In this document: positions 1 to 64,000 of the stretch, one piece after another
Numbering within the stretch: the first letter of the stretch is position 1
Layout of the letters: each line of letters opens with the position of its first letter
Source of the DNA: Thioalkalivibrio sp. AKL19
GTDB lineage: Bacteria > Pseudomonadota > Gammaproteobacteria > Ectothiorhodospirales > Ectothiorhodospiraceae
NCBI RefSeq assembly: GCF_000420165.1
Contig: NZ_ATUK01000012.1
Location: 248,001 to 312,000, forward strand
Reading direction: 5' to 3'
DNA: 64,000 nt
Position numbers and translations under genes: made by a program
Notes under the pieces: generated by a model
What the model was told of the DNA's origin: nothing
Seen by the model: the letters and a program-made list of their open reading frames with translations, nothing else
Databases searched by the model: none

Positions 1-1084
1 CGCAGATCATGCTCAGGCGGTCCACGTCCGGGTTCAGCGAACACAGGCCGTTGGACAGCGCCTCGGGAAGCATGGGAATGACATTGTTCGGGAAATACAC
101 CGATGTGCCACGGATACGCGCCTCGCGATCCAGCGCGGCGTCGCGCTCGACATAGTGCGACACGTCGGCGATCGCGACCCACAGCCGCCAGCCTTTACCT
201 TCCGGCTCGCAGTACAGCGCATCGTCGAAGTCGCGGGCGTCATCACCGTCGATGGTGACGAATGGCTTCTCGCGCAGGTCCAGGCGGCCCTTCTTGTCCG
301 CCTCGGCCACCTCGGCACCGAGCTCGTCGGCGGCGGCCGTGACCTCGTCCGGCCACTCGTGGGGCAGACCATGGGCACGGATCGCGATGTCGATCTCCAT
401 GCCCGGCGCCATGTGCTCGCCGAGGACCTCCTGCACGTCGCCGCGCAGACGCGCGGTGCGCGAGGCCGACTCGCGGATGCGCACGACCACGATCTGGTCA
501 TCCTCCGCCTCGCCCAGACCATCTGGCGGCACCAGGATGTCGTGGGTGATGCGCTTGTTGTCCGGCGTCAGGATGCCGACGCCGTCCTCGATCTTCAGGC
601 GCCCCACGACCTGCGTGGTGTTGCGCTCCAGGACCTCGACGATCCCGCCTTCGCGGCGGCCCCGGCGGTCCACGCCCATGACCCGGGCCAGGACCCGGTC
701 GCCATGGAACACACCACGCATCTGCTTGGGCGACAGGAACAGATCGTCGTCCTGCTCGTCCGGCACCAGAAAGCCGAAGCCATCCGGATGACCGATCACG
801 CGGCCGCGGATCAGGTCTTCCTGATTGACGGGCAGGTAGGCGCCCCGGCGGTTGCAAAGGGCCTGGCCGTCGCGTTCCATCGCCTTCAGGCGACGGCGAA
901 GGGCCTCGAGACGATCGTCATCGTCGATCTGCAGCCGCTCCGCAATCTCGTCATAGGACAGCGGATTGTCCGCTTCCTGCAGGAGCCCGAGGATGAACTC
1001 GCGGCTGGGGATGGGGTTGTCGTACTTCTGCGCCTCGCGCTCGAAGTTGGGGTCGGCGGGGGTCTTGCGACGTTGTCTTGGCAT
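1..1084 (-). CDS. rnr: Ribonuclease R (RNase R), N-terminal part, truncated by window edge
   Basis: This is a 3'-5' exoribonuclease that degrades structured RNA. Translating the minus strand from the ATG at 1084 gives an open frame of about 361 residues that runs off the window. It begins with a basic stretch and a winged-helix-like region, continues through cold-shock/OB-type segments, and reaches the RNB catalytic domain near residue 280, where DGDDARDFDDA supplies the Asp cluster of the RNase II/R family. The extra N-terminal region before the OB segments favours RNase R over RNase II. The remaining RNB and S1 domains lie outside the window. The frame is clear from codon content; the start is the first ATG in frame. 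Confidence 0.93.
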   Translation of the reverse strand, partial: MPRQRRKTPADPNFEREAQKYDNPIPSREFILGLLQEADNPLSYDEIAERLQIDDDDRLEALRRRLKAMERDGQALCNRRGAYLPVNQEDLIRGRVIGHPDGFGFLVPDEQDDDLFLSPKQMRGVFHGDRVLARVMGVDRRGRREGGIVEVLERNTTQVVGRLKIEDGVGILTPDNKRITHDILVPPDGLGEAEDDQIVVVRIRESASRTARLRGDVQEVLGEHMAPGMEIDIAIRAHGLPHEWPDEVTAAADELGAEVAEADKKGRLDLREKPFVTIDGDDARDFDDALYCEPEGKGWRLWVAIADVSHYVERDAALDREARIRGTSVYFPNNVIPMLPEALSNGLCSLNPDVDRLSMIC

Positions 1085-1554
1085 TCAGTGAACTCTGTGG
1101 ATGTTGCAATGGGCAGCCCGTCGCCGGGGATCCGGCCGGGCGCGCAAGGGAAACGCTGATTCTTGTACACGCTCGCGACATTGGTCGCGGCTGCGCGCCA
1201 ACAAGGCGCGCCGAGCGAGGTATGGGCAGGCCACACCCGCAAAGCAACACCGCGAGCAGGCCCGTTCCCGTCCATGACGGGCGGCCGAGCCGCCCCTTGC
1301 CCTCACTTGCCGGGCGGGTGGCCCCGTTCCCCGAGCCAGCGCCCCACCCCGCATCAATCAAGAGCGGGCGGGCAGAACCACTGCCGCGACAGCGGCGTCT
1401 GGCCCCGAAAACGGGGGAGCGCCAACGCGAGCGTGTACATGTATCAGCGTTCCCCAAGGCGCCCATTATGAGGCATGCGGAATTTTGTTGCGCGGGCGGC
1501 CCGCTCGTGCCGCCTGGCGCACACCAGAAGCGGCGATTTTCACCCCCCGGGACG
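1085..1554. other. Intergenic region between rnr and the tRNA-Leu promoter
   Basis: No convincing coding sequence is seen on either strand; the long frames here do not resemble proteins and have no ribosome binding sites. A GC-rich hairpin with a 7-bp stem (GGGCGGC/GCCGCCC, 1279-1295) is present but has no T tract. The rnr promoter must lie in this stretch or upstream of it on the minus strand, but no near-consensus promoter was recognised. Confidence 0.5.
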
Positions 1555-1583
1555 TTGACAGCCTCACGACCGCGCACTATATT
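1555..1583 (+). promoter_or_regulatory. Sigma-70 promoter of tRNA-Leu
   Basis: A perfect -35 box TTGACA (1555-1560) is followed after exactly 17 bp by TATATT (1578-1583). A GC-rich discriminator (GCGCGCTCC) follows, as is usual for stringently controlled stable-RNA promoters. Initiation is expected near 1590, about 45 bp upstream of the mature tRNA 5' end. Confidence 0.88.
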
Positions 1584-1635
1584 GCGCGCTCCTGAAGCGC
1601 AGGACACACGGTTTTCCCTGTGTGTCGTCCCTCGT

Positions 1636-1722
1636 GCCGAGGTGGCGGAATTGGTAGACGCGCTAGCTTCAGGTGCTAGTGGGGGTAACCCCGTGGAGGT
1701 TCAAGTCCTCTCCTCGGCACCA
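1636..1722 (+). tRNA. tRNA-Leu (anticodon CAG)
   Basis: This is an 87-nt class II tRNA. The acceptor stem GCCGAGG (1636-1642) pairs with CCTCGGC (1712-1718), followed by A73 and an encoded CCA (1720-1722). The anticodon stem CTAGC/GCTAG encloses the loop TTCAGGT, giving anticodon CAG. A long variable arm (TGGGGGTAACCCCG) and a T arm with GGTTCAAGTCC are present. The gene stands alone behind its own strong promoter. Confidence 0.97.
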
Positions 1723-1812
1723 TTTCTATGCTTCAACCCAATCCCGATCGAACTTGTCGACGCGGCATCCACATGGATGGCGCGATGTTTCTGCGTGGGC
1801 GTCTTGCCGCAG

Positions 1813-1862
1813 CCGGGCTTTGTCCCGCCCGGGGCGCACCCGGGGCCAGCCCGGTGTGCGCC
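1813..1862. other. Two adjacent GC hairpins between tRNA-Leu and purA
   Basis: The stem CCGGGC/GCCCGG spans 1813-1832. It is followed directly by GGCGCAC/GTGCGCC spanning 1833-1862, whose inner stem is CCGGG-like. They lie between convergent tRNA-Leu and purA. No T tract follows either hairpin, so they may block RNA decay or act with Rho rather than serve as intrinsic terminators. Confidence 0.45.
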
Positions 1863-1882
1863 CTGCGCGTTCGCGGGCGCGA

Positions 1883-4362
<2,480 letters not shown>

Positions 4363-4413
4363 TTCGTCCCTGCCCTTGTACTGTGATCCACCACGGCCAC
4401 GGGGAAACCCGGC

Positions 4414-4443
4414 AAAAATCGGGCCCGGAATCTTCCGGGCCCG
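4414..4443 (-). terminator. Intrinsic terminator after hflC
   Basis: A perfect 11-bp inverted repeat (4420-4430 with 4433-4443, core GGGCCCGG) is followed on the minus strand by T5 (complement of A5 at 4414-4418). It lies 50 bp beyond the hflC stop and separates hflKC from hisZ-purA, which therefore probably has its own promoter in 4363-4413. Confidence 0.85.
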
Positions 4444-4492
4444 TTGCAAACGGCCACCTTCAAGGCAGCCACCGCCGCCCGCTACTGCCCGG

Positions 4493-5377
4493 TTACCGGG
4501 TCGGCAGCGGCGCCGGGCGTTCGCCACCCGGGGCGTTGAAGAACTGGAAGAACTCGGAGTTCGGTTCCAGGATAAAGGTACTGTTCTCGCCGCTCATGCT
4601 GTTGCGGTAGGCAATGAGGCTGCGATAGAAGCGGAAGAAGTCCTGATCCTCCCCGAACGAACGTCCCAGGGTCTCGGTCGCGATCGCGTCACCCGCACCA
4701 CGGATCTCTTCCGAATCGCGGTAGGCGTTCGCCAGGATGACCGTGCGTTCGCGATCGGCGCGGGAGCGAATCCGTTCGGCCTCCTCCTGACCGCGAGCGC
4801 GGAAGTCCTGTGCCACGCGCTGACGCTCGGCGCGCATGCGCTCGTACACGGACTCGGACACCTCCTCCGGCAGGTCCATGCGACGGATACGCACGTCGAC
4901 CAGATCGATCCCCAGCTCCTGCGCGGTCTCCAGCGCGGTCTGGCGCACCGCACCCATGATCGTCAGGCGCTCGCCCGCGACCACGTCCTGCAGCTCGAAG
5001 CGGGCGAATTCGTTGCGCATCCCGTCGCGCAGAATCTGCGCCAGGCGCTCCTCGGCCAGGCGCTCGTCCCCGCGAGTCGCGCGGTAGAACTGGCCGACAT
5101 CGTCGATCCGCCACTTGGCGTAGAAGTCGACGATGATGTTCTTCGCCTCGGAGGTCAGGAACCGATCCGGCGGGATATTCAGCGTCATGATCCGGGCGTC
5201 GAACTTCTCGACGTTCTGGATCAGCGGGAACTTGAAGTGCAGCCCCGGGCTCGGGTCGACCTCGCGGATCTCCCCGAGGGCGAACTTGATCACGCGGTCG
5301 CGTTCGTCAACCGTGTAGGTCGACAGGGCGACCACGATCCCGAGCACGACGACGGCAATACCGACTATGCGTAACAT
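4493..5377 (-). CDS. hflC: HflC, SPFH-domain regulator of FtsH protease
   Basis: HflC forms, with HflK, a large membrane cage that surrounds the FtsH AAA protease and modulates its activity. The 294-residue product begins with one hydrophobic membrane anchor (about residues 3-20), followed by an SPFH/band-7 domain and a long charged helical region (EEAERIRSRADRERT). The ATG at 5377 overlaps the hflK stop (TAATG). A terminator follows downstream. Length and domain order fit the family. Confidence 0.96.
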   Translation of the reverse strand: MLRIVGIAVVVLGIVVALSTYTVDERDRVIKFALGEIREVDPSPGLHFKFPLIQNVEKFDARIMTLNIPPDRFLTSEAKNIIVDFYAKWRIDDVGQFYRATRGDERLAEERLAQILRDGMRNEFARFELQDVVAGERLTIMGAVRQTALETAQELGIDLVDVRIRRMDLPEEVSESVYERMRAERQRVAQDFRARGQEEAERIRSRADRERTVILANAYRDSEEIRGAGDAIATETLGRSFGEDQDFFRFYRSLIAYRNSMSGENSTFILEPNSEFFQFFNAPGGERPAPLPTR

Positions 5378-6591
5378 TAGCGCACCTCCCGCGAACGCTG
5401 GGCGGCCGGGTTGCGGTCACCCAGTCGGCTCGTGCCCGTGCCACTGTTGCCGAACGTGCTGCGACTGGTATCCAGTGGCCGCGGCGTCGGCGTGTCGCCG
5501 GAATCATTGGTGGACCGCCGCCCCTGGAACAGCTGATCCAGGGGCAGCATCATCAGGTTGTTGCTACTGCCGACATCCAGCATCACCTTGCGGGAATCCT
5601 GCAGCACGGCCTCGACGGCCTCGAGATACAGACGGTCGCGGGTCACATCCGGCGCCTGCTGGTACTCGGCCAGCAACTGATCAAAGCGGGAGGCATCACC
5701 TTCGGCACGCGCGATGACCTGATCCCGATACCCCTCGGCCTCTTCGATGACGCGGGCGGCCTGACCGCGGGCCCGCGGGATCACGCCATTGGCATAGGCC
5801 TCGGCCTCGTTGCGGAAGCGCACCTCGTCCTCGCGGGCCCGGATGGCGTCGGCGAAGGACTCCTGTACCGGCTCGGGCGGCTGGGCCTGCTGCATGGACA
5901 CGGCCGTTACGATAATGCCGGCCCCGTAGGCGTCCAGATTCTCCTGCATCACTACCCGCGAGGAGGACGCAATCTCGCCACGCCCCTCGCCAAGAATGAA
6001 GTCCAGGTTGTTCTTGCCGATCCGTTCGCGGATCGCCGACTCCATCACCTGGTTCACGGTGGTGTCCGGGTCCCGCACATTGAACAGGTAATCGACCAGA
6101 TCCAGGATGCGGTACTGCACCGCGATGTCGACGTCGATAATGTTTTCGTCACCTGTCACGATCAGCGCGCGATGGGACAGGGTGCGCACGTTGTCGACAT
6201 TCTCGATCTCGACGCGCTCGATCGGGTACGGCAGGTGCCAGCCCGGCCCCGGGTTTTTCACTTGCTGGAATTCGCCGAAACGCAGCACGACGCCGCGCTC
6301 GCCTTCCGAGATGATATGGAATCCGGAGGCCAGCCAGACGACCACGGCAATGATCAGACCGAGGCTGACCAGGGCCTGCGTCCCGCGCCCCATGCCGCCG
6401 CTTCCGGAACCGCCGGAGCCACCACTGCCGCCTCCGCCGAAGATGCCGTTCAGCTGACGCGACAGCTTGCGCATCATCTCCTCGAGGTCGGGGGGCTGAT
6501 TGCCGCCCCCGCCGCCACCGCTTCCGCGCTGGCCGCCGCCACCCCCACTCCAGGGGTCTCGGTTGTTGTTTCCCGGTTCGTTCCAGGGCAT
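5377..6591 (-). CDS. hflK: HflK, SPFH-domain regulator of FtsH protease
   Basis: HflK is the partner of HflC in the membrane complex that controls FtsH proteolysis. The 404-residue protein has a Gly-rich, Trp/Pro-containing N-terminal tail (residues 1-70, several poly-Gly runs), a single membrane helix near 72-90, and a band-7 domain starting at EGERGVVLRFGEF. A C-terminal coiled-coil region and a low-complexity polar tail follow. The poly-Gly tail is typical of HflK, not an assembly artefact. hflK lies 139 bp downstream of acpS on the same strand. Confidence 0.96.
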   Translation of the reverse strand: MPWNEPGNNNRDPWSGGGGGQRGSGGGGGGNQPPDLEEMMRKLSRQLNGIFGGGGSGGSGGSGSGGMGRGTQALVSLGLIIAVVVWLASGFHIISEGERGVVLRFGEFQQVKNPGPGWHLPYPIERVEIENVDNVRTLSHRALIVTGDENIIDVDIAVQYRILDLVDYLFNVRDPDTTVNQVMESAIRERIGKNNLDFILGEGRGEIASSSRVVMQENLDAYGAGIIVTAVSMQQAQPPEPVQESFADAIRAREDEVRFRNEAEAYANGVIPRARGQAARVIEEAEGYRDQVIARAEGDASRFDQLLAEYQQAPDVTRDRLYLEAVEAVLQDSRKVMLDVGSSNNLMMLPLDQLFQGRRSTNDSGDTPTPRPLDTSRSTFGNSGTGTSRLGDRNPAAQRSREVR

Positions 6592-6730
6592 GAACTGGAC
6601 TCCGTCGCTCGCTCAGGGCTGCGCCCGACGCGGCGTCCGCGGACACCGGCAGGCATAAGGGGCCACATTCTAGGGAGCCACCCCCGGTCCGGCAAGCGCG
6701 CCCGGCCGGAATTGAGGGTATAGCACCAGC

Positions 6731-7123
6731 TCAGCGCCGGGGTGGACTCGCGGACTCCACGATCACGAAGGCCTGCGCGTACTCGCGCTCGTCGCTGATG
6801 CTGAGATGGATGGCCCCGGCCCCCAGGCGCTCGGCCGTGGCGCGGGCGCGCCCGTCCAGCACGAACCCGGGTCGACCGCGGGCATCATGGGTCACCCCGG
6901 CGTCGACCAGGGCCATATCCGCCCCCACCCCGCAGCCGAGCGCCTTCGACAGGGCCTCCTTGGCGGCAAAGCGGCGGGCGAGGAAGCCGGCCGGATCCTG
7001 TGCCGGCAGCGCCACGCGCTCGAGCGGATGCAGGATGCGCCCGGCCAGCCGCGCCCCGTGGCGTTCCCACATGCCCTGCATGCGCGCCACCTGGACCAGG
7101 TCGGTCCCGATGCCGAGAATCAC
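6731..7123 (-). CDS. acpS: Holo-[acyl-carrier-protein] synthase
   Basis: AcpS transfers 4'-phosphopantetheine from CoA to apo-ACP in fatty acid synthesis. I chose the GTG at 7123 because it gives the canonical N-terminus VILGIGTDLVQVARM and a 130-residue protein; the in-frame upstream ATG would overlap pdxJ. The metal-binding Asp lies in GTDL and the second signature FAAKEALSKALG near residue 55 supplies the Glu. The gene starts 7 bp after pdxJ, the usual pdxJ-acpS arrangement. Confidence 0.94.
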   Translation of the reverse strand: MILGIGTDLVQVARMQGMWERHGARLAGRILHPLERVALPAQDPAGFLARRFAAKEALSKALGCGVGADMALVDAGVTHDARGRPGFVLDGRARATAERLGAGAIHLSISDEREYAQAFVIVESASPPRR

Positions 7124-7130
7124 GGCCGAC

Positions 7131-7898
7131 TCAGACCGGGTACTGCCCGGCCGGCAGCCCCTCGCGGGCGGCATCCATCAGGCCGCGCATGTGGCTGACG
7201 GCCTCGGGCAGGCCGGTGAACAGGGCCCGGGCGACGATCGAATGCCCGATATTGAGTTCGTGAAAGACCGGGTTGGCCGCGATCGGGCGCACGTTGTCAT
7301 AGTCCAGCCCGTGGCCGGCATTGATCACCAGGCCCATGCCCTGGCCCGCCGCCGCCGCCTCGTTGATGCCGGCGAGCAGCCGCTCGCGCTCGCCGGCATC
7401 GCGGGCGTTCGCGTAGGCGCCGGTGTGCAGCTCGACCACCGGCGCGCCGATGGCCACCGCGGCCTCCAGCTGGCGCACATCCGGCTCCACGAACAGCGAG
7501 ACCTCGATCCCGGCCGCGGCCAACGGCGCGACGAACTCGCGCAGCCGGTCCAGCTGCCCCGCGGCGTCCAGGCCACCCTCGGTGGTCAGTTCCTCGCGCT
7601 TTTCCGGCACGATGCAGCAGGCCTCCGGGCGCAGCTTCAGGGCAATCGTCTGCATCCCCTCGGTGGCCGCCATCTCCAGATTCATCGGGACCTTCAGTCG
7701 GGGCTTGATACCGAAGACGTCATCGTCCTGGATATGGCGGCGATCCTCGCGCAGATGCAGGGTGATCGAATCCGCCCCGCTGGCCTCGGCCAGGCGCACC
7801 GCCTGCATCAGGTCGGGATACGGCGTATGCCGCGCCTGGCGGATGGTGGCGATGTGGTCGAGATTGACCCCGAGCTTCAGCGGAGCAGGATGCGACAT
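7131..7898 (-). CDS. pdxJ: Pyridoxine 5'-phosphate synthase
   Basis: PdxJ condenses 1-deoxyxylulose 5-phosphate with 3-amino-1-hydroxyacetone phosphate to give pyridoxine 5'-phosphate, the last step of the DXP-dependent vitamin B6 pathway. The 255-residue TIM barrel shows the family signatures GVNLDHIATIRQAR at the N-terminus, HLREDRRHIQDDDV near 48-61 and NAGHGLDYDNV near 215. It sits between recO and acpS, as in E. coli. Its pathway partner pdxA is also in the window (41.5 kb). Confidence 0.97.
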   Translation of the reverse strand: MSHPAPLKLGVNLDHIATIRQARHTPYPDLMQAVRLAEASGADSITLHLREDRRHIQDDDVFGIKPRLKVPMNLEMAATEGMQTIALKLRPEACCIVPEKREELTTEGGLDAAGQLDRLREFVAPLAAAGIEVSLFVEPDVRQLEAAVAIGAPVVELHTGAYANARDAGERERLLAGINEAAAAGQGMGLVINAGHGLDYDNVRPIAANPVFHELNIGHSIVARALFTGLPEAVSHMRGLMDAAREGLPAGQYPV

Positions 7899-7934
7899 GA
7901 TGCAGTGACCTTGTGTCGGTGCGGGCCGGAAAGC

Positions 7935-8594
7935 CTACAGCAGACCGCGGGTCCGCAGCGGCCGGCCGGCCAGATGGGTATCGATCAGCCGGCGCATGAA
8001 GTCGCGGCTGACGCGGGCCTGATTATCCGGCACGTCGGACCCGCTGGCCAGCGCCCGCAGGGCAACGCCGGGGATCGCCTCGCCACGCCCGGCGACCGCC
8101 GGTTCCAGCCCGCCGTCCGGGTCATAGCGATACCAGGCATCGGGGTCCAGAGCGGACGGATCCACATGCTCGAGCCCGGAGTCCAGCGGCGCGAGCAGGG
8201 CCCATTCGGCCCGGCGCAGAACGGCATCGGCGCGCTCGCCGGCGGCCAGCCGGGCATAGGCGGACAACAACGCAGGCAGGGCCTCAGGGATCGCGGCCTC
8301 GCGCGGGTACAACCGCAGGATCAGTTCGTTGAGGTACAACCCGCAGACCAGGGCACGCCCGGTCAGCGGGAAAACCCGCTGCTGCTCAGCCACGCTGAGG
8401 GTGGGCAGTTCGCCCCGCCCGCGCCAGGCCAGATCCAGCAGCACGAAGGGCTGCACCGATCCGGCCTTGCCGCGCACCACCGCCGAAAGGCGGCCGGCCC
8501 CGGCGGTGAGCAGCTCGAGCACCCGGCTGTTCTCGCGCAGCGGCCGCGCGTGCAGTACCACCCCCTGGGTGACCGCCGACGCCGCGCCGCTCAT
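7935..8594 (-). CDS. recO: DNA repair protein RecO
   Basis: RecO works with RecF and RecR to load RecA onto SSB-coated single-stranded DNA. The 219-residue product has the N-terminal OB fold (TQGVVLHARPLRENSRVLELLT, GRLSAVVRGK) and an alpha-helical C-terminal half (GLYLNELILRLYPRE). No CxxC zinc finger is visible, as in many gammaproteobacterial RecO proteins. The gene begins 16 bp after era, the conserved rnc-era-recO order. Confidence 0.92.
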   Translation of the reverse strand: MSGAASAVTQGVVLHARPLRENSRVLELLTAGAGRLSAVVRGKAGSVQPFVLLDLAWRGRGELPTLSVAEQQRVFPLTGRALVCGLYLNELILRLYPREAAIPEALPALLSAYARLAAGERADAVLRRAEWALLAPLDSGLEHVDPSALDPDAWYRYDPDGGLEPAVAGRGEAIPGVALRALASGSDVPDNQARVSRDFMRRLIDTHLAGRPLRTRGLL

Positions 8595-8610
8595 GCCCGT
8601 CGCGGGGCCC

Positions 8611-9534
8611 TCATCGCGGCTCCTCGATGCCCAGCTCGCGCAGGGCGCGCGGGTTGCGGGTCCAGTCGGCCTCCACGCGCACGGTGAGTCGCAGCATCAC
8701 CTTGCGTTCCAGCAGTTCCTCCAGCTGGACACGGGCCGCCTGGCCAATACGCTTGAGGCGCTGACCACCCTTGCCGATGACGATGCCCTTCTGGCTGTCG
8801 CGCTCGACCAGGATCACGGCGTCGATGTGGGTGGTGCGCGGCTCGTCCGCCCAGTCTTCCACGCGCACCGCCACCGAGTACGGCACCTCCTGCCCAAGGT
8901 GCTCCAGCATGGACTCGCGGATCATCTCCTCGGCGCGAAAGCGCTGCGGACGATCCGAGAGCTGATCGGGGTCGTACAGGAACGGGCCCTCCGGGATATG
9001 CGCCCGGATCTCCGCGATCAGGCCCTCCAGGTTCGAGCCGGTCTTCGCCGACAGCGGCACCACGCCGGCGTAGTCGAAGGCCGCGGCACGGGCCTCGATA
9101 AACGGCAACAGCTCTTCCTTCGCGCGGAACTGGTCAACCTTGTTGATGACCAGCAACGCCGGGCGCCCGGAATGACGGATGGTCTCCTCGATGCGCTCGT
9201 CGCCGGGGCCGAACTCTCCGGCCTCGACGATGAAGCAGACCAGATCGGCATCCGCCAGCGCCTGACTGGCCGTGCGATTGAGGACCCGGTTCACCAGTTG
9301 GGTACGCTCGGTGTCGATCCCCGGGGTATCCATCAGCACGACCTGGTCCTGCCCCTCGGTCACGATGCCGAGGATGCGGTTGCGCGTGGTATGCGGCCGG
9401 CGGGTGGTCGCCGCCAGCTTCTCGCCGACCAGACGATTCATCAGCGTGGTCTTGCCCACGTTGGGGCGGCCGATCAGCGCAACCAGACCGCAGCGCGTGG
9501 AGTCGCCCGCGGGGCCTTCGTCGATTTCACTCAT
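8611..9534 (-). CDS. era: GTPase Era
   Basis: Era is an essential GTPase that binds the 3' end of 16S rRNA and aids 30S subunit maturation. The 307-residue protein has the P-loop GRPNVGKT at residues 22-29, DTPG (G3), NKVD (G4) and SAKTG (G5). A C-terminal KH domain contains GIVIGKGGQRLK. The ATG at 9534 overlaps the rnc stop as ATGA, indicating coupling with RNase III. Confidence 0.97.
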   Translation of the reverse strand: MSEIDEGPAGDSTRCGLVALIGRPNVGKTTLMNRLVGEKLAATTRRPHTTRNRILGIVTEGQDQVVLMDTPGIDTERTQLVNRVLNRTASQALADADLVCFIVEAGEFGPGDERIEETIRHSGRPALLVINKVDQFRAKEELLPFIEARAAAFDYAGVVPLSAKTGSNLEGLIAEIRAHIPEGPFLYDPDQLSDRPQRFRAEEMIRESMLEHLGQEVPYSVAVRVEDWADEPRTTHIDAVILVERDSQKGIVIGKGGQRLKRIGQAARVQLEELLERKVMLRLTVRVEADWTRNPRALRELGIEEPR

Positions 9535-10232
9535 TGTTCCTGTACCTGTTGCAGGCGTTTCAGGGCGGCCTCGGCCGCGGCCTGCTCGGCGCGGCGCCGC
9601 GAGGAACCCTGCCCGCGCTGCCCCCAGCCCTGGGTCGGCAGGTGCACCGCCACGGTGAACTGGCGCTTGTGATCGGGACCGGCCACCTCCAGCACCTCGT
9701 AGACCGGCAGCTCCGCATTGCGGCCCTGGAGCTGTTCCTGCAGACGGGTCTTGGGGTCCTTCAGCGATTCGGCGGAGGGCAGATCGTTCAGGCGTTCGGC
9801 GTACAGCGCCAGGGTAAATTCGCGCGCGGCCTGCATGCCCGCCTCGCGGTAGGTCACCCCGATCAGGGCCTCCACCGCGTCGGCCAGGATGGAGTCGCGC
9901 CGCTGGCCGCCGCTCTTGCGTTCGCCCTGGCCCAGATTCAGCGTGCCCTCGAGACCGGTCTCCCGCGCGAGGGCCGCCAGCGATTCGCGATTGACCAGGG
10001 CGGCGCGCAGACGGGTCAGGTCCCCTTCCGGGGCGTCCGGAAGCTTTTCGTACAGGGCGTCGGCGATCACCAGACCGAGGACGGCGTCTCCGAGGAATTC
10101 CAGGCGCTCGTTGTTGCGCCCGCCGGCACTGCGATGGGTCAGCGCCTGGCCCACGCCCTCCCCATCGCGCACGGCCGGCGGCAGCAGACTGCGAAAGTCG
10201 CGGCTCACGGAAACACCCTGCGAGGCATGCAA
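9531..10232 (-). CDS. rnc: Ribonuclease III
   Basis: RNase III cleaves double-stranded RNA, including the rRNA precursor and structured mRNAs. The 233-residue protein has the RNase III signature NERLEFLGDAVLGL near residues 40-53, the second catalytic acidic cluster DAVEALIG, and a C-terminal double-stranded-RNA-binding domain ending in a basic RRRAEQAAAEAAL helix. The ATG at 10232 gives a slightly extended N-terminus; a start a few residues in cannot be excluded. Confidence 0.96.
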   Translation of the reverse strand: MHASQGVSVSRDFRSLLPPAVRDGEGVGQALTHRSAGGRNNERLEFLGDAVLGLVIADALYEKLPDAPEGDLTRLRAALVNRESLAALARETGLEGTLNLGQGERKSGGQRRDSILADAVEALIGVTYREAGMQAAREFTLALYAERLNDLPSAESLKDPKTRLQEQLQGRNAELPVYEVLEVAGPDHKRQFTVAVHLPTQGWGQRGQGSSRRRAEQAAAEAALKRLQQVQEQ

Positions 10233-10256
10233 TGAATCGGATCGACACCGCCCCCG

Positions 10257-10634
10257 TCAGGGAGCGAGCGTCTCGCTGTTCGAGAAGCGCGCGACCACGT
10301 CCACGTTGCCGAGGAACTCGCGGCGGACCTCGTACTCCAGTTGCAGGCGGCGGCCCTCGCCGTGCTCGGTCACGCTGAAGTCCTCCTCGACGATCCCGTC
10401 ATACACCGAGTTGATCTGGAAGCGGCGGTTGATCTCGCGCCACAGCTCGCGCTCGCTCTTGTCGGCGGCGCCGGTCTGGGTGGCGACGTCCTGCATGATC
10501 GAGCGCACGGTGAGGAACTGGGTGTACTGCGTGCCCATCTTGATCACGAACGTGCCGACCAGCAGCGCCAGAAAGATCAGCGCAAGAATGGTGACGGCGC
10601 CCGCGCCCTGCATCGAGTGTCTGGAATGTCGCAT
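10257..10634 (-). CDS. DUF4845 single-pass membrane protein
   Basis: This is a 125-residue protein with one hydrophobic helix at about residues 12-34 and a short basic N-terminus, followed by a polar extracytoplasmic domain (about 35-125). It matches the DUF4845 family, which in many gammaproteobacteria lies between lepB and rnc exactly as here. Function is unknown. The name is from recognised architecture and position, not from a search. Confidence 0.85.
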   Translation of the reverse strand: MRHSRHSMQGAGAVTILALIFLALLVGTFVIKMGTQYTQFLTVRSIMQDVATQTGAADKSERELWREINRRFQINSVYDGIVEEDFSVTEHGEGRRLQLEYEVRREFLGNVDVVARFSNSETLAP

Positions 10635-10675
10635 GAATGCCCTGCCCCCTGTATGCCTGCGCCCGCGGAACGGGC

Positions 10676-11446
10676 CTATCGAATCGCCTGACCGATGCGG
10701 GAGAAATCCCGGTGGCCCTCATTGTAATCCCAATGCAACCAGATAAAGAGCGCGCGGCCGACCAGGAGCTCCTCGGCGACGAATCCCCAGGAGCGGCTGT
10801 CATTGGAATTGTCGCGGTTGTCGCCAACCATAAAATAGTGCCCTTCGGGGACCGTGACCGAGCCATCCAGGCTCGCCTGCTGTTCGCGCATCAGGGTGTT
10901 GTAGGTGCGGTCGTCCAGCGTCTCCTCGAAGATCGACGCCCCCGACATCACCTGCCCGGAACCCTCGCCCTCGAAGGTACCCACGCGCTCGGCCGGTTGC
11001 GGCTCGCCGTTCACGTACAGCACGCGGTCGCGAAAGGCGATGGTATCGCCCGGCAGGCCGATTACCCGCTTGATGTAGTCCTCCTGCGGGTTGCGCGGAT
11101 ACTTGAACACCACCACCTCGCCGCGCTCCGGTTCGCCGGTGTCAAAGATCTTGGTGCGGGTGACCGGCAGGCGGATCCCGTAGGAGAACTTGCTGACCAT
11201 GATGAAGTCGCCCACCAGCAGGGTAGGCATCATCGAACCGGAGGGGATGCGAAACGGTTCGGCCACGAACGAGCGCAGGATCAACACGATCAGCAGCACC
11301 GGAAAGAACGAGCGCGAGTAGTCCACAAACCAGGGCATCTCGCGCTGGCGCTCGGGGCTGCGGCGCCGCCGCAGGATCACCCAGCCCAGCCAGATCAGGC
11401 CGGTCACGGCAGTTGCCAGCACCAGGATCAGTTCGAGATTTGCCAT
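10676..11446 (-). CDS. lepB: Signal peptidase I
   Basis: LepB is the inner-membrane serine protease that removes signal peptides from exported proteins. The 256-residue product has two N-terminal membrane segments (about 3-24 and 46-60). The catalytic Ser71 lies in PSGSMMPT and the catalytic Lys126 in DYIKRVIGLPGD. The C-terminal GDNRDNSNDSR box is the third signature. The ATG at 11446 was chosen over an upstream one because the upstream extension is not conserved-looking and has no signal. Confidence 0.96.
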   Translation of the reverse strand: MANLELILVLATAVTGLIWLGWVILRRRRSPERQREMPWFVDYSRSFFPVLLIVLILRSFVAEPFRIPSGSMMPTLLVGDFIMVSKFSYGIRLPVTRTKIFDTGEPERGEVVVFKYPRNPQEDYIKRVIGLPGDTIAFRDRVLYVNGEPQPAERVGTFEGEGSGQVMSGASIFEETLDDRTYNTLMREQQASLDGSVTVPEGHYFMVGDNRDNSNDSRSWGFVAEELLVGRALFIWLHWDYNEGHRDFSRIGQAIR

Positions 11447-11513
11447 GCCGTGTCCTCTGTTCCCGGCCCGCCGGGGATCGCCCAGGGCCTCGTCCGGGCC
11501 CCGGGCCTGATTG

Positions 11514-13322
11514 TCATTTCCTGTCGTCGTCCACCGACAGCACCGCCAGGAAGGCCTCCTGCGGCACATCCACCTTGCCGATCGACTTCATGCGCTTCTT
11601 GCCGGCCTTCTGCTTCTCCAGCAGCTTGCGCTTGCGGGTCACGTCGCCGCCGTAGCACTTGGCCAGCACGTTCTTGCGCATCGCCTTGACCGTGGCACGG
11701 GCGATGATCTTGGAGCCGATCGCCGCCTGGATCGCGACCTCGTACATCTGGCGCGGGATGATCTTGGCCATGCGCTCGATGATCTCGCGCCCGCGCGACT
11801 CCGCGTGGTCGCGGTGCACGATCGCCGACAGCGAGTCCACGCGATCACCGTTGATCAGGATGTCCACGCGCACCAGCGGCGCCGCCTGGAAGCGCAGCGG
11901 CTGGTAGTCGAACGAGGCATAGCCGCGGGTGGCGGACTTCAGCCGGTCGAAGAAATCGAGCATCACCTCGGACATCGGCAACTCGTAGGACAGCTGCACC
12001 TGGCGCCCGAGATACTGCATCTTCGTCTGCACCCCGCGCTTTTCCACACACAGGGTAATGACCGCGCCCACGTACTCCTGCGGGACCAGGATATTCGCCT
12101 CGATGATTGGCTCGCGGATCTGGGCGACCTCGTTGTTCGCCGGCAGCTCGGACGGATTGTGCACCGAGACCACCTCGCCGTCGTTGCGCTCCACCTCGTA
12201 GACCACGGTCGGCGCGGTGGTGATCAGGTCCAGATCGTATTCCCGCTCCAGGCGTTCCTGCACGATCTCCATGTGCAGCATGCCGAGGAAGCCGCAGCGA
12301 AAGCCGAAGCCCAGCGCCTGCGAGGTCTCCGGCTCGAACGACAGCGCGGCGTCGTTCAGGCGCAGCTTGTCCAGCGCCTCGCGCAGGTCGTTGAAGTCAT
12401 CCGCGCTGACCGGGAACAGCCCGGCGAACACCCGCGGCTGGATCTCCTGGAAGCCCGGCACCGGCTCGTCCGCGGGGTTGTTGAAATCGGTAAAGGTGTC
12501 GCCCACCTTGGCCCCGGAGATGTCCTTGATGGTCGCGATCAGGTAGCCGACATCGCCCACCTCCAGGGTCTCGCGGTCCACCGGCTTGGGCGTGAACACC
12601 CCGACCCGACTGACCTCGTGGGCCCGCCCCACCGACATCGCCTTGATCTTCTGCCCGGCGCGGAAGCGACCGGCCTTGACCCGCACCAGCGCAACCACGC
12701 CCAGGTAGTTGTCGTACCACGAGTCGATCACCAGCGCCTTGGGCGCGGCCTCGGCATCGCCCTCCGGTGGCGGGATCCGGCGCACGATCTCCTCCAGCAG
12801 TTCGGCGATGCCCTCGCCGGTCTTGGCGGATACGCGCAGGGCGTCGGTGGCCTCGATGCCGATCACGTCCTCGATCTCGGCCGCCACGCGGTCTGGCTCG
12901 GCGGCCGGCAGGTCGATCTTGTTCAGCACCGGCACGACCTCCAGTCCCTGGTCGATCGCGGTGTAGCAGTTGGCGACACTCTGTGCCTCGACACCCTGCG
13001 AGGCATCCACCACCAGCAGCGCGCCCTCGCAGGCGAACAGCGAGCGCGAGACCTCGTAGGAGAAGTCCACGTGCCCGGGGGTGTCGATGAGGTTCAGCTG
13101 ATAGCGCTGACCGTCCTGGGCGTCGTAGTACAGCGACACACTCTGCGCCTTGATGGTGATGCCGCGCTCGCGCTCCAGGTCCATCGAGTCCAGCACCTGC
13201 TCCGACATCTCGCGCTCGGTCAGGCCGTGGCAGCCCTGGATCAGGCGGTCCGCCAGCGTCGACTTGCCGTGGTCGATGTGCGCGATGATGGAGAAATTAC
13301 GGGTGAGGCGGGTTTCGGTCAT
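11514..13322 (-). CDS. lepA: Elongation factor 4 (LepA), back-translocating GTPase
   Basis: LepA is a ribosome-associated GTPase resembling EF-G. The 602-residue length is standard. Visible motifs are AHIDHGKST (residues 14-22), [10 protein letters not shown] (switch I), DTPGHVDF (G3) and NKIDLP (G4), with EF-G-like domains III and V and the unique LepA C-terminal domain ending in basic [10 protein letters not shown]. The start overlaps the stop of the upstream glutaredoxin-like gene (ATGA). lepA-lepB are 67 bp apart. Confidence 0.98.
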
Positions 13323-13558
13323 GCAGGGGCCAGTTGGTCCAGCAGTGCCTTTCGATCGAGGAAATGGCAGCAGAGAATGTCGCCGTCGACCGCAAGCACC
13401 GGGACCTTGACGTTGAAACGCGCCTGCAGCTCCGGGTCCTCGTCGATGTCGACGACCGTAAGCGCGAAAGTATAACGGCTTTTGAGGGCCATGATCTCGG
13501 CCAGCATGTCATGGCAGAGACCACAGCTCTCGCGGTGATACAGCGTCAGTTGGGTCAT
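13319..13558 (-). CDS. Glutaredoxin-like thioredoxin-fold protein (DUF836 type)
   Basis: A 79-residue thioredoxin-fold protein with the dithiol CGLC at residues 12-15 and the fold's cis-Pro region ([10 protein letters not shown]) near residue 52. It is shorter than classical glutaredoxins and fits the small DUF836/glutaredoxin-like family. It probably serves as a thiol-disulfide redox protein, but its partner is unknown. The ATG at 13558 gives a compact domain; the stop overlaps lepA (ATGA), so it may be translationally coupled to LepA. Its position between mucD and lepA is worth noting. Confidence 0.85.
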
Positions 13559-13643
13559 GCGCAAACAATCGGGAGGGCTGCCGACGGGATCGACAGCCCT
13601 CCCTCTCCATGACGGCCCCGGAGCCTGTGCTCCGGCGGCGGTT

Positions 13644-15068
13644 TCAGTCCCGCGGGATGCGCAGGGCGATATAGGTCGGGTTGTCACCGCGATAGACCAG
13701 CACCGGCACCGTCCGCCGTTCGCCAACATCGGCGATCAGCTCTTCCAGCGTCTCTGCCGAGTCGACCGCGTGGCCGCCGAACTGCACGATCACGTCACCA
13801 GGCCGGACCCCGGCCGAGCGCGCGGGGTTGTCGACCACCTCCTGCACCACCAGCCCGGCATCCACGTCCAGTTCCGCGGCACGCTCGGCGTCCAGCGGCT
13901 CCAGGACCATGCCCAGCAGGCTTTGCGGTTCGGTCCGCTCCGGCGCCTCTCGCTGCGGCCCGCCACGCTGTGCGGAGATGTCGTCCGGCAGGCGTTCGAT
14001 CTCGACCGTAATGGTGCGGGTCTCTTCACCCCGGCGCACCTCGACCTCGGCCTCGGTGCCGACCGGCGTACGCCCGACGATGGGCGGCAGCGCGGAGGAG
14101 TTGGGCACCTCGATGCCGTTGAACGACAGGATCACGTCGCCGGTTTCGAATCCGGCCTTCTGCGCCGGGCTGTCGGCCTGCACGCGCGCCACCAGCGCAC
14201 CCGCGGGCTTGTCCATGCCGAAGGAATCGGCCAGCTCGCGCGTCACTTCCTGGATCAGCACGCCCAGCCAGCCGCGCGTCACCTCGCCGTGCTCGCGGAG
14301 CTGTTGCACCACGTCCTCGACCATCTCGATCGGCACGGCGAAAGACAGCCCCATGAAGCCACCCGTACGGCTGTAGATCTGGGCGTTGATGCCGATCACC
14401 TCGCCGTCGAGGTTCAACAGCGGTCCACCGGAGTTGCCCGGGTTGATGGCCACGTCGGTCTGGATGAACGGGACGTAGTTCTCGGTCGGCAGGCTGCGCC
14501 CCTTGGCGCTCACGATCCCGGCCGTTACCGAATGGTCGAAACCGAACGGCGAACCGATCGCCAGCACCCACTCGCCGACCTTCAGGTCGGACGATGAACC
14601 CAGCTTCAGGGTCGGCAGGTCCTCGGCATCGATCTTCAGCAGGGCCACGTCACTTTGCGGGTCCTTGCCGACGATCTCGGCGTCGAACACGCGCCGGTCG
14701 GACAGGTGCACCACCACCTCCGAGGCCCCGTCCACCACATGGTTCGCAGTGATGATGTAGCCGTCTTCGGTATAGATGAAGCCGGACCCCAGCGAGTTGC
14801 GCTCGAAGCGCTCCGGACCGCGCGGGCCCTCGCCGCCCGGCGCCCCGAAGAAGCGCTCGAACAGGTCCTCGAAGGGCGAGCCCTCGAAGTCCGGCATCTG
14901 ACCGCGGTGCGGATTCTCGCGCTCGCGGGTGGTCGCTATATTCACCACCGCCGGGCTGTGTTCCTCCGCCAGCGGCACGAAGTCCGGAAGCATGCGCGCC
15001 GAGGCCGGCAGCGAGAGAGCCAGAAAGGTCAGGGCAACCAGTGCCCATTGCATCGGTTTCATCATCAT
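13644..15068 (-). CDS. mucD: Periplasmic serine protease MucD/DegP (Do family)
   Basis: This is a periplasmic chaperone-protease that degrades misfolded envelope proteins. The 474-residue product has a signal peptide (residues 1-24, cleavage after PASA), a trypsin-like domain with triad His110 (ITANHVVDG), Asp140 (SDVALLKI) and Ser213 (NPGNSGGP), and two PDZ domains (about 260-350 and 380-474). The position after rpoE-rseABC matches mucD of Pseudomonas; sigma-E control is likely by homology. A DegQ/DegP label would be equally correct at family level. Confidence 0.95.
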   Translation of the reverse strand: MMMKPMQWALVALTFLALSLPASARMLPDFVPLAEEHSPAVVNIATTRERENPHRGQMPDFEGSPFEDLFERFFGAPGGEGPRGPERFERNSLGSGFIYTEDGYIITANHVVDGASEVVVHLSDRRVFDAEIVGKDPQSDVALLKIDAEDLPTLKLGSSSDLKVGEWVLAIGSPFGFDHSVTAGIVSAKGRSLPTENYVPFIQTDVAINPGNSGGPLLNLDGEVIGINAQIYSRTGGFMGLSFAVPIEMVEDVVQQLREHGEVTRGWLGVLIQEVTRELADSFGMDKPAGALVARVQADSPAQKAGFETGDVILSFNGIEVPNSSALPPIVGRTPVGTEAEVEVRRGEETRTITVEIERLPDDISAQRGGPQREAPERTEPQSLLGMVLEPLDAERAAELDVDAGLVVQEVVDNPARSAGVRPGDVIVQFGGHAVDSAETLEELIADVGERRTVPVLVYRGDNPTYIALRIPRD

Positions 15069-15150
15069 CTAACCCGCATTGGGAAGTCGTAGGTTCATGG
15101 CTCTAGAAAGCCCGGCCCGCCCACAAGTTCCCGCGGGCGGGTGCGAGCGG

Positions 15151-15639
15151 TCAGGGTCGCGGCGAGATCACGGACGCGGCCGGGGCATGCGTCCCCGCGG
15201 CAGGGTGACGCTCCAGCAGCACCGGGGCCAGATCCGGCGCCCGACGACGCAGCCAGACTCGCACGCCGAACAGGCCCGCGGTAAAGCCCGCGAGACCGGC
15301 AAGCAGGTGCGCGCCCTCCCCGAGTCCAGGCGCGAGCAGCATCAACAGGGCCGGTGCCGCCACCAGGCCGGCCAGCGGGAGCAAGTACATCGCCAGCGCT
15401 CCCGACACCAGGGCCTGGTCACGGATGCCCAGGGTCACGGTATCCCCCGGCTGCAGCGTCCCCGGGTGACCGATGGACACCTCCACCGCCTTGCGTCCGA
15501 GGACTTCGGAGAGCACCCCGCTGCCGCAACCGGTGCGGGCGGAACAACTGCCACAGGTCGACTGGCGTTCGATACGCACCCGCGCGGCATGGCCTTCGAC
15601 CGAAAGCACCGTACCCTGTTCGCGAATCCAGTTACTCAT
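15151..15639 (-). CDS. rseC: RseC/MucC family positive regulator of sigma-E
   Basis: RseC is an inner-membrane protein of the sigma-E operon, related to the SoxR-reducing RsxC-associated system. The 162-residue product has an N-terminal Cys cluster (Cys29, Cys32, Cys38 in CGSCSARTGCGSG), which in the family suggests a redox or metal centre, and two membrane helices at about 85-107 and 113-130. The ATG at 15639 gives the usual MSNWIREQGTV-type N-terminus. It starts 22 bp after rseB. Confidence 0.9.
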   Translation of the reverse strand: MSNWIREQGTVLSVEGHAARVRIERQSTCGSCSARTGCGSGVLSEVLGRKAVEVSIGHPGTLQPGDTVTLGIRDQALVSGALAMYLLPLAGLVAAPALLMLLAPGLGEGAHLLAGLAGFTAGLFGVRVWLRRRAPDLAPVLLERHPAAGTHAPAASVISPRP

Positions 15640-15661
15640 GCCTGCGCGCCGCGGTCCCGGC

Positions 15662-16639
15662 TCACTGGTCGGAGTGATACACGACCGCGTCCAGCACACC
15701 CTGCACCGTGGCACGCGGGACATCGCCCACTGCGGTCACCTGATGGCCCGCGATCGAGCGGGCGGCGCCATGGGTGGCACCGGCGCGGGTGGTGCCCTCG
15801 AACAACTGCTCGCCGCTGGCCTTTTCGATATACACCGAAACCGAAGCCAGCCCGTCGCTCAGAACGAAGTGGCGCAGGCGGGTTTCATTATCCCCGACCC
15901 GACGTTCGGTCGCGGCGATCGCGGTGAACCCATCGGGGAGATCCCCGAAGCCCCAGCCGTCCATGCCGGTCTGTTCGTCCCAGTCCGGCTTCTTGTGACC
16001 ATGATCGGCCCGCACCTCGATCCGCTCGACATCCTCGCGGGTGGGCTCGAGGGCCGCCTCCGCGACCTCCTCCAGCCGTTCAAGATCGGTGAAGGCCAAA
16101 CGTTCCAGCAACTTGCCGTGTCCGTCATACAGCTCGCTCAGCAGCGGGATCGCCGTGGCCGCGTGCAGGCAGTAGCGATGGCTGTAGCGCAGGGTGTCAC
16201 GGGCGCGCGCCAGAATCATGCGGCAGTCGAGACCGGCCACACGGTCTGCGCCCATGTCCTTCAGCTCATAGTGATCGTGATGCTCCAGCAGGAACACCGG
16301 GGCGCCGGCCGGCCCGTGCGGGGCCTCGCCGGCCGCCGCCCGGGCGCCCTTGAGGGCGCTCAGCCGGTCGACCGAGCGCAGGATCTCGCGCGGGGCGCCG
16401 GTGAGGGTTTCCAGGCGTTCGCGATAGCCGCCATTCTCGGCGGCATGCACCACGCGAATCGCATCCAGCCGGTCATCGCGCTGGAGCACAAAGGTTCCCT
16501 GATAGCTTTCCGAATGCAGGCTGCCGGTCATGCGCTGCAGCCAGTCGGCGGGGGACGGCTCGCCCGCCAGGGCCGGCAACGAAAGACAGCAGAGCGCGGT
16601 GGCGGCAACCAGGGCGAACGGCAGGCCGCGGCGCATCAC
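15662..16639 (-). CDS. rseB: Sigma-E regulatory protein RseB/MucB
   Basis: RseB is a periplasmic protein that binds the RseA periplasmic domain and protects it from DegS cleavage until lipid or LPS intermediates bind. The 325-residue product has a signal peptide (cleavage near residue 25, LPALAGE), followed by a LolA-like beta domain (YQGTFVLQRDD) and a smaller C-terminal domain (about 225-325). It starts 3 bp after the rseA stop, so co-translation is likely. Confidence 0.94.
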   Translation of the reverse strand: MMRRGLPFALVAATALCCLSLPALAGEPSPADWLQRMTGSLHSESYQGTFVLQRDDRLDAIRVVHAAENGGYRERLETLTGAPREILRSVDRLSALKGARAAAGEAPHGPAGAPVFLLEHHDHYELKDMGADRVAGLDCRMILARARDTLRYSHRYCLHAATAIPLLSELYDGHGKLLERLAFTDLERLEEVAEAALEPTREDVERIEVRADHGHKKPDWDEQTGMDGWGFGDLPDGFTAIAATERRVGDNETRLRHFVLSDGLASVSVYIEKASGEQLFEGTTRAGATHGAARSIAGHQVTAVGDVPRATVQGVLDAVVYHSDQ

Positions 16640-16642
16640 GCG

Positions 16643-17212
16643 TTACTCGTCACTCACGGAGTAGCGGACCCGCCCCAGGGCGGTGGATCCCGGCCCGGTC
16701 AGCTCCGCGTGGTTTTCGAGATAGCGCGCAAAGCGCGGGTCCAGACCCTCGTGCTCGGTGGCGGGGGCATCGCCACTGGTGGTACTTGCAGGCTGCACGC
16801 CACCGGCGACCTGCGCGGGGGCAGCGGTCTCGCTGCTGGCCACCGGAGCGGTCTCCGGGGTGCCCGATTCGGGGCCAATCATCTGCATCCCGACCAGGGT
16901 AACCATCGCGACCGCGGCCGCCACGCCGGTCCCGGCCACCGGCTTCAGCCAGCGTGGCTGGGCCGGTTTGGCCGATACCGCCAGCGGCGCCTCGTCGTCC
17001 AGGGCCGCATGGATACCGTCCATGAAGTGCGCGGGGGCGGTGCGCCGCATCCCGCCGCGCAGACTGTCGCCGATCAGGTGATAGCGTTCCCAGCGGGCGC
17101 GGTCCTCCTCGGACCTCACCAGCTCGTCCATCAGGCGACGTGTCTCGAAGTCATCCGTTTCTCCGTCCACCAGGGCCGACAGACGTTCATTCTTGGAGAC
17201 TTGTTCTTTCAT
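16643..17212 (-). CDS. rseA: Anti-sigma-E factor RseA/MucA
   Basis: RseA is the single-pass inner-membrane anti-sigma factor that sequesters RpoE and is released by regulated proteolysis. The 189-residue protein has the cytoplasmic sigma-binding domain at 1-85 (ERLSALVDGE, RWERYHLIGDSLRG), a membrane helix near 92-111 rich in Ala/Val, and a low-complexity Pro/Ala/Ser periplasmic linker. The C-terminal segment RFARYLENHAE probably binds RseB. It lies 12 bp downstream of rpoE. Confidence 0.94.
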   Translation of the reverse strand: MKEQVSKNERLSALVDGETDDFETRRLMDELVRSEEDRARWERYHLIGDSLRGGMRRTAPAHFMDGIHAALDDEAPLAVSAKPAQPRWLKPVAGTGVAAAVAMVTLVGMQMIGPESGTPETAPVASSETAAPAQVAGGVQPASTTSGDAPATEHEGLDPRFARYLENHAELTGPGSTALGRVRYSVSDE

Positions 17213-17224
17213 GGCGCTACTCGT

Positions 17225-17806
17225 TCAGTTGTCGTCTAACAATGGACGCAAGGTCCGGTCGATGGCCTCGCGGGCCCGGAAGATGCGCGACCGGACCGTG
17301 CCAATCGGGCATCCCATCGTCTGCGCAATTTCCTCGTAGCTCAGTCCCTCAATCTCGCGCAGCGTGATGGCCATCCGAAGGTCGTCGGGCAGTTCCTCGA
17401 TGGTGCGACGCACCGCCCCTTCAATCTCTTCGGACAACAGCTCCCCCTCCGGGGTTGCACTGTCCTTCAGGGCGGAGTCACCACCCATCTGTTCCGCATC
17501 CTGCGCATCGACCTCGGCCTCGGGCCGACGCCGTCCCTGGGAGACAAGGTGGTTCTTGGCCGTGTTGATGGCGATACGGTAGAGCCACGTATAGAACGCA
17601 CTCTCGCCGCGAAAGTTCGCCAGCCCCTTGTAGGCCTTGATAAAGGCCTCCTGGGCCACGTCCAGGGCCGCTGCATGGTCATGGACATAGCGCCCGACCA
17701 GATTGACGATCTTGTGCTGGTACTTCAGCACAAGAATGTCGAAAGCCGCCTTGTCGCCCTTCTGAACTCGCTTGACCAGGGCCTCATCGGAAGCCTTTTC
17801 GCTCAT
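17225..17806 (-). CDS. rpoE: RNA polymerase sigma-E factor (RpoE/AlgU)
   Basis: An ECF sigma factor for the envelope-stress regulon. The 193-residue protein has region 2 (FDILVLKYQHKIVNLVGRY, DVAQEAFIKAYKGL) and region 4 (LPDDLRMAITLREIEGLSYEEIA, GTVRSRIFRARE), with the length and sequence style of E. coli RpoE and Pseudomonas AlgU. It heads a long minus-strand operon and is divergent from nadB, as in E. coli. A sigma-E-like promoter lies about 65 bp upstream, suggesting autoregulation. Confidence 0.97.
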   Translation of the reverse strand: MSEKASDEALVKRVQKGDKAAFDILVLKYQHKIVNLVGRYVHDHAAALDVAQEAFIKAYKGLANFRGESAFYTWLYRIAINTAKNHLVSQGRRRPEAEVDAQDAEQMGGDSALKDSATPEGELLSEEIEGAVRRTIEELPDDLRMAITLREIEGLSYEEIAQTMGCPIGTVRSRIFRAREAIDRTLRPLLDDN

Positions 17807-17850
17807 GCGGGGACTCCCGCCAGCCCACCGGTCTCCGGTAATCTATGGTG

Positions 17851-17878
17851 CATGGACCGCCTGACTCGCATTAAGTTC
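17851..17878 (-). promoter_or_regulatory. Candidate sigma-E (autoregulatory) promoter of rpoE
   Basis: Read on the minus strand, the -35 element GAACTT (17878-17873) is a perfect match to the RpoE/AlgU consensus. After 16 bp comes TCCATG (17856-17851), a weaker match to the TCTGA-type -10. Initiation would fall about 40 bp upstream of the rpoE ATG. Autoregulation of rpoE operons is established in E. coli and Pseudomonas; here it is inferred. Confidence 0.6.
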
Positions 17879-17881
17879 GCT

Positions 17882-17904
17882 TTGCGCACAACACTGTTGC
17901 GCAA
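17882..17904. promoter_or_regulatory. Imperfect palindrome in the rpoE-nadB intergenic region
   Basis: TTGCGC (17882-17887) and GCGCAA (17899-17904) form an inverted repeat that extends inward as AAC/GTT with one extra base in the left arm. It lies between the divergent rpoE promoter and nadB (ATG 17951), where an operator would be expected. A NAD-responsive repressor site is one possibility, but no regulator can be named from sequence alone. Confidence 0.4.
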
Positions 17905-17950
17905 GGGCCACATTTTGCTCTGGCAACAAGCGCAGCACGTTACCTGACCC

Positions 17951-19591
17951 ATGGGGACAGTACAACAACCGCGCCTGACGGACGTCCTCGTGATCGGAAG
18001 CGGCGCGGCGGGGCTCTCGGCGGCCCTGCATCTGGCCCCGCATCGGCGCGTCACCGTGATCAGCAAGGGCCCGGTGGACGAGGGCTCTACCCGCTATGCC
18101 CAGGGCGGCATCTCGGCCGTCCTCGACCGGACGGACTCCTTTGACGCCCACATCCAGGACACCCTGGACGCCGGCGCCGACCTGTGCGATCCGGACGCCG
18201 TGCGCCGCACCGTGGCGGCCGGCCCGGAGGCGATCCACTGGCTGCTGAATCTCGGGGTTCCGTTCACCCGCGAGCCGCTGGAGGGCCGCAGCCGCCTGCA
18301 CCTGACCCGCGAGGGCGGACACAGCGCACGCCGGGTCGCCCACGCCGCGGATGCCACCGGCCGGGCCATCGAGGAGGCGCTGGTCCGCAATGCCTCGGGC
18401 CTGGGCAGCATTGAGGTATTCGAGCGCCACGTGGCCGTGGACCTGATCACCCAGCCGGTGGACGGCACGCGCCGAGTCGTCGGGGCCTATGTGCAGGACG
18501 CCAAGACCCGCGAGGTGGAGACCTTCCTCGCCCCGACGGTGATCCTCGCCACCGGCGGGGCCAGCAAGGTCTACCTCTACAGTTCCAATCCCGACGGCTC
18601 CACCGGCGACGGCATCGCCATGGCCTGGCGGGCTGGCTGTCGCATCGCGAACATGGAGTTCATGCAATTCCATCCGACCTGCCTGTTCCACCCGCGGGCC
18701 AAGTCGTTCCTGATCTCGGAGGCGGTGCGCGGCGAGGGCGGGGTCCTGCTCCTGCCCGATGGCGAACGCTTCATGCCGCGCTTCGACGAACGCGCCGAAC
18801 TGGCCCCCCGCGACATCGTCGCCCGCGCGGTCGACCACGAGATGAAGCGCCTCGGCATCGACCACGTGAACCTCGACATCAGCCACAAGCCGGCCGAGTT
18901 CATCCGCGAGCACTTCCCCACCATTCACGAGCGCTGCATGGAATACGGCTTCGACATGACCCGCGAGCCGCTGCCGGTCGTACCCGCCGCACACTACACC
19001 TGCGGCGGCGTGATGGTGAATCACTTCGGCCAGACCGACCTGCCGGGGCTCTACGCCGCCGGCGAGGTCTCCTATACCGGCCTGCACGGCGCCAACCGCA
19101 TGGCCAGCAACTCGCTCCTGGAGTGTCTGGTCTACGCCCGCGCCGCGGCCGACCACATCCTCTCGCAGACCGACCTGCCCGCGCCCGAGAAACTCCCGGT
19201 GCCGCCGGCCTGGGACGAATCCCGGGTGACCGAGTCACAGGAAGAGGTGGTGGTCGCCCACGACTGGGACGAACTGCGCCGGCTGATGTGGGACTACGTC
19301 GGGATCGTGCGCGCCCGCGAACGCCTGCACCGCGCCGAACGACGCATCCGCATCCTGCAGGAGGAGATCCACGAGTATTACAGCCACTTCCGCATCTCCC
19401 CGGACCTGCTGGAGCTGCGCAACCTGGCGATGGTCGCCGAAATCATCGTGAAGAGTGCCCTGTCGCGCCAGGAGAGCCGCGGGCTGCACTTCATCCGCGA
19501 CTATCCGGACACCGACCCGGCCCTGGACGGCCAGCCGACCATCCTCGCCCCCGACAACGCCCTGCGCCCGGGCGACACCCGCCGGCCGTAA
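17951..19591 (+). CDS. nadB: L-aspartate oxidase
   Basis: NadB oxidises L-aspartate to iminoaspartate with FAD, the first step of de novo NAD synthesis. The 546-residue flavoprotein has the dinucleotide-binding motif [11 protein letters not shown] near residue 17, the substrate-region [20 protein letters not shown], and the C-terminal FAD motif [13 protein letters not shown]. The C-terminal helical domain is complete. nadA is not adjacent. Succinate dehydrogenase flavoproteins are longer-related relatives but lack this context. Confidence 0.97.
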
Positions 19592-19624
19592 TCCTTCTGA
19601 GTTCGAGCACCGCGCCTGCCGTCC

Positions 19625-19801
19625 CCCGTCATTGCGAGGAGTGCAGCGACGAAGCACAAAAGCAGCGAAGCTGCGTTGAACGGCCGCAGGCCGGCCCGAA
19701 GGGCGAGCGGAGCGAGTACCCCCCCACGCTGGCAAAGCGCTGGGATCAGGTGGCCGAGCACATCGATTGCCACGTCGCCTGCGGCGACTCGCAATGACGG
19801 G
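19625..19801. repeat. 177-bp MITE-like repeat with 14-bp terminal inverted repeats
   Basis: The left end CCCGTCATTGCGAG (19625-19638) is the exact reverse complement of the right end CTCGCAATGACGGG (19788-19801). The interior holds further inverted segments (GAAGC-type and CGTCGCCTGCGGCGAC) and no coding sequence. Repeats with CGTCATTGCGAG ends occur in several unrelated bacterial genomes; that statement is from memory. It sits between convergent nadB and the reductase gene. Confidence 0.75.
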
Positions 19802-19822
19802 TTCAGCTAGACACGCGGCGCA

Positions 19823-20547
19823 TTACCACCACTTCTCGTATTTCAGCTGCGCCTCGGGGATGCCCCATTCCGCCAGCAGCGTGGCCATGTCCTCGATGAA
19901 CTCGCGCGAGCCACAGAAATAGAACAGCGCATCGCGCGGCAGGTCGAGCGACTCCAGCAGGCGATGGCTGATGCGCCCGGTATGGCCCAGCCAGTCCTCG
20001 GCCTCGCGGGTCACGGTCAGGCTGACGTCGATGTTTGGCGCCGCGGCCATCGCCTCCAGTTCCTGCGGGAACAGCACCTCGTCCTTGTGCGCCACGCTGT
20101 ACACCAGATGCGCATAGACCTCGGGCATGTCGGCATGAATCGCGCGCAGAATACCGAACAGCGGCGTCACACCGATGCCGGCCCCCAGCAGGACGACGTT
20201 CCTTGCCATGCCGGGCTCGAAGAAGAAGCTGCCCTGCCCCGGTGTGATGTACACGGTGTCGCCTTCCTGCGCGACCGCGTGCAGGTGATGCGTCGCATGG
20301 TGGTGGTCGGCATACTTGATGGCCAGTTGCAGGCGGCCGTCCGCACGCGGCGCGGAAACCACCGAGTAGCCCCCGACGAAGGGCTTGCCCTCGGGCTGCG
20401 GGATCACCAGGTCCAGCCACTGCCCCGCCTTGCTGGTAAAGCGCCGCGGATCCGCCGCCAGGGTGAATACCTTGATCAGCGGCGTGACCTGCTCGATCGT
20501 CTCGATCCGGGCCGGCAGAAAGTGATCGGGCAGTTCAACGGCATCGG

Positions 20548-20551
<4 letters not shown>
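19823..20551 (-). CDS. Ferredoxin-NADP reductase-like FAD/NAD(P) oxidoreductase
   Basis: This is a 242-residue flavin reductase of the FNR superfamily. An N-terminal beta-barrel FAD domain (about 12-105, with GGYSVVSAP in place of the usual RxYS box) is followed by the NAD(P) domain with GAGIGVTPLFGIL near residue 122 and the C-terminal FYFCGSREFIEDM. It could donate or accept electrons for ferredoxin or a flavin; an OXNAD1-like role is also possible. The missing Arg in the RxYS box is notable. Its ATG overlaps the mazG stop (ATGA). Confidence 0.8.
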
Positions 20552-21408
<857 letters not shown>

Positions 21409-21468
21409 CGCGGGAGTGTACGGGGTCCGACGGGCGGCAAAAACCGCCCTCCGGATGAACATTCGGAA

Positions 21469-21494
21469 CCGGTGGCTCCTGATGGGGCCACCGG
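21469..21494. other. Inverted repeat downstream of the persulfide dioxygenase gene
   Basis: CCGGTGGC (21469-21476) pairs with GCCACCGG (21487-21494), 12 bp beyond the stop of the upstream minus-strand gene. No T tract follows on the minus strand, so intrinsic termination is uncertain. A second stem, GGGCGG/CCGCCC around an A-rich loop, lies at 21432-21448. Confidence 0.45.
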
Positions 21495-21505
21495 GCGGGG
21501 CCGAG

Positions 21506-22258
21506 CTAGCCCTGCTGATCGGTCTCGCAGAGGCGCTTCTTGTCGTCCGGCAGGTTGTCGGGACAGATTCCACAACCCTCGTTGCCGGGCAGGGCCCAGT
21601 CGATCTTCTTCGGGTACGGCAGGTCCATCTCGTCCATGATCTTGACGAACTCCGCTTCCGGCTTGCCCTTGCCCAGGCGCGGGTTGCGCATCTTCTCCTG
21701 GCCGATGGTGGTGATCTGGCGCTCCTCGTAATCGTGCGCGGGATACACCAGGGTCTCGTCCGGCAGGGTGAAGAACTTGTCGTGGATCGAGTGATAGAGC
21801 GTCTTGGCGTCCCCCGACTGGAAGTCGGTTCGGCCGCAGGCCTCGATCAGCAGGGCATCGCCGGAGAACAGCATCTTCAGGCCCACGTGGTCCATCAGAT
21901 ACGCGTGGTGCGCATCGGTGTGCCCCGGGGTGTAGAGCGGGTTGACTACCAGGTTGCCCACCTGGAAGGGCTCGCCCTCGCGCAGGCCGAAATCGCGGCA
22001 GGGCAGCTCGTCCATCGCCGGCCCGCCCAGCTTGCAGCCGGTCTTCTCGCGCAGCATGCGCGCGCCGGTGATATGGTCGGCGTGAATGTGGGTCTCGATG
22101 ACGTAGTCGAGGCTCAGCCCCATCTCCTGCAGCACGCGCAGGTCACGGTCGACGGTCTCGATAACCGGGTCGATCAGGGCCGTCTTCCCGGTATCCGGGC
22201 AGCTCAGCAGGTAGGTGTAGGTGGACGACTCGTCCTCGAACAGTTGCTTGAAGATCAT
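21506..22258 (-). CDS. Persulfide dioxygenase (ETHE1-like MBL-fold enzyme)
   Basis: This is a mononuclear iron metallo-beta-lactamase-fold enzyme that oxidises glutathione persulfide to sulfite, a step in sulfide and sulfane-sulfur handling. The 250-residue protein has THIHADHITG at 56-65 (ligands His57, His59, His62, with Asp61), TPGHTDAHH near 110 and FSGDALLIEACGRTDF near 135. I chose the ATG at 22258 because GGAGG precedes it by about 9 bases; the in-frame ATG five codons upstream overlaps that ribosome binding site. The C-terminal Cys-containing tail (GCGICPDNLPDDKK) looks like that of ETHE1-like proteins, not glyoxalase II. Confidence 0.88.
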   Translation of the reverse strand: MIFKQLFEDESSTYTYLLSCPDTGKTALIDPVIETVDRDLRVLQEMGLSLDYVIETHIHADHITGARMLREKTGCKLGGPAMDELPCRDFGLREGEPFQVGNLVVNPLYTPGHTDAHHAYLMDHVGLKMLFSGDALLIEACGRTDFQSGDAKTLYHSIHDKFFTLPDETLVYPAHDYEERQITTIGQEKMRNPRLGKGKPEAEFVKIMDEMDLPYPKKIDWALPGNEGCGICPDNLPDDKKRLCETDQQG

Positions 22259-22486
22259 TGCCTTTGCCTCCATGGCCCGGCGGGCCGGTCGATGATGACC
22301 TGATGCTAGCGAGCCGGTTCGGGTCAAACCAAACCACCCCGACTTTCCATGCAGGTGTTTCGGTGTGAGCCCCGCACCGGGGTACGAGTTCCGCGTGTGG
22401 GGGCACTTCATGTCGGGCCTGGCGCCCGGCTATCATCCGCGGCTGACATTCGCATTCATCATACGCACGCAATCGGGGGACACATC

Positions 22487-22726
22487 ATGGAAGCCAGCCA
22501 AGTGGCCGAACTCATCCGCGCCGGCCTGCCAGAGGCCGAGAAGGTCGAGGTCACCGGCGGCGAGGGCAAATTCGAGGCCCTGGTCGTCAGCCCGCAGTTC
22601 GCCGGCATGAACGCGGTCAAGAAACACCAGACGGTCTACGCCACCGTGCGCGATCAGATCGACTCCGGCGAGGTGCACGCCCTGTCCATCCGCGCCTTCA
22701 CGCCCGAGGAGGCCCCGGGCGCCTGA
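22487..22726 (+). CDS. ibaG: BolA family protein, IbaG-like
   Basis: A 79-residue BolA/IbaG-fold protein. The family partners monothiol glutaredoxins in iron-sulfur cluster trafficking. The start at 22487 gives MEASQVAELIRAG, and the conserved FEALVVSPQFAGMNAVKKHQTVY segment carries the BolA helix-turn region with the invariant His. IbaG is favoured over BolA by the short length and N-terminus. murA, its usual neighbour, is absent. Confidence 0.88.
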   Translation: MEASQVAELIRAGLPEAEKVEVTGGEGKFEALVVSPQFAGMNAVKKHQTVYATVRDQIDSGEVHALSIRAFTPEEAPGA

Positions 22727-22746
22727 GGCGCCCGCTTCGCGCGCTT

Positions 22747-23151
22747 ATGCTGTCGCCCAAGGGTCGCGAGGAGATCGAACGCCTGCTGGAGGGCGGCCTG
22801 GTCCATGACTGGGGCGAGGCCGAGACCACGCTGCGCAATGTCACGCGCATGCTGCTGACCACCCGTCCGGACCTCCTGCGCCTGTACTTTACCCACGAGG
22901 CCTGGGAGCAGATCACCGCCTGGCCGCAGAAGAAGGCCGCCAACGCCATCATCGCGGCGCTGCGCACCGGCGTGGTGGACACCCTGGGGCGGCCCGCCAT
23001 CGCCAACCGCGAGCAGGCGCGGTTCTACCTGCTGTGCTTTCAGGACGACCTCACCGAGCGGGTCGACGCCTGGTGCCGCGAGCACCCCGAGGAATGTCCG
23101 CGGCGCAGCCGCAAGCGCACCACGGCCCTGCCCGGCCACCACGACGAATGA
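22747..23151 (+). CDS. Conserved hypothetical protein, alpha-helical
   Basis: I do not recognise this 134-residue protein. It is predicted to be mostly helical and soluble, with no signal peptide or membrane segment. It contains a Trp/aromatic-rich middle (LYFTHEAWEQITAWPQKK) and two Cys near the end (CREHPEEC), followed by a basic tail. Codon usage matches its neighbours. It starts 20 bp after ibaG, and its stop overlaps the next ATG (ATGA), so the two are probably co-translated. Confidence 0.75.
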   Translation: MLSPKGREEIERLLEGGLVHDWGEAETTLRNVTRMLLTTRPDLLRLYFTHEAWEQITAWPQKKAANAIIAALRTGVVDTLGRPAIANREQARFYLLCFQDDLTERVDAWCREHPEECPRRSRKRTTALPGHHDE

Positions 23152-23702
23152 TTCCCCCCGGTATCCAGACCTGCGGCGATCCGGCCCTGCAGGCCCACCT
23201 GACGAACCTGCTCGCGCGCTACGGCCTGCGCCTGGTGCCACACCCGGCCCGGGCCCCGCTGCCCGGCAGCTGGTGGGGCGAACCCGAGGCCGGGATCATC
23301 GGCCACGAGGTGCACGTGCGCCCCGACACCCCGATCCACTCGGCCCTGCACGAGGCCGGGCACGTCATCTGCATGGATGCCGCGCGCCGTGCCACCCTGC
23401 ACACCAACGCCGGCGGCGACGATCTCGAGGAGTGCGGGGTGTGCTACCTGCAGATCCTGCTGGCCGACCAACTGCCCGGCGTCGGCCGTGAGCGGCTGAT
23501 GCAGGACATGGACGCCTGGGGCTACAGCTTCCGCCTCGGCAGCACCGCCGCCTGGTTCGGCGACGACGCGGCCGACGCGCGCGACTTCCTGCGGGCCCAT
23601 GGCCTGATCGACGCCGACGACCGGCCGCGCTTCGCCTGCCGCGGGGCCGTGCCGCCGGTTCCCGTGGCGGCATCGGATGCTACACTGGCGCCATTCGAAT
23701 AG
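23148..23702 (+). CDS. Conserved hypothetical protein with zincin-like HEAGH motif
   Basis: A 184-residue soluble protein of unknown function. Residues 68-72 read HEAGH, matching the HExxH zinc-protease motif, within HSALHEAGHVICMD. A downstream DDLEECGVCYLQ segment (about 91-102) offers acidic or Cys residues as a possible third ligand. This could be a small metallopeptidase, or a scaffold that keeps the motif without activity. It overlaps the preceding unknown gene by 4 bases. Similar proteins occur in other gammaproteobacteria, from memory only. Confidence 0.75.
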   Translation: MIPPGIQTCGDPALQAHLTNLLARYGLRLVPHPARAPLPGSWWGEPEAGIIGHEVHVRPDTPIHSALHEAGHVICMDAARRATLHTNAGGDDLEECGVCYLQILLADQLPGVGRERLMQDMDAWGYSFRLGSTAAWFGDDAADARDFLRAHGLIDADDRPRFACRGAVPPVPVAASDATLAPFE

Positions 23703-23789
23703 CCCGCGCATGCGCGCACCTACCGCTGCCCGCCACCCGGGGCAGCGGCGCGGGAATGGATTGGCACAGCACGGATCGGGAACCGCCCC

Positions 23790-25001
23790 ATGGATAGCAC
23801 CAGCATTGATGCCCTGCTGCAGGACCTGGACCTGACCTCCAGCCTGTCGGACCAGGCCCGCAGTGAACTGGCCTCGGCCTGTCAGGCCCGGGAGCTGGAC
23901 GCCGGGCGACGCCTGCGTCCCCAGGAGGTCGAGGACCGCTACCTGTTCCTGCTGAGTGGCCAGCTGGTACGGGTCAGCGGCGGCACCCCCGCCCGCATCA
24001 CGCTGGACGCGGCCGATCCCGACAGCCCCTTGCAGATGTTCGACCACAACATTGGCCCGCAGGACTTCATCATCACCGAGCAGCCCTGCCGGATGCTGGA
24101 GATCCCGACGTCTGCACTGGAAAAGGCCCACAGCGCCTCGCTGGTGGTGCACGACACCGATCTGGACGACACCGAAGGGGCCTTCTTCGGCGAACTGTAC
24201 GACCTAATCACCAGCAACCGGCTGGAACTGCCGACCATGCCGGAGATCGCCCTGCGCATCCAGGAGCTGACCAACGACCCCGACGCGGACCTCGACAAGC
24301 TGACCGAAGTGATCCAGCGCGACGGCACCATCGCCGGCGCCCTGCTGCACGCCACCAACAGCCCGTTGTTCCGCGCCGCCAAACAGATCCAGTCGGTCCG
24401 CGATGCGGTCAACCGACTGGGCTTTCGCAACACCCGCATGCTGGCGATGAACATGGCCCTGCGCCAGGCCTTCAAGGCCAAGCACGCCTCCACCCGCGAC
24501 GCCATGGAGGCCAGCTGGAAACACGGCGCCCTGCAATCCGCCTACAGCTACCTGATCGCCGACTCCCTGAAACTCCTGGACCGCGAACGGGCCCTGCTCG
24601 CCGGCCTGGTCGCCGGCATCGGTGCCGTCCCGATCATCCAGTTCGTGGAACTGCGCGAGGATCACCCCGACACCGAACGCGTGCAGTCGCTGGTGCGGCG
24701 CCTGCGCAACCTGGCCGGCGTGCTGGTCATCAACTACTGGGACCTTGGCGGTGACCTGGTCACCGTCGCCGAGCACGCCGGGGACTGGGGCTATCGTGCA
24801 CCCGAGCCCAATTACGCCAGCATTACCCTGGTCGCCGAATGGGCCGCCCGCCACGCCGAGGGCGAGACCGTGCCCGATGCCGCAGAGGTCGCCGCGTTTG
24901 CCACGCTCGACATTACACCCCCGGCGCCGGGTGAACCCATCGCCTTCCTCGAGGAACGCGCCGAGGACCTGGCGGAACTCCGCGCCATGTTCAACGTCTA
25001 G
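23790..25001 (+). CDS. HDOD-domain signalling protein, copy 1
   Basis: A 403-residue protein with an N-terminal beta-rich, cyclic-nucleotide-binding-like region (about 20-115: GRRLRPQEVEDRYLFLLSGQLVRVSG). An HDOD domain follows (about 137-330, with LPTMPEIALRIQELTNDPDADLDKLTEVIQRDGTIAGALLHATNSP). HDOD domains resemble HD phosphohydrolases but lack the metal ligands and act in signalling or protein interaction. No ribosome binding site is clear before the ATG at 23790. It is followed 3 bp later by a paralogue. Confidence 0.88.
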   Translation: MDSTSIDALLQDLDLTSSLSDQARSELASACQARELDAGRRLRPQEVEDRYLFLLSGQLVRVSGGTPARITLDAADPDSPLQMFDHNIGPQDFIITEQPCRMLEIPTSALEKAHSASLVVHDTDLDDTEGAFFGELYDLITSNRLELPTMPEIALRIQELTNDPDADLDKLTEVIQRDGTIAGALLHATNSPLFRAAKQIQSVRDAVNRLGFRNTRMLAMNMALRQAFKAKHASTRDAMEASWKHGALQSAYSYLIADSLKLLDRERALLAGLVAGIGAVPIIQFVELREDHPDTERVQSLVRRLRNLAGVLVINYWDLGGDLVTVAEHAGDWGYRAPEPNYASITLVAEWAARHAEGETVPDAAEVAAFATLDITPPAPGEPIAFLEERAEDLAELRAMFNV

Positions 25002-25004
25002 ATC

Positions 25005-26213
25005 GTGGTGATCGAGGAACGCCTTCCCCAGCTGCGCCCGTTCGCCGATCTCAGCGAACGCGCCCGCGACAAGCTGCTGCAGCACGCCCGGACCATGACG
25101 GTGGATCCGGGCTTCAAGCTGCACGCACGCGACGAATTCCGCAGCATGATCTTCCTTCTCGAAGGCCGCATGATCCTGGCCAATGGCCGCAATTCGGTCA
25201 TGCTGAAAGGGGACTCCAGCGAGGCCCTCAATCCACTGTTCGACAGCCACGACTATCGCAGTCACGCGATTGCGGCAGCACGCTCCACGCTGGCGATGCT
25301 GGACCGCAAGGTCTTTGAAACCTTGGTGGACGGCGGCAGCCAGGACAGCGTCGAGGTCAGCGAGATCGAGCTGTCCGACCTCGAGGGCGAACTGTTCAGC
25401 AGCATCTATACCCATGCCTACTCGGGGGAGCTGGTCCTGCCCCAGTTGCCCGAGGTCGCGCTGCACCTGCAGCAGGCCCTGAAGGACCCGGATGTCTCCA
25501 TCGCCGAGGCCACCCGCATCATCGAAGAAGACCCGAGCGTCGCGGGACGGCTGCTGAGCGTGGCCAACAGCCCGGCCATGGGCAGCCGCCGCGAGGTCGC
25601 CCGCCTGCAGGACGCGGTCGCCCGCCTGGGCCTGGAACGCACTCGCCAGCTGGTGATGGCCCTGGCGATGCACCAGGTCTTCATTCATCGCGACAGCCCC
25701 TACCACGAACTGCTGGAACGCCTGTGGCGCCGCTCCGCCCGGATCGCCGCCATCAGCTGCGTGCTGGCCGACCAGAGCGAAGCGGTCGACCCACAGACCG
25801 CCCTGCTCGCCGGCCTGCTGCATCGAGTGGGGGCCCTGCCCGTGATCGCCGAGGTCGCCCGCCGCCACCCGGGACGCACACCGGAAGAGGTCGAGCGCGT
25901 GCTGTTCCGCCTGGAAGGCCTGATCGGGGAACTGGTTGCCCGGCAATGGGACCTGGCATCCGATATCATGGATGCGATTCGCGATTCCGGCGGCCCGGAA
26001 AACCCCGAGGCCCCTGTCCTGACGGACATCGTGCGGATTGCCCGCGCCGCATGCCCGCGGGATGCCGAGGACGACCCGCTCGCCGACCGTATCCCGCTCG
26101 CTGACCTGCGGGCGGTGGAGCGGCTCGGCTTCGTCCTCGATGAGGACGGCAGCCTGCCGGCCATCGAGTCCGCACGACAGGAAGTCGAGACATTGATCCG
26201 TCAGGTCGCCTGA
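25005..26213 (+). CDS. HDOD-domain signalling protein, copy 2
   Basis: A 402-residue paralogue of the preceding gene with the same plan: a degenerate cNMP-binding-like region ([25 protein letters not shown]) and an HDOD domain from about residue 135 ([46 protein letters not shown]). The start is GTG at 25005 (a second GTG follows at 25008), 3 bp after the previous stop, with no visible ribosome binding site, so expression probably depends on the first gene. The two probably arose by tandem duplication and may form a heterodimer (inference). Confidence 0.87.
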
Positions 26214-26275
26214 TCCGGTATCGCCCCACGCCGGCCGGCTGCATCCCGGCCGCCAGAGAGATTCAGGGAAGGTCC

Positions 26276-27232
26276 ATGGACACACGCACCCGCCCCCAGC
26301 CCGGAGAGAAACAGCGCGCCGCCGACAAGGTCGCCCGCATCCCGGTCAAGATCAATCCGACCGAGCGCCCGCAGCGCAAGCCCAAGTGGATTCGCGCCCA
26401 GAGCCAGGCGCGACCCGAGGTGCAGCGCATCAAGGGCATCCTGCGCGAGCAGAAGCTGCACACCGTCTGCGAAGAGGCGAGCTGCCCGAACCTTGGCGAA
26501 TGCTTCGCCCACGGCACGGCCACTTTCATGATCATGGGCGACATCTGCACCCGGCGCTGTCCGTTCTGCGACGTGGCCCACGGCCGCCCCGAGGCGCTGG
26601 ATGCGGACGAGCCCCGTCACCTGGCCGAGACCATTCATGCGCTCGGCCTCAACTACGTGGTTATCACCTCGGTGGACCGCGACGACCTGCGCGACGGCGG
26701 CGCCGGGCACTTCGTCGACTGCATCCGCGAGGTGCGCACGCTCAACCCGAAGACCAAGATCGAGATCCTCGTGCCGGACTTTCGCGGGCGCATGGACCGC
26801 GCGCTGGAGATCATGCACCAGGCCCCGCCGGACGTCTTCAACCACAACCTCGAGACCGTCCCGCGGCTGTACCGCGAGGCTCGCCCCGGCGCCGACTATG
26901 CCTGGTCGCTGGAGCTGCTCCGCCAGTTCCGCGCGCAACACCCGGGTGTGCCGACCAAGTCCGGCCTGATGCTGGGGCTGGGCGAAACCCGCGAGGAGCT
27001 GCTGGAGGTCCTGCAGGACCTGCGCGACCACGGCTGCGACATGCTGACCCTGGGCCAGTACCTGCAGCCCTCGCGCCATCACCTGCCGGTCACGCGCTTC
27101 CTGTCACCCGAGGAGTTTGACGAGCTGGGCGAGCGCGCCCGCGAGATGGGCTTCAAGCAGGTCGCCAGCGGCCCGATGGTCCGCTCGTCCTACCACGCCG
27201 ACCTCCAGGCCCAGGGCCTCGAAACCGCCTGA
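26276..27232 (+). CDS. lipA: Lipoyl synthase
   Basis: LipA inserts two sulfurs into octanoyl groups on lipoyl domains. The 318-residue radical SAM enzyme shows the auxiliary cluster Cys65, Cys70, Cys76 ([12 protein letters not shown]), the radical SAM cluster Cys91, Cys95, Cys98 (CTRRCPFC), and the C-terminal RSSYHAD whose Ser ligates the auxiliary cluster in the family. The start at 26276 follows a GGGAAGG ribosome binding site. Its partner lipB lies 0.9 kb away on the opposite strand, with a structured repeat between. Confidence 0.97.
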
Positions 27233-27460
27233 CCCGTCCCGGGTGCCTTGCCGCGGCAACGCGTCCGGTGCGGCCTGGCTGCTCCGAACGTTCACGTGTC
27301 GTACCAGCGCAGCCCGTAGCTAGAGCGGCTTGAAAACCGATTGTTTACAGGGCCTCGCGCCACCGCCTGCCTGGTCGTGGCTGGCCCCGGTTCATCCTCT
27401 GGTGTTTACGGTGGCTCCGGTCCGCATACTGCCCGGCGCTGACTCGCCAGCGCGCCCCGA

Positions 27461-27490
27461 GGCACTTTCTTGCTTGCCCAAGAAAGTGCC
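27461..27490. repeat. Hairpin in the left arm of copy 1 (CACTTTCTTG type)
   Basis: GGCACTTTCTTG (27461-27472) pairs perfectly with CAAGAAAGTGCC (27479-27490), with a 6-base loop. The equivalent hairpin in the right arm of the same copy has a different stem, GGTACTTCTTTGC/GCAAAGAAGTACC (28002-28031). Different stem sequences with full pairing at the same place in both arms indicate selection on structure. Confidence 0.8.
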
Positions 27491-27547
27491 CAAAGAAGGG
27501 CACCCGGATTCCGCCCAGGAACCTTGCTCCAGGGCCCTCGGGCCGGC

Positions 27548-27594
27548 GGCGCTGAACTCGCTACGCCTTCGGCTCCGCTCAGACATCCAGCGCC
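27548..27594. repeat. Core hairpin module, left arm of copy 1
   Basis: This 47-bp module begins GGCGCTGAACTCGCT and ends CAGACATCCAGCGCC, so its ends pair. It is enclosed by the outer stem GGGCCCTCGGGCCGG (27532-27546) and CCGGCCCGAGAACCC (27600-27614). The same module recurs in inverted orientation at 27876-27922 and in copy 2 at 45954-46000 and 46296-46340, making it the most conserved part of the element. Confidence 0.82.
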
Positions 27595-27875
27595 TTCTCC
27601 CGGCCCGAGAACCCTTCCGCAAGGGGCTCCATACGGGAGGAGAAAGTCAAAACCGACGCTACTCCGACATTCCTGCCCAGCCCATAGGCACGGCCGCCCG
27701 AACACCCCCGGCGCCCGCTGCGCGGGCGCGGCACGCAACGGCCAAAGGCCGAGCGTGCCCGAGATGTCCGAAGACCTAGCCATCATCCACTAGCTATATC
27801 GCTGGGATAGCCGTTGTTTTGACCTACCTCCCCGTTGTCGTCGCGCCGAGTGGAGAGGCTTTTCGCGGGATTCAA

Positions 27876-27922
27876 GGCGCTGGATGTCTGAGCGGAGCCG
27901 CAGGCGCAGCGAGTTCAGCGCC
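27876..27922. repeat. Core hairpin module, right arm of copy 1 (inverted)
   Basis: This is the reverse complement of the left-arm module with a few differences (CTGCGCCTGCGG in place of CTACGCCTTCGG). Its enclosing stem is GAGGCTTTTCGCGGG (27855-27869) with CCCGCGAAAAGCCTC (27924-27938), a perfect 15-bp pairing unrelated in sequence to the stem around the left module. Confidence 0.82.
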
Positions 27923-28145
27923 GCCCGCGAAAAGCCTCGGAGCGAGGGAAACCCCGGCCCGCGCAGCGGGCCGGGGTCGCGGCAGTCGGGCGTGTTTCTT
28001 GGGTACTTCTTTGCACGAGCAAAGAAGTACCTCGCGGTGCGCTCGCGAGAGAGCGCCTGGCAGGCGGCCGGACGACGCCACCGTAAACACCGAAGGATGA
28101 ACCGGGACCAGCCACAACCCAGCCTTGGGAAGGCCAGGCGACGTG

Positions 28146-28850
28146 TTACGGCGCCGGGCTGCGGCCCAGCGCCAGCACGCGCACCAGTTCGGCGGGCAAC
28201 GCCGCCTTGTGCCGAAGCGCGACATCCGCCCCCTCGAACAGCTGTGCGCCGAGATTCGCCAGGAGCGCATCGCGCACACGGTCGATTGCGACCGGCTCGC
28301 CCAGGAGCGCCTGCATGGACGTGGTCGGCAGGCCGGCGTAGCCACAGGGGTTGATACGGGCAAACGGCTCAAGGTCCGGCGCTACATTCAGGGCCAGGCC
28401 ATGAATGCTGCGCCCATGGCGCACCCGCAGGCCCAGGGCCGCGATCTTCGCCGACCCGACATAGACGCCGGGCGCGTTCGCCCGGCGCTCGGCCTTGATG
28501 CCCCACTCGTCCAGCGTATCGATAATCGCCTGCTCGAGGCACTCGACGAGGCGGCGCACACCAATACCCAGGCGTTTCAGGTCCAGCAAGGTGTAAACCA
28601 CCAACTGCTCGAGCCCGTGGTAGGTCACCTGTCCACCGCGATCGATCGCCACCACCGGAATCGCACCGGGATCGAGCAGGTGTTCGGGGCGGCCATTGCG
28701 GCCCTGGGTGAAGACCGGGGGGTGCTGCACGCACCACAAGGCGTCGGGGGCAGCGCCCCCGCGCTCACGCCCGTGGAGCTGCATCGCCTGCCATACCGGG
28801 ACGTAGGGCTGCAGCCCCAGCTCGCGCACCTCGACCGGGGCCGGTGTCAC
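28146..28850 (-). CDS. lipB: Octanoyl-[ACP]:protein N-octanoyltransferase
   Basis: LipB transfers octanoate from ACP to lipoyl domains, supplying LipA's substrate. The 234-residue protein has RGGQVTYHG at 71-79, the Lys135 of GSAKIAALG, and the nucleophile Cys169 in INPCGYAG. The family's usual HGPGQ is HGLEQ here. It overlaps the DUF493 gene (ATGA) at the end of the peptidoglycan cluster, as in the E. coli dacA-ybeD-lipB region. Confidence 0.95.
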
Positions 28851-29110
28851 AGGATCATGCGCACCCGGTCGCAGCGGCCAAGGGAGCGGTAGAAGGCGTC
28901 CAGCTGTTCCTGACTGGTCGCGGTAAAGGTGATGGTGATGCCGACGAAGCGGCCCGCGCGCGAGGCGCGCTGCTCGATCACCGCGTCCTCGGCATCCAGG
29001 TGCTCCGCCACGCAGCCCTCGACCGCCTCCAGCAGTTCCGGGTGCGCATCACCCATGACCTTCACCGGGAACCGGCAGGGAAACTCGATCAGCGTCTCGC
29101 GGTCGCTCAT
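28847..29110 (-). CDS. ybeD: DUF493 family protein (YbeD-like)
   Basis: A small 87-residue alpha/beta protein with the fold of a regulatory ACT-like domain ([50 protein letters not shown]). Its biochemical role is unknown. It lies directly before lipB with a 4-bp overlap and after the transaminase gene, matching the E. coli ybeD position. Confidence 0.9.
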
Positions 29111-29994
29111 GCGGAACCTCCCGACTGCATGGGTGTTCTTACCTGCGCGCCGGGCTTGGCGGCCTGATAGGCCGCGTGGACGGCCTGCCAGACCGGTCCG
29201 GGAAGGCCGGCACCCACGGCGTGGTCATCCAGACGCGTGACCGGGAGGATCTCGCGCGTCGAACTGGTGAGCCAGATCTCTCCCGCCCGGGCCAACTCGT
29301 CCGCGCTGACCCCGCGCTCTTCCACCGGGTACCCCAGCTCGCGCGCGAGTTCAAGCACCCGCCAACGGGTGACCCCCGGCAGCACCGAGGCGTCCAGCGG
29401 CGGGGTGATGACCCGCCCGTCGAGGACCACGAAGACATTGCTGGCCGCACCTTCGGTCAGCTTTCCGTCGCGCAGCAGAACGGCCTCGACGGCACCCCGC
29501 TCCATCGCTTCCTGGCGGTTCAGCACGTTCGCCAGCAGCGTGGTCGCCTTGATATCACAGCGTTCCCAGCGGCAATCCTCGGCCGTCACGGCCGCCACGC
29601 CCTCCACGCGCACTGCCTCCGGCAGGGGGCGAATCGGACTCGCCATCGCCAGAACCGTCGGCCGCGCATCCGCGGGAAAGGCATGATCGCGCGGGGCCAC
29701 GCCACGCGTCACCTGCAGGTAGACACCCAGATCCGGGGTCGCGGGATCGGCATTGCGCACCAGCAGATCCGTCAGCAGCGCAGTCCACTCCGCGGGCGCA
29801 AACGGGTTCGGGATGCGAATGGCCTCGAGGGACCGCGCCAGCCGTTCGAGATGTTCGGGGAGCAGGAAGAACTCGCCGGCGTAACTGGGGATCACCTCGT
29901 AAACCGAGTCCCCAAACAGGAAACCCCGGTCCAGCGGCGAGATTCGGACCTGGTCCAGCGGCAGGTAGTCCCCGTTGAAATAGGCAATGCTCAC
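29107..29994 (-). CDS. dat: D-amino-acid aminotransferase (class IV PLP transaminase)
   Basis: A fold-type IV PLP enzyme that interconverts D-alanine or D-glutamate with 2-oxo acids. From the GTG at 29994 the product is 295 residues. The PLP-binding Lys149 is in CDIKATTLLANVL, and the LTEGAASNVF and SSTREILPVT segments contact the phosphate. The exact substrate (D-amino acid versus branched-chain or aminodeoxychorismate) cannot be fixed from sequence. D-amino acid is favoured because it sits between the D,D-carboxypeptidase and ybeD. The start is uncertain: no strong ribosome binding site is visible, and an in-frame ATG upstream at 30054 would overlap the carboxypeptidase gene. Confidence 0.85.
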   Translation of the reverse strand: MSIAYFNGDYLPLDQVRISPLDRGFLFGDSVYEVIPSYAGEFFLLPEHLERLARSLEAIRIPNPFAPAEWTALLTDLLVRNADPATPDLGVYLQVTRGVAPRDHAFPADARPTVLAMASPIRPLPEAVRVEGVAAVTAEDCRWERCDIKATTLLANVLNRQEAMERGAVEAVLLRDGKLTEGAASNVFVVLDGRVITPPLDASVLPGVTRWRVLELARELGYPVEERGVSADELARAGEIWLTSSTREILPVTRLDDHAVGAGLPGPVWQAVHAAYQAAKPGAQVRTPMQSGGSA

Positions 29995-30008
29995 GATCGG
30001 TACGCGGT

Positions 30009-31268
30009 TCAGAACGGCCAGGCCGCCTGGATACCGAGGGCCGCGCCATCCCACAGGCGCCGTACGAGTCCGCCCTGTTCCACCGGCTGCAACGCGACCA
30101 GCGGCTGGGTCCGGATCACCTCGCCGTTCAGGCGCACCACGACCTCGCCCACCGGGTCGCCCGCGGCAAGCGGCGCCTCCAGCGGCTGGCTCACCTCCAT
30201 CGAGGCGTCCAGGTCGTCCTCCCGTCCCGGCGGGACCATTACCCAGAAGTCCTCGGCCAGACCGACAGCCACCTCGGTCTGTGACCCGCGGTAGACCCGC
30301 GGACTCCCCAGTTCGTGGCCGCCATCAAACAGCTTGCGTGTCGCGGTGAACCGCATGCCCCAGTTCACCAGCGCCTGCGATTCATTGGCGCGGCGGGTGC
30401 CGCCCTGCTGGTGGTCGGATGCCTCGATGCCCATGACCACGGCCACCAGTCGGCGGTCGTTGCGCTCGGCGGAGGAGACCAGATTGTAGCCGGCGTTCGA
30501 GGTCCAGCCGGTCTTCAGGCCGTCGAACCCGGCATCGCGCCAGAGGAGCATATTGCGATTGCTCTGCGAGATGTCGTTGTACTCGAACGAGCGCTCGCTG
30601 TAGTAGCCGTAGAGATCGGGGAAGTCCCGGATCAGCGCCCGCGCGAGCAGCGCCATGTCCTGCGCCGTGGTGTACTGCGACTCGTCGGACGGCAAGCCGT
30701 GCGGGTTGGCAAAGTAGGACTGGCGCATCCCCAGTTCGCGGGCCTGGGCATTCATCATGTCGACGAACGCCCCTTCGGAACCGGCGACGTGCTCGGCCAG
30801 GGCCGTGGAGGCGTCGTTACCGGACTGGACAATCATCCCGCGCAGCAGGTCCTCGACGCCGACTTCCTCGCCAACCTCGATAAACATGCGCGAAGCCCCG
30901 CGCATCCCGGTGCGCCAGGCGCGCTCGCTGACCGTCACCCGGTCGTCCAGCGCCATGCGACCCGCGGTAATCTCGCCGAACACCACGTAGGCCGTCATCA
31001 GCTTGGTCAGGCTTGCCGGCTCGCGTTCCACCATCGGGTCGCGGCTGGCCAGCATCAGGCCGGAGTCGAAGTCCATCAGTGCATAGCTCGCCGCCGTCAC
31101 GTCCGAGGGCGGACGCGGGATGCCGCCGGGCACGTTCGCACCCGAACCGGCCACGGGCAGCTCCGGCTCCTGCGCGTGCGCTGGAACAAGCGCCAGCACG
31201 AGCGCCAGGATCACCGGCAGGCAGGCCGCCAGAAGCGGCAGAAACGGGGTGCGGACGGACGAATTCAT
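30009..31268 (-). CDS. dacC: D-alanyl-D-alanine carboxypeptidase (PBP5/6 family)
   Basis: A periplasmic, membrane-anchored DD-carboxypeptidase that trims the terminal D-Ala from peptidoglycan stem peptides. The 419-residue product has a signal peptide (residues 1-32, AHAQ), and the SxxK nucleophile Ser86-Lys89 in PASLTKL. SGN is in VQSGNDAS, KTG in GLKTGWTSNAGY, and a C-terminal beta domain ends in an amphipathic anchor (LWDGAALGIQAAWPF). The ATG at 31268 was chosen because it opens a proper signal peptide. dacA and dacC cannot be told apart by sequence alone. Confidence 0.94.
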   Translation of the reverse strand: MNSSVRTPFLPLLAACLPVILALVLALVPAHAQEPELPVAGSGANVPGGIPRPPSDVTAASYALMDFDSGLMLASRDPMVEREPASLTKLMTAYVVFGEITAGRMALDDRVTVSERAWRTGMRGASRMFIEVGEEVGVEDLLRGMIVQSGNDASTALAEHVAGSEGAFVDMMNAQARELGMRQSYFANPHGLPSDESQYTTAQDMALLARALIRDFPDLYGYYSERSFEYNDISQSNRNMLLWRDAGFDGLKTGWTSNAGYNLVSSAERNDRRLVAVVMGIEASDHQQGGTRRANESQALVNWGMRFTATRKLFDGGHELGSPRVYRGSQTEVAVGLAEDFWVMVPPGREDDLDASMEVSQPLEAPLAAGDPVGEVVVRLNGEVIRTQPLVALQPVEQGGLVRRLWDGAALGIQAAWPF

Positions 31269-31351
31269 GATGGGGAAGGACCTCCTGAAGGACCGGTCTA
31301 CGATAGCAGAATCGGGGCCCGGAACGGGCCGGAAAACCACGAAAACGGATG

Positions 31352-32344
31352 CTACGGCGCGTCGTTGACCACGCGGTAGTCCACGTGCGCCGCGCCCTGC
31401 AGGCGATCGGTAATCGTGCGGACAGCCTCGCCATCGGCGAGCGGGCCGATGCGCACGCGGTGCAGGGCCACGCCGTTGTCCCGCTCGACGCTGGAGATCC
31501 GCACCGACTCGAACCCGAGCGCGCGCAAATCCTCGCGCACCTGCTCGGCGGAGTGACGTTCGGCGAACGCCCCGACCTGGACAAAACGCCCGGACCCGCG
31601 CGCCTCGCCATTGGCCACGTCAGCGCCCGTCGAGGCGTCCTGCGGTTCGGCCAAGGCGATCGCCCGGGGTTCCGCGGCCACTTCGAGCGGCTCGGGCTCC
31701 GGTGCCGCCGCGACACGGGCAGAGCGGGTATCGCCCGGCCCAACCGCGCGGATGCGTACCCGCGCCACCCCGGCATCCGTCATGTCGATGCGATGGGCAG
31801 CCGCGTAGGAAAGATCGATGATGCGCCCGTCGACGAAGGGCCCGCGATCATTCACCCGCACCACGACCTGCTTGCCGTTTTCCAGGTTGGTCACCTCGAC
31901 GTAGCTCGGCAGCGGCAACGACTTGTGCGCCGCCGTCATCGCGTACATGTCATAGGGCTCGCCGCTGGAGGTCCGCCGGCCGTGAAACTTGGTCCCGTAC
32001 CAGGAGGCAACCCCTTCCTCCTCGAAGCCATCACTGGTCCGGAGGGTGCGATACCGCTGACCGAAGACCTCGTACTCGGGGGGATTGCCATAGCGACTCG
32101 GAGGCTCGTCGCGTGGCTCCGGCTCCGGAATGAGCGCCAGGTCCTGCGGGACATGCGCGGGATCCGGGTAGCTGTCATACGCGGCATCGCCCAGCGGGCG
32201 ATCCGGGTCCGACTCGCGGTCGGGAGTCGACGAACAGCCCGCCAGGACCAGCGCCAGCAAGGCCGCGAACGCAGCACCTAGCGCACCCGCCGGGCGCGGG
32301 TTACTCGGCCAGGGCCTCGGCCAGTTGGTGCACGGCCATCGCAT
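31352..32344 (-). CDS. rlpA: RlpA, septal lytic transglycosylase lipoprotein
   Basis: RlpA is an outer-membrane lipoprotein that cleaves peptide-free glycan strands. The 330-residue product has a hydrophobic signal with lipobox LAGC (Cys37), a double-psi beta-barrel (about 110-200: [31 protein letters not shown]), and a C-terminal SPOR domain (about 250-330) that binds denuded glycan. The start at 32344 overlaps mltB by 44 bp; it is the only ATG or GTG before the signal peptide. Confidence 0.93.
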
Positions 32345-33332
32345 ACAGCGGGCTCCGGTTGTAACGGGTGATCACGTAGAAATTCGGATATCCCAGATAG
32401 TACTCGTAACCATCATCGCCCTCGAGCCGGATAAACGAATACTCGCCATCCTCGTCCACGGCCTCGTCCGGGTAGATGCCGTGCTCGGCCAGCTCCGCGA
32501 GGTCGAAGCGGGCCTGATAGTTGCGACTGATCAGGTCCTCGTGGGCATCACCCTCGACGCGGGCCTTCGCCACTACCGGCTCGCCGTGATTCCAGCGGTG
32601 CTCGCGGAAGTAGTTGGCAACCGAGCCGATCGCATCCGGCCAGGAATTCAGCAGGTCGCGCTGGCCGGAACCGTCGAAGTCCACCGCGTAATGGCGATAG
32701 CTGGACGAGATGAACTGGCCACGCCCCATGGCCCCGGCGTAGGAGCCACGCGTCTCGCGCGGATCGAGGCCTTCCTCGTCCACGAGCGTCAGGAACTCGC
32801 CCAGCTCGCGGCGGAAGAAGTCGGACCGCGGCGGGTAGTCGAAGCCCAGGGTGACCAGGGCATCAAACACGCGAAAACCACCGGTGTTGCGGCCGTAGTA
32901 GGTCTCGACCCCGATGATCGCGGCGATGATCTTCGGCTCCACGTCAAAGCGGTCCTCGGCGCGCTGGAGCCACCGGTCATGCTCCAGCATGAACTCGCGG
33001 CCACGCTCGATGCGCTCGTCGGTGATGAAGATCGGCCGGTAATCCTTCCACGGCCGCGCCTCGGCCGGGCTGGAGATCAGATCGAGGATGCGCTGCTGCG
33101 GGTTGGCCGCGGCAAACATCGACTCCAGCGCCTCGCGGTCGCGGCCGGCCGCGACCTGCTCGTCGATGAAGGCCTGAACCTCGTCGCGCTCGAGATATGG
33201 CGGATCGCCCGCGCGGAATTCGCTTTCCGCCGCCACCGGGAGGGACGTGGCCACCAGGGACAGAGCCAGCCCGAGCGGCAACAGGAGCGGACGGGCAAGG
33301 CGGGCCCACACGGGGCGCAGGGTCAGGGTCAT
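32301..33332 (-). CDS. mltB: Lytic murein transglycosylase B
   Basis: A membrane-associated lytic transglycosylase that cleaves peptidoglycan to 1,6-anhydro products. The 343-residue protein has a signal peptide (about 1-36, VAAES). The catalytic Glu143 lies in [13 protein letters not shown], and the downstream [21 protein letters not shown] segment is characteristic of MltB. No lipobox Cys is seen at the signal junction, unlike E. coli MltB. The start overlaps rodA (ATGA) and the end overlaps rlpA. Confidence 0.94.
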
Positions 33333-34447
33333 CGATTCACCAGGCGTTTCTGGGAGGCTATGCTCATGAGAATACCGAAGGCGACCATCAGGGTCACCAG
33401 CGAAGTCCCCCCGTAACTGACAAGGGGCAGCGGCACGCCAACCACCGGCAGCAGACCGGTCACCATGCCGATATTGACCACCATGTAGACCGCAAAGGTC
33501 AGGCTGATACTCCCGCCCAGCAGCCGGGCATAGCGATCCTGTGCCAGCGCGGCGATCCAGAGCCCGCGGGCGACAATCGCAAAATACAGCAGCAGGAGCA
33601 GCGCGACACCAATAAAGCCGAATTCCTCGGCGTAGACCGCAAAAATGAAGTCGGTGGAGCGCTCCGGCAGAAACTCCAGCTGCGACTGGGTCCCGTTCAG
33701 CCACCCCTTGCCATACAGGCCGCCGGACCCGATCGCGATCTTCGACTGGATAATGTGATAACCCGCCCCCAGCGGATCGGATTCCGGGTTGAACAGCGTC
33801 AGCACTCGCTGACGCTGGTAATCCAGCATCTGCGACCACAGGACCGGGATAGCGGCCGCGGCCACCACCCCGAGCCCGAGGAACCAGCGCCAGCCCAGGC
33901 CCGCGAGGAAGACCACCAGGAATCCCGCCGCCCCCACCAGCATCGAGGTCCCGAGATCCGGCTGCTGCATGATCAGGTACACCGGAACCAGGATCAGCGC
34001 CGCGGTCACCACAAGGTCCCGAAAGCGCGGTCGCCCGCTGCGCAGCGACAGATACCAGGCCACCATCATCGGCACGGCAAGCTTCATGATCTCGGAGGGC
34101 TGGAAACGCATGAAGCCGAGATCCAGCCAGCGCTGGGCGCCCTTGCCGACATCGCCGACCCACATCACCGCCAGCAACAGCAGGACCCCGGCCACGAACA
34201 GCCACGGCGAGATGGCGCGCAGGGCATACATGGACACCTGCGCCACCAGCAGCATCGCCGTCACCCCCAGGCCGATGCGCATCACCTGGCGCTCCAGGGC
34301 GATCACGCTCTCGCCGGTGGCGCTGAACAGCACCGCCAGCCCCAGCAGCAGCAGGATGGACAGCAGCACCAGCAGCACGCTGTCCAGACGAAGGCTGCGC
34401 AGGGCCCACTGGCTGATCGACATTTCCCGTCCGGTCACGCTGATCAT
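33329..34447 (-). CDS. rodA: RodA, SEDS peptidoglycan glycosyltransferase
   Basis: RodA polymerises glycan strands for lateral wall growth together with PBP2. The 372-residue membrane protein has about ten hydrophobic segments and the SEDS signatures MRFQPSEIMKLAVP, NPESDPLGAGYHIIQSKIAIGSGG and VGVPLPLVSYGGTS. I took the ATG at 34447 because it overlaps the mrdA stop (ATGA); an ATG eight codons later is a weaker alternative. Confidence 0.96.
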   Translation of the reverse strand: MISVTGREMSISQWALRSLRLDSVLLVLLSILLLLGLAVLFSATGESVIALERQVMRIGLGVTAMLLVAQVSMYALRAISPWLFVAGVLLLLAVMWVGDVGKGAQRWLDLGFMRFQPSEIMKLAVPMMVAWYLSLRSGRPRFRDLVVTAALILVPVYLIMQQPDLGTSMLVGAAGFLVVFLAGLGWRWFLGLGVVAAAAIPVLWSQMLDYQRQRVLTLFNPESDPLGAGYHIIQSKIAIGSGGLYGKGWLNGTQSQLEFLPERSTDFIFAVYAEEFGFIGVALLLLLYFAIVARGLWIAALAQDRYARLLGGSISLTFAVYMVVNIGMVTGLLPVVGVPLPLVSYGGTSLVTLMVAFGILMSIASQKRLVNR

Positions 34448-36321
34448 TCGTCCTCCGGGACCTCGAGGGTCATGCCCGCCCCCTCCAGCAGATAGGCATC
34501 CAGCACCTCGCGGGCTACGGGTGCGGCGACCCGGCCGCCGGAACCGCCGTGCTCGACCAGCACGGCGACCGCGATGCGCGGGTCCTCGGCCGGGGCGTAG
34601 CCCACGAACAGCGCGTGGTCCCACAGGCGTCGGGCCAGCTCGTCTTCGTCGTACTCCTCGTCCTCGCCCAGGCTGAACACCTGCGACGTACCGGTCTTGC
34701 CGGCAATGGTGTATTCCGGACGGGTACTGCCCACGCTGCCCCAGGCGGTCCCGTGGCGGGCGTGAACGGCTTCCACCAGCGAGCCGTGGATCGCGTCCCA
34801 GTGCTTCGCGTCCACCGTTACCGGCTCGCGCTTCACCGGGAGGGGATATTCCGGCTCGCCGGTCCCGTTATCCATGGCACGCAGCAAATGCGGCTGGTAG
34901 CGCTCGCCGCGGACGGCCAGCGCCGCGGTGAAATCGGCCATCTGCAGGGGTGTGGACAGCATATACCCCTGGCCGATCGCGGTGATCAGCGTCTCGCCGG
35001 GGAACCACACCTCGTCATGCGTCGCCCGCTTCCAGTCGCGACTGGGCAGGATGCCCGCTCGTTCGCCGGTGGAATCAATGCCGGTGCGCTGGCCGATCCC
35101 GAAGGCCCCCAGGATCGGCACCATGCGATCGATGCCCATGGTATGGGCCAGGTCGTAGAAGTAGACGTCGGAGGACACCGCGATGGCCCGCGACATGTCC
35201 ACCCGGCCATGGCCCTCGCGACGCCAGTCGCGATAGCGCCGCTCGTGCCCCGGTAGCTGGTAGTAGCCACGGGCGAACATCTCGCGCTCGGCAGTGGTGA
35301 CGTCCTCGTTCAGGGCGGCCAGCCCGACCAGTGGCTTGATCGTCGAGCCTGGCGGGTACTGGCCACTCAGCGCGCGGTTGAACAGCGGGCGGCGCTTGTC
35401 ATCGCGCACCGCGGCAAAGTCGCCCTGCGATATCCCGTGAACAAAGGCCTCGGGGTCGAAACCGGGGGCGCTGACCAGTGCCAACACCTCGCCGTTGTTG
35501 GGGTCAATGGCCACGATGGCGCCGTCCCGCCCGGCCAGCGCGCGGTAGGCGGCCTGCTGCAGGTTCACATCCAGGGTCAGGGTCAGGTCCGTGCCGGGTT
35601 GCGGCGGCGTCACCGAGAGCTCGCGGATCACGCGCCCCTGGGCATTCACCTCCACCTGGCGGTAACCCGGCCGGCCGTGCAGCAGCTCCTCGTAATAGCG
35701 TTCGACACCGCTCTTGCCGATATGCGAGGTACCGGCGTAGGCACGTCCGTCCACGCGCTGCAGATCCTGCTGGTTGATGCGCCCGACGTAGCCGACCGCA
35801 TGCGAGAACTTGGAGCCCAGGGGATAGAAACGCAGCGGCCGTGCCTCGATTTCGACCCCCGGCAGTTCATGGCGCGAGACCGCGATGCGCGCCACCGTCT
35901 CGTCGTCCAGCCCGGCCTTCAGCAGCACCGGCTGGAACGGACGGCGCTGGCGAACGCCCCGGCGGAAGCGTTCGACATCCGCCTCGCTCAGCTCCACGTA
36001 GCCACGCAGCCGGGCCAGCAGGGAATCGAGATCCCCGGCCTGCTCCACCGTGACCTCCAGCTGGTAGGAAGCGCGGTTGCCCGCCAGCAGCACGCCGTTG
36101 CGGTCCCGGATCACGCCGCGGGTCGGGGCGATCGGCTCCACCCGCAGGCGATTGTTCTCCGACAGCGTGGTGAAATGCGAATGCGCGCCGACCTGCAGGC
36201 CCGACAACCGCCAGCCAAGCGCCAGCAGGATCGCCGCCAGGATCACCAGTGCCAGCAGGATGCGCACCACGAAACGCTCGCGATCCTGCTGTTCCTCGCC
36301 ATAGGCGTCGCGTTCGGCCAT
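34444..36321 (-). CDS. mrdA: Penicillin-binding protein 2 (peptidoglycan transpeptidase)
   Basis: PBP2 cross-links peptidoglycan during cell elongation. The 625-residue protein has a cytoplasmic tail, one membrane helix (about 18-38), and a pedestal domain (LRVEPIAPTRGVIRDRNG). The transpeptidase domain has Ser326-Lys329 in PPGSTIKP, the SSD motif in AIAVSSDVYFYD, and KTG in IAGKTGTSQVF. It forms an operon with rodA, mltB, rlpA and the carboxypeptidase gene. mreBCD, its frequent neighbours, are not in the window. Confidence 0.97.
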   Translation of the reverse strand: MAERDAYGEEQQDRERFVVRILLALVILAAILLALGWRLSGLQVGAHSHFTTLSENNRLRVEPIAPTRGVIRDRNGVLLAGNRASYQLEVTVEQAGDLDSLLARLRGYVELSEADVERFRRGVRQRRPFQPVLLKAGLDDETVARIAVSRHELPGVEIEARPLRFYPLGSKFSHAVGYVGRINQQDLQRVDGRAYAGTSHIGKSGVERYYEELLHGRPGYRQVEVNAQGRVIRELSVTPPQPGTDLTLTLDVNLQQAAYRALAGRDGAIVAIDPNNGEVLALVSAPGFDPEAFVHGISQGDFAAVRDDKRRPLFNRALSGQYPPGSTIKPLVGLAALNEDVTTAEREMFARGYYQLPGHERRYRDWRREGHGRVDMSRAIAVSSDVYFYDLAHTMGIDRMVPILGAFGIGQRTGIDSTGERAGILPSRDWKRATHDEVWFPGETLITAIGQGYMLSTPLQMADFTAALAVRGERYQPHLLRAMDNGTGEPEYPLPVKREPVTVDAKHWDAIHGSLVEAVHARHGTAWGSVGSTRPEYTIAGKTGTSQVFSLGEDEEYDEDELARRLWDHALFVGYAPAEDPRIAVAVLVEHGGSGGRVAAPVAREVLDAYLLEGAGMTLEVPEDE

Positions 36322-36434
36322 CTCAGCGGGTCACCACGCCACGACCCGGCCGGTCGCCCGCCCACACGAAAACCGAACCGTCCCACAGGGACGGCCCGGC
36401 CCTTGCCGACCGCTGCATGCAGCGGGTCGCGGCG

Positions 36435-36971
36435 TCAGATCTTGCTTTTCTGGTAACGCTTGTAGCTGGCAACAATCTCCGCCTTGGCTTCCTCGGCGCC
36501 AACCCAGCCTTCCACCTTGACCCACTTGCCCTTCTCCAGCTCCTTGTAGCGCTCGAAGAAGTGCTTGATCGAGTCGAGCAATTCCTGCGGCACGTCTTCC
36601 GGGCCCTGGAATCTCGCGGACTGCGTGCACAGCTTGTCGACCGGTACCGCAAGGATCTTCGCGTCCACGCCAGCCTCGTCGGTCATCTTCAGCATGCCAA
36701 TCGGGCGCGAGCGCACGACCGAGCCCGGCAGAAGCGGCACCGGGGTGATCACCAGCACGTCCACCGGGTCATCGTCTTCCGACTCCGTGTTCGGGATGAA
36801 TCCGTAGTTGCACGGGTAGAACATCGAGACCGCCATGAAGCGATCGACCACCAGGGCCCCGCTGTCCTTGTCCATCTCGTATTTGACGGGCTGGCCCTGG
36901 GTGGGGATCTCGATCACCACGTTGATGTCGTTGGGGAGATCCTTGCCGGCTTCGATCTGGTTAAGGTCCAT
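36435..36971 (-). CDS. ppa: Inorganic pyrophosphatase
   Basis: Ppa hydrolyses pyrophosphate to phosphate, driving biosynthetic reactions in the cytosol. The 178-residue protein is a family I pyrophosphatase with [26 protein letters not shown] and the metal-binding DDDPVDVLV signature. The ATG at 36971 gives the family length (E. coli 176). The gene is monocistronic and divergent from adk. Confidence 0.97.
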
Positions 36972-37233
36972 GCTTGAGTAGTTTCCGATTGCTTTGAAGA
37001 GCGGGGGATTATACAGGGGAGAGCACCCGCAATGGCACCCGTCATCCCACAGCCCCGAGAACACGAATCAAACCCGGCGGTTGCGGCGCATCGGCCTCAG
37101 GCGGTATAAGACCGCGCTCGGGGAACGGTTTGCGTTTGTCTGCTGCAACCCGTTCACCAAAGCCATTCACCGCGCCGCTCGATACCCGGCTTGTGCTGCG
37201 GTTCGGCGACGCACCGGGCAGCAGGAGTCAGTC

Positions 37234-37875
37234 ATGCGTATCGTCCTGATGGGCGCACCGGGGTCCGGCAAGGGCACCCAGGCCAAGAAGATGGTGGCCA
37301 CCTTCGGCATTCCCCAGATCTCCACCGGCGACCTGCTGCGCGCCGCGGTCGCCGCCCAGACCGAACTCGGGAAGAAAGTCGAGAACGCAATGGAATCCGG
37401 CAATCTGGTACCGGACGACCTGGTCCTCGGCCTGATCCGCGACCGCCTGCAGGAACCCGATGCGCAGAAGGGCTTCATCCTCGATGGCTTCCCGCGCAAT
37501 GTCGCCCAGGCCGAGGCCCTAGACACCATGCTGGCCGACATCGAGTCGCCGCTGGACCGCGCGATCCAGATCGACGTCCCGTTCGAGGAGCTCAAGCAGC
37601 GTCTCACCGGCCGCGTTTCCTGCGGGGACTGCGGCGCGGTCTTCAACACGCATACGTTCCCGCCACAGAAAGAGGGCGTGTGCGACCTGTGTGGCGGCGA
37701 ACTGATCCACCGCGCGGACGACAACGAAGAAACCGTGGTCAACCGTCTGAAAGTCTACGAGGAACAGACCCAGCCGCTGATCGAATACTACGATCGCCAC
37801 GGTCTGCTCAGGCACATCAACGGCACCCGCGACATCGAGCTGATCTTCGACGAGATCCGCCAGCTGCTGTCCTGA
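37234..37875 (+). CDS. adk: Adenylate kinase, zinc-lid type
   Basis: Adk interconverts 2 ADP with AMP and ATP. The 213-residue protein has the P-loop GAPGSGKGT (7-15), the AMP-binding STGDLLR and DGFPRNVAQAE. Its LID domain carries four Cys (130, 133, 150, 153; CGDCG and CDLCG), which bind zinc in many bacteria but not in E. coli. An AGGAG ribosome binding site precedes the ATG. It is the first gene of the adk-lptD-surA run. Confidence 0.97.
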   Translation: MRIVLMGAPGSGKGTQAKKMVATFGIPQISTGDLLRAAVAAQTELGKKVENAMESGNLVPDDLVLGLIRDRLQEPDAQKGFILDGFPRNVAQAEALDTMLADIESPLDRAIQIDVPFEELKQRLTGRVSCGDCGAVFNTHTFPPQKEGVCDLCGGELIHRADDNEETVVNRLKVYEEQTQPLIEYYDRHGLLRHINGTRDIELIFDEIRQLLS

Positions 37876-37882
37876 ACCCCGG

Positions 37883-40135
37883 ATGAGCCACCGGCCCGCA
37901 AGCCCCGTGCCGCGCCGTCGCCCGATCGCGCGGCAGGCCGCGGTGGGCCTTGGCCTGGTGACGGCCAGCCTGGCCCCAGTGACCGTGCCCGCTGACGACC
38001 GCCCGTCGGGATGCGAGTTCGCCCCGGGGGTTGAATGGCCCGAGCTGCGCACCCTCGAGGACGGCCTGACCGAAATTGACGCGGATTACGTCCGTCGGGA
38101 AGGCGAACGCGTCTCGGCCTCGGGCGATGTCCAGCTGTTCGAGGCGGGCCAGCGGGTGGATGCCGAATTCCTGGAATACGACCGCGCCTCCGGCACCGCC
38201 CGCACCGAGGGCGACACCCGGCTGTTCGACGGCGACCTGCTGCTGCACACCGAGGGCGGCGAGTACCGCCTGGACGCGGAGACCGGCGAATTCCGCAGGA
38301 TCGACTTCCTGGTGCAGTCCATCCCGGCCCGGGGCAGCGCCGCGCTGGGCGTCCAGCAGGCCCCGCACCTCCACGACTTCGAGGATGCGGAATACACCAC
38401 CTGCCCGGTCGGCAACGACTCCTGGTGGCTGCGCACCCGCGACCTGGAGCTGAATCGCGAGACCGGCGTCGGCGTGGCCCGCAACGCGACCATCCGCTTC
38501 AAGGGCGTACCCATCGCCTACACCCCGTATATCAACTTTCCGCTGGACGACCGCCGCAAGAGCGGCTTCCTGCTACCCAGTGCGGGCACCGGCGGGCGCA
38601 CCGGGTTCGATCTCGCGACGCCCTGGTACTGGAATATCGCGCCCAACTACGATGCCACCTTCACCCCGCGCATCATGGCCGACCGCGGCGTGATGCTCGG
38701 CGCCGAATTCCGCTATCTGCAACCCCGGCACAATGGCGTGCTCGACGTGCGCTACCTGCCGGATGACCGCGAGACCGGGGAGGACCGGCACTTCGCCCAG
38801 TGGCGCCACCAGACCCGGATCACCTCCAACCTGAACCTGCGCCTCGACGTCGCGGATGTCTCCGATCGGGAATACTTCTTCGATTTCGGCAACTCCGACC
38901 GCTACGCCGGTTCCACGCCCTATCTGCGGCGCTCCGCCGACCTGACCTGGAACCAGCCGGCCTATCGCCTGCGCACGCGTATCGAGGACTACCAGATCGT
39001 CGACCCCGAGCTGAGTGCCGCCGGCGAGCCCTACCAGCGCCTGCCGCAGATCACGCTGGAAGCCGGGGAATACCTGGGCCACGGCCTCTCCTGGGACCTC
39101 GACACCGAACTGGTGCGCTTCGAGCGCAGTGAAGATCAGTCCGGGCGCCCGCTGGGCACTCGGCTCGACCTGAACCCCGAGGTGCGCTGGCGCCATGACA
39201 CCGGCGGCTTCTTCTTCGAGCCTGCCGTGGGCATCCGTCACACCCGCTACGAACTGGACCGCCGCGGCCAGGACAACCGTCCCGAATCGATCAACCGCAC
39301 TGTGCCTCGTGCCTCCATCGACACCGGGCTGATCTTCGAGCGCCCGATGGCCAACGGCCGGCGCCTGCAGACCCTGGAACCGCGCATCTTCTACGGCTAC
39401 GTGCCCTACCGGGACCAGGACGCCATCCCGATCTTCGATACCGGCGAGGCCGACTTCAGCTTCGACAACCTGTTCAGCCTGGACCGCTTTGTCGGCGCCG
39501 ACCGGGTGGGCGACACCCACCAGGTCACCACCGCCCTGACCACACGCATCTTCGACCAGCAGACCGGCCGCGAACGCCTGAGCCTGTCCGCCGGTCAGAT
39601 CCACTATCTCGAAGACCGCGAGGTCCGCCGGCGCCCGGGAGAGGACCCACTATCCGAGTCACGCTCCGATCTCGCGCTGGAAGGCCGGGTCCGCATCGGC
39701 GATGCCTGGGACGGCCGCGGATCCATCCTGTACAACCAGGATGCCGGCGAGACCACTCTGGCGGCGGTCTCGGTCGGCTACAGCCCGCGCGAACGCGCCC
39801 GGATCAACGTCGGCTACCGCCAGCGCGAGGCCGGCGCCCGCTCCATCGACCAGACCGATGTCTCCGTGATGTGGCCGGTCACCGAGCGCATCGACGCCAT
39901 CGGGCGCTGGAACTACAGCCTGCAAGAGGAACGCGATCTCGAACTTCTGGCCGGGCTTCAGTATCGTAGTTGCTGCTATGGTATCCGTGTGGTTGCGCGC
40001 CGCGCGTACTCCTTCGATGAGACCTACGACAACTCGATCTACTTCCAACTCACGCTGGACGGCCTGGCACGGTTCGATTCCGGCGTGGATTCGCTATTGC
40101 GCGAGGGTATTGCCGGATATGACGCACGTCCCTGA
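37883..40135 (+). CDS. lptD: LPS assembly protein LptD
   Basis: LptD is the outer-membrane beta-barrel that inserts LPS into the outer leaflet, with LptE as plug. The 750-residue product has a signal-like N-terminus (about 1-38), an OstA-type N-terminal domain (DADYVRREGERVSASGDVQLFEAGQRVDAEFL), and a large C-terminal barrel. Cys44, a Cys near 172 (TTCPVG) and a CC pair near 698 (SCCYG) occupy the positions used for disulfides in E. coli. Coupled to surA by a 17-bp overlap. Sigma-E control is expected by homology but no promoter was seen. Confidence 0.95.
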   Translation: MSHRPASPVPRRRPIARQAAVGLGLVTASLAPVTVPADDRPSGCEFAPGVEWPELRTLEDGLTEIDADYVRREGERVSASGDVQLFEAGQRVDAEFLEYDRASGTARTEGDTRLFDGDLLLHTEGGEYRLDAETGEFRRIDFLVQSIPARGSAALGVQQAPHLHDFEDAEYTTCPVGNDSWWLRTRDLELNRETGVGVARNATIRFKGVPIAYTPYINFPLDDRRKSGFLLPSAGTGGRTGFDLATPWYWNIAPNYDATFTPRIMADRGVMLGAEFRYLQPRHNGVLDVRYLPDDRETGEDRHFAQWRHQTRITSNLNLRLDVADVSDREYFFDFGNSDRYAGSTPYLRRSADLTWNQPAYRLRTRIEDYQIVDPELSAAGEPYQRLPQITLEAGEYLGHGLSWDLDTELVRFERSEDQSGRPLGTRLDLNPEVRWRHDTGGFFFEPAVGIRHTRYELDRRGQDNRPESINRTVPRASIDTGLIFERPMANGRRLQTLEPRIFYGYVPYRDQDAIPIFDTGEADFSFDNLFSLDRFVGADRVGDTHQVTTALTTRIFDQQTGRERLSLSAGQIHYLEDREVRRRPGEDPLSESRSDLALEGRVRIGDAWDGRGSILYNQDAGETTLAAVSVGYSPRERARINVGYRQREAGARSIDQTDVSVMWPVTERIDAIGRWNYSLQEERDLELLAGLQYRSCCYGIRVVARRAYSFDETYDNSIYFQLTLDGLARFDSGVDSLLREGIAGYDARP

Positions 40136-41558
40136 ACAACGCCGCCGCGGCGGGGTCCGCGCCCTGCTGCTGCTGGCCGCCCTGGTCTACGGCCTCGGCC
40201 TGCCGGCGATGGCCCAGACGACCGGGCCCGCGGCCGGCGACCTCTCGCAGGGCGCGGTCGAGGCCCCGGTCACCCCCGGAGCTGCCCGCGACAGCGGCGC
40301 CCCGGCCGCCCCCATCACCCCCGAGGGCGACCGTTTCACCGACCGCATCCTGGCCGTAGTGGGCGACGATGTGATCACCCAGCGCGAGCTGGTGGAACGC
40401 ATGAACCTGGTCGCTCAGCAGATGGTCGAGCGCGGCAACCGCCCCCCGGACCAGGACACCCTGGCACGCCAGGTGATGGAGCGCCTGATCGTCGAGCGCG
40501 TGCAGCTGCAGGAGGCCGAGCGCGTCGGCGTCAACATCGACGAGATGACCCTGAACCGCGCGATGGAGAATATCGCCCGCGAAAACCGCATGACGCTGCC
40601 GCAACTGCGCCGGGCGCTGATGCAGGACGGGGTGGACTTCAACGCCTTTCGCGAACAGATCCGCCACGAACTGACCGTCAACCAGCTGCAGCGCCGCCAG
40701 GTCGATCAGCGCATCCGCGTCTCCGACCAGGAGATCGCCGACCTGATCACCTCCGAGAGCGGTGCCATTGACCGCGGGGTGCGCTATCGCATCGCGCAGA
40801 TCATGGTCGCCCTGCCGCAAGGAGCCGACGCCCGGCAGATCGCCGAGGCACGCGAGAAGGCCGAATCGCTGCGCGAGCGTGTGCGCGAGGGCGAGGACTT
40901 CGCCACCGTCGCGGTCAGTGAATCCGAAGGGCCACATGCCCTGGAGGGCGGCGATCTCGGCTGGCGCTCGGCGGGCGAGATCCCCACCGTGTTCGCGCGC
41001 GAAGCCGTGCTGATGCGTACCGGCGAGGTCAGTGACGTCCTGCGCTCGCCCAGCGGCTTCCACATCATGAAGCTGCTGGACCGCGAGGGCGGTGACCAGA
41101 CCCGCGTGCAGCAGACCCGCGTGCGCCACATCCTGATCAGTCCGGACCAGGTCCGCAGCGACGAGGACGCCCGCCGCCAGGCCCAGTCCCTGTACAACCG
41201 CATCCGCGAGGGCGCGAGCTTCGAGGACCTGGCACGCGCCAACTCGGATGACCCCGGATCGGCCGCCCAGGGCGGCACCCTCGGCTGGGTCAGCCCGGGC
41301 GAACTGGTGCCCGGCTTCGAGGAGGCCATGGACGCCCTGGAACCGGGCGTGGTGAGCGAACCGGTGGAGAGCCAGTTCGGCTGGCACATCATCGAGGTCC
41401 TGGAGCGCCGCGAGGTCGACACCTCGCGCGAGCAGATCCGGGCCCGTGCCCGCGAGATCCTGCAAAACCGCAAGCGCGAGGAAGAACTCGAGTTGTGGCT
41501 GCGCCGCCTGCGGGACGAGGCCTATGTCGAATACCGGGTCGACGGCTTCGGCTCCTGA
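40119..41558 (+). CDS. surA: Periplasmic chaperone and peptidyl-prolyl isomerase SurA
   Basis: SurA escorts outer-membrane proteins across the periplasm. The 479-residue protein has a signal peptide (about 1-33, AMAQ), an N-terminal helical chaperone domain (DRILAVVGDDVITQRELVERM), two parvulin domains (about 235-330 and 345-440: GGDLGWRSAGEIP, GGTLGWVSPGELVPGFEEAM) and a final helix. It overlaps both lptD and pdxA, so the three are probably co-translated. Confidence 0.96.
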   Translation: MTHVPEQRRRGGVRALLLLAALVYGLGLPAMAQTTGPAAGDLSQGAVEAPVTPGAARDSGAPAAPITPEGDRFTDRILAVVGDDVITQRELVERMNLVAQQMVERGNRPPDQDTLARQVMERLIVERVQLQEAERVGVNIDEMTLNRAMENIARENRMTLPQLRRALMQDGVDFNAFREQIRHELTVNQLQRRQVDQRIRVSDQEIADLITSESGAIDRGVRYRIAQIMVALPQGADARQIAEAREKAESLRERVREGEDFATVAVSESEGPHALEGGDLGWRSAGEIPTVFAREAVLMRTGEVSDVLRSPSGFHIMKLLDREGGDQTRVQQTRVRHILISPDQVRSDEDARRQAQSLYNRIREGASFEDLARANSDDPGSAAQGGTLGWVSPGELVPGFEEAMDALEPGVVSEPVESQFGWHIIEVLERREVDTSREQIRARAREILQNRKREEELELWLRRLRDEAYVEYRVDGFGS

Positions 41559-42582
41559 TCCGCGCGGGGCCCCTCCGGTCCCGCGCCTGGCCCTGACCGC
41601 CGGCGACCCGGCCGGGATCGGGCCGGACCTGCTGATTGCCATGGCCCGGCAGCGCGGCCAGGCTCAGCGTGTCGCGATCGCCGATCCCGGCGTCCTGGAG
41701 GCCCGTGCCCGCCAGCTCGGCGAGCCCCTGCGCCTGGTGCACTTCGATCCGGAACGCCCACGCGAGGTCACCCCGGCCCACACCCTCGAGATCCTGCCCG
41801 TGCCAGTGGCCCGCCCGGTGGTCGCCGGAACCCTGGACCCGGCCAACGCCGAACACGTGCTGGCCCTGCTCGCCACGGCCGCCGACGGCTGCCTGGACGG
41901 ACGCTTCGAGGCGATCGTCACCGGGCCGGTCCACAAGGGCGTAATCAATCGTGCCGGGATTACCTTCAGCGGGCACACCGAGTGGCTGGCCGAACGCGCC
42001 GGGGCCCCGATGCCAGTGATGATGCTGGCGACCGAGACCCTCCGGGTCGCGCTGGTGACCACCCACCTGCCGCTGCGCGCGGTCCCCGATGCCATCACCG
42101 CCGAACGCCTGGAGACCGTAACCCGCGTCCTGCACCACGACCTGCGGCGCGACTTCGGCATCGAGGAACCCGTGATCGCGGTCTGCGGCCTGAACCCGCA
42201 CGCCGGCGAGGATGGCGTGCTCGGACGCGAGGAAATCGAGATCATCACCCCTACCCTGGACCGCCTGCGGGATACCGGCATGCAACTGCGCGGCCCCCTC
42301 CCGGCCGACACTGCGTTCACCCCGCGCGCCCTGGAGGGCGTCGATGCCGTGCTCGCCATGTATCACGACCAGGGGCTCCCGGTCCTCAAGCACTCCGGTT
42401 TCGGCGGCGCCATCAACGTCACCCTGGGCCTGCCCTTCATCCGCACATCGGTGGACCACGGCACCGCGCTGGACCTGGCCGGCACCGGGCGCGCCGAGGT
42501 CGGCAGCTTCCAGGCCGCCGAACGCCTGGCCGAAACCCTCGCGGCCCGCGCCGCCGCCCGCCGGAGCACCACCAGGGCATGA
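41524..42582 (+). CDS. pdxA: 4-hydroxythreonine-4-phosphate dehydrogenase
   Basis: PdxA oxidises 4-phosphohydroxythreonine to the 3-amino-1-hydroxyacetone phosphate precursor used by PdxJ in vitamin B6 synthesis. The 352-residue product has TAGDPAGIGPDL at the N-terminus, VTGPVHKGVINRAG, FSGHTEWLAERAG and the metal-binding MYHDQGLPVLK. The ATG at 41524 overlaps surA by 35 bp and no other ATG or GTG precedes the conserved domain; the first roughly 20 residues are therefore less certain. Confidence 0.94.
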   Translation: MSNTGSTASAPDPRGAPPVPRLALTAGDPAGIGPDLLIAMARQRGQAQRVAIADPGVLEARARQLGEPLRLVHFDPERPREVTPAHTLEILPVPVARPVVAGTLDPANAEHVLALLATAADGCLDGRFEAIVTGPVHKGVINRAGITFSGHTEWLAERAGAPMPVMMLATETLRVALVTTHLPLRAVPDAITAERLETVTRVLHHDLRRDFGIEEPVIAVCGLNPHAGEDGVLGREEIEIITPTLDRLRDTGMQLRGPLPADTAFTPRALEGVDAVLAMYHDQGLPVLKHSGFGGAINVTLGLPFIRTSVDHGTALDLAGTGRAEVGSFQAAERLAETLAARAAARRSTTRA

Positions 42583-43382
42583 CCCGCATCAAGACCTCGT
42601 CGCCGATCCGCAAGCGCTTCGGCCAGAACTTCCTCCACGACGCCAGCATCCTCGGTCGCATCGTCGCGGCCATCGACCCGCAACCGGGCGACGCCGTGCT
42701 GGAAATTGGCCCCGGCCGGGGCGCCCTGACCGCTGCCCTGCTGGAACGCCTCGACCACCTCGTCGCCGTGGAGATCGACCGCGACCTCGCAGCCGGCCTG
42801 CGTGCGGGTTTCCCGCCCGAACGCCTGGAACTGCACGTGGGGGACGCCCTGGACATGCATCTGACCGAGCTCGGCACGCTGCCCGAACGGGGCTGGCGCG
42901 TGGTCGGCAACCTGCCCTACAACATCTCCACCCCGCTGATGTTCCACCTGCTGGAGCAGGTCGGCGCGATCCGCGACATGCACTTCCTGCTGCAACGCGA
43001 GGTGGTGGAACGCATGACCGCCGCCCCCGGCAGCAAGCGCTACGGACGCCTGACCGTGATGCTGGCTGCCCGCGCCTCGGCGACCGCCCTGTTCACCGTA
43101 CCCCCCGGGGCCTTCCACCCCCCGCCCAAGGTCTACTCCAGCGTGGTGCGCATCACGCCCCTGGCCGAGCCACGGGTCGCGCCCGCGCTGTACCCGACCT
43201 TCGCCCGGGTGGTGAACCAGGCGTTCTCCAGCCGCCGCAAGACGCTACGCCGCGGACTCTCCGGCCTGGCGGCGATCGCCGATCTCGAGGCCGCCGGCCT
43301 GGATCCGGGAGAACGCCCCGAGAACATCGACATCGGCGGGTTCGAGGCCCTGGCCCGACGCCTCCACGACGCCGTCGGCTGA
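42579..43382 (+). CDS. rsmA: 16S rRNA dimethyladenosine transferase
   Basis: RsmA (KsgA) dimethylates A1518 and A1519 of 16S rRNA late in 30S assembly. The 267-residue methyltransferase has KRFGQNFLHD, the SAM motif EIGPGRGALT and the catalytic NLPYNIST box. The C-terminal domain contains PPGAFHPPPKVYSSVV and NQAFSSRRKTL. The ATG overlaps the pdxA stop (ATGA). Confidence 0.97.
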   Translation: MTRIKTSSPIRKRFGQNFLHDASILGRIVAAIDPQPGDAVLEIGPGRGALTAALLERLDHLVAVEIDRDLAAGLRAGFPPERLELHVGDALDMHLTELGTLPERGWRVVGNLPYNISTPLMFHLLEQVGAIRDMHFLLQREVVERMTAAPGSKRYGRLTVMLAARASATALFTVPPGAFHPPPKVYSSVVRITPLAEPRVAPALYPTFARVVNQAFSSRRKTLRRGLSGLAAIADLEAAGLDPGERPENIDIGGFEALARRLHDAVG

Positions 43383-43416
43383 ACAGTCGGCGCCCACGAT
43401 CCGCTACCATGCACCC

Positions 43417-44394
43417 ATGGACCTGATCGTTGCCGATGTCGGCGGGACCAACACCCGCGTTGCCCGCGCCCGCCGCGACGCGGACGGCTGGTCGTTGCAC
43501 GAGATCCAGCGCTACCCCAGTCGCGAACACCCCGACCTCGCCAGCATCCTCGAATACTGGCGCCAAGAGCAGGCCACGGTGGATACCTTCGCCGCGGCCG
43601 GCCTAGCGGTCGCCGGCCCCGCGCATCACGGCCGGGCCCGCGTCACCAACCTGACCTGGCCACCACTGGACGCGGCCGCCCTGGGCGAGCGCCTGGACAT
43701 GCCGGTCACCCTGCTGAACGACTTTGCCGCCATCGGCGCCAGCCTCGACGCGCTGCAACCCGGGGACACCGCGACCCTGCAGGAGGCCACCCCCGACCCG
43801 GCCGGGCTGCGCCTGGTCGCGGGGGCCGGAACCGGCCTGGGCACCTGCCTGGTGGGGCCGCCCGGTACCGCCACCATCTACCCCGGGGAGGGCGGGCATG
43901 CCCGATTTTCGCCCAGCGGGCAGGAAGAGGCCGCGCTGGGCGACTTCGTGGCCCGCGAACTGGGATACTGCACCCGCGAGCACCTGCTGAGCGGGCGCGG
44001 GATCGCCCGCATCGGACGTTTCGAACTCGACCGGCAACCCGACCCGGACCTGGAGCAGGCCCTGGCCACCCCGGACCCGGCCGCCGCCATCGGCGACCTG
44101 GCGCAGGCGGGAAACCCCGCCGCCGGGACCGTGATCGACCGCTTCGTGAGCCTCTATGCCGGTCAACTGGCCGACATGGCCCTGACCGCGCTCCCCACCG
44201 GCGGGGTCTATCTGTCCGGCGGCATCGCCCCGCGCTGGGTCGACACCTTTCGCGGGCCCCACTTTCGCAGCGCCTTTCGCAATCGCCCACCGATGACCCA
44301 CCTGCTTGAGCAATTGCCCGTGGCCCTTATCATGCATCCCGAACCGGGCCTGCTCGGCGCAGCCGTCTGCGCGAGTCGGTCCGTGAAACCCTGA
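43417..44394 (+). CDS. glk: Glucokinase
   Basis: Glk phosphorylates glucose to glucose 6-phosphate with ATP. The 325-residue protein has the phosphate-1 motif DVGGTNTR at 8-15, the catalytic LLNDFAA region, VAGAGTGLGTCLV, and LPTGGVYLSGGIAP in the second lobe. This is the proteobacterial (non-ROK) glucokinase type. It lies between rsmA and apaG, where E. coli has no gene; the 34-bp gap suggests it belongs to the same operon. Confidence 0.93.
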   Translation: MDLIVADVGGTNTRVARARRDADGWSLHEIQRYPSREHPDLASILEYWRQEQATVDTFAAAGLAVAGPAHHGRARVTNLTWPPLDAAALGERLDMPVTLLNDFAAIGASLDALQPGDTATLQEATPDPAGLRLVAGAGTGLGTCLVGPPGTATIYPGEGGHARFSPSGQEEAALGDFVARELGYCTREHLLSGRGIARIGRFELDRQPDPDLEQALATPDPAAAIGDLAQAGNPAAGTVIDRFVSLYAGQLADMALTALPTGGVYLSGGIAPRWVDTFRGPHFRSAFRNRPPMTHLLEQLPVALIMHPEPGLLGAAVCASRSVKP

Positions 44395-44451
44395 GCCGGG
44401 GCTGCCCCGCGCACAGGCGTTTCCCGCTCACGAACCTGGAGCCACAACCGC

Positions 44452-44850
44452 ATGAACCAGCCCCAAGAGCACGACGCCGAAGACCACACCATCGAGATCG
44501 AGGTCTCCACTGCCTATGTGGAAGACCAGTCCGAACCCGATGACGACCGCTATGTCTTCGCCTATCACGTGGTGATCCGCAACGCGGGGGCGCTGACCGT
44601 GCAGTTGCTCAACCGCCACTGGATCATCCGCGACGGCCGTGACCAGACCCAGGAGGTCCGCGGCGAGGGCGTGGTCGGCGAGCAGCCGAGCATCGAACCC
44701 GGGGACAGCTTCGAATACACCAGTGGCACGGTGATCGAGACCCCCGTGGGCACCATGGAGGGCTCCTACGGCATGCGCGACGAACGCGGCAACACCTTCG
44801 ATGCGCCGATCCCGCCGTTCACCCTCTCCGTCCCGCGCACCCTGCACTAG
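44452..44850 (+). CDS. apaG: ApaG protein (Co2+/Mg2+ efflux-associated)
   Basis: A 132-residue ApaG-fold (FN3-like beta-sandwich) protein with YVFAYHVVIRNAGALTVQLLNRHWIIRDG and the EVRGEGVVGEQPSIEPGDSFEYTSGT segment. Its mutants affect divalent-cation resistance in E. coli and Salmonella, but the molecular role is unclear. It is immediately followed by apaH, the conserved order. Confidence 0.95.
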   Translation: MNQPQEHDAEDHTIEIEVSTAYVEDQSEPDDDRYVFAYHVVIRNAGALTVQLLNRHWIIRDGRDQTQEVRGEGVVGEQPSIEPGDSFEYTSGTVIETPVGTMEGSYGMRDERGNTFDAPIPPFTLSVPRTLH

Positions 44851-44864
44851 GCTCGGCCGACACG

Positions 44865-45698
44865 ATGGCACTGTACGCAGTGGGTGATCTCCAGGGCTGC
44901 CGGGATCCGCTGGACCGGCTCCTCGAGGAGGTGCGGTTCGACCCGGCCGGGGATCACCTATGGCTGGTTGGGGACCTGGTCAACCGTGGGCCGGACTCGC
45001 TGGGCTGCCTGCGCCGGGTCATGGACCTGGGCGATGCCGCCACGACGGTCCTCGGCAACCACGACCTCCACCTGCTCGCCACCGCACAGGGTGTCCGCAC
45101 GCCCGGCGGCAAGGACACCCTGCGCCCCGTGCTGGACGCCCCGGACGCCGCCGAGGTGCTGGACTGGCTGGCGCGGCGCCCACTGCTGCATTCCGACGCG
45201 GCCAGCGGCTGGACAATGGTGCATGCCGGATTGCCGCCGGCCTGGGACGTGGATGCCGCACACGCCGAAGCGCGACGGGTAGAGGCCGAGTTAAGCGACC
45301 CGGGACGCCGGCACGCGTTCCTGGAGGTGATGTTCGGCAACGAACCGGCGCAGTGGAACCCCGATCTCGACGGCTATGACCGCCTGCGTTATACCGTCAA
45401 CGCCTTGACCCGCATGCGCTACCTCACCCAGGAAGGGGCCCTGGAGTTCACCGGCAACGGCCCACCCGAGGAGGCGCCTCCCGGCCTTACGCCCTGGTTC
45501 CGGATGCCGGGCCGCGCGGCCGCCGGGCATCCGATCGTGTTCGGCCACTGGGCGGCGCTCGGGCATCGGGTGGGGGCGGACTGGCTGGCCCTGGACAGTG
45601 GCTGCGTCTGGGGCAACTGCCTGACGCTTGCCCGCCTGGATGACTCCGACGGCGATCCGACGCGCGTCACCACCTGGCAGGCACCCTGCCCCGCCTGA
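44865..45698 (+). CDS. apaH: Diadenosine tetraphosphatase
   Basis: ApaH hydrolyses Ap4A symmetrically to two ADP and can remove Np4 caps from RNA. The 277-residue PPP-family phosphatase carries GDLQGC, GDLVNRGPDS, GNHDLHLL and VHAGLPP, the metal and phosphate ligands in order. It ends the plus-strand run and its 3' end faces copy 2 of the structured element. Confidence 0.96.
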   Translation: MALYAVGDLQGCRDPLDRLLEEVRFDPAGDHLWLVGDLVNRGPDSLGCLRRVMDLGDAATTVLGNHDLHLLATAQGVRTPGGKDTLRPVLDAPDAAEVLDWLARRPLLHSDAASGWTMVHAGLPPAWDVDAAHAEARRVEAELSDPGRRHAFLEVMFGNEPAQWNPDLDGYDRLRYTVNALTRMRYLTQEGALEFTGNGPPEEAPPGLTPWFRMPGRAAAGHPIVFGHWAALGHRVGADWLALDSGCVWGNCLTLARLDDSDGDPTRVTTWQAPCPA

Positions 45699-45953
45699 TC
45701 CACCCGCTACCGCACACCACCTTCCGGGCACCCGCCTTCCATCCGGCCGCCTGCCTGGTTGTGGCTGGCCATAGTTCGTCCTTCGGTGTTTACGGTGCTT
45801 CTGTCCGGCCGCCTGCCAGGCGCTCTCTCGCGAGCGCACCGCGAGGTACTTCTTTGCTCGTGCAAAGAAGTACCCAAGAAACACGCCCGACTGCCGCGAC
45901 CCCGGCCCGCTGCGCGGGACGGGGTTTCCCTCGCTCCGAGGCTTTTCGCGGGC

Positions 45954-46000
45954 GGCGCTGAACTCGCTGCGCCTGCGGCTCCGCTCAGACATCCAGCGCC
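45954..46000. repeat. Core hairpin module, copy 2, first arm
   Basis: This 47-bp module matches the right-arm module of copy 1 (reverse complement). It is enclosed by the perfect stem GAGGCTTTTCGCGGG (45938-45952) and CCCGCGAAAAGCCTC (46022-46036). An insertion here separates the module from the closing strand by 21 bp, yet the stem is intact. Confidence 0.8.
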
Positions 46001-46295
46001 CCCGTTTCTGTTTTGAATCGTCCCGCGAAAAGCCTCTCCACTCGGCGCGACGACAACGGGGAGGTAGGTCCAAACAAGGGCTATCCCAGCGTTCTTGCCA
46101 ATGGATGATGGCTAGGTCTTCGGACATCTCGGGCACGCTCGGCCTTTGGCCGTTGCGTGCCGCGCCCGCGTAGCGGGCGCCGGGGGCTTTCGGGCGGCAA
46201 TGCCTCTGGTTAGGCGGAAGCGTAGGGATACGGTCGGTTTTGACCTTCCCCTCCCGTATGGAGCCCCTTGCGGAAGGGTTCTCGGGCCGGGAGAA

Positions 46296-46340
46296 GGCGC
46301 TGGATGTCTGAGCGAAGCGCAGCGTAGCGAGTTCAGCGCC
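46296..46340. repeat. Core hairpin module, copy 2, second arm
   Basis: A 45-bp version of the module that matches the left arm of copy 1 (reverse complement) with a 2-bp deletion and altered loop (AGCGAAGCGCAGCG). The outer stem GGGTTCTCGGGCCGG (46277-46291) pairs with CCGGCCCGAGGGCCC (46342-46356) apart from two positions. Confidence 0.78.
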
Positions 46341-46535
46341 GCCGGCCCGAGGGCCCTGGAGCAAGGTTCCCGGGCGAAATCCGGGTGCCCTTCTTTGGGT
46401 ACTTTCTTGGGCAAGCAAGAAAGTACCTCGCGGCGCGCTGGCGAGTCAGCGCTCGGCAGGTGGCCGGAGGAAAGCACCGTAAACACCAGATGCCGAACCA
46501 GGGCCGGCCTCTCCCGGGAGGCGGGCGAGACGCGG

Positions 46536-48050
46536 TCAGCGAAGGAAGAGGGAGTAGGCCGGGTTGCTGGTCTCCTCGTGCCACGGATACCCAACCTCCT
46601 TCAGGAACTCGCGGAACCGGGCCCGATCCTCGGCCGGGATCTGCATGCCGACCAGAACGCGCCCGTAGGCCGCCCCGTGATTGCGGTAATGGAACAGGCT
46701 GATGTTCCAGGTCTGCCCCATGTGGGTCAGGAAGTTCAGCAGCGCCCCGGGACGCTCCGGAAACTCGAAGCGGTAGATCCGCTCGTTGCGGACCTCGCCT
46801 CCGTGACCGCCGACCATGTGCCGCAGGTGCAGCTTGGCGACCTCGTTCTCGGTCATGTCGAGGACCTCGTAGCCGGCGTCCTCCAGCGCCTCCAGGATCT
46901 CCTGGCGCTCGACATCGCCACCCTCGAGCTTGATCCCCGCAAACACATGCGCGCGCTCGTCGTCCGCATAGCGATAGTTGAACTCGGTGATGCCGCGCTT
47001 TCCGATGGCCTCACAGAACTGGCGAAAGCTCCCCGGGCGCTCGGGGATGGTCACGGCGAACAGGGCCTCTCGATGCTCGCCGATCTCGGCACGCTCGGCC
47101 ACGTGGCGCAAGCGATCGAAGTTGATATTGGCCCCGCTGAGTACCGCCGCCAGGTTCGCGCCCTGCAGGCCCTCACGCTGGATGTACTGCTTCATGCCGG
47201 CGACCGCGAGGGCCCCGGCCGGCTCGGCCACCACGCGGGTATCGTCGAAGACATCCTTGATCGCCGCGCAGATGGAATCGGTATCCACCAGCAGGACCTC
47301 GTCGACCAGCTCGCGGCACAGGCGGAAGGTCTCCTTGCCGACCTGACGCACGGCCGCGCCGTCCGCGAAGATACCGACCTGCTTGAGGTTGACCCGGCGG
47401 TTCTGCTGCAACGCCTTGTACATCGAAGGCGCATCATCCGGCTCCACGCCGATGACCTTGATCTCCGGACGCAGGCGCTTGATGTAGGCCGCCATGCCGG
47501 CCGCCAGGCCACCACCCCCGATGCACACGAACACTGCGTCCAGTTCGCCCGGGTGCTGGCGCAGCAATTCCATCGCCACCGTGCCCTGCCCGGCGATCAC
47601 GTCGGGGTCGTCGAACGGGTGGATGAACGTGTAGCCATGCTTCTGTTCCAGCTCGCGGGCGTGCGCGGCGGCCTCGTCGAAGGAGTCCCCGTGGAGCACG
47701 GCCTTACCGCCAAACCGGCGGACCGCGGCGATCTTGATCGACGGTGTGGTCACCGGCATCACGATCACCGCCTTGATGCCCAGATGGTTGGCCCCCAGCG
47801 CGACCCCCTGGGCATGGTTGCCGGCGGACGCCGCCACCACGCCCTTGGCACGCTGCTCCGGGGTCAGCTGGGCGATCTTGTTGTAGGCGCCGCGCAGCTT
47901 GAAGGAGAACACCGGCTGCAGGTCCTCGCGCTTGAGCCACAACGTGGATCCCAGACGCTGCGACAGGGTCGGCATCGGGTCCAGTGGCGTCTCGCGCGCC
48001 ACGTCGTAGACGCGCGCCGTCAGGATCTTCTCTAGATAGGGGATTTTCAT
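46536..48050 (-). CDS. ilvA: Threonine dehydratase, biosynthetic
   Basis: IlvA deaminates threonine to 2-oxobutanoate, the first step of isoleucine synthesis. The 504-residue PLP enzyme has the PLP Lys51 in [11 protein letters not shown], the phosphate-binding GGGGLAAG loop, and two C-terminal ACT-like regulatory domains (about 325-500) for isoleucine and valine. The long form with two regulatory domains marks the biosynthetic rather than catabolic enzyme. Divergent from rpiA. Confidence 0.97.
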
Positions 48051-48087
48051 GGCGAAACCATAGCATGCGCGGGACTCACGGTTCCGC

Positions 48088-48117
48088 TTGTCCCGGGGGC
48101 GGAGCAGTGGGTATCCT
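48088..48117 (+). promoter_or_regulatory. Weak candidate promoter of rpiA
   Basis: TTGTCC (48088-48093) and TATCCT (48112-48117) are separated by 18 bp, about 36 bp upstream of the chosen rpiA start. Both boxes match four of six consensus bases, so this is a modest candidate. Confidence 0.35.
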
Positions 48118-48152
48118 CAATGGGTTATGGACCGTACATGCGAGAGACGTTG

Positions 48153-48815
48153 ATGAATCAGGACGAAATGAAAAAGGCGGTCGCCGAGGCGGCGCTGGAA
48201 CGGATCGAGAGCGGCTGGATCGTGGGCGTGGGCACCGGCTCCACCGCCAACTACTTCATCGACGCCCTGGCCGGCATCAAGGGCAAGATCGACGGTGCCG
48301 TAGCCTCCAGCGAGGCCAGCGCCGAGCGCCTGCGCGGGCATGGCATCGAGGTGCTGGACCTGAACTCCGCCGGCCCGCTGCCGATCTACGTCGACGGGGC
48401 CGACGAGGCCACCCGGCACCTGCACCTGACCAAGGGAGGCGGCGGCGCGCTGACCCGCGAGAAGATCGTCGCGGCAGCCTCGAAGACCTTCGTCTGCGTG
48501 GTCGACGAGACCAAGGTTGTGGACTACCTCGGTGCCTTCCCCCTGCCGGTCGAGGTCATCCCGATGGCGCGCAGCCATGTCGCACGCGCGCTCTCGAAGC
48601 TGGGCGGCAATCCCGAGCTGCGCGAGGGCTTCAAAACCGACAACGGCAACCTGATCCTCGATGTGCACAACCTGCGCATCATGAACCCGGTGGAGCTCGA
48701 ATCCGAGCTGGACCATATCGCCGGCGTCGTGACCAACGGCCTGTTCGCCCGGCGTCCCGCCGATGTCATGCTGGTCGGCTCCGCCGCGGGCGTCGAGGAG
48801 ATGGTCGCCCGGTAA
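48153..48815 (+). CDS. rpiA: Ribose-5-phosphate isomerase A
   Basis: RpiA interconverts ribose 5-phosphate and ribulose 5-phosphate in the pentose phosphate pathway. The 220-residue protein has [14 protein letters not shown] (phosphate loop), YVDGADEAT and [14 protein letters not shown]. The ATG at 48153 gives the family length; in-frame ATGs at 48120 and 48138 are possible but lie closer to the promoter. rpiA divergent from ilvA is the E. coli-like arrangement in many gammaproteobacteria. Confidence 0.96.
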
Positions 48816-48836
48816 CCACGGGCCGGATCGTTCGCC

Positions 48837-49046
48837 ATGACCGGGACCGGCAAGTGGCTGATCATCATCGGCGGGCTGATCATGGTGATCGGCCTGCTGT
48901 GGCCCTGGCTGGGCAAGATCCCCTGGGGACGACTGCCGGGGGACATCGTGATCGAGGGCGAGAACAGCCGCTTCTATTTCCCGGTCACCACGATGATCAT
49001 CGTCAGCGTGGTGATCTCGATCCTGCTGGCGCTTTTCAGGCGCTGA
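48837..49046 (+). CDS. DUF2905 small membrane protein
   Basis: A 69-residue protein with two membrane helices (about 6-24 and 48-66) separated by the conserved loop LGKIPWGRLPGDIVIEGENSRFYFP, which is the DUF2905 signature. Function is unknown. It starts 21 bp after rpiA and is followed by a strong terminator, so it is probably cotranscribed with rpiA. Confidence 0.88.
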   Translation: MTGTGKWLIIIGGLIMVIGLLWPWLGKIPWGRLPGDIVIEGENSRFYFPVTTMIIVSVVISILLALFRR

Positions 49047-49062
49047 TGATACCGCTGCAACC

Positions 49063-49097
49063 AAAAGGGCCGGGATCGCGAGATCCCGGCCCTTTTT
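49063..49097. terminator. Bidirectional intrinsic terminator
   Basis: A perfect 11-bp stem (49067-49077 with 49082-49092; GGGCCGGGATC) encloses the tetraloop GCGA. It is flanked by A4 on the left and T5 on the right, so it can stop transcription from both the DUF2905 gene (plus) and the rhodanese gene (minus), which converge here. Confidence 0.93.
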
Positions 49098-49121
49098 CTG
49101 GACGAGACGGAACGCCCCGGC

Positions 49122-49955
49122 TCAGGGGCTCATGACCTCGTCATAGAACCGCTGCAGGCCGCCTTCCAGGAAGCGGAAATCCTCGATCCCGCGTTCCTCC
49201 AGATGGTACTGCAGCCAGCGGACCTGCTGACCGTTCTGGTCGAAAATCAGCAGCGGGCTGCCGTCGCGGCGGGCCTGATCGACGATGCGATTGAGGCGGT
49301 CGATGTTCTGCAACGGAGCGGAGACCTCGCGTCCGGCGAACAGCGAGATCTCGTCACGCTGTTCGTTGCCACGGATGTCCACCACGACCGCGTCATCGTC
49401 GTCGCGGACACGACGGGCAAAGGAGTCGGCGTCGAGCAGGCGCGCCTCGAAGGCCTCCTCGGCAATGAGCTGGGACTCGGGATCCTCGATCGGCTCGCCG
49501 CGCAGAATGGCCAGACCCGGGTAGCGTTCCGCCCAGTCCTTGACCCCGGCGTCATACGCCTGGGTCGGGCCCAGCCCGGCCGAGTTCGCCCGCGCTGCCG
49601 CGCGATAGGACATATAGCTCTCGCGCCCGTTGCAGTAGAACACCAGCGGGCCACCGTGCTGTTCCTCCAGCGCCCGGACCTGATCCTCGAAATCCGTTGC
49701 ACCCAGCGGGACGTGATGGGCCCCCTCGATGTGGAGGATGTCGTACTCCAGACGCGGACGAACATCGATCAACGTGGAACGCGAGAGCTGGCCACGCAGA
49801 TCGAACAGGTCCACGGCATCCACACCAAACCGCTCGTACAGACTGCGACCGGGGAACTCGACAAAGGCCTGGGCACTGGCCGCGATGGGGGCACCCGCCA
49901 GCCCGACACAAAGGGCCATGGCGGCGAGGCGAGGACTCAAAGAGCGAAAGGTCAT
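49122..49955 (-). CDS. Periplasmic tandem rhodanese-domain protein
   Basis: A 277-residue exported protein (signal peptide 1-28, ASAQA) with two rhodanese folds. The first (about 55-160) keeps the sulfur-accepting Cys108 in FYCNGRESY. The second (about 185-275) has FDQNGQQV at the same place and lacks the Cys, so it is probably structural. It may transfer sulfane sulfur in the periplasm; the substrate is unknown. The ATG at 49955 follows a GGGAG ribosome binding site. This is consistent with a sulfur-oxidising host. Confidence 0.82.
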   Translation of the reverse strand: MTFRSLSPRLAAMALCVGLAGAPIAASAQAFVEFPGRSLYERFGVDAVDLFDLRGQLSRSTLIDVRPRLEYDILHIEGAHHVPLGATDFEDQVRALEEQHGGPLVFYCNGRESYMSYRAAARANSAGLGPTQAYDAGVKDWAERYPGLAILRGEPIEDPESQLIAEEAFEARLLDADSFARRVRDDDDAVVVDIRGNEQRDEISLFAGREVSAPLQNIDRLNRIVDQARRDGSPLLIFDQNGQQVRWLQYHLEERGIEDFRFLEGGLQRFYDEVMSP

Positions 49956-50168
49956 GCGAACTCCCTTGCATGTACGGGGTGGACGTGCCGCACGCACTGC
50001 CGCGGCCTTGACGGGCGTTTGGGACGATACCGATTCCGATCCCCCCTTTGCGCCCGCTAGGGCGACGCGGGGCGGTAATCCTTTATTCCGCCGCTCGCGT
50101 CCGCTGCCCCGATTGTAGCCAACCCGGGCGCGCCGTGTGGAGACCCGCCCCGGGAGCCGCCCACGCCG

Positions 50169-53100
50169 CTACAGCAGGACCTTCTCGATCCCGCCCTCGC
50201 GGGCGCGCTCGATGAAGTTCTTCTGCCAGCCATCGCCCATCAGGCGGTTGGCCATCTCCACCACGATGTAATCGGTGTCGAGGCCCGTGTCCTCGCGATA
50301 CCGCGACAGGCCCTGCTGGCAGGCCGGGCAGGAGGTCAGCATCTTCACGTTGCCGTCCTTCGCCTTCTCCTCGCCGGTCAGTTCCTTGATGCCCTTGTGC
50401 AGCTCTTCCTGCTTGCGGAAGCGCACCTGGGTGGCGATATCCGGGCGACTGATCGCGAAGGTCCCGGCTTCCCCACAGCAGCGGTTGGACTGCAAGACCT
50501 CCTGACCCAGCAACTTGGCCGCGACGTCGGTCGGCTTGTGCGACTTCATCGGCGAGTGGCAGGGATCGTGGTACATGTACTGCACCCCCTTCAGTCCCTC
50601 CAGGTGCACGCCCTTCTCCATCAGGTACTCGTGGATATCCAGCAGGCGGCAGCCCGGGAAGATCCGCTCGAACTCGTATTTCAGGAGCTGATCCATGCAG
50701 GTGCCGCAGGACACCACGACCGTCTTGATGTCGAGGTAGTTGAGCGTGGTCGCGAGGCGGTGGAACAGCACCCGGTTCTCGGTGCTGATCTGCTGGCCCT
50801 TCTCGAAATCGCCACCGGCATTCTGCGGATACCCGCAGCACAGGTAGCCCGGCGGCAGCACGGTCTGCGCGCCCACGTCGTAGAGCATGGCGAGCGTGGC
50901 CAGCCCCACCTGGCTGAACAGGCGCTCGGAACCGCAACCCGGGAAGTAGAACACCGCATCCGAATCCAGATCGGTCTTCACCGGGTCGCGCAGGATCGGC
51001 ACGTAGCGCGAATCCTCCAGCCCCAGCATCTGGCGGGTGGTCTGGCTCGGCAGCCCGGCGGGCATCGGCTTTTTCACGAAGTGCACGACCTGCTCGTGCA
51101 TCGGCGCCTTGCCGGTGGTCGAGCGCGGGGTCTTGCCCTCGCCGGTCAGGCCGAGTTTCTTGAACGACCAGTGGCCCAGACGCTGGGCGGCGTAGCCCAT
51201 CTGGATCGCACCCTTGCGGATGCCCTTGATGGTGGCCGGGTCCTTCGCGTTGAGGAAGGCCATGGACATCATCGTCGCCGGCGTCGCCTTGCGCTTGCCC
51301 TTCTTGCTGAGGATCGAGCGCATGTGCATGGTCACGTCGCCAAAGTCGATGTCGACCGGACACGGATTCAGACACTTGTGGCAGATCGTGCAGTGATCCG
51401 CGACGTCGTTCATCTCCTCGAAGTGATTCAGCGACAGCCCGCGCCGGGTCTGCTCCTCGTAGAGGAACGCCTCGACGATCAACCCGGTCGCCAGGATCTT
51501 GTTACGCGGCGAGTACAGCAGGTTCGCGCGAGGGACATGCGTGTTGCACTCCGGCTTGCACTTGCCGCAGCGCAGGCAGTCCTTGATCTCGTCGTTGAGA
51601 TCGCCCAGTTCGCTCTGCTCGAGGATCAGCGCCTCCTGCTTCACCAGGCGCAGCGACGGCGTGTACGCATTGGACAGTCCGGATCCCTCCAGCAGCTTGC
51701 CCGCGTTGAACACGCCGTTCGGATCGACCTGCTTCTTGTACTCGGCGAACGACTCGATGCGTTCCGGCTCGAGGTACTGCATCTTGGTCAGGCCGATGCC
51801 GTGCTCGCCGGAGATCACCCCGTTGAGCTCGCGTGCCAGGCGCATCACGTCGTCTACCAGCCGTTCGGCCCGGTGCATCATCTGGTAGTCGTTGGAGTTG
51901 ACCGGGATATTGGTGTGCACGTTGCCGTCGCCCGCATGCATGTGCAGGGCGATGAAAAGTCGGCTGGTCAGCACACGGTCATGGATCGCGGTCAGGCGCT
52001 TGCGCACCGGCTCCAGCTGGTGGCCGCCGAAGATCTCGAACAACGGCCGCTCGACCTCGGCCCGATAGGAGATGCGCAGGCTGCGACGCAGCAGCAGGTT
52101 CATCAGCTTGTCGTGATCACGGCGGTCGGCCCGGGCCGGCTCGTCCAGCAGCGCGTCGCATTCCGCGGCCTGGGTGAAGAAGTTCTCCGAGATCTTCTCC
52201 CAGCGCTTCTTCACCTCCTCCAGGACCTCCACCGCACGCTCGCGCTTGGACTCGAACCATTGCTGGCCCTCGCCGCCGGTGTCGTCCAGCAGCTCGCGCA
52301 ACTCGGGGTGGTCGCCGCGCATGCACTCCAGCACCTCGTCGACCATGGTCAGCTTGTTCTTCAGTGACTCGCGCACGTTCAGGGATTCGATCCCCTCGGT
52401 GTACTCCGCCAGGCGCTCGAGCGGGATCACCACGTCCTCGTTGATCTTGAAGGCGTTGGTGTGGTGGGCAATCGCCGCGGTGCGCGCGCGATCGGCCCAG
52501 AAGCGCTTGCGCGCCTCGGGACTGACGGCAATGAAGCCCTCGCCATTACGGGCATTGGCAGCGCGCACCATCTTGGCCGCCAGCTTGCCCAGGGCATCTT
52601 CGTTGTCGGAAACGATGTCGGCGACCAGCACCATCTTCGGCAGGTCGCCGCGGGCCCCCTTCGGGGTGTACTTGACCGCGCGCACGTAGCGCTCGTCCAG
52701 GTGTTCGAGGCCCGCCAGCAGGACCTCGTCCTCGGCATCCACGGCGTCCTTGATCTCGACAATCGCCGGGACCGCCTGGTGCAAGTCGGTCCCGTAGAAC
52801 TCGAGGCACACCGTGCGGATGTTGTCCGGCATCCGGTGCAGGATGAACTCGGCCGAGGTAATCAGGCCGTCGCAGCCCTCCTTCTGGATGCCCGGCACGC
52901 CCATCAGCGTCTTGTCGGTGACGTCCTTGCCCAGCCCCAGCTTGCGGAAATTCTGCCCCGGCATCTCGAGGATTTCGGGCTCGCCCTTCGGCGTCTTGCC
53001 GTCCGGCTGATAGCGGGTCACGCGGAAGCGCACGGTCGCGGCGTCGTGAATCTTGCCGAGGTTGTGATCCAGCCGCTCGATGTACAGCCACTCCGCCTCG

Positions 53101-54011
53101 GGCGTGACCATCGTCCAGGCGGCGAGGTTGTCCAGTGCGGTGCCCCACAGCACGGCCTTCTTGCCACCGGCGTTCATCGCCACGTTGCCGCCGATGGTCG
53201 AGGCATCCTGCGAGGTGGGGTCCACCGCAAACACGAGGCCATTGCGATCGGCCAGTTCGGAGACCCGCTTGGTGACCACGCCGGCCTCCACGCGCACCAC
53301 CGGCACGTCATGGTCGACGCCCGGCAGCGGCCGACGCTTCACATCACCAAGACCCTCGAGCTTCTCGGTGTTGATGACCGCCGAACGCTTGGACAGGGGG
53401 ACGGCGCTACCGGTATAGCCGGTGCCGCCGCCGCGCGGGATCACCGTGAGGCCCAGCTCGATGCACGCCGCAACCAGCGGCCCCATCTCTTGTTCGGAAT
53501 CCGGGGTGAGAACCACGAACGGGAGCTCCACGCGCCAGTCGGTGGCATCCGTTACGTGGGAGACACGGGCCAGTCCGCCGAACTGGATATTGTCCCGATG
53601 CGTCAGGCCCTTCATGCGCTTGCGCACCTGATCGCGCAGCGCCACGGTGTCGGTGAACTCCTGCGCAAAGGCGGATACCGCTGCCTGCGCCCGACGGGCC
53701 AGCTTGAGCGCCTTCTCGTTGCCATCGGCCCGCGCCGTAATCTGGCCCAGGCGATGCTGCATGGCGTCGATCAGCGCCTTGCGGCGCTTCTTGTCCTCGA
53801 GCAGGTCATCCTGGATATACGGGTTACGGGTGACCACCCACATGTCCCCCAGGACCTCGAACAGCATGCGCGCGGACACGCCCGTCCGACGCTCCCCACG
53901 CAGTTCGTTGAGGAGATCCCAGGTGTCGGATCCCAGGAAACGAATGACAATTTCGCGGTCGGAGAATGAGGTGTAGTTATAGGGTATTTCTCGAACGCGT
54001 TCGGCGGTCAT
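50169..54011 (-). CDS. DUF3683 / FAD-linked oxidase / Fe-S (CCG-domain) fusion oxidoreductase
   Basis: A 1280-residue cytosolic fusion protein. Domains in order: an N-terminal DUF3683-type region (1-150), a PCMH FAD domain (about 190-400, [15 protein letters not shown]), and a FAD-linked oxidase C-terminal domain (about 500-760, [12 protein letters not shown]). Two 4Fe-4S motifs follow ([11 protein letters not shown] near 820 and [11 protein letters not shown] near 880). C-terminal CCG domains like those of heterodisulfide or glycolate oxidase subunits ([27 protein letters not shown]) complete it. It resembles GlcD plus GlcF joined; the substrate may be a 2-hydroxy acid such as D-lactate or glycolate. 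Known as a single long protein in related proteobacteria. Confidence 0.88.
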
Positions 54012-54116
54012 TGAGGCTTGGCCCCCCGATCAGAATGAGGCCAAAGAGTAACGGGTCCGCGCGACCTGCGCACGAACTCGCACTGTTGGTCCATGCTTTT
54101 GGGTGCCAAACTATCG

Positions 54117-54266
54117 CTAGAAATAGGCGAGCAGCCCCAGCACCCCGACCACGATCAGGTAGATGGCAACGATGTAGTTCAGCAGCCGGGGGCGGATCAG
54201 GATGAGGATCCCCGCCACCAGCGACAGAATGGCCATCAGCAGGCCCGGTTCGATATTCAGCGTCAT
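54117..54266 (-). CDS. DUF3096 small membrane protein
   Basis: A 49-residue protein (MTLNIEPGLLMAILSLVAG onward) with a ribosome binding site AGGAGTG before the ATG at 54266. Two hydrophobic helices (about 9-24 and 31-48) flank a short basic loop (IRPRLLNY). The pattern fits the DUF3096 family of unknown function. It is too short for typical gene finders and lies between the MBL-fold gene and the 1280-residue oxidoreductase on the same strand. Confidence 0.82.
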   Translation of the reverse strand: MTLNIEPGLLMAILSLVAGILILIRPRLLNYIVAIYLIVVGVLGLLAYF

Positions 54267-54305
54267 TGGCGATCACTCCTTTCGCTCGCGGGGGACGGGG
54301 ATATC

Positions 54306-54345
54306 TCAAGCGCCCCCCGGGGAGGCGCCCTGGCTCCCCGGGGCG
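54306..54345. other. Large GC inverted repeat between the DUF3096 and MBL genes
   Basis: AAGCGCCCC...GGGGAG at the left pairs with CTCCCCGGGGCGCTT at the right, apart from a 2-base bulge, enclosing a loop GCGCCCTGG. It lies just downstream of the MBL-fold gene stop on the minus strand. No T run follows, so it may act as an RNA stabiliser or a weak terminator. Confidence 0.5.
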
Positions 54346-54360
54346 CTTCCGGAAGAGCCT

Positions 54361-55278
54361 CTAGAAGAGCTTCTCTTCCATCTCCAGATACACCGCATTC
54401 GCATTGCTGCGATTGGTCTGCTCAAAGGCCGGCAGGTCCTCGTACTCGCTCCAGTCCATCGCGGCGTAGGCCTCGTCGAAGGTCTCCATGTTCTCCACGG
54501 CCGCGCCCATGTGCTCGCGCAGCTTGACGAGGTAGTCCCGGGTGAACTTCACCGCGCGGCCGGCCTGATCGGTGGCCTCGCCATGCCCCGGCACGAGGAA
54601 CTTCAAGTCCATCTCCATCAGCTCCTCCAGGCGGTTGACCCAGTTCTCGGAGTCCAGCGCGTCATCACCGAGGAACGGGATACGGCCATCGAAGACGATA
54701 TCCCCGGCAAACACCACCCCCGTCTCCTCGACCACCATGATGATGTCATCCGGCGAGTGCGCCGGGCCGGCATGGACACAGCGGAAGGTCTTGCCACCCA
54801 GGCGGATGGTGTACTCGTCGTCGAAGAATTCGTCCGGCGGAATGATCTGGGTGTCCTCGTCCACCCACGGACTCAGCACGCCGCGGCGCTGCTCCAGCCG
54901 CGCCACCGCACCGGCACCGCCGAGATAGTCTCGCGCCCGCGCCTGGCCGATGATCTTGGCATCGGTGTGGTCGGCGAACGCCTGAAGCCCGTAGATGTGG
55001 TCCGCGTGGTAATGCCCGGCGATCACGTATTTGATCGGCTGATCGGTCACCTCGCGAATACGGCGGATCATCTCGAACCCGAGCGGCGGGGTACCAAGGG
55101 CGTCATAGACAACCACGCCCTCGTCGGTCACCACGAATCCCGCATTGGAGGTATGCCCCTCGTTGTCGGGGTCCGGGATTCCGGAGATCCCGACCATGTA
55201 CCAGGTGTCCGCGCCCTCGACCTCGTGGGCGGTGGTATCGACGGTCACGGGCTCGTAGGGGTTATCGGGTACCGACAT
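54361..55278 (-). CDS. MBL-fold metallohydrolase, SoxH-like
   Basis: A 305-residue metallo-beta-lactamase-fold enzyme with AGHYHADHIYG at 88-97 (His89, His91, Asp93, His94), AGPAHSPDD near 175 and FAGDIVFDGRIPF near 195. It resembles SoxH-type and quinoprotein-associated metallohydrolases. No signal peptide is evident. The ribosome binding site GGAGAGGAG before the ATG at 55278 is strong. Substrate unknown; a role in thiosulfate or sulfur oxidation is an inference from family resemblance. Confidence 0.78.
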   Translation of the reverse strand: MSVPDNPYEPVTVDTTAHEVEGADTWYMVGISGIPDPDNEGHTSNAGFVVTDEGVVVYDALGTPPLGFEMIRRIREVTDQPIKYVIAGHYHADHIYGLQAFADHTDAKIIGQARARDYLGGAGAVARLEQRRGVLSPWVDEDTQIIPPDEFFDDEYTIRLGGKTFRCVHAGPAHSPDDIIMVVEETGVVFAGDIVFDGRIPFLGDDALDSENWVNRLEELMEMDLKFLVPGHGEATDQAGRAVKFTRDYLVKLREHMGAAVENMETFDEAYAAMDWSEYEDLPAFEQTNRSNANAVYLEMEEKLF

Positions 55279-55626
55279 GGTGACTCCTCTCCTTTTGGTT
55301 TCTTCTGCATTCAGGCGTATTCGACCCGTTCAATCCGGTCTCTGCGAAATTGGACGGGAAAAGGGCGCGAGAATTCCCTGCATTCCCCGATCCCGGCCAA
55401 GGGATTGTAGCGGAGGCGGGGCGGGATTGAGCGAGGGCCTGATGCCGGGACCGGGTCCATCACGAACGGGGGAAGGAAGCGGGTCGAAAGCCGCCTCCTC
55501 CGGTAATCGATGAGGCTGGGGGAAACATCGCCATCCACGGGCCACAACGGACTGGCCCGGGAATTGTGCCCCAGGTGGGTGCCCGCTCATGCGAGATGCG
55601 GGTGCATCGCGGGGCGCGCACGGCTT

Positions 55627-55799
55627 GGGGGACCAGGATGATTCGGCAGCTGCGCCGCCTCACCCCTTCGGGGCTGCACGCGCGCCGCGCGTGCAGTGCT
55701 CCGCTGCGCTCCGCCGAACCTTCCAGGTTCGAACCCTGGGCCCGCTCAAATATCCATAGAAAAGGGCCCCCTATATATAGGGGGCCCTTTTCTATGGAT
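55627..55799 (-). repeat. tRNA-Gln-linked tandem repeat unit 2 (distal)
   Basis: This unit begins with a degenerate copy of the tRNA-Gln 3' end (GGGGGACCAGGAT, read on the plus strand near 55632) and ends with a palindrome. A second T-arm-like segment (CCAGGTTCGAACCC) lies inside. It aligns with unit 1 over its length at a spacing of about 172 bp. On the minus strand it lies downstream of the tRNA. Confidence 0.72.
55752..55799. terminator. 48-bp perfect palindrome (terminator-like)
   Basis: Bases 55752-55775 are the exact reverse complement of 55776-55799. Its arms contain GAAAAGGGCCCCC and GGGGGCCCTTTTC, so the hairpin is followed by a T run in both directions and would terminate transcription both ways. 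The centre is TATATATA. It is the distal repeat's counterpart of the tRNA-Gln terminator. Confidence 0.8.
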
Positions 55800-55970
55800 G
55801 GCTGGGGGACCAGGATTACTCGGCGCTATGCGCCTCGCCCTTCGGGCCAGCGCCGCAAACGGCGCTGTTCGGCTCGGCTACGCCTCACCGTCGAACCTTG
55901 CAGGTTCTCATCCTGAGATCTTCCAACGATTCATGAAAAAAGGCCCCACAAGGGGGCCTTCCTCCATAAA
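55800..55970 (-). repeat. tRNA-Gln-linked tandem repeat unit 1 (proximal)
   Basis: Immediately downstream of the tRNA (minus strand). Its far end repeats the tRNA 3' end (GGCTGGGGGACCAGGATT, 55801-55818 on the plus strand), followed by ACTCGGCG in place of CGAACCTGG. Homology with unit 2 includes TCGGC, TTCGGG, CGAACCTT and CAGGTTC blocks in the same order. Confidence 0.72.
55935..55960 (-). terminator. Intrinsic terminator of tRNA-Gln
   Basis: On the minus strand AAGGCCCC (55960-55953) pairs with GGGGCCTT (55947-55940), followed by a T-rich run (complement of A7 at 55935-55941). It begins 11 bp beyond the tRNA 3' end. Confidence 0.87.
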
Positions 55971-56044
55971 TGGCTGGGGGACCAGGATTCGAACCTGGGT
56001 TGACGGAGTCAGAGTCCGTAGTCCTACCGCTAGACGATCCCCCA
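55971..56044 (-). tRNA. tRNA-Gln (anticodon CTG)
   Basis: A 74-nt tRNA including encoded CCA (complement of TGG at 55971-55973). The acceptor stem is TGGGGGA/TCCCCCA with the U1-A72 pair typical of tRNA-Gln and discriminator G73. The anticodon stem ACGGA/TCCGT encloses CTCTGAC, giving CTG. The T arm holds GGTTCGAATCC. It lies 40 bp downstream of rpsI on the same strand. Confidence 0.96.
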
Positions 56045-56081
56045 GTAAACCGGGTCGGGTGCAGCCCGAAACTCGGCGCGT

Positions 56082-56110
56082 ATTTTAACGCTTCGAGTAC
56101 TGGGTTGCAC
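56082..56110 (-). promoter_or_regulatory. Candidate promoter of tRNA-Gln overlapping the rpsI stop
   Basis: TAAAAT (56087-56082 on the minus strand) is a good -10 box that includes the rpsI TAA stop codon. GTGCAA lies 17 bp upstream (56110-56105) as a weak -35. A GC-rich discriminator follows and initiation would fall roughly 30 bp before the tRNA. Read-through from rpsI is an alternative source of the transcript. Confidence 0.45.
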
Positions 56111-56477
56111 GACGGGCCTTGCGCAGGCCGATCTTCTTGCGCTCCACCTCGCGAGCATCACGGGTCAGGTGACCCCCGCGACGCAGCGGCGAGCGCAGCT
56201 CTTCGTTGTACTGCACCAGGGCACGGGCGATACCCAGACGGATCGCGCCGGCCTGGCCGTTGCCGCCACCGCCTTCGACGGTTGCGATCACGTCGAAGTT
56301 GTCGGTCGACTCGGTCGCCTCCAGCGGCTGGCGCACGACCATGCGCGAGGTCTGGCGGCCGAAGAAGTCGTCCAGCGGCTTCTCGTTAACCGTGATGTTG
56401 CCCGTACCGGGGCGCAGGAAGACACGCGCCGAGGCGGTCTTGCGGCGGCCGGTGCCGTAATACTGATTGGTAGCCAT
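56085..56477 (-). CDS. rpsI: 30S ribosomal protein S9
   Basis: S9 is a small-subunit protein whose C-terminal tail reaches the P-site tRNA. The 130-residue product starts [19 protein letters not shown], has [19 protein letters not shown] in the middle, and ends in the invariant basic tail RRATQYSKR. The start at 56477 gives the standard length. It follows rplM by 31 bp, the universal L13-S9 pair. Confidence 0.98.
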
Positions 56478-56508
56478 TCGGATCGATTCCCTTGCTGATT
56501 CTGGCGGC

Positions 56509-56937
56509 TCAGACTTCGAGCGGCTGCGGCTGCTGGGCCGTGTGCCGGTGTTCGGTACCGGCGTAGACCTTGAGCTTCTTGAACATGGCCCGGCCAAGCG
56601 GGTTGCGCGGCAGCATGCCCTTCACGGCAAGCTCCAGCACCTTCTCCGGATGACGCTCGATCATCTGGGTGAAGTTGGCTTCCTTGATGCCACCCGGGTA
56701 ACCGGTGTGGTGGAAGTACTTCTTGTCCATGGCCTTGTTGCCGGAGACGCGAATCTTTTCCGCGTTGATCACGACGATGTAGTCGCCGGTATCGACATGC
56801 GGCGTGTACACGGGCTTGTGCTTCCCGCGCAGGCGGCGTGCGATCTCGGTGGCGAGTCGGCCGAGGGTCTTGCCGTCGGCGTCGACGAGAAACCAGTCGC
56901 GTTCGACTTCGGCCGGCTTGGCGCTGATGGTACTCAT
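56509..56937 (-). CDS. rplM: 50S ribosomal protein L13
   Basis: L13 is an early-assembly large-subunit protein. From the ATG at 56937 the product is 142 residues, identical in length to E. coli L13. It contains [18 protein letters not shown], the [16 protein letters not shown] region and the signature around [20 protein letters not shown]. It heads the rplM-rpsI operon. Confidence 0.98.
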
Positions 56938-57091
56938 GATGTTCGATGCTCCGAGGTCGGGGCGATTCAGAAAGCGCGCAAGAATAACGCTTCCCTTCAC
57001 CCGATTCAAGCAAAAGGGACAATTCGCGAGACAGGCCGCACCCACTCGGGCGACGTGGTGGGCCGGCGCCTGCGCGAGCATCCCTGCATAC

Positions 57092-57121
57092 AATAAAGGG
57101 GCCGCCCCGGAGAGCGGCCCC
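57092..57121 (-). terminator. Intrinsic terminator after the DUF4168 gene
   Basis: GGGGCCGC (57098-57105) pairs with GCGGCCCC (57114-57121), followed on the minus strand by TTTATT. It lies 45 bp beyond the stop of the DUF4168 gene. A second GC hairpin without a T run sits at 57127-57148. Confidence 0.8.
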
Positions 57122-57165
57122 CTGCACCCCGGGCGCCAGGGCCCGGGGAGGCTCGCGTTACCCGC

Positions 57166-57690
57166 TTACAGCTGGGCTTCGGCGCGCTCCTGCACTTCCT
57201 GCATCAGCTCCGGGTCGTTCTGCAGGGCCATGGCGACTTCGTTGTACTCCTCGACGCTCATGCCCGCATCTTCGACGGCGTTGACCATTTCATCCTGCGC
57301 TTCCTGCTGCATGGACTGCGCCTCGGTCTCGTCCTCGGCATTCTGCAGGCGATCGGCGAAGTCCTCGCGCACTTCCTGCACCGCGACGAACGCGGTCACG
57401 AAGGTGTCGATGTCCTCTTCGCTCAGGTCAACCTCGGGGGCTTCCTGCATCGGGGCCCCGCCCTGGGCCGCGCCGCCCTGGGCACCACCCTGCGGCGGCT
57501 GACCACCCTGGGCACCGCCACCGGCGCCGGCACCGCCTTCCTGGGCCGGCGGCTGGCCACCCTGGGCACCGCCCATGTCGCCACCGCCAGCGCCGCCTTC
57601 GGCACCGCCGTACTGGGCGGAGGCCGCGCCACCCACGGCGAACAGCGAAGTCAGGGCCATTGCGAGCATCGTCTTGCGCATATTCATCAT
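57166..57690 (-). CDS. Exported DUF4168 protein with Gly/Gln/Pro repeat region
   Basis: A 174-residue secreted or periplasmic protein. It has a signal peptide (about 1-26, SAQYGG), a low-complexity region built from GGAQGGQPP-like repeats (27-83), and an acidic helical C-terminal DUF4168 domain (about 87-174: VDLSEEDIDTFVTAFVAVQEV). The ATG at 57690 has an AGGAGC ribosome binding site 6 bases upstream. Function is unknown; the family is often linked to envelope or surface roles. Confidence 0.82.
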   Translation of the reverse strand: MMNMRKTMLAMALTSLFAVGGAASAQYGGAEGGAGGGDMGGAQGGQPPAQEGGAGAGGGAQGGQPPQGGAQGGAAQGGAPMQEAPEVDLSEEDIDTFVTAFVAVQEVREDFADRLQNAEDETEAQSMQQEAQDEMVNAVEDAGMSVEEYNEVAMALQNDPELMQEVQERAEAQL

Positions 57691-57993
57691 CTTGCTCCTT
57701 TGTATCCTTTGGATCGTTCGGATCTTGGAGTGAGGCGGCCGGCGACCCGGGGGTCCGTGGCGATTCGCCCACTCCGCGCAACCGTGTGTGGAGGAATGGA
57801 TACGGCATCGCGTTTCCGCTTCCTCGATTGCTGCCCAGAGGAGGAGCATACGCCGTGCCAGAACACGGAAGGCCAGACAAAGATCTTCCATAACAGACAG
57901 TTAAGGATGATCGACGCGCCTCCGGCACGCGCGCAGGGTAGCGGGAAAGAGGGTCAAAATGACACATGAGTCAGACCGACCCGGGTCAGGATG
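57691..57993. other. Intergenic region between the DUF4168 and response regulator genes
   Basis: No coding sequence is supported on either strand. The promoter of the DUF4168 gene must lie here on the minus strand. TTAACT and TGTTATG segments near 57890-57905 are the most promoter-like but do not reach consensus. Confidence 0.4.
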
Positions 57994-59433
57994 TCACGAG
58001 GGATCGGATTCCCCGAGCTTGCGATACAGCGTCTTGCGGCCGATGCCGAGGATCCGCGCGGCGCGCTGCTTGTTGCCGTTGACATGTTCCAGGACCCGCT
58101 GAATGTAGTCGCGTTCGCGCTCCTCGAGGGTGGGCCACTGCCAATCGTCGCCGATCCCCGGGACCGGTGCGCCTGCCTCCGGCCCGTCACCACCCGCCGC
58201 GCCGGGACTCGCGCCCCCACCCTCGAACACGCGCTCCGGCAGATCGCGGGTCTCGATCACCTCGCCCGCGGCCAGGGTGGCGGCGCGCTCCATCAGGCTC
58301 GCCAGCTCGCGCACGTTTCCGGGGAAGGAATAGCGCACCAGTGCACGCAGGGCCTCCGGGCTCAGGCGCCGCTCGGGCAGTCCGCGCGCGAGCGCCTGCT
58401 GCTGCAGGAACTGCAGGGCGAGCTGCTCGATGTCGTCGCCGCGCAAGCGCAACGGCGGGATCTCGATGCGAAAGGTCTCCAGGCGGTAGTAGAGATCTTC
58501 GCGGAAACGACCCTCGGCGATATGCGCCTGCAGGTCCTGGTGAGTGGCGGCGACGATCCGCACGTCCGTCTCGATCTCCTCGTTGGCCCCCACCGGGCGC
58601 ACACGCCCGTCCTGCAACAGGCGCAACAGCTTGCTCTGCATGGCCACCGGCATCTCGGCAATCTCGTCCAGGAACAGGGTTCCGCCATCGGCCTCCGTGA
58701 ACAGGCCGCGCCGTGGGCCCTTGGCGCCGCTGAAGGCGCCCGCGACGTGCCCCAGCAGTTCCGACTCCAGCAGGGCCTCGGGGATGCCGGCACAATTGAT
58801 CGCCACAAAGGGTCCGGCGGCGCGATCACTTTCCGCGTGCAGGGCTCGCGCCACCAGCTCCTTGCCGGTCCCGGACTCGCCGGTGATCAGAACACTGCCG
58901 TCGGCGGCCGCGATCCGCCGGATCAGGTCGAACAGCTGCAGCATGGCCGGACTGCGTCCCTGCATGCCGTGGAAACCATCGGACTGCGCCAGCACCTCGC
59001 GATACCGGCGCACCTCGTCCTTCAGGCGCCTTGCCTCGGTCACCCGGTCCGCGGCCAGGCGCAGATGATCGAGATCCACCGGCTTGGTCAGGAAATCATC
59101 GGCCCCGGCCTTCAGCGCGGCCACCGCCTGGTCGATAGTTCCGAACCCCGTGAGCATGATGAACCCGGGTGCCGGCACCCGGGCGCGGGCATCGTGCAGC
59201 ACCTGGAAGCCATCGGCGCCGGGCAGGCGCAGGTCGCTCACCACCAGGCTGAACGCCTCCTGCGCGAGCGCCTGCGCGGCGTCCTCGGCGCTGCCGACCG
59301 CCGTGACGGCGTATCCCGCCTCGGTCAGTTCCTCGTTCAGCAACTCGCGATGCCCGCGATCGTCCTCCACGACGAGGACCGCCTCGCGCGACACGGCGGG
59401 GGCATGCTCGGGCGCATTCAAGGGTTCGCTCAT
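57994..59433 (-). CDS. Sigma-54-dependent response regulator (NtrC family)
   Basis: A 479-residue activator. The receiver domain (about 15-130) has phosphoacceptor Asp67 in VVSDLRLPG and Lys in LTKPVD. The AAA+ domain (about 155-380) has Walker A GESGTGKE and FLDEIAEMP. A C-terminal Fis-type helix-turn-helix (NGNKQRAARILGIGRKTLYRKL) ends it. The sigma-54 contact motif reads GAFSGA in place of GAFTGA. It overlaps the histidine kinase gene (ATGA) and forms a two-component system with it. The signal is unknown. Confidence 0.93.
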   Translation of the reverse strand: MSEPLNAPEHAPAVSREAVLVVEDDRGHRELLNEELTEAGYAVTAVGSAEDAAQALAQEAFSLVVSDLRLPGADGFQVLHDARARVPAPGFIMLTGFGTIDQAVAALKAGADDFLTKPVDLDHLRLAADRVTEARRLKDEVRRYREVLAQSDGFHGMQGRSPAMLQLFDLIRRIAAADGSVLITGESGTGKELVARALHAESDRAAGPFVAINCAGIPEALLESELLGHVAGAFSGAKGPRRGLFTEADGGTLFLDEIAEMPVAMQSKLLRLLQDGRVRPVGANEEIETDVRIVAATHQDLQAHIAEGRFREDLYYRLETFRIEIPPLRLRGDDIEQLALQFLQQQALARGLPERRLSPEALRALVRYSFPGNVRELASLMERAATLAAGEVIETRDLPERVFEGGGASPGAAGGDGPEAGAPVPGIGDDWQWPTLEERERDYIQRVLEHVNGNKQRAARILGIGRKTLYRKLGESDPS

Positions 59434-60905
59434 GGGCTCGGCTCCTGCGGGTCATCCGTGGTGAGCGGAAGGGACACGACAAAACGGGTCTCGCCGGGCA
59501 CCCTACGATCCAGCATCACCGTACCGCCGTGATCCTCCAGTGCCACCTGGACAACGGCCAGCCCCAGTCCGGTTCCCTCGCCGGTGGGCTTGGTCGTAAA
59601 GAACGGCTCGAACAGGCGCGCGGCCTGCTCGTCGCCGATCCCGCGCCCGGCAGAGGGGCCGTCGTCGGCCACCACCACCACGGCCCGGTCCTCTTCCATC
59701 TGCCAGCGGACCCGGACCTCCCCTGCCGCCGCCTGCGCCGCGTTTTCCAGGAGATTCTCCAGCGCCTGGCCCAGACGCAGCCGGTCGGCTGCCACAACCA
59801 GAGGCCCGCCCTCGACATGGAACCGCACCGCGCGCGCCGCATGGCGATCCCGCACCCGCTCGACCAGATCACCGACCAGCTGCGCGAGGTCCAGCGGGCG
59901 TTCCTGCAGCGGATTGCGACGGGCAAAGTCCAACAACTGCCGCACGATGGTCTCCACCCGCTCGAGCTCGGCCTGCAGTGCCTCCATCTCCTTGCGGGCG
60001 GGGTCGGCCTCCGGCAGGTGCCGGACAGCGCGCTGTACCCGCCCGGCAATGATCCCGAGCGGCGTTCCCAGTTCATGCGCCACGCCCGCCGCCAGCTGGC
60101 CGATCGCCGCCAGCTTCTCCGAGTGCCTCAGCTTCTCTTCCAGGCGCACCTGCTCGCGCCGCTGCGCCTCCAGTTCCGCCTCCGAGGCCTCGCGGCGCTC
60201 CATCATCTGATTCATCGACACCGCCAACCCGCGCAACTCCGCCGGCCCGTCCTCCGGGGCGCGCAGGCCACGCTGGCCATCACCGATCGCGTGCATTGCG
60301 TCCATCAGCCGCGACACATGCCGGCCGACGGCGCGGTGGTATCCCAGCAGCACCACCATCAGAAACAGGACGCTGACCGCGAGCATCAGCAACACGCCCT
60401 GCCACTGGAGCTGGGTCACGAAGGCACGGAACGGGGTGACATCACGGGTTACCTGCAACAGCCCCACAATCCGCCCGGCCGGATCGGACAGCGGCAGAAA
60501 GAAGGAAAAGGTCTCGCGACCCTGATGCTCGCCAAAGGCACCGAGACTCCCGGTCTCGCTGATGACACGGGCCTCTCCGCGGCGCTGCAGGGTCGGGCTG
60601 GGCGGCCCGCTGGCGGCCACCATCCGGCCTTCGGCGTCGTACACGTACACCCCGAACACCTCCTCGATCTGGAACAGCGAATCCAGCGACTGCTGCACGC
60701 CGGAGACATCATCCTGCAGCATCGCACTGGATACCGGCAGCCGGATCGAGCGCGCCACCAGCTCGATATCCTCCTGCATGCGGTTCTCCATCTGGATCTG
60801 GAATTCGCGCAGACCCAATGCCACCACCGCCGCCATCAGCAACAAGAGCGGCAGCAGCACGAAAGACAACACCGCAGTGCGCAGGCTGTTCAGGCGTCGG
60901 GGCAT
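59430..60905 (-). CDS. Sensor histidine kinase of the NtrC-type pair
   Basis: A 491-residue membrane kinase. It has two transmembrane helices (about 13-32 and 168-188) flanking a periplasmic sensor domain (about 33-167), a HAMP domain (189-240), a coiled coil, the DHp phosphoacceptor His277 in GVAHELGTPLGI, and an ATPase domain with NLLENAAQAA, DDGPSAGRGI and GEGTGLGLAV. The ATG at 60905 gives a clean N-terminal helix; an upstream in-frame ATG would add a Cys/Pro-rich stretch. A terminator lies 77 bp upstream in the leader. Confidence 0.92.
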   Translation of the reverse strand: MPRRLNSLRTAVLSFVLLPLLLLMAAVVALGLREFQIQMENRMQEDIELVARSIRLPVSSAMLQDDVSGVQQSLDSLFQIEEVFGVYVYDAEGRMVAASGPPSPTLQRRGEARVISETGSLGAFGEHQGRETFSFFLPLSDPAGRIVGLLQVTRDVTPFRAFVTQLQWQGVLLMLAVSVLFLMVVLLGYHRAVGRHVSRLMDAMHAIGDGQRGLRAPEDGPAELRGLAVSMNQMMERREASEAELEAQRREQVRLEEKLRHSEKLAAIGQLAAGVAHELGTPLGIIAGRVQRAVRHLPEADPARKEMEALQAELERVETIVRQLLDFARRNPLQERPLDLAQLVGDLVERVRDRHAARAVRFHVEGGPLVVAADRLRLGQALENLLENAAQAAAGEVRVRWQMEEDRAVVVVADDGPSAGRGIGDEQAARLFEPFFTTKPTGEGTGLGLAVVQVALEDHGGTVMLDRRVPGETRFVVSLPLTTDDPQEPSP

Positions 60906-60981
60906 GGCAGGTTGGCGATCCGCAGGATGTCCGGGGAGGGGACATGGTAGACACGCCGGGACGCGCGAGCGAATTGCAGGC

Positions 60982-61009
60982 AAAAAAAAGCGCGGGTCGA
61001 AGCCCGCGC
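60982..61009 (-). terminator. Intrinsic terminator of a short minus-strand transcript (sRNA or attenuator)
   Basis: GCGCGGG (60990-60996) pairs with CCCGCGC (61003-61009) around TCGAAG, with T8 on the minus strand (complement of A8 at 60982-60989). It sits between the kinase start (60905) and any upstream minus-strand promoter, so it ends a leader or small RNA. Confidence 0.85.
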
Positions 61010-61075
61010 CAAGAAAACCACCAAAGGAGGATGGAGGAGTCCACTAACCGCTGACAGGGGGGACAGCGATTAGCG
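60982..61075 (-). ncRNA. Candidate small RNA or attenuator leader upstream of the histidine kinase
   Basis: A minus-strand transcript of about 94 nt is predicted from a TTGACA box (61111-61106) to the T8 terminator. The 5' part forms a hairpin (10-bp stem, 61073-61064 with 61053-61044, one wobble pair) with a C-rich loop. A single-stranded CU-rich stretch (CTCCTCCATCCTCC) follows that could pair with Shine-Dalgarno sequences. The -10 element is weak (GAAGAT at 17-bp spacing). Either a trans-acting sRNA or a regulated leader of the kinase operon fits. Confidence 0.55.
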
Positions 61076-61082
61076 TATGCAA

Positions 61083-61111
61083 ATCTTCTAATATGACGAT
61101 ATTGTTGTCAA
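61083..61111 (-). promoter_or_regulatory. Candidate promoter of the small RNA / kinase leader
   Basis: Perfect -35 TTGACA on the minus strand (61111-61106). With a 17-bp spacer the -10 would be GAAGAT (61088-61083), matching three of six bases. An AT-rich segment (ATATTAGAAGAT) spans the -10 region, which is unusual in this GC-rich genome and supports promoter function. Confidence 0.5.
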
Positions 61112-61276
61112 CTGGTGAAAGCGCAGGGGGTCGCAAATTTCACCATCTCGTCACATCACGTACTCTTGAAGACCTGCATACCCCTTAAGACGCGCTTGTG
61201 CCAAATCTATTCCCGGGTGCGTACACGAGCCGCCGGGGACTCGCCAAAAATCGATTGCGTTCACGGATTCACCGCC

Positions 61277-61957
61277 ATGCTTCGTCACCTGAGCCACCCC
61301 GTCACACCACTGGCGCAGAACGCCACCCTGATCTGGTGCGACCACACCGGAGCGGCGGCATGGGTCGATCCAGGCGCGGATGCCGAGACCCTGGAACGCC
61401 TTGCCCGGGACCAGGGCGTTCACCTGGAGAAGATCCTGCTGACCCACGGCCACCTGGACCACGTGGGGGCAACCGCCGAGCTGGCGGCGCGCACCGGCGC
61501 CCCGGTCATCGGGCCGCATCGCGACGACGCCTTCTGGCTGGACCAGCTCCCGGCCCAGGCACAGATCTTCGGCTTCCCGGAGATCCCGCCGCTGGTGCCC
61601 GACCAGTGGCTGGAAGACGGCGACTCCGTCGAACTGGGGCAGACCACGCTCCGGGTACTGCACTGCCCCGGCCACACCCCCGGCCACGTGGTCTTCCACG
61701 ACCCCGAGAGTCGGCTTGCCCTGGTGGGGGACGTCCTGTTCCACGGCGCGATCGGGCGCAGCGACTTTCCGCGCGGCAATGGCCGCGCGCTGATCGCATC
61801 GATCACCGACAAGCTCTGGCCGCTGGGTGACGACACCCGGTTCGTGCCCGGCCACGGCCCGGAGTCGACCTTCGGCGAGGAACGCCGCAGCAATCCGTTC
61901 GTCGGCGACGCGGCCCTCGCCGGCGGCGGCCAGCCCGGGCGCGGCCGCTACTATTGA
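61277..61957 (+). CDS. YcbL-like MBL-fold hydrolase (glyoxalase II family)
   Basis: A 226-residue hydrolase with LTHGHLDHVGA at 55-65 (His57, His59, Asp61, His62), CPGHTPGHVVFHD near 140 and VGDVLFHGAIGRSDFP near 162. The length and motif spacing fit YcbL-type enzymes rather than classical GloB. Type II glyoxalase activity toward S-lactoylglutathione is known for some family members; the physiological substrate here is not fixed. The ATG at 61277 precedes the conserved domain directly. Confidence 0.88.
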   Translation: MLRHLSHPVTPLAQNATLIWCDHTGAAAWVDPGADAETLERLARDQGVHLEKILLTHGHLDHVGATAELAARTGAPVIGPHRDDAFWLDQLPAQAQIFGFPEIPPLVPDQWLEDGDSVELGQTTLRVLHCPGHTPGHVVFHDPESRLALVGDVLFHGAIGRSDFPRGNGRALIASITDKLWPLGDDTRFVPGHGPESTFGEERRSNPFVGDAALAGGGQPGRGRYY

Positions 61958-61965
61958 GCGAAACC

Positions 61966-61992
61966 GATGCGTTTCGCTCTGCTCAACGCATC
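61966..61992. repeat. Hairpin of a dispersed GATGCGTT/AACGCATC repeat
   Basis: GATGCGTT (61966-61973) and AACGCATC (61985-61992) form an 8-bp stem just after the YcbL-like gene. Hairpins of the form GATGCGTTTCGC...AACGCATCCTACG are dispersed in several proteobacterial genomes (from memory). Only one copy is seen in this window. Confidence 0.5.
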
Positions 61993-62165
61993 CTACGATG
62001 CTACTGAGCGCAGCCGGGACGCCCCGGGCGGGGCGCTTGGAAGTCTTGCAGGGTGTGAGCGAGCACCGCGAAACGCAGCCTCCCGCGTCACACGGCACCC
62101 GGATCCATGGCCGCCATCCGGATTCGGACCGGCTGAGACCTGTCTGACTGCCGAGGCCGCCCACG

Positions 62166-62192
62166 AAAAAGGCCGCCCCGAAGGACGGCCCT
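62166..62192 (-). terminator. Intrinsic terminator after htpX
   Basis: On the minus strand GGCCGTCC pairs with GGGCGGCC around TTCG (one wobble), followed by T5 (complement of A5 at 62166-62170). It begins about 25 bp beyond the htpX stop. Confidence 0.85.
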
Positions 62193-62216
62193 TGTATTGC
62201 ACCCGAACGCGGTTGC

Positions 62217-63104
62217 TCAGCCGTTGGCACGCAACGCGGCAATGCGCTGCTCGATCGGTGGATGGCTCATGAACAGCTTCTTCAGGCCCTGGGCCATACC
62301 GCCGCGGATCCCGAAGGCGGCCATCTGGTCGGGCATGTCCACCGGGCGGCCCGAGGCCCGTGCCAGCGACTCCAGCGCCCCGATCATCTTGTCACGACCG
62401 GCCAGCTCCGCCCCGGCCTGGTCGGCGCGGAACTCGCGCTGCCGCGAGAACCAGAACACGATGATCGAGGCCAGGATCGCGAGGATGATCTCGGTCACGA
62501 TGGCGGTGATCCAGAACGCCGGCCCGTGACCGGACTCGTTCTTGAAAATCACCCGGTCCACGAAGTGACCGATCACGCGCGACAGGAAGATCACGAAGGT
62601 GTTCACCACGCCCTGGATCAGCGCCAGCGTCACCATGTCGCCGTTGGCGACGTGGCCGACCTCGTGCCCCAGCACGGCCTCGACCTCGCCCTGCCCCATG
62701 TTCTGCATCAACCCGGTGCTCACGGCCACCAGGGCATTGTTCTTGCTCATGCCGGTGGCGAAGGCGTTCGGATCGGGCGAGTCGTAGATCCCCACTTCCG
62801 GCATGCCGATCCCGGCCTGCTTGGCCTGACGCTGCACCGTCTCCAGCAACCACTGCTCGGTGGCATTGCGCGGCTTGTCGATCACATGGACCTTCATGGT
62901 CTTCTTCGCCATCCACTTGGAGATGGCGAGCGAGATGAACGAGCCGCCGAAACCGAACACGGCGGCAAAGATCAGCAACGCGGTCAGGTCGAGATCGACC
63001 CCCTGCTCGTCGAGGATGCTTTCCACCCCGAGGATGCGAAGGGTGATGCTAAGGACAATCAGGATGGCGAAGTTGGTCGCCAGAAACAGCACAATACGTT
63101 TCAT
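62217..63104 (-). CDS. htpX: Membrane zinc protease HtpX
   Basis: HtpX is an inner-membrane M48 metalloprotease that degrades misfolded membrane proteins alongside FtsH. The 295-residue product has two N-terminal membrane helices (about 4-26 and 40-60), the zinc motif HEVGH (147-151) in [12 protein letters not shown], further hydrophobic segments and the downstream [12 protein letters not shown] chose the ATG at 63104 because AGGAAAG precedes it and it gives the standard [12 protein letters not shown]-terminus. Confidence 0.96.
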
Positions 63105-63215
63105 GAAGCTTTCCTGTACTCCATCAATAATGACCAGGGGTTGACGCAACAATCGGGACAGCGCGGGCGAATTCAAGCGCCACCCGCTTCACTGACCACC
63201 GGCAGGCCTCTCGGT

Positions 63216-64000
63216 TCAGGCCGGACGCACTTCCAGGCGATCCGCGTTCTGGTAACCGCGCGGGAGCTGGCGCCCACGCCGCGCCCGCTCGCCGACATAC
63301 TCCGCCCATTCGGCCGGTGCCAACGCCTTGAAGCGTTTGCCGGCATGCACCATCAGGGTGTCCTGCGGGCCCAGCACGGCCACCCCGAGCACCCGCTCGG
63401 AGCCGTCCTTGAGCGCGGCCGACGGGATACCGACCAGCTTGTTGCCCTTGCCGCGCGCCAGTTCGGGAAGACCGATCACCGGGAACACCAGCAGGTAGCC
63501 GCGAGTGGTCACCACCGCGATGTGATCCTCGTGCGGATTGCGCACCGACGCCGGCTGCAGCACGGCCGCCCCGGCCGGCACACTCAGCACGCTCTTGCCG
63601 GCCTTCTGACGACCCAGCAAATCGCCGAGCCTCGCAATGAAGCCGTAGCCGTAATCGGAGCCCAGCAGCCAGCGATCTTCCTCCGCCCCGGTGGCCATAC
63701 CGACGAAGCGCGCCCCCTCCGGCGGGTTCACCCGGCCGGACAGCGGCTCGCCCTGGCCACGCGCCGACGGCAGGGTATGCGCGGCGATGGTGTAGGTGCG
63801 GCCCGTGGAGTCGATGAACACCACCGGCTGGTTGCTGCGTCCGGTGACCGCGGCCTGGAAGGCATCCCCCGCCTTGTAGTTCAAACCGGTGGCATCCACG
63901 TCGTGGCCCTTGGCCGCGCGTGCCCAGCCCTTCTCCGAGAGCACGATGGTCAGGGGCTCGGTGGGCACTAGCGCCGACTCGTCCAGCGCCTGCGCGGCGG
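63216..64000 (-). CDS. parC: DNA topoisomerase IV subunit A, C-terminal part, truncated by window edge
   Basis: ParC is the breakage-rejoining subunit of topoisomerase IV, which decatenates sister chromosomes. The visible 261 residues are the C-terminal GyrA/ParC beta-pinwheel region (EPLTIVLSEKGWARAAKGHDVD, RWLLGSDYGYGFIARLGDLLGRQKAGKSVLSV, DHIAVVTTRGYLLVFP). ParC is favoured over GyrA by the KGHDVDATGLNYKAGD segment. The N-terminal catalytic part lies outside the window. Confidence 0.9.
   Translation of the reverse strand, partial: AAQALDESALVPTEPLTIVLSEKGWARAAKGHDVDATGLNYKAGDAFQAAVTGRSNQPVVFIDSTGRTYTIAAHTLPSARGQGEPLSGRVNPPEGARFVGMATGAEEDRWLLGSDYGYGFIARLGDLLGRQKAGKSVLSVPAGAAVLQPASVRNPHEDHIAVVTTRGYLLVFPVIGLPELARGKGNKLVGIPSAALKDGSERVLGVAVLGPQDTLMVHAGKRFKALAPAEWAEYVGERARRGRQLPRGYQNADRLEVRPA

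Follow-up and report, generated by a model that had tools for sequence, protein, structure and literature searches.

A tRNA-linked repeat array behind tRNA-Gln in Thioalkalivibrio sp. AKL19 contains a hairpin module that also occurs in REP-like palindromes

The 178-bp repeat at the tyrT locus of Escherichia coli was reported in 1978, and its origin and function are still without an accepted answer (PMC8144298). Repeats of this type are already known to recur at many tRNAs in E. coli, where they are named tRNA-linked repeats (TLRs) and number 22, at ten places, with function unknown (PMC8144298, citing Egan & Landy 1978 and Rudd 1999). An early claim of a tyrT phenotype was retracted, and merely modest phenotypes have been described (PMC8144298). 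Sequences resembling rtT have also been noted among enterobacterial BIMEs (PMC2965389), and RtT is annotated in the genus Thioalkalivibrio (PMC8092127). Apart from the remark in PMC2965389, no statement of the repeat core as a discrete insert, of interrupted tRNAs or of a link between REP sequences and tRNAs was found in the open-licence literature.

The array described here is a further example of this established class (TLR/RtT). It lies in a window of 64,000 nucleotides, the whole stretch of Thioalkalivibrio sp. AKL19 DNA that was analysed, and consists of two tandem units behind tRNA-Gln, present where the original prediction had placed them (Table 1). Unit 1 lies directly 3' of tRNA-Gln on the same strand, and its parts run in the order terminator-like hairpin, 5' arm, GGTTCGA, hairpin module and copy of the tRNA 3' end. 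When compared with the Rfam RtT model (RF00391), for which the gathering score is 45 bits, unit 1 gave 58.5 bits (E 1e-10) in a match that spans the entire model and takes in the tRNA-end copy, and is therefore RtT by the Rfam threshold, as the name rtT-like had implied; unit 2, at 30.9 bits, falls below the gathering score. TLRs are recognised by a final 18–19 bp that equal the 3' end of the gene. The last 17 nt of tRNA-Gln, TCCTGGTCCCCCAGCCA, which include the encoded CCA, are repeated in the tail of unit 1 at 17 of 17 positions and in that of unit 2 at just 14. Copies of the tRNA 3' end had been expected at the start of each unit; the copies are real, but tRNA-Gln is encoded on the minus strand, so that a copy closes each unit when the array is read in the direction of transcription. 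Alignment of the two units gives 128 identities in 165 positions. Without the final 20 nt, 110 of 146 positions are still identical (75%), 10.5 standard deviations over shuffles, so that similarity beyond the tRNA-derived 20 bases, on which the original prediction had been made to depend, is present.

Table 1. Features of the tRNA-Gln array and of related loci (^ marks a junction; G000 is the window's genome)
Feature	Position	Strand	Evidence and remarks
Host gene tRNA-Gln(CTG)	55971..56044	minus	T-loop TTCGAATCC, CCA encoded; ARAGORN; Rfam RF00005 61.4 bits
Unit 1, 172 bp	55799..55970	minus	RF00391 RtT match at 55934-55799
Intrinsic-terminator-like hairpin AAGGCCCCCTTGTGGGGCCTTTTTT, between tRNA and unit 1 core	55936..55960	minus	spotted by eye, absent from consensus-scan matches
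5' arm of unit 1, CAGGAT	55910..55915	minus	complementary to ATCCTG in tRNA-end copy; closing stem in Rfam RtT structure
GGTTCGA (5' half of T-arm), abuts left side of module	55891..55897	minus	sequence
Hairpin module of unit 1, 74 nt	55817..55890	minus	model R2; four mini-hairpins, end ...GAGTA
Copy of tRNA-Gln 3' end in unit 1, ATCCTGGTCCCCCAGCCA, directly after module	55799..55816	minus	17/17 over last 17 nt
Unit 2, degenerate, 177 bp	55622..55798	minus	RtT score under cut-off
Perfect 48-bp palindrome with A- and T-tracts, junction of units 1 and 2	55752..55799	no strand	inverted-repeat search; terminator-like on both strands (bidirectional)
Hairpin module of unit 2	55640..55713	minus	sequence; end ...GAATC
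Second, imperfect copy of tRNA-Gln 3' end (unit 2)	55622..55639	minus	14/17
REP-like composite, inverted ends CCCGTCATTGCGAG..CTCGCAATGACGGG, no tRNA link	19625..19801	plus	sequence; missing at orthologous site in G002
Module in that composite, ..GACGAAGCA^CAAAAGC..GAGTA^	19657..19718	plus	R2 44.5 bits, E 1.8e-8
PF01797 (Y1-type) transposase genes	G000:C13:300643, C10:428455, C10:313198, C10:175683, C18:107981		
Split tRNA-Gln(TTG) copies	L095 1441-1944; also L075, L076, L079, L115, L125, L128, L131		
Photorhabdus caribbeanensis tRNA-Lys(TTT) arrays	L222 5169-6500; G231:C21:86265-88738		63-64 nt hairpin module in T-loop

The plan of a unit carrying a copy of its host's 3' end is general across gammaproteobacterial tRNAs and extends to E. 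coli 5S rRNA; its recurrence behind many tRNAs of the same genome and of relatives agrees with what had been predicted. A second array in the window's genome follows tRNA-Ser(CGA) and has two 184-bp units with RtT scores of 56 and tails that match at 17/17. A survey of all 42 tRNAs of this genome gave further units at Arg-ACG, Arg-CCG and Ser-GCT. Units are thus present at 5 of the 15 tRNAs with the T-loop TTCGAATCC and at none of the 27 others (hypergeometric p ~0.0035, hand-computed), and the fact that all five hosts carry this T-loop suits a GA^ATCC target, in one genome. Within the family, RtT matches were obtained in 30 of 47 genomes; the loci examined in relatives lie behind Gln-CTG, Gln-TTG, all four Ser types and Tyr, with tails mostly 17/17, and in about 30 related genomes a 17/17 tail copy is carried by nearly all units behind Gln, Ser and Tyr tRNAs. 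The search with RF00391 over the whole class used strict filters and gives an undercount. A pattern scan of named genomes returned at least 118 stretches, with Thioalkalivibrio among the matches listed. Among those listed that have an upstream tRNA, the tail usually copies that tRNA at 19/19, and hosts among the matches listed are Arg, Lys, Tyr, Ser, Glu, Gln, Pro, Asp, Thr, Val and Asn across the Gammaproteobacteria, a list biased to such T-loops because the pattern demanded AATCC; the unbiased test of host choice is the survey of the window's own genome.

Direct repeats of a tRNA 3' end are a classic mark of tRNA-targeting islands, and on this general ground they would fit serial, integrase-mediated integration at the tRNA 3' end, with the units as attR-like remnants, one of the two mechanisms offered in the original prediction. 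Such an origin is hardly credible at this locus. No integrase ORF was found among those read in 53.8-57.4 kb, and the array has a metallo-beta-lactamase-fold hydrolase gene and rpsI/rplM as neighbours. With the T-arm divided by the module, no full att site is left, and the identical core, one conserved module at all hosts, is found at many different tRNAs.

Copying of the host end can also be followed at the 5S rRNA loci of E. coli. In strain E69 the order is 5S gene, terminator 1, module, copy of the 5S 3' end and terminator 2, as seen in the window. At the locus where the gene ends in CCAGACAT the copy also reads CCAGACAT, and the other rrn loci have CCAGGCAT in both gene and copy; a local 5S variant is thus repeated in its own copy, which means that the copy tracks its own host. 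All 10 of the E. coli module loci examined lie behind Tyr, Pro, Arg or Lys tRNAs or 5S (two further matches were left out). Between the paired rrn terminators of E. coli (L331, L334 and L328) lie a module and a 5S 3'-end copy with the local variant.

The earlier reading of the letters missed that the core of the units is a separable module, which is also found in REP-like repeats. From 5' to 3', a unit is made up of a terminator, an arm (often GGATTCGAACC or similar), GGTTCGA, the module and ATCC...NCCA, with the module of about 65–80 nt comprising four mini-hairpins on the scaffold GAAC-hairpin-GGCCCGNAGGGCGAG-hairpin-CGAGTA. A model of the module, R2, was trained on 30 tRNA-linked modules only, with their flanks removed. 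It matched unit 1 at 55817-55891 with 67.3 bits, a sequence that had belonged to its training set. Searches with R2 also returned REP-borne modules in the window's genome (E 1.8e-8 to 1e-4), a module in a REP-like palindrome of the Rhodanobacteraceae (51.8 bits, E 2.7e-10) and the modules behind E. coli 5S (33.6-34.1 bits, E 6e-6).

The ends of the R2 matches coincide with the breakpoints between filled and empty sites (A^..GAGTA^A). In the window's genome, one REP-like 29-mer can be found empty, reading A^ATCTCC or A^ACCTCC (L337, L335), and filled, reading A^module^A(T/C)CTCC (L338, L316); with its left flank, the pair is GACGAAGCA^ATCTCC (L337) versus GACGAAGCA^module^A(T/C)CTCC (L338, L316). 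At a Rhodanobacteraceae locus (L242), CCGGA^ATCCAG and CCGGA^module^ATCCAG are both present. At the site orthologous to 19625-19801, the REP carries the module in G000 and G009, is present without it in G001 and is lacking in G002; the module-free REP of G001 could be an independent insertion. The ends of the module are alike in tRNA and REP settings. The TLR core is therefore a separable module with fixed ends, shared by tRNA T-arms, duplicated 5S ends and two kinds of REP-like palindrome. A REP or BIME is a short palindrome dispersed in many copies outside genes; the tRNA-linked units are tied to tRNA genes, and of their parts the module alone also occurs dispersed, within REP-like repeats.

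These copies bear on plain replication slippage, by which the tRNA 3' end, terminator and spacer would have been duplicated in tandem, the shared core reflecting common trailer ancestry and no separate module. Tandem units do have a near-constant length, with up to 3 in a row and some 100% identical, but the same core, bounded in the same way, follows unrelated tRNAs and 5S rRNA and is also found within REP-like repeats that have empty sites; this makes the explanation improbable, and the REP copies already disfavour it. Slippage between tRNA 3'-end repeats, the other mechanism that had been proposed, does suit the tandem multiplication of units, given their variable number and near-identical neighbours.

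We consider it somewhat better than an even chance (roughly 0.55) that the array arose from partial duplicates of the gene 3' end and terminator, which were interrupted by the module and then multiplied and homogenised. An upstream tRNA 3' end plus its terminator would have been duplicated in part, and a module of ~65–80 nt set between TTCGA and ATCC. The module would be mobile now, or have been so once, through some presumed enzyme, and would prefer A^A junctions such as GA^ATCC. Behind tRNA and 5S genes the module may be tolerated because it leaves the functional gene and the first terminator intact. Arrays would lengthen or shorten by slippage between the tRNA-end repeats, and slippage plus gene conversion could keep the copies gene-like. 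Any RNA from the units would probably stem from terminator read-through and, on the model put forward for RrB in E. coli, be cut at the tRNA-end copy by 3'-end processing of the host gene; it would mainly be a by-product. For RrB, the repeated end has been proposed as an RNase E recognition site (PMC8144298), which is compatible with a by-product.

Other routes to the same arrangement were considered. A long target-site duplication, comprising gene end and terminator and made in one insertion, would explain how the parts are ordered, but sequence of the gene is also found left of the module (GGTTCGA; GAGTAGGA in 5S), and a partial copy interrupted by the module therefore fits better. For a RAYT transposase as mobiliser no link was found in the flanks read: the window's genome has five PF01797 genes, and four of them were seen to have neither a module nor matching REP copies beside them. 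A broader claim is possible and is put forward tentatively, namely that all TLR cores, including E. coli rtT and the rrnB T1-T2 sequence, are mobile hairpin DNA with defined ends that inserts at A^A, with the conserved tRNA T-loop sequence GGTTCGA^ATCC, duplicated 5S ends and REP palindromes as targets and the 'sRNAs' as by-products of a parasite.

Removal of module-like inserts between GGTTCGA and ATCC gave ARAGORN tRNA calls at several loci. In several relatives, the real gene has upstream of it copies of tRNA-Gln(TTG) that are split at TTCGA^ATCC and are mis-called as tRNAs by ARAGORN. Two tRNA-Lys(TTT) arrays were seen in Photorhabdus caribbeanensis; both contain two intact genes and, after them, split copies (7 complete ones in one array and 14 in the other, plus one truncated per array). 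Split whole tRNAs were set aside as proof of insertion, since deletion between the GGTTCGA repeats of gene and downstream unit yields the same product. At another locus (L226, ~215-385), the 5' part of tRNA-Gln(TTG) is followed by a module and a tRNA-Ser-like tail, a chimera that suggests a deletion between two loci.

A further alternative concerns RNA. The units may encode functional small RNAs of the RtT/RrB type, freed at the tRNA-end copy and acting in trans, through Hfq/CsrA binding as in E. coli, or in cis on tRNA processing. RrA, RrB and RrF arise when transcription runs through the terminator, and they bind both Hfq and CsrA (PMC8144298), RtT family RNAs appear on Northern blots in Actinobacillus (PMC4986893), and Thioalkalivibrio RtT is up-regulated in the cold (PMC8092127). 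Conservation of the tail also speaks for such RNAs: between species, at single-unit loci, tails are 99% identical whereas modules are 80% identical, which is difficult to obtain by slippage alone and points to a tail that is under selection or else corrected repeatedly from the gene. So does the closing stem, which matches the host tRNA at several hosts. At Gln, Tyr, Arg, Glu, Lys-TTT and Val, the 5' arm fits the tail of its own host more closely than it fits foreign tails, a match at six hosts that a pure DNA-parasite account does not predict and that counts against it. The same comparison fails at Ser, Pro, Thr and Lys-CTT, and a host-specific closing stem was rejected as a universal rule.

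The stems of the module give a different picture. A structure kept as RNA should favour G-U pairs on the transcribed strand. Among 1264 stem pairs from 76 non-redundant modules, 6 are G-U and 6 A-C, compared with 19 G-U and 0 A-C among 504 tRNA stem pairs; the module is thus without a G-U excess, which, with these small counts, weakens the RNA reading. Its triloops are GNA in 106 of 145 cases, and GNA loops are unusually stable in DNA; just 10 of the 145 are GGA, the CsrA-like form. The module is also found in REP-like repeats distant from tRNA genes, RtT matches are not obtained in all genomes of the family, and the phenotypes reported for TLRs are modest, with no function known and the tyrT phenotype retracted (PMC8144298). 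Taken together with the evidence on the other side, functional small RNAs are rather unlikely as the explanation of the array.

The array itself is of a known class; what is new is the tie between the TLR core and REP-borne modules for which empty sites exist. With a module that is separable and whose sites occur both filled and empty, the old rtT puzzle becomes a testable question of mobile DNA, and the module links rtT, REP-type repeats and the double terminator of rrnB, which many vectors use. Compared with E. coli TLRs, including tyrT rtT (Rudd 1999; PMC8144298), the units here likewise lie behind a stable RNA gene, one to several in tandem, match the host gene 3' end over their last 18–19 bp and have no settled function. 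They differ in that the hosts are Gln, Ser and Arg, in another order of Gammaproteobacteria, and in that the module is common to REP-like repeats of the same genome. Unit 1 scores as RtT does in Rfam, above the gathering score that unit 2 fails to reach; Rfam classes RtT as a cis-regulatory RNA, to which the test of module stems gives no support. The dual terminators of E. coli rrnA, rrnB and rrnD, with RrA, RrB and RrF (PMC8144298), have their order of parts in common with the window array, but their host is 5S rRNA and not a tRNA. As for REP/BIME and dRS3-type palindromes, the module sits in the 3' arm of such repeats in this genome and in the Rhodanobacteraceae, whereas the tRNA-linked units are without REP inverted ends and are flanked by T-arm sequence.
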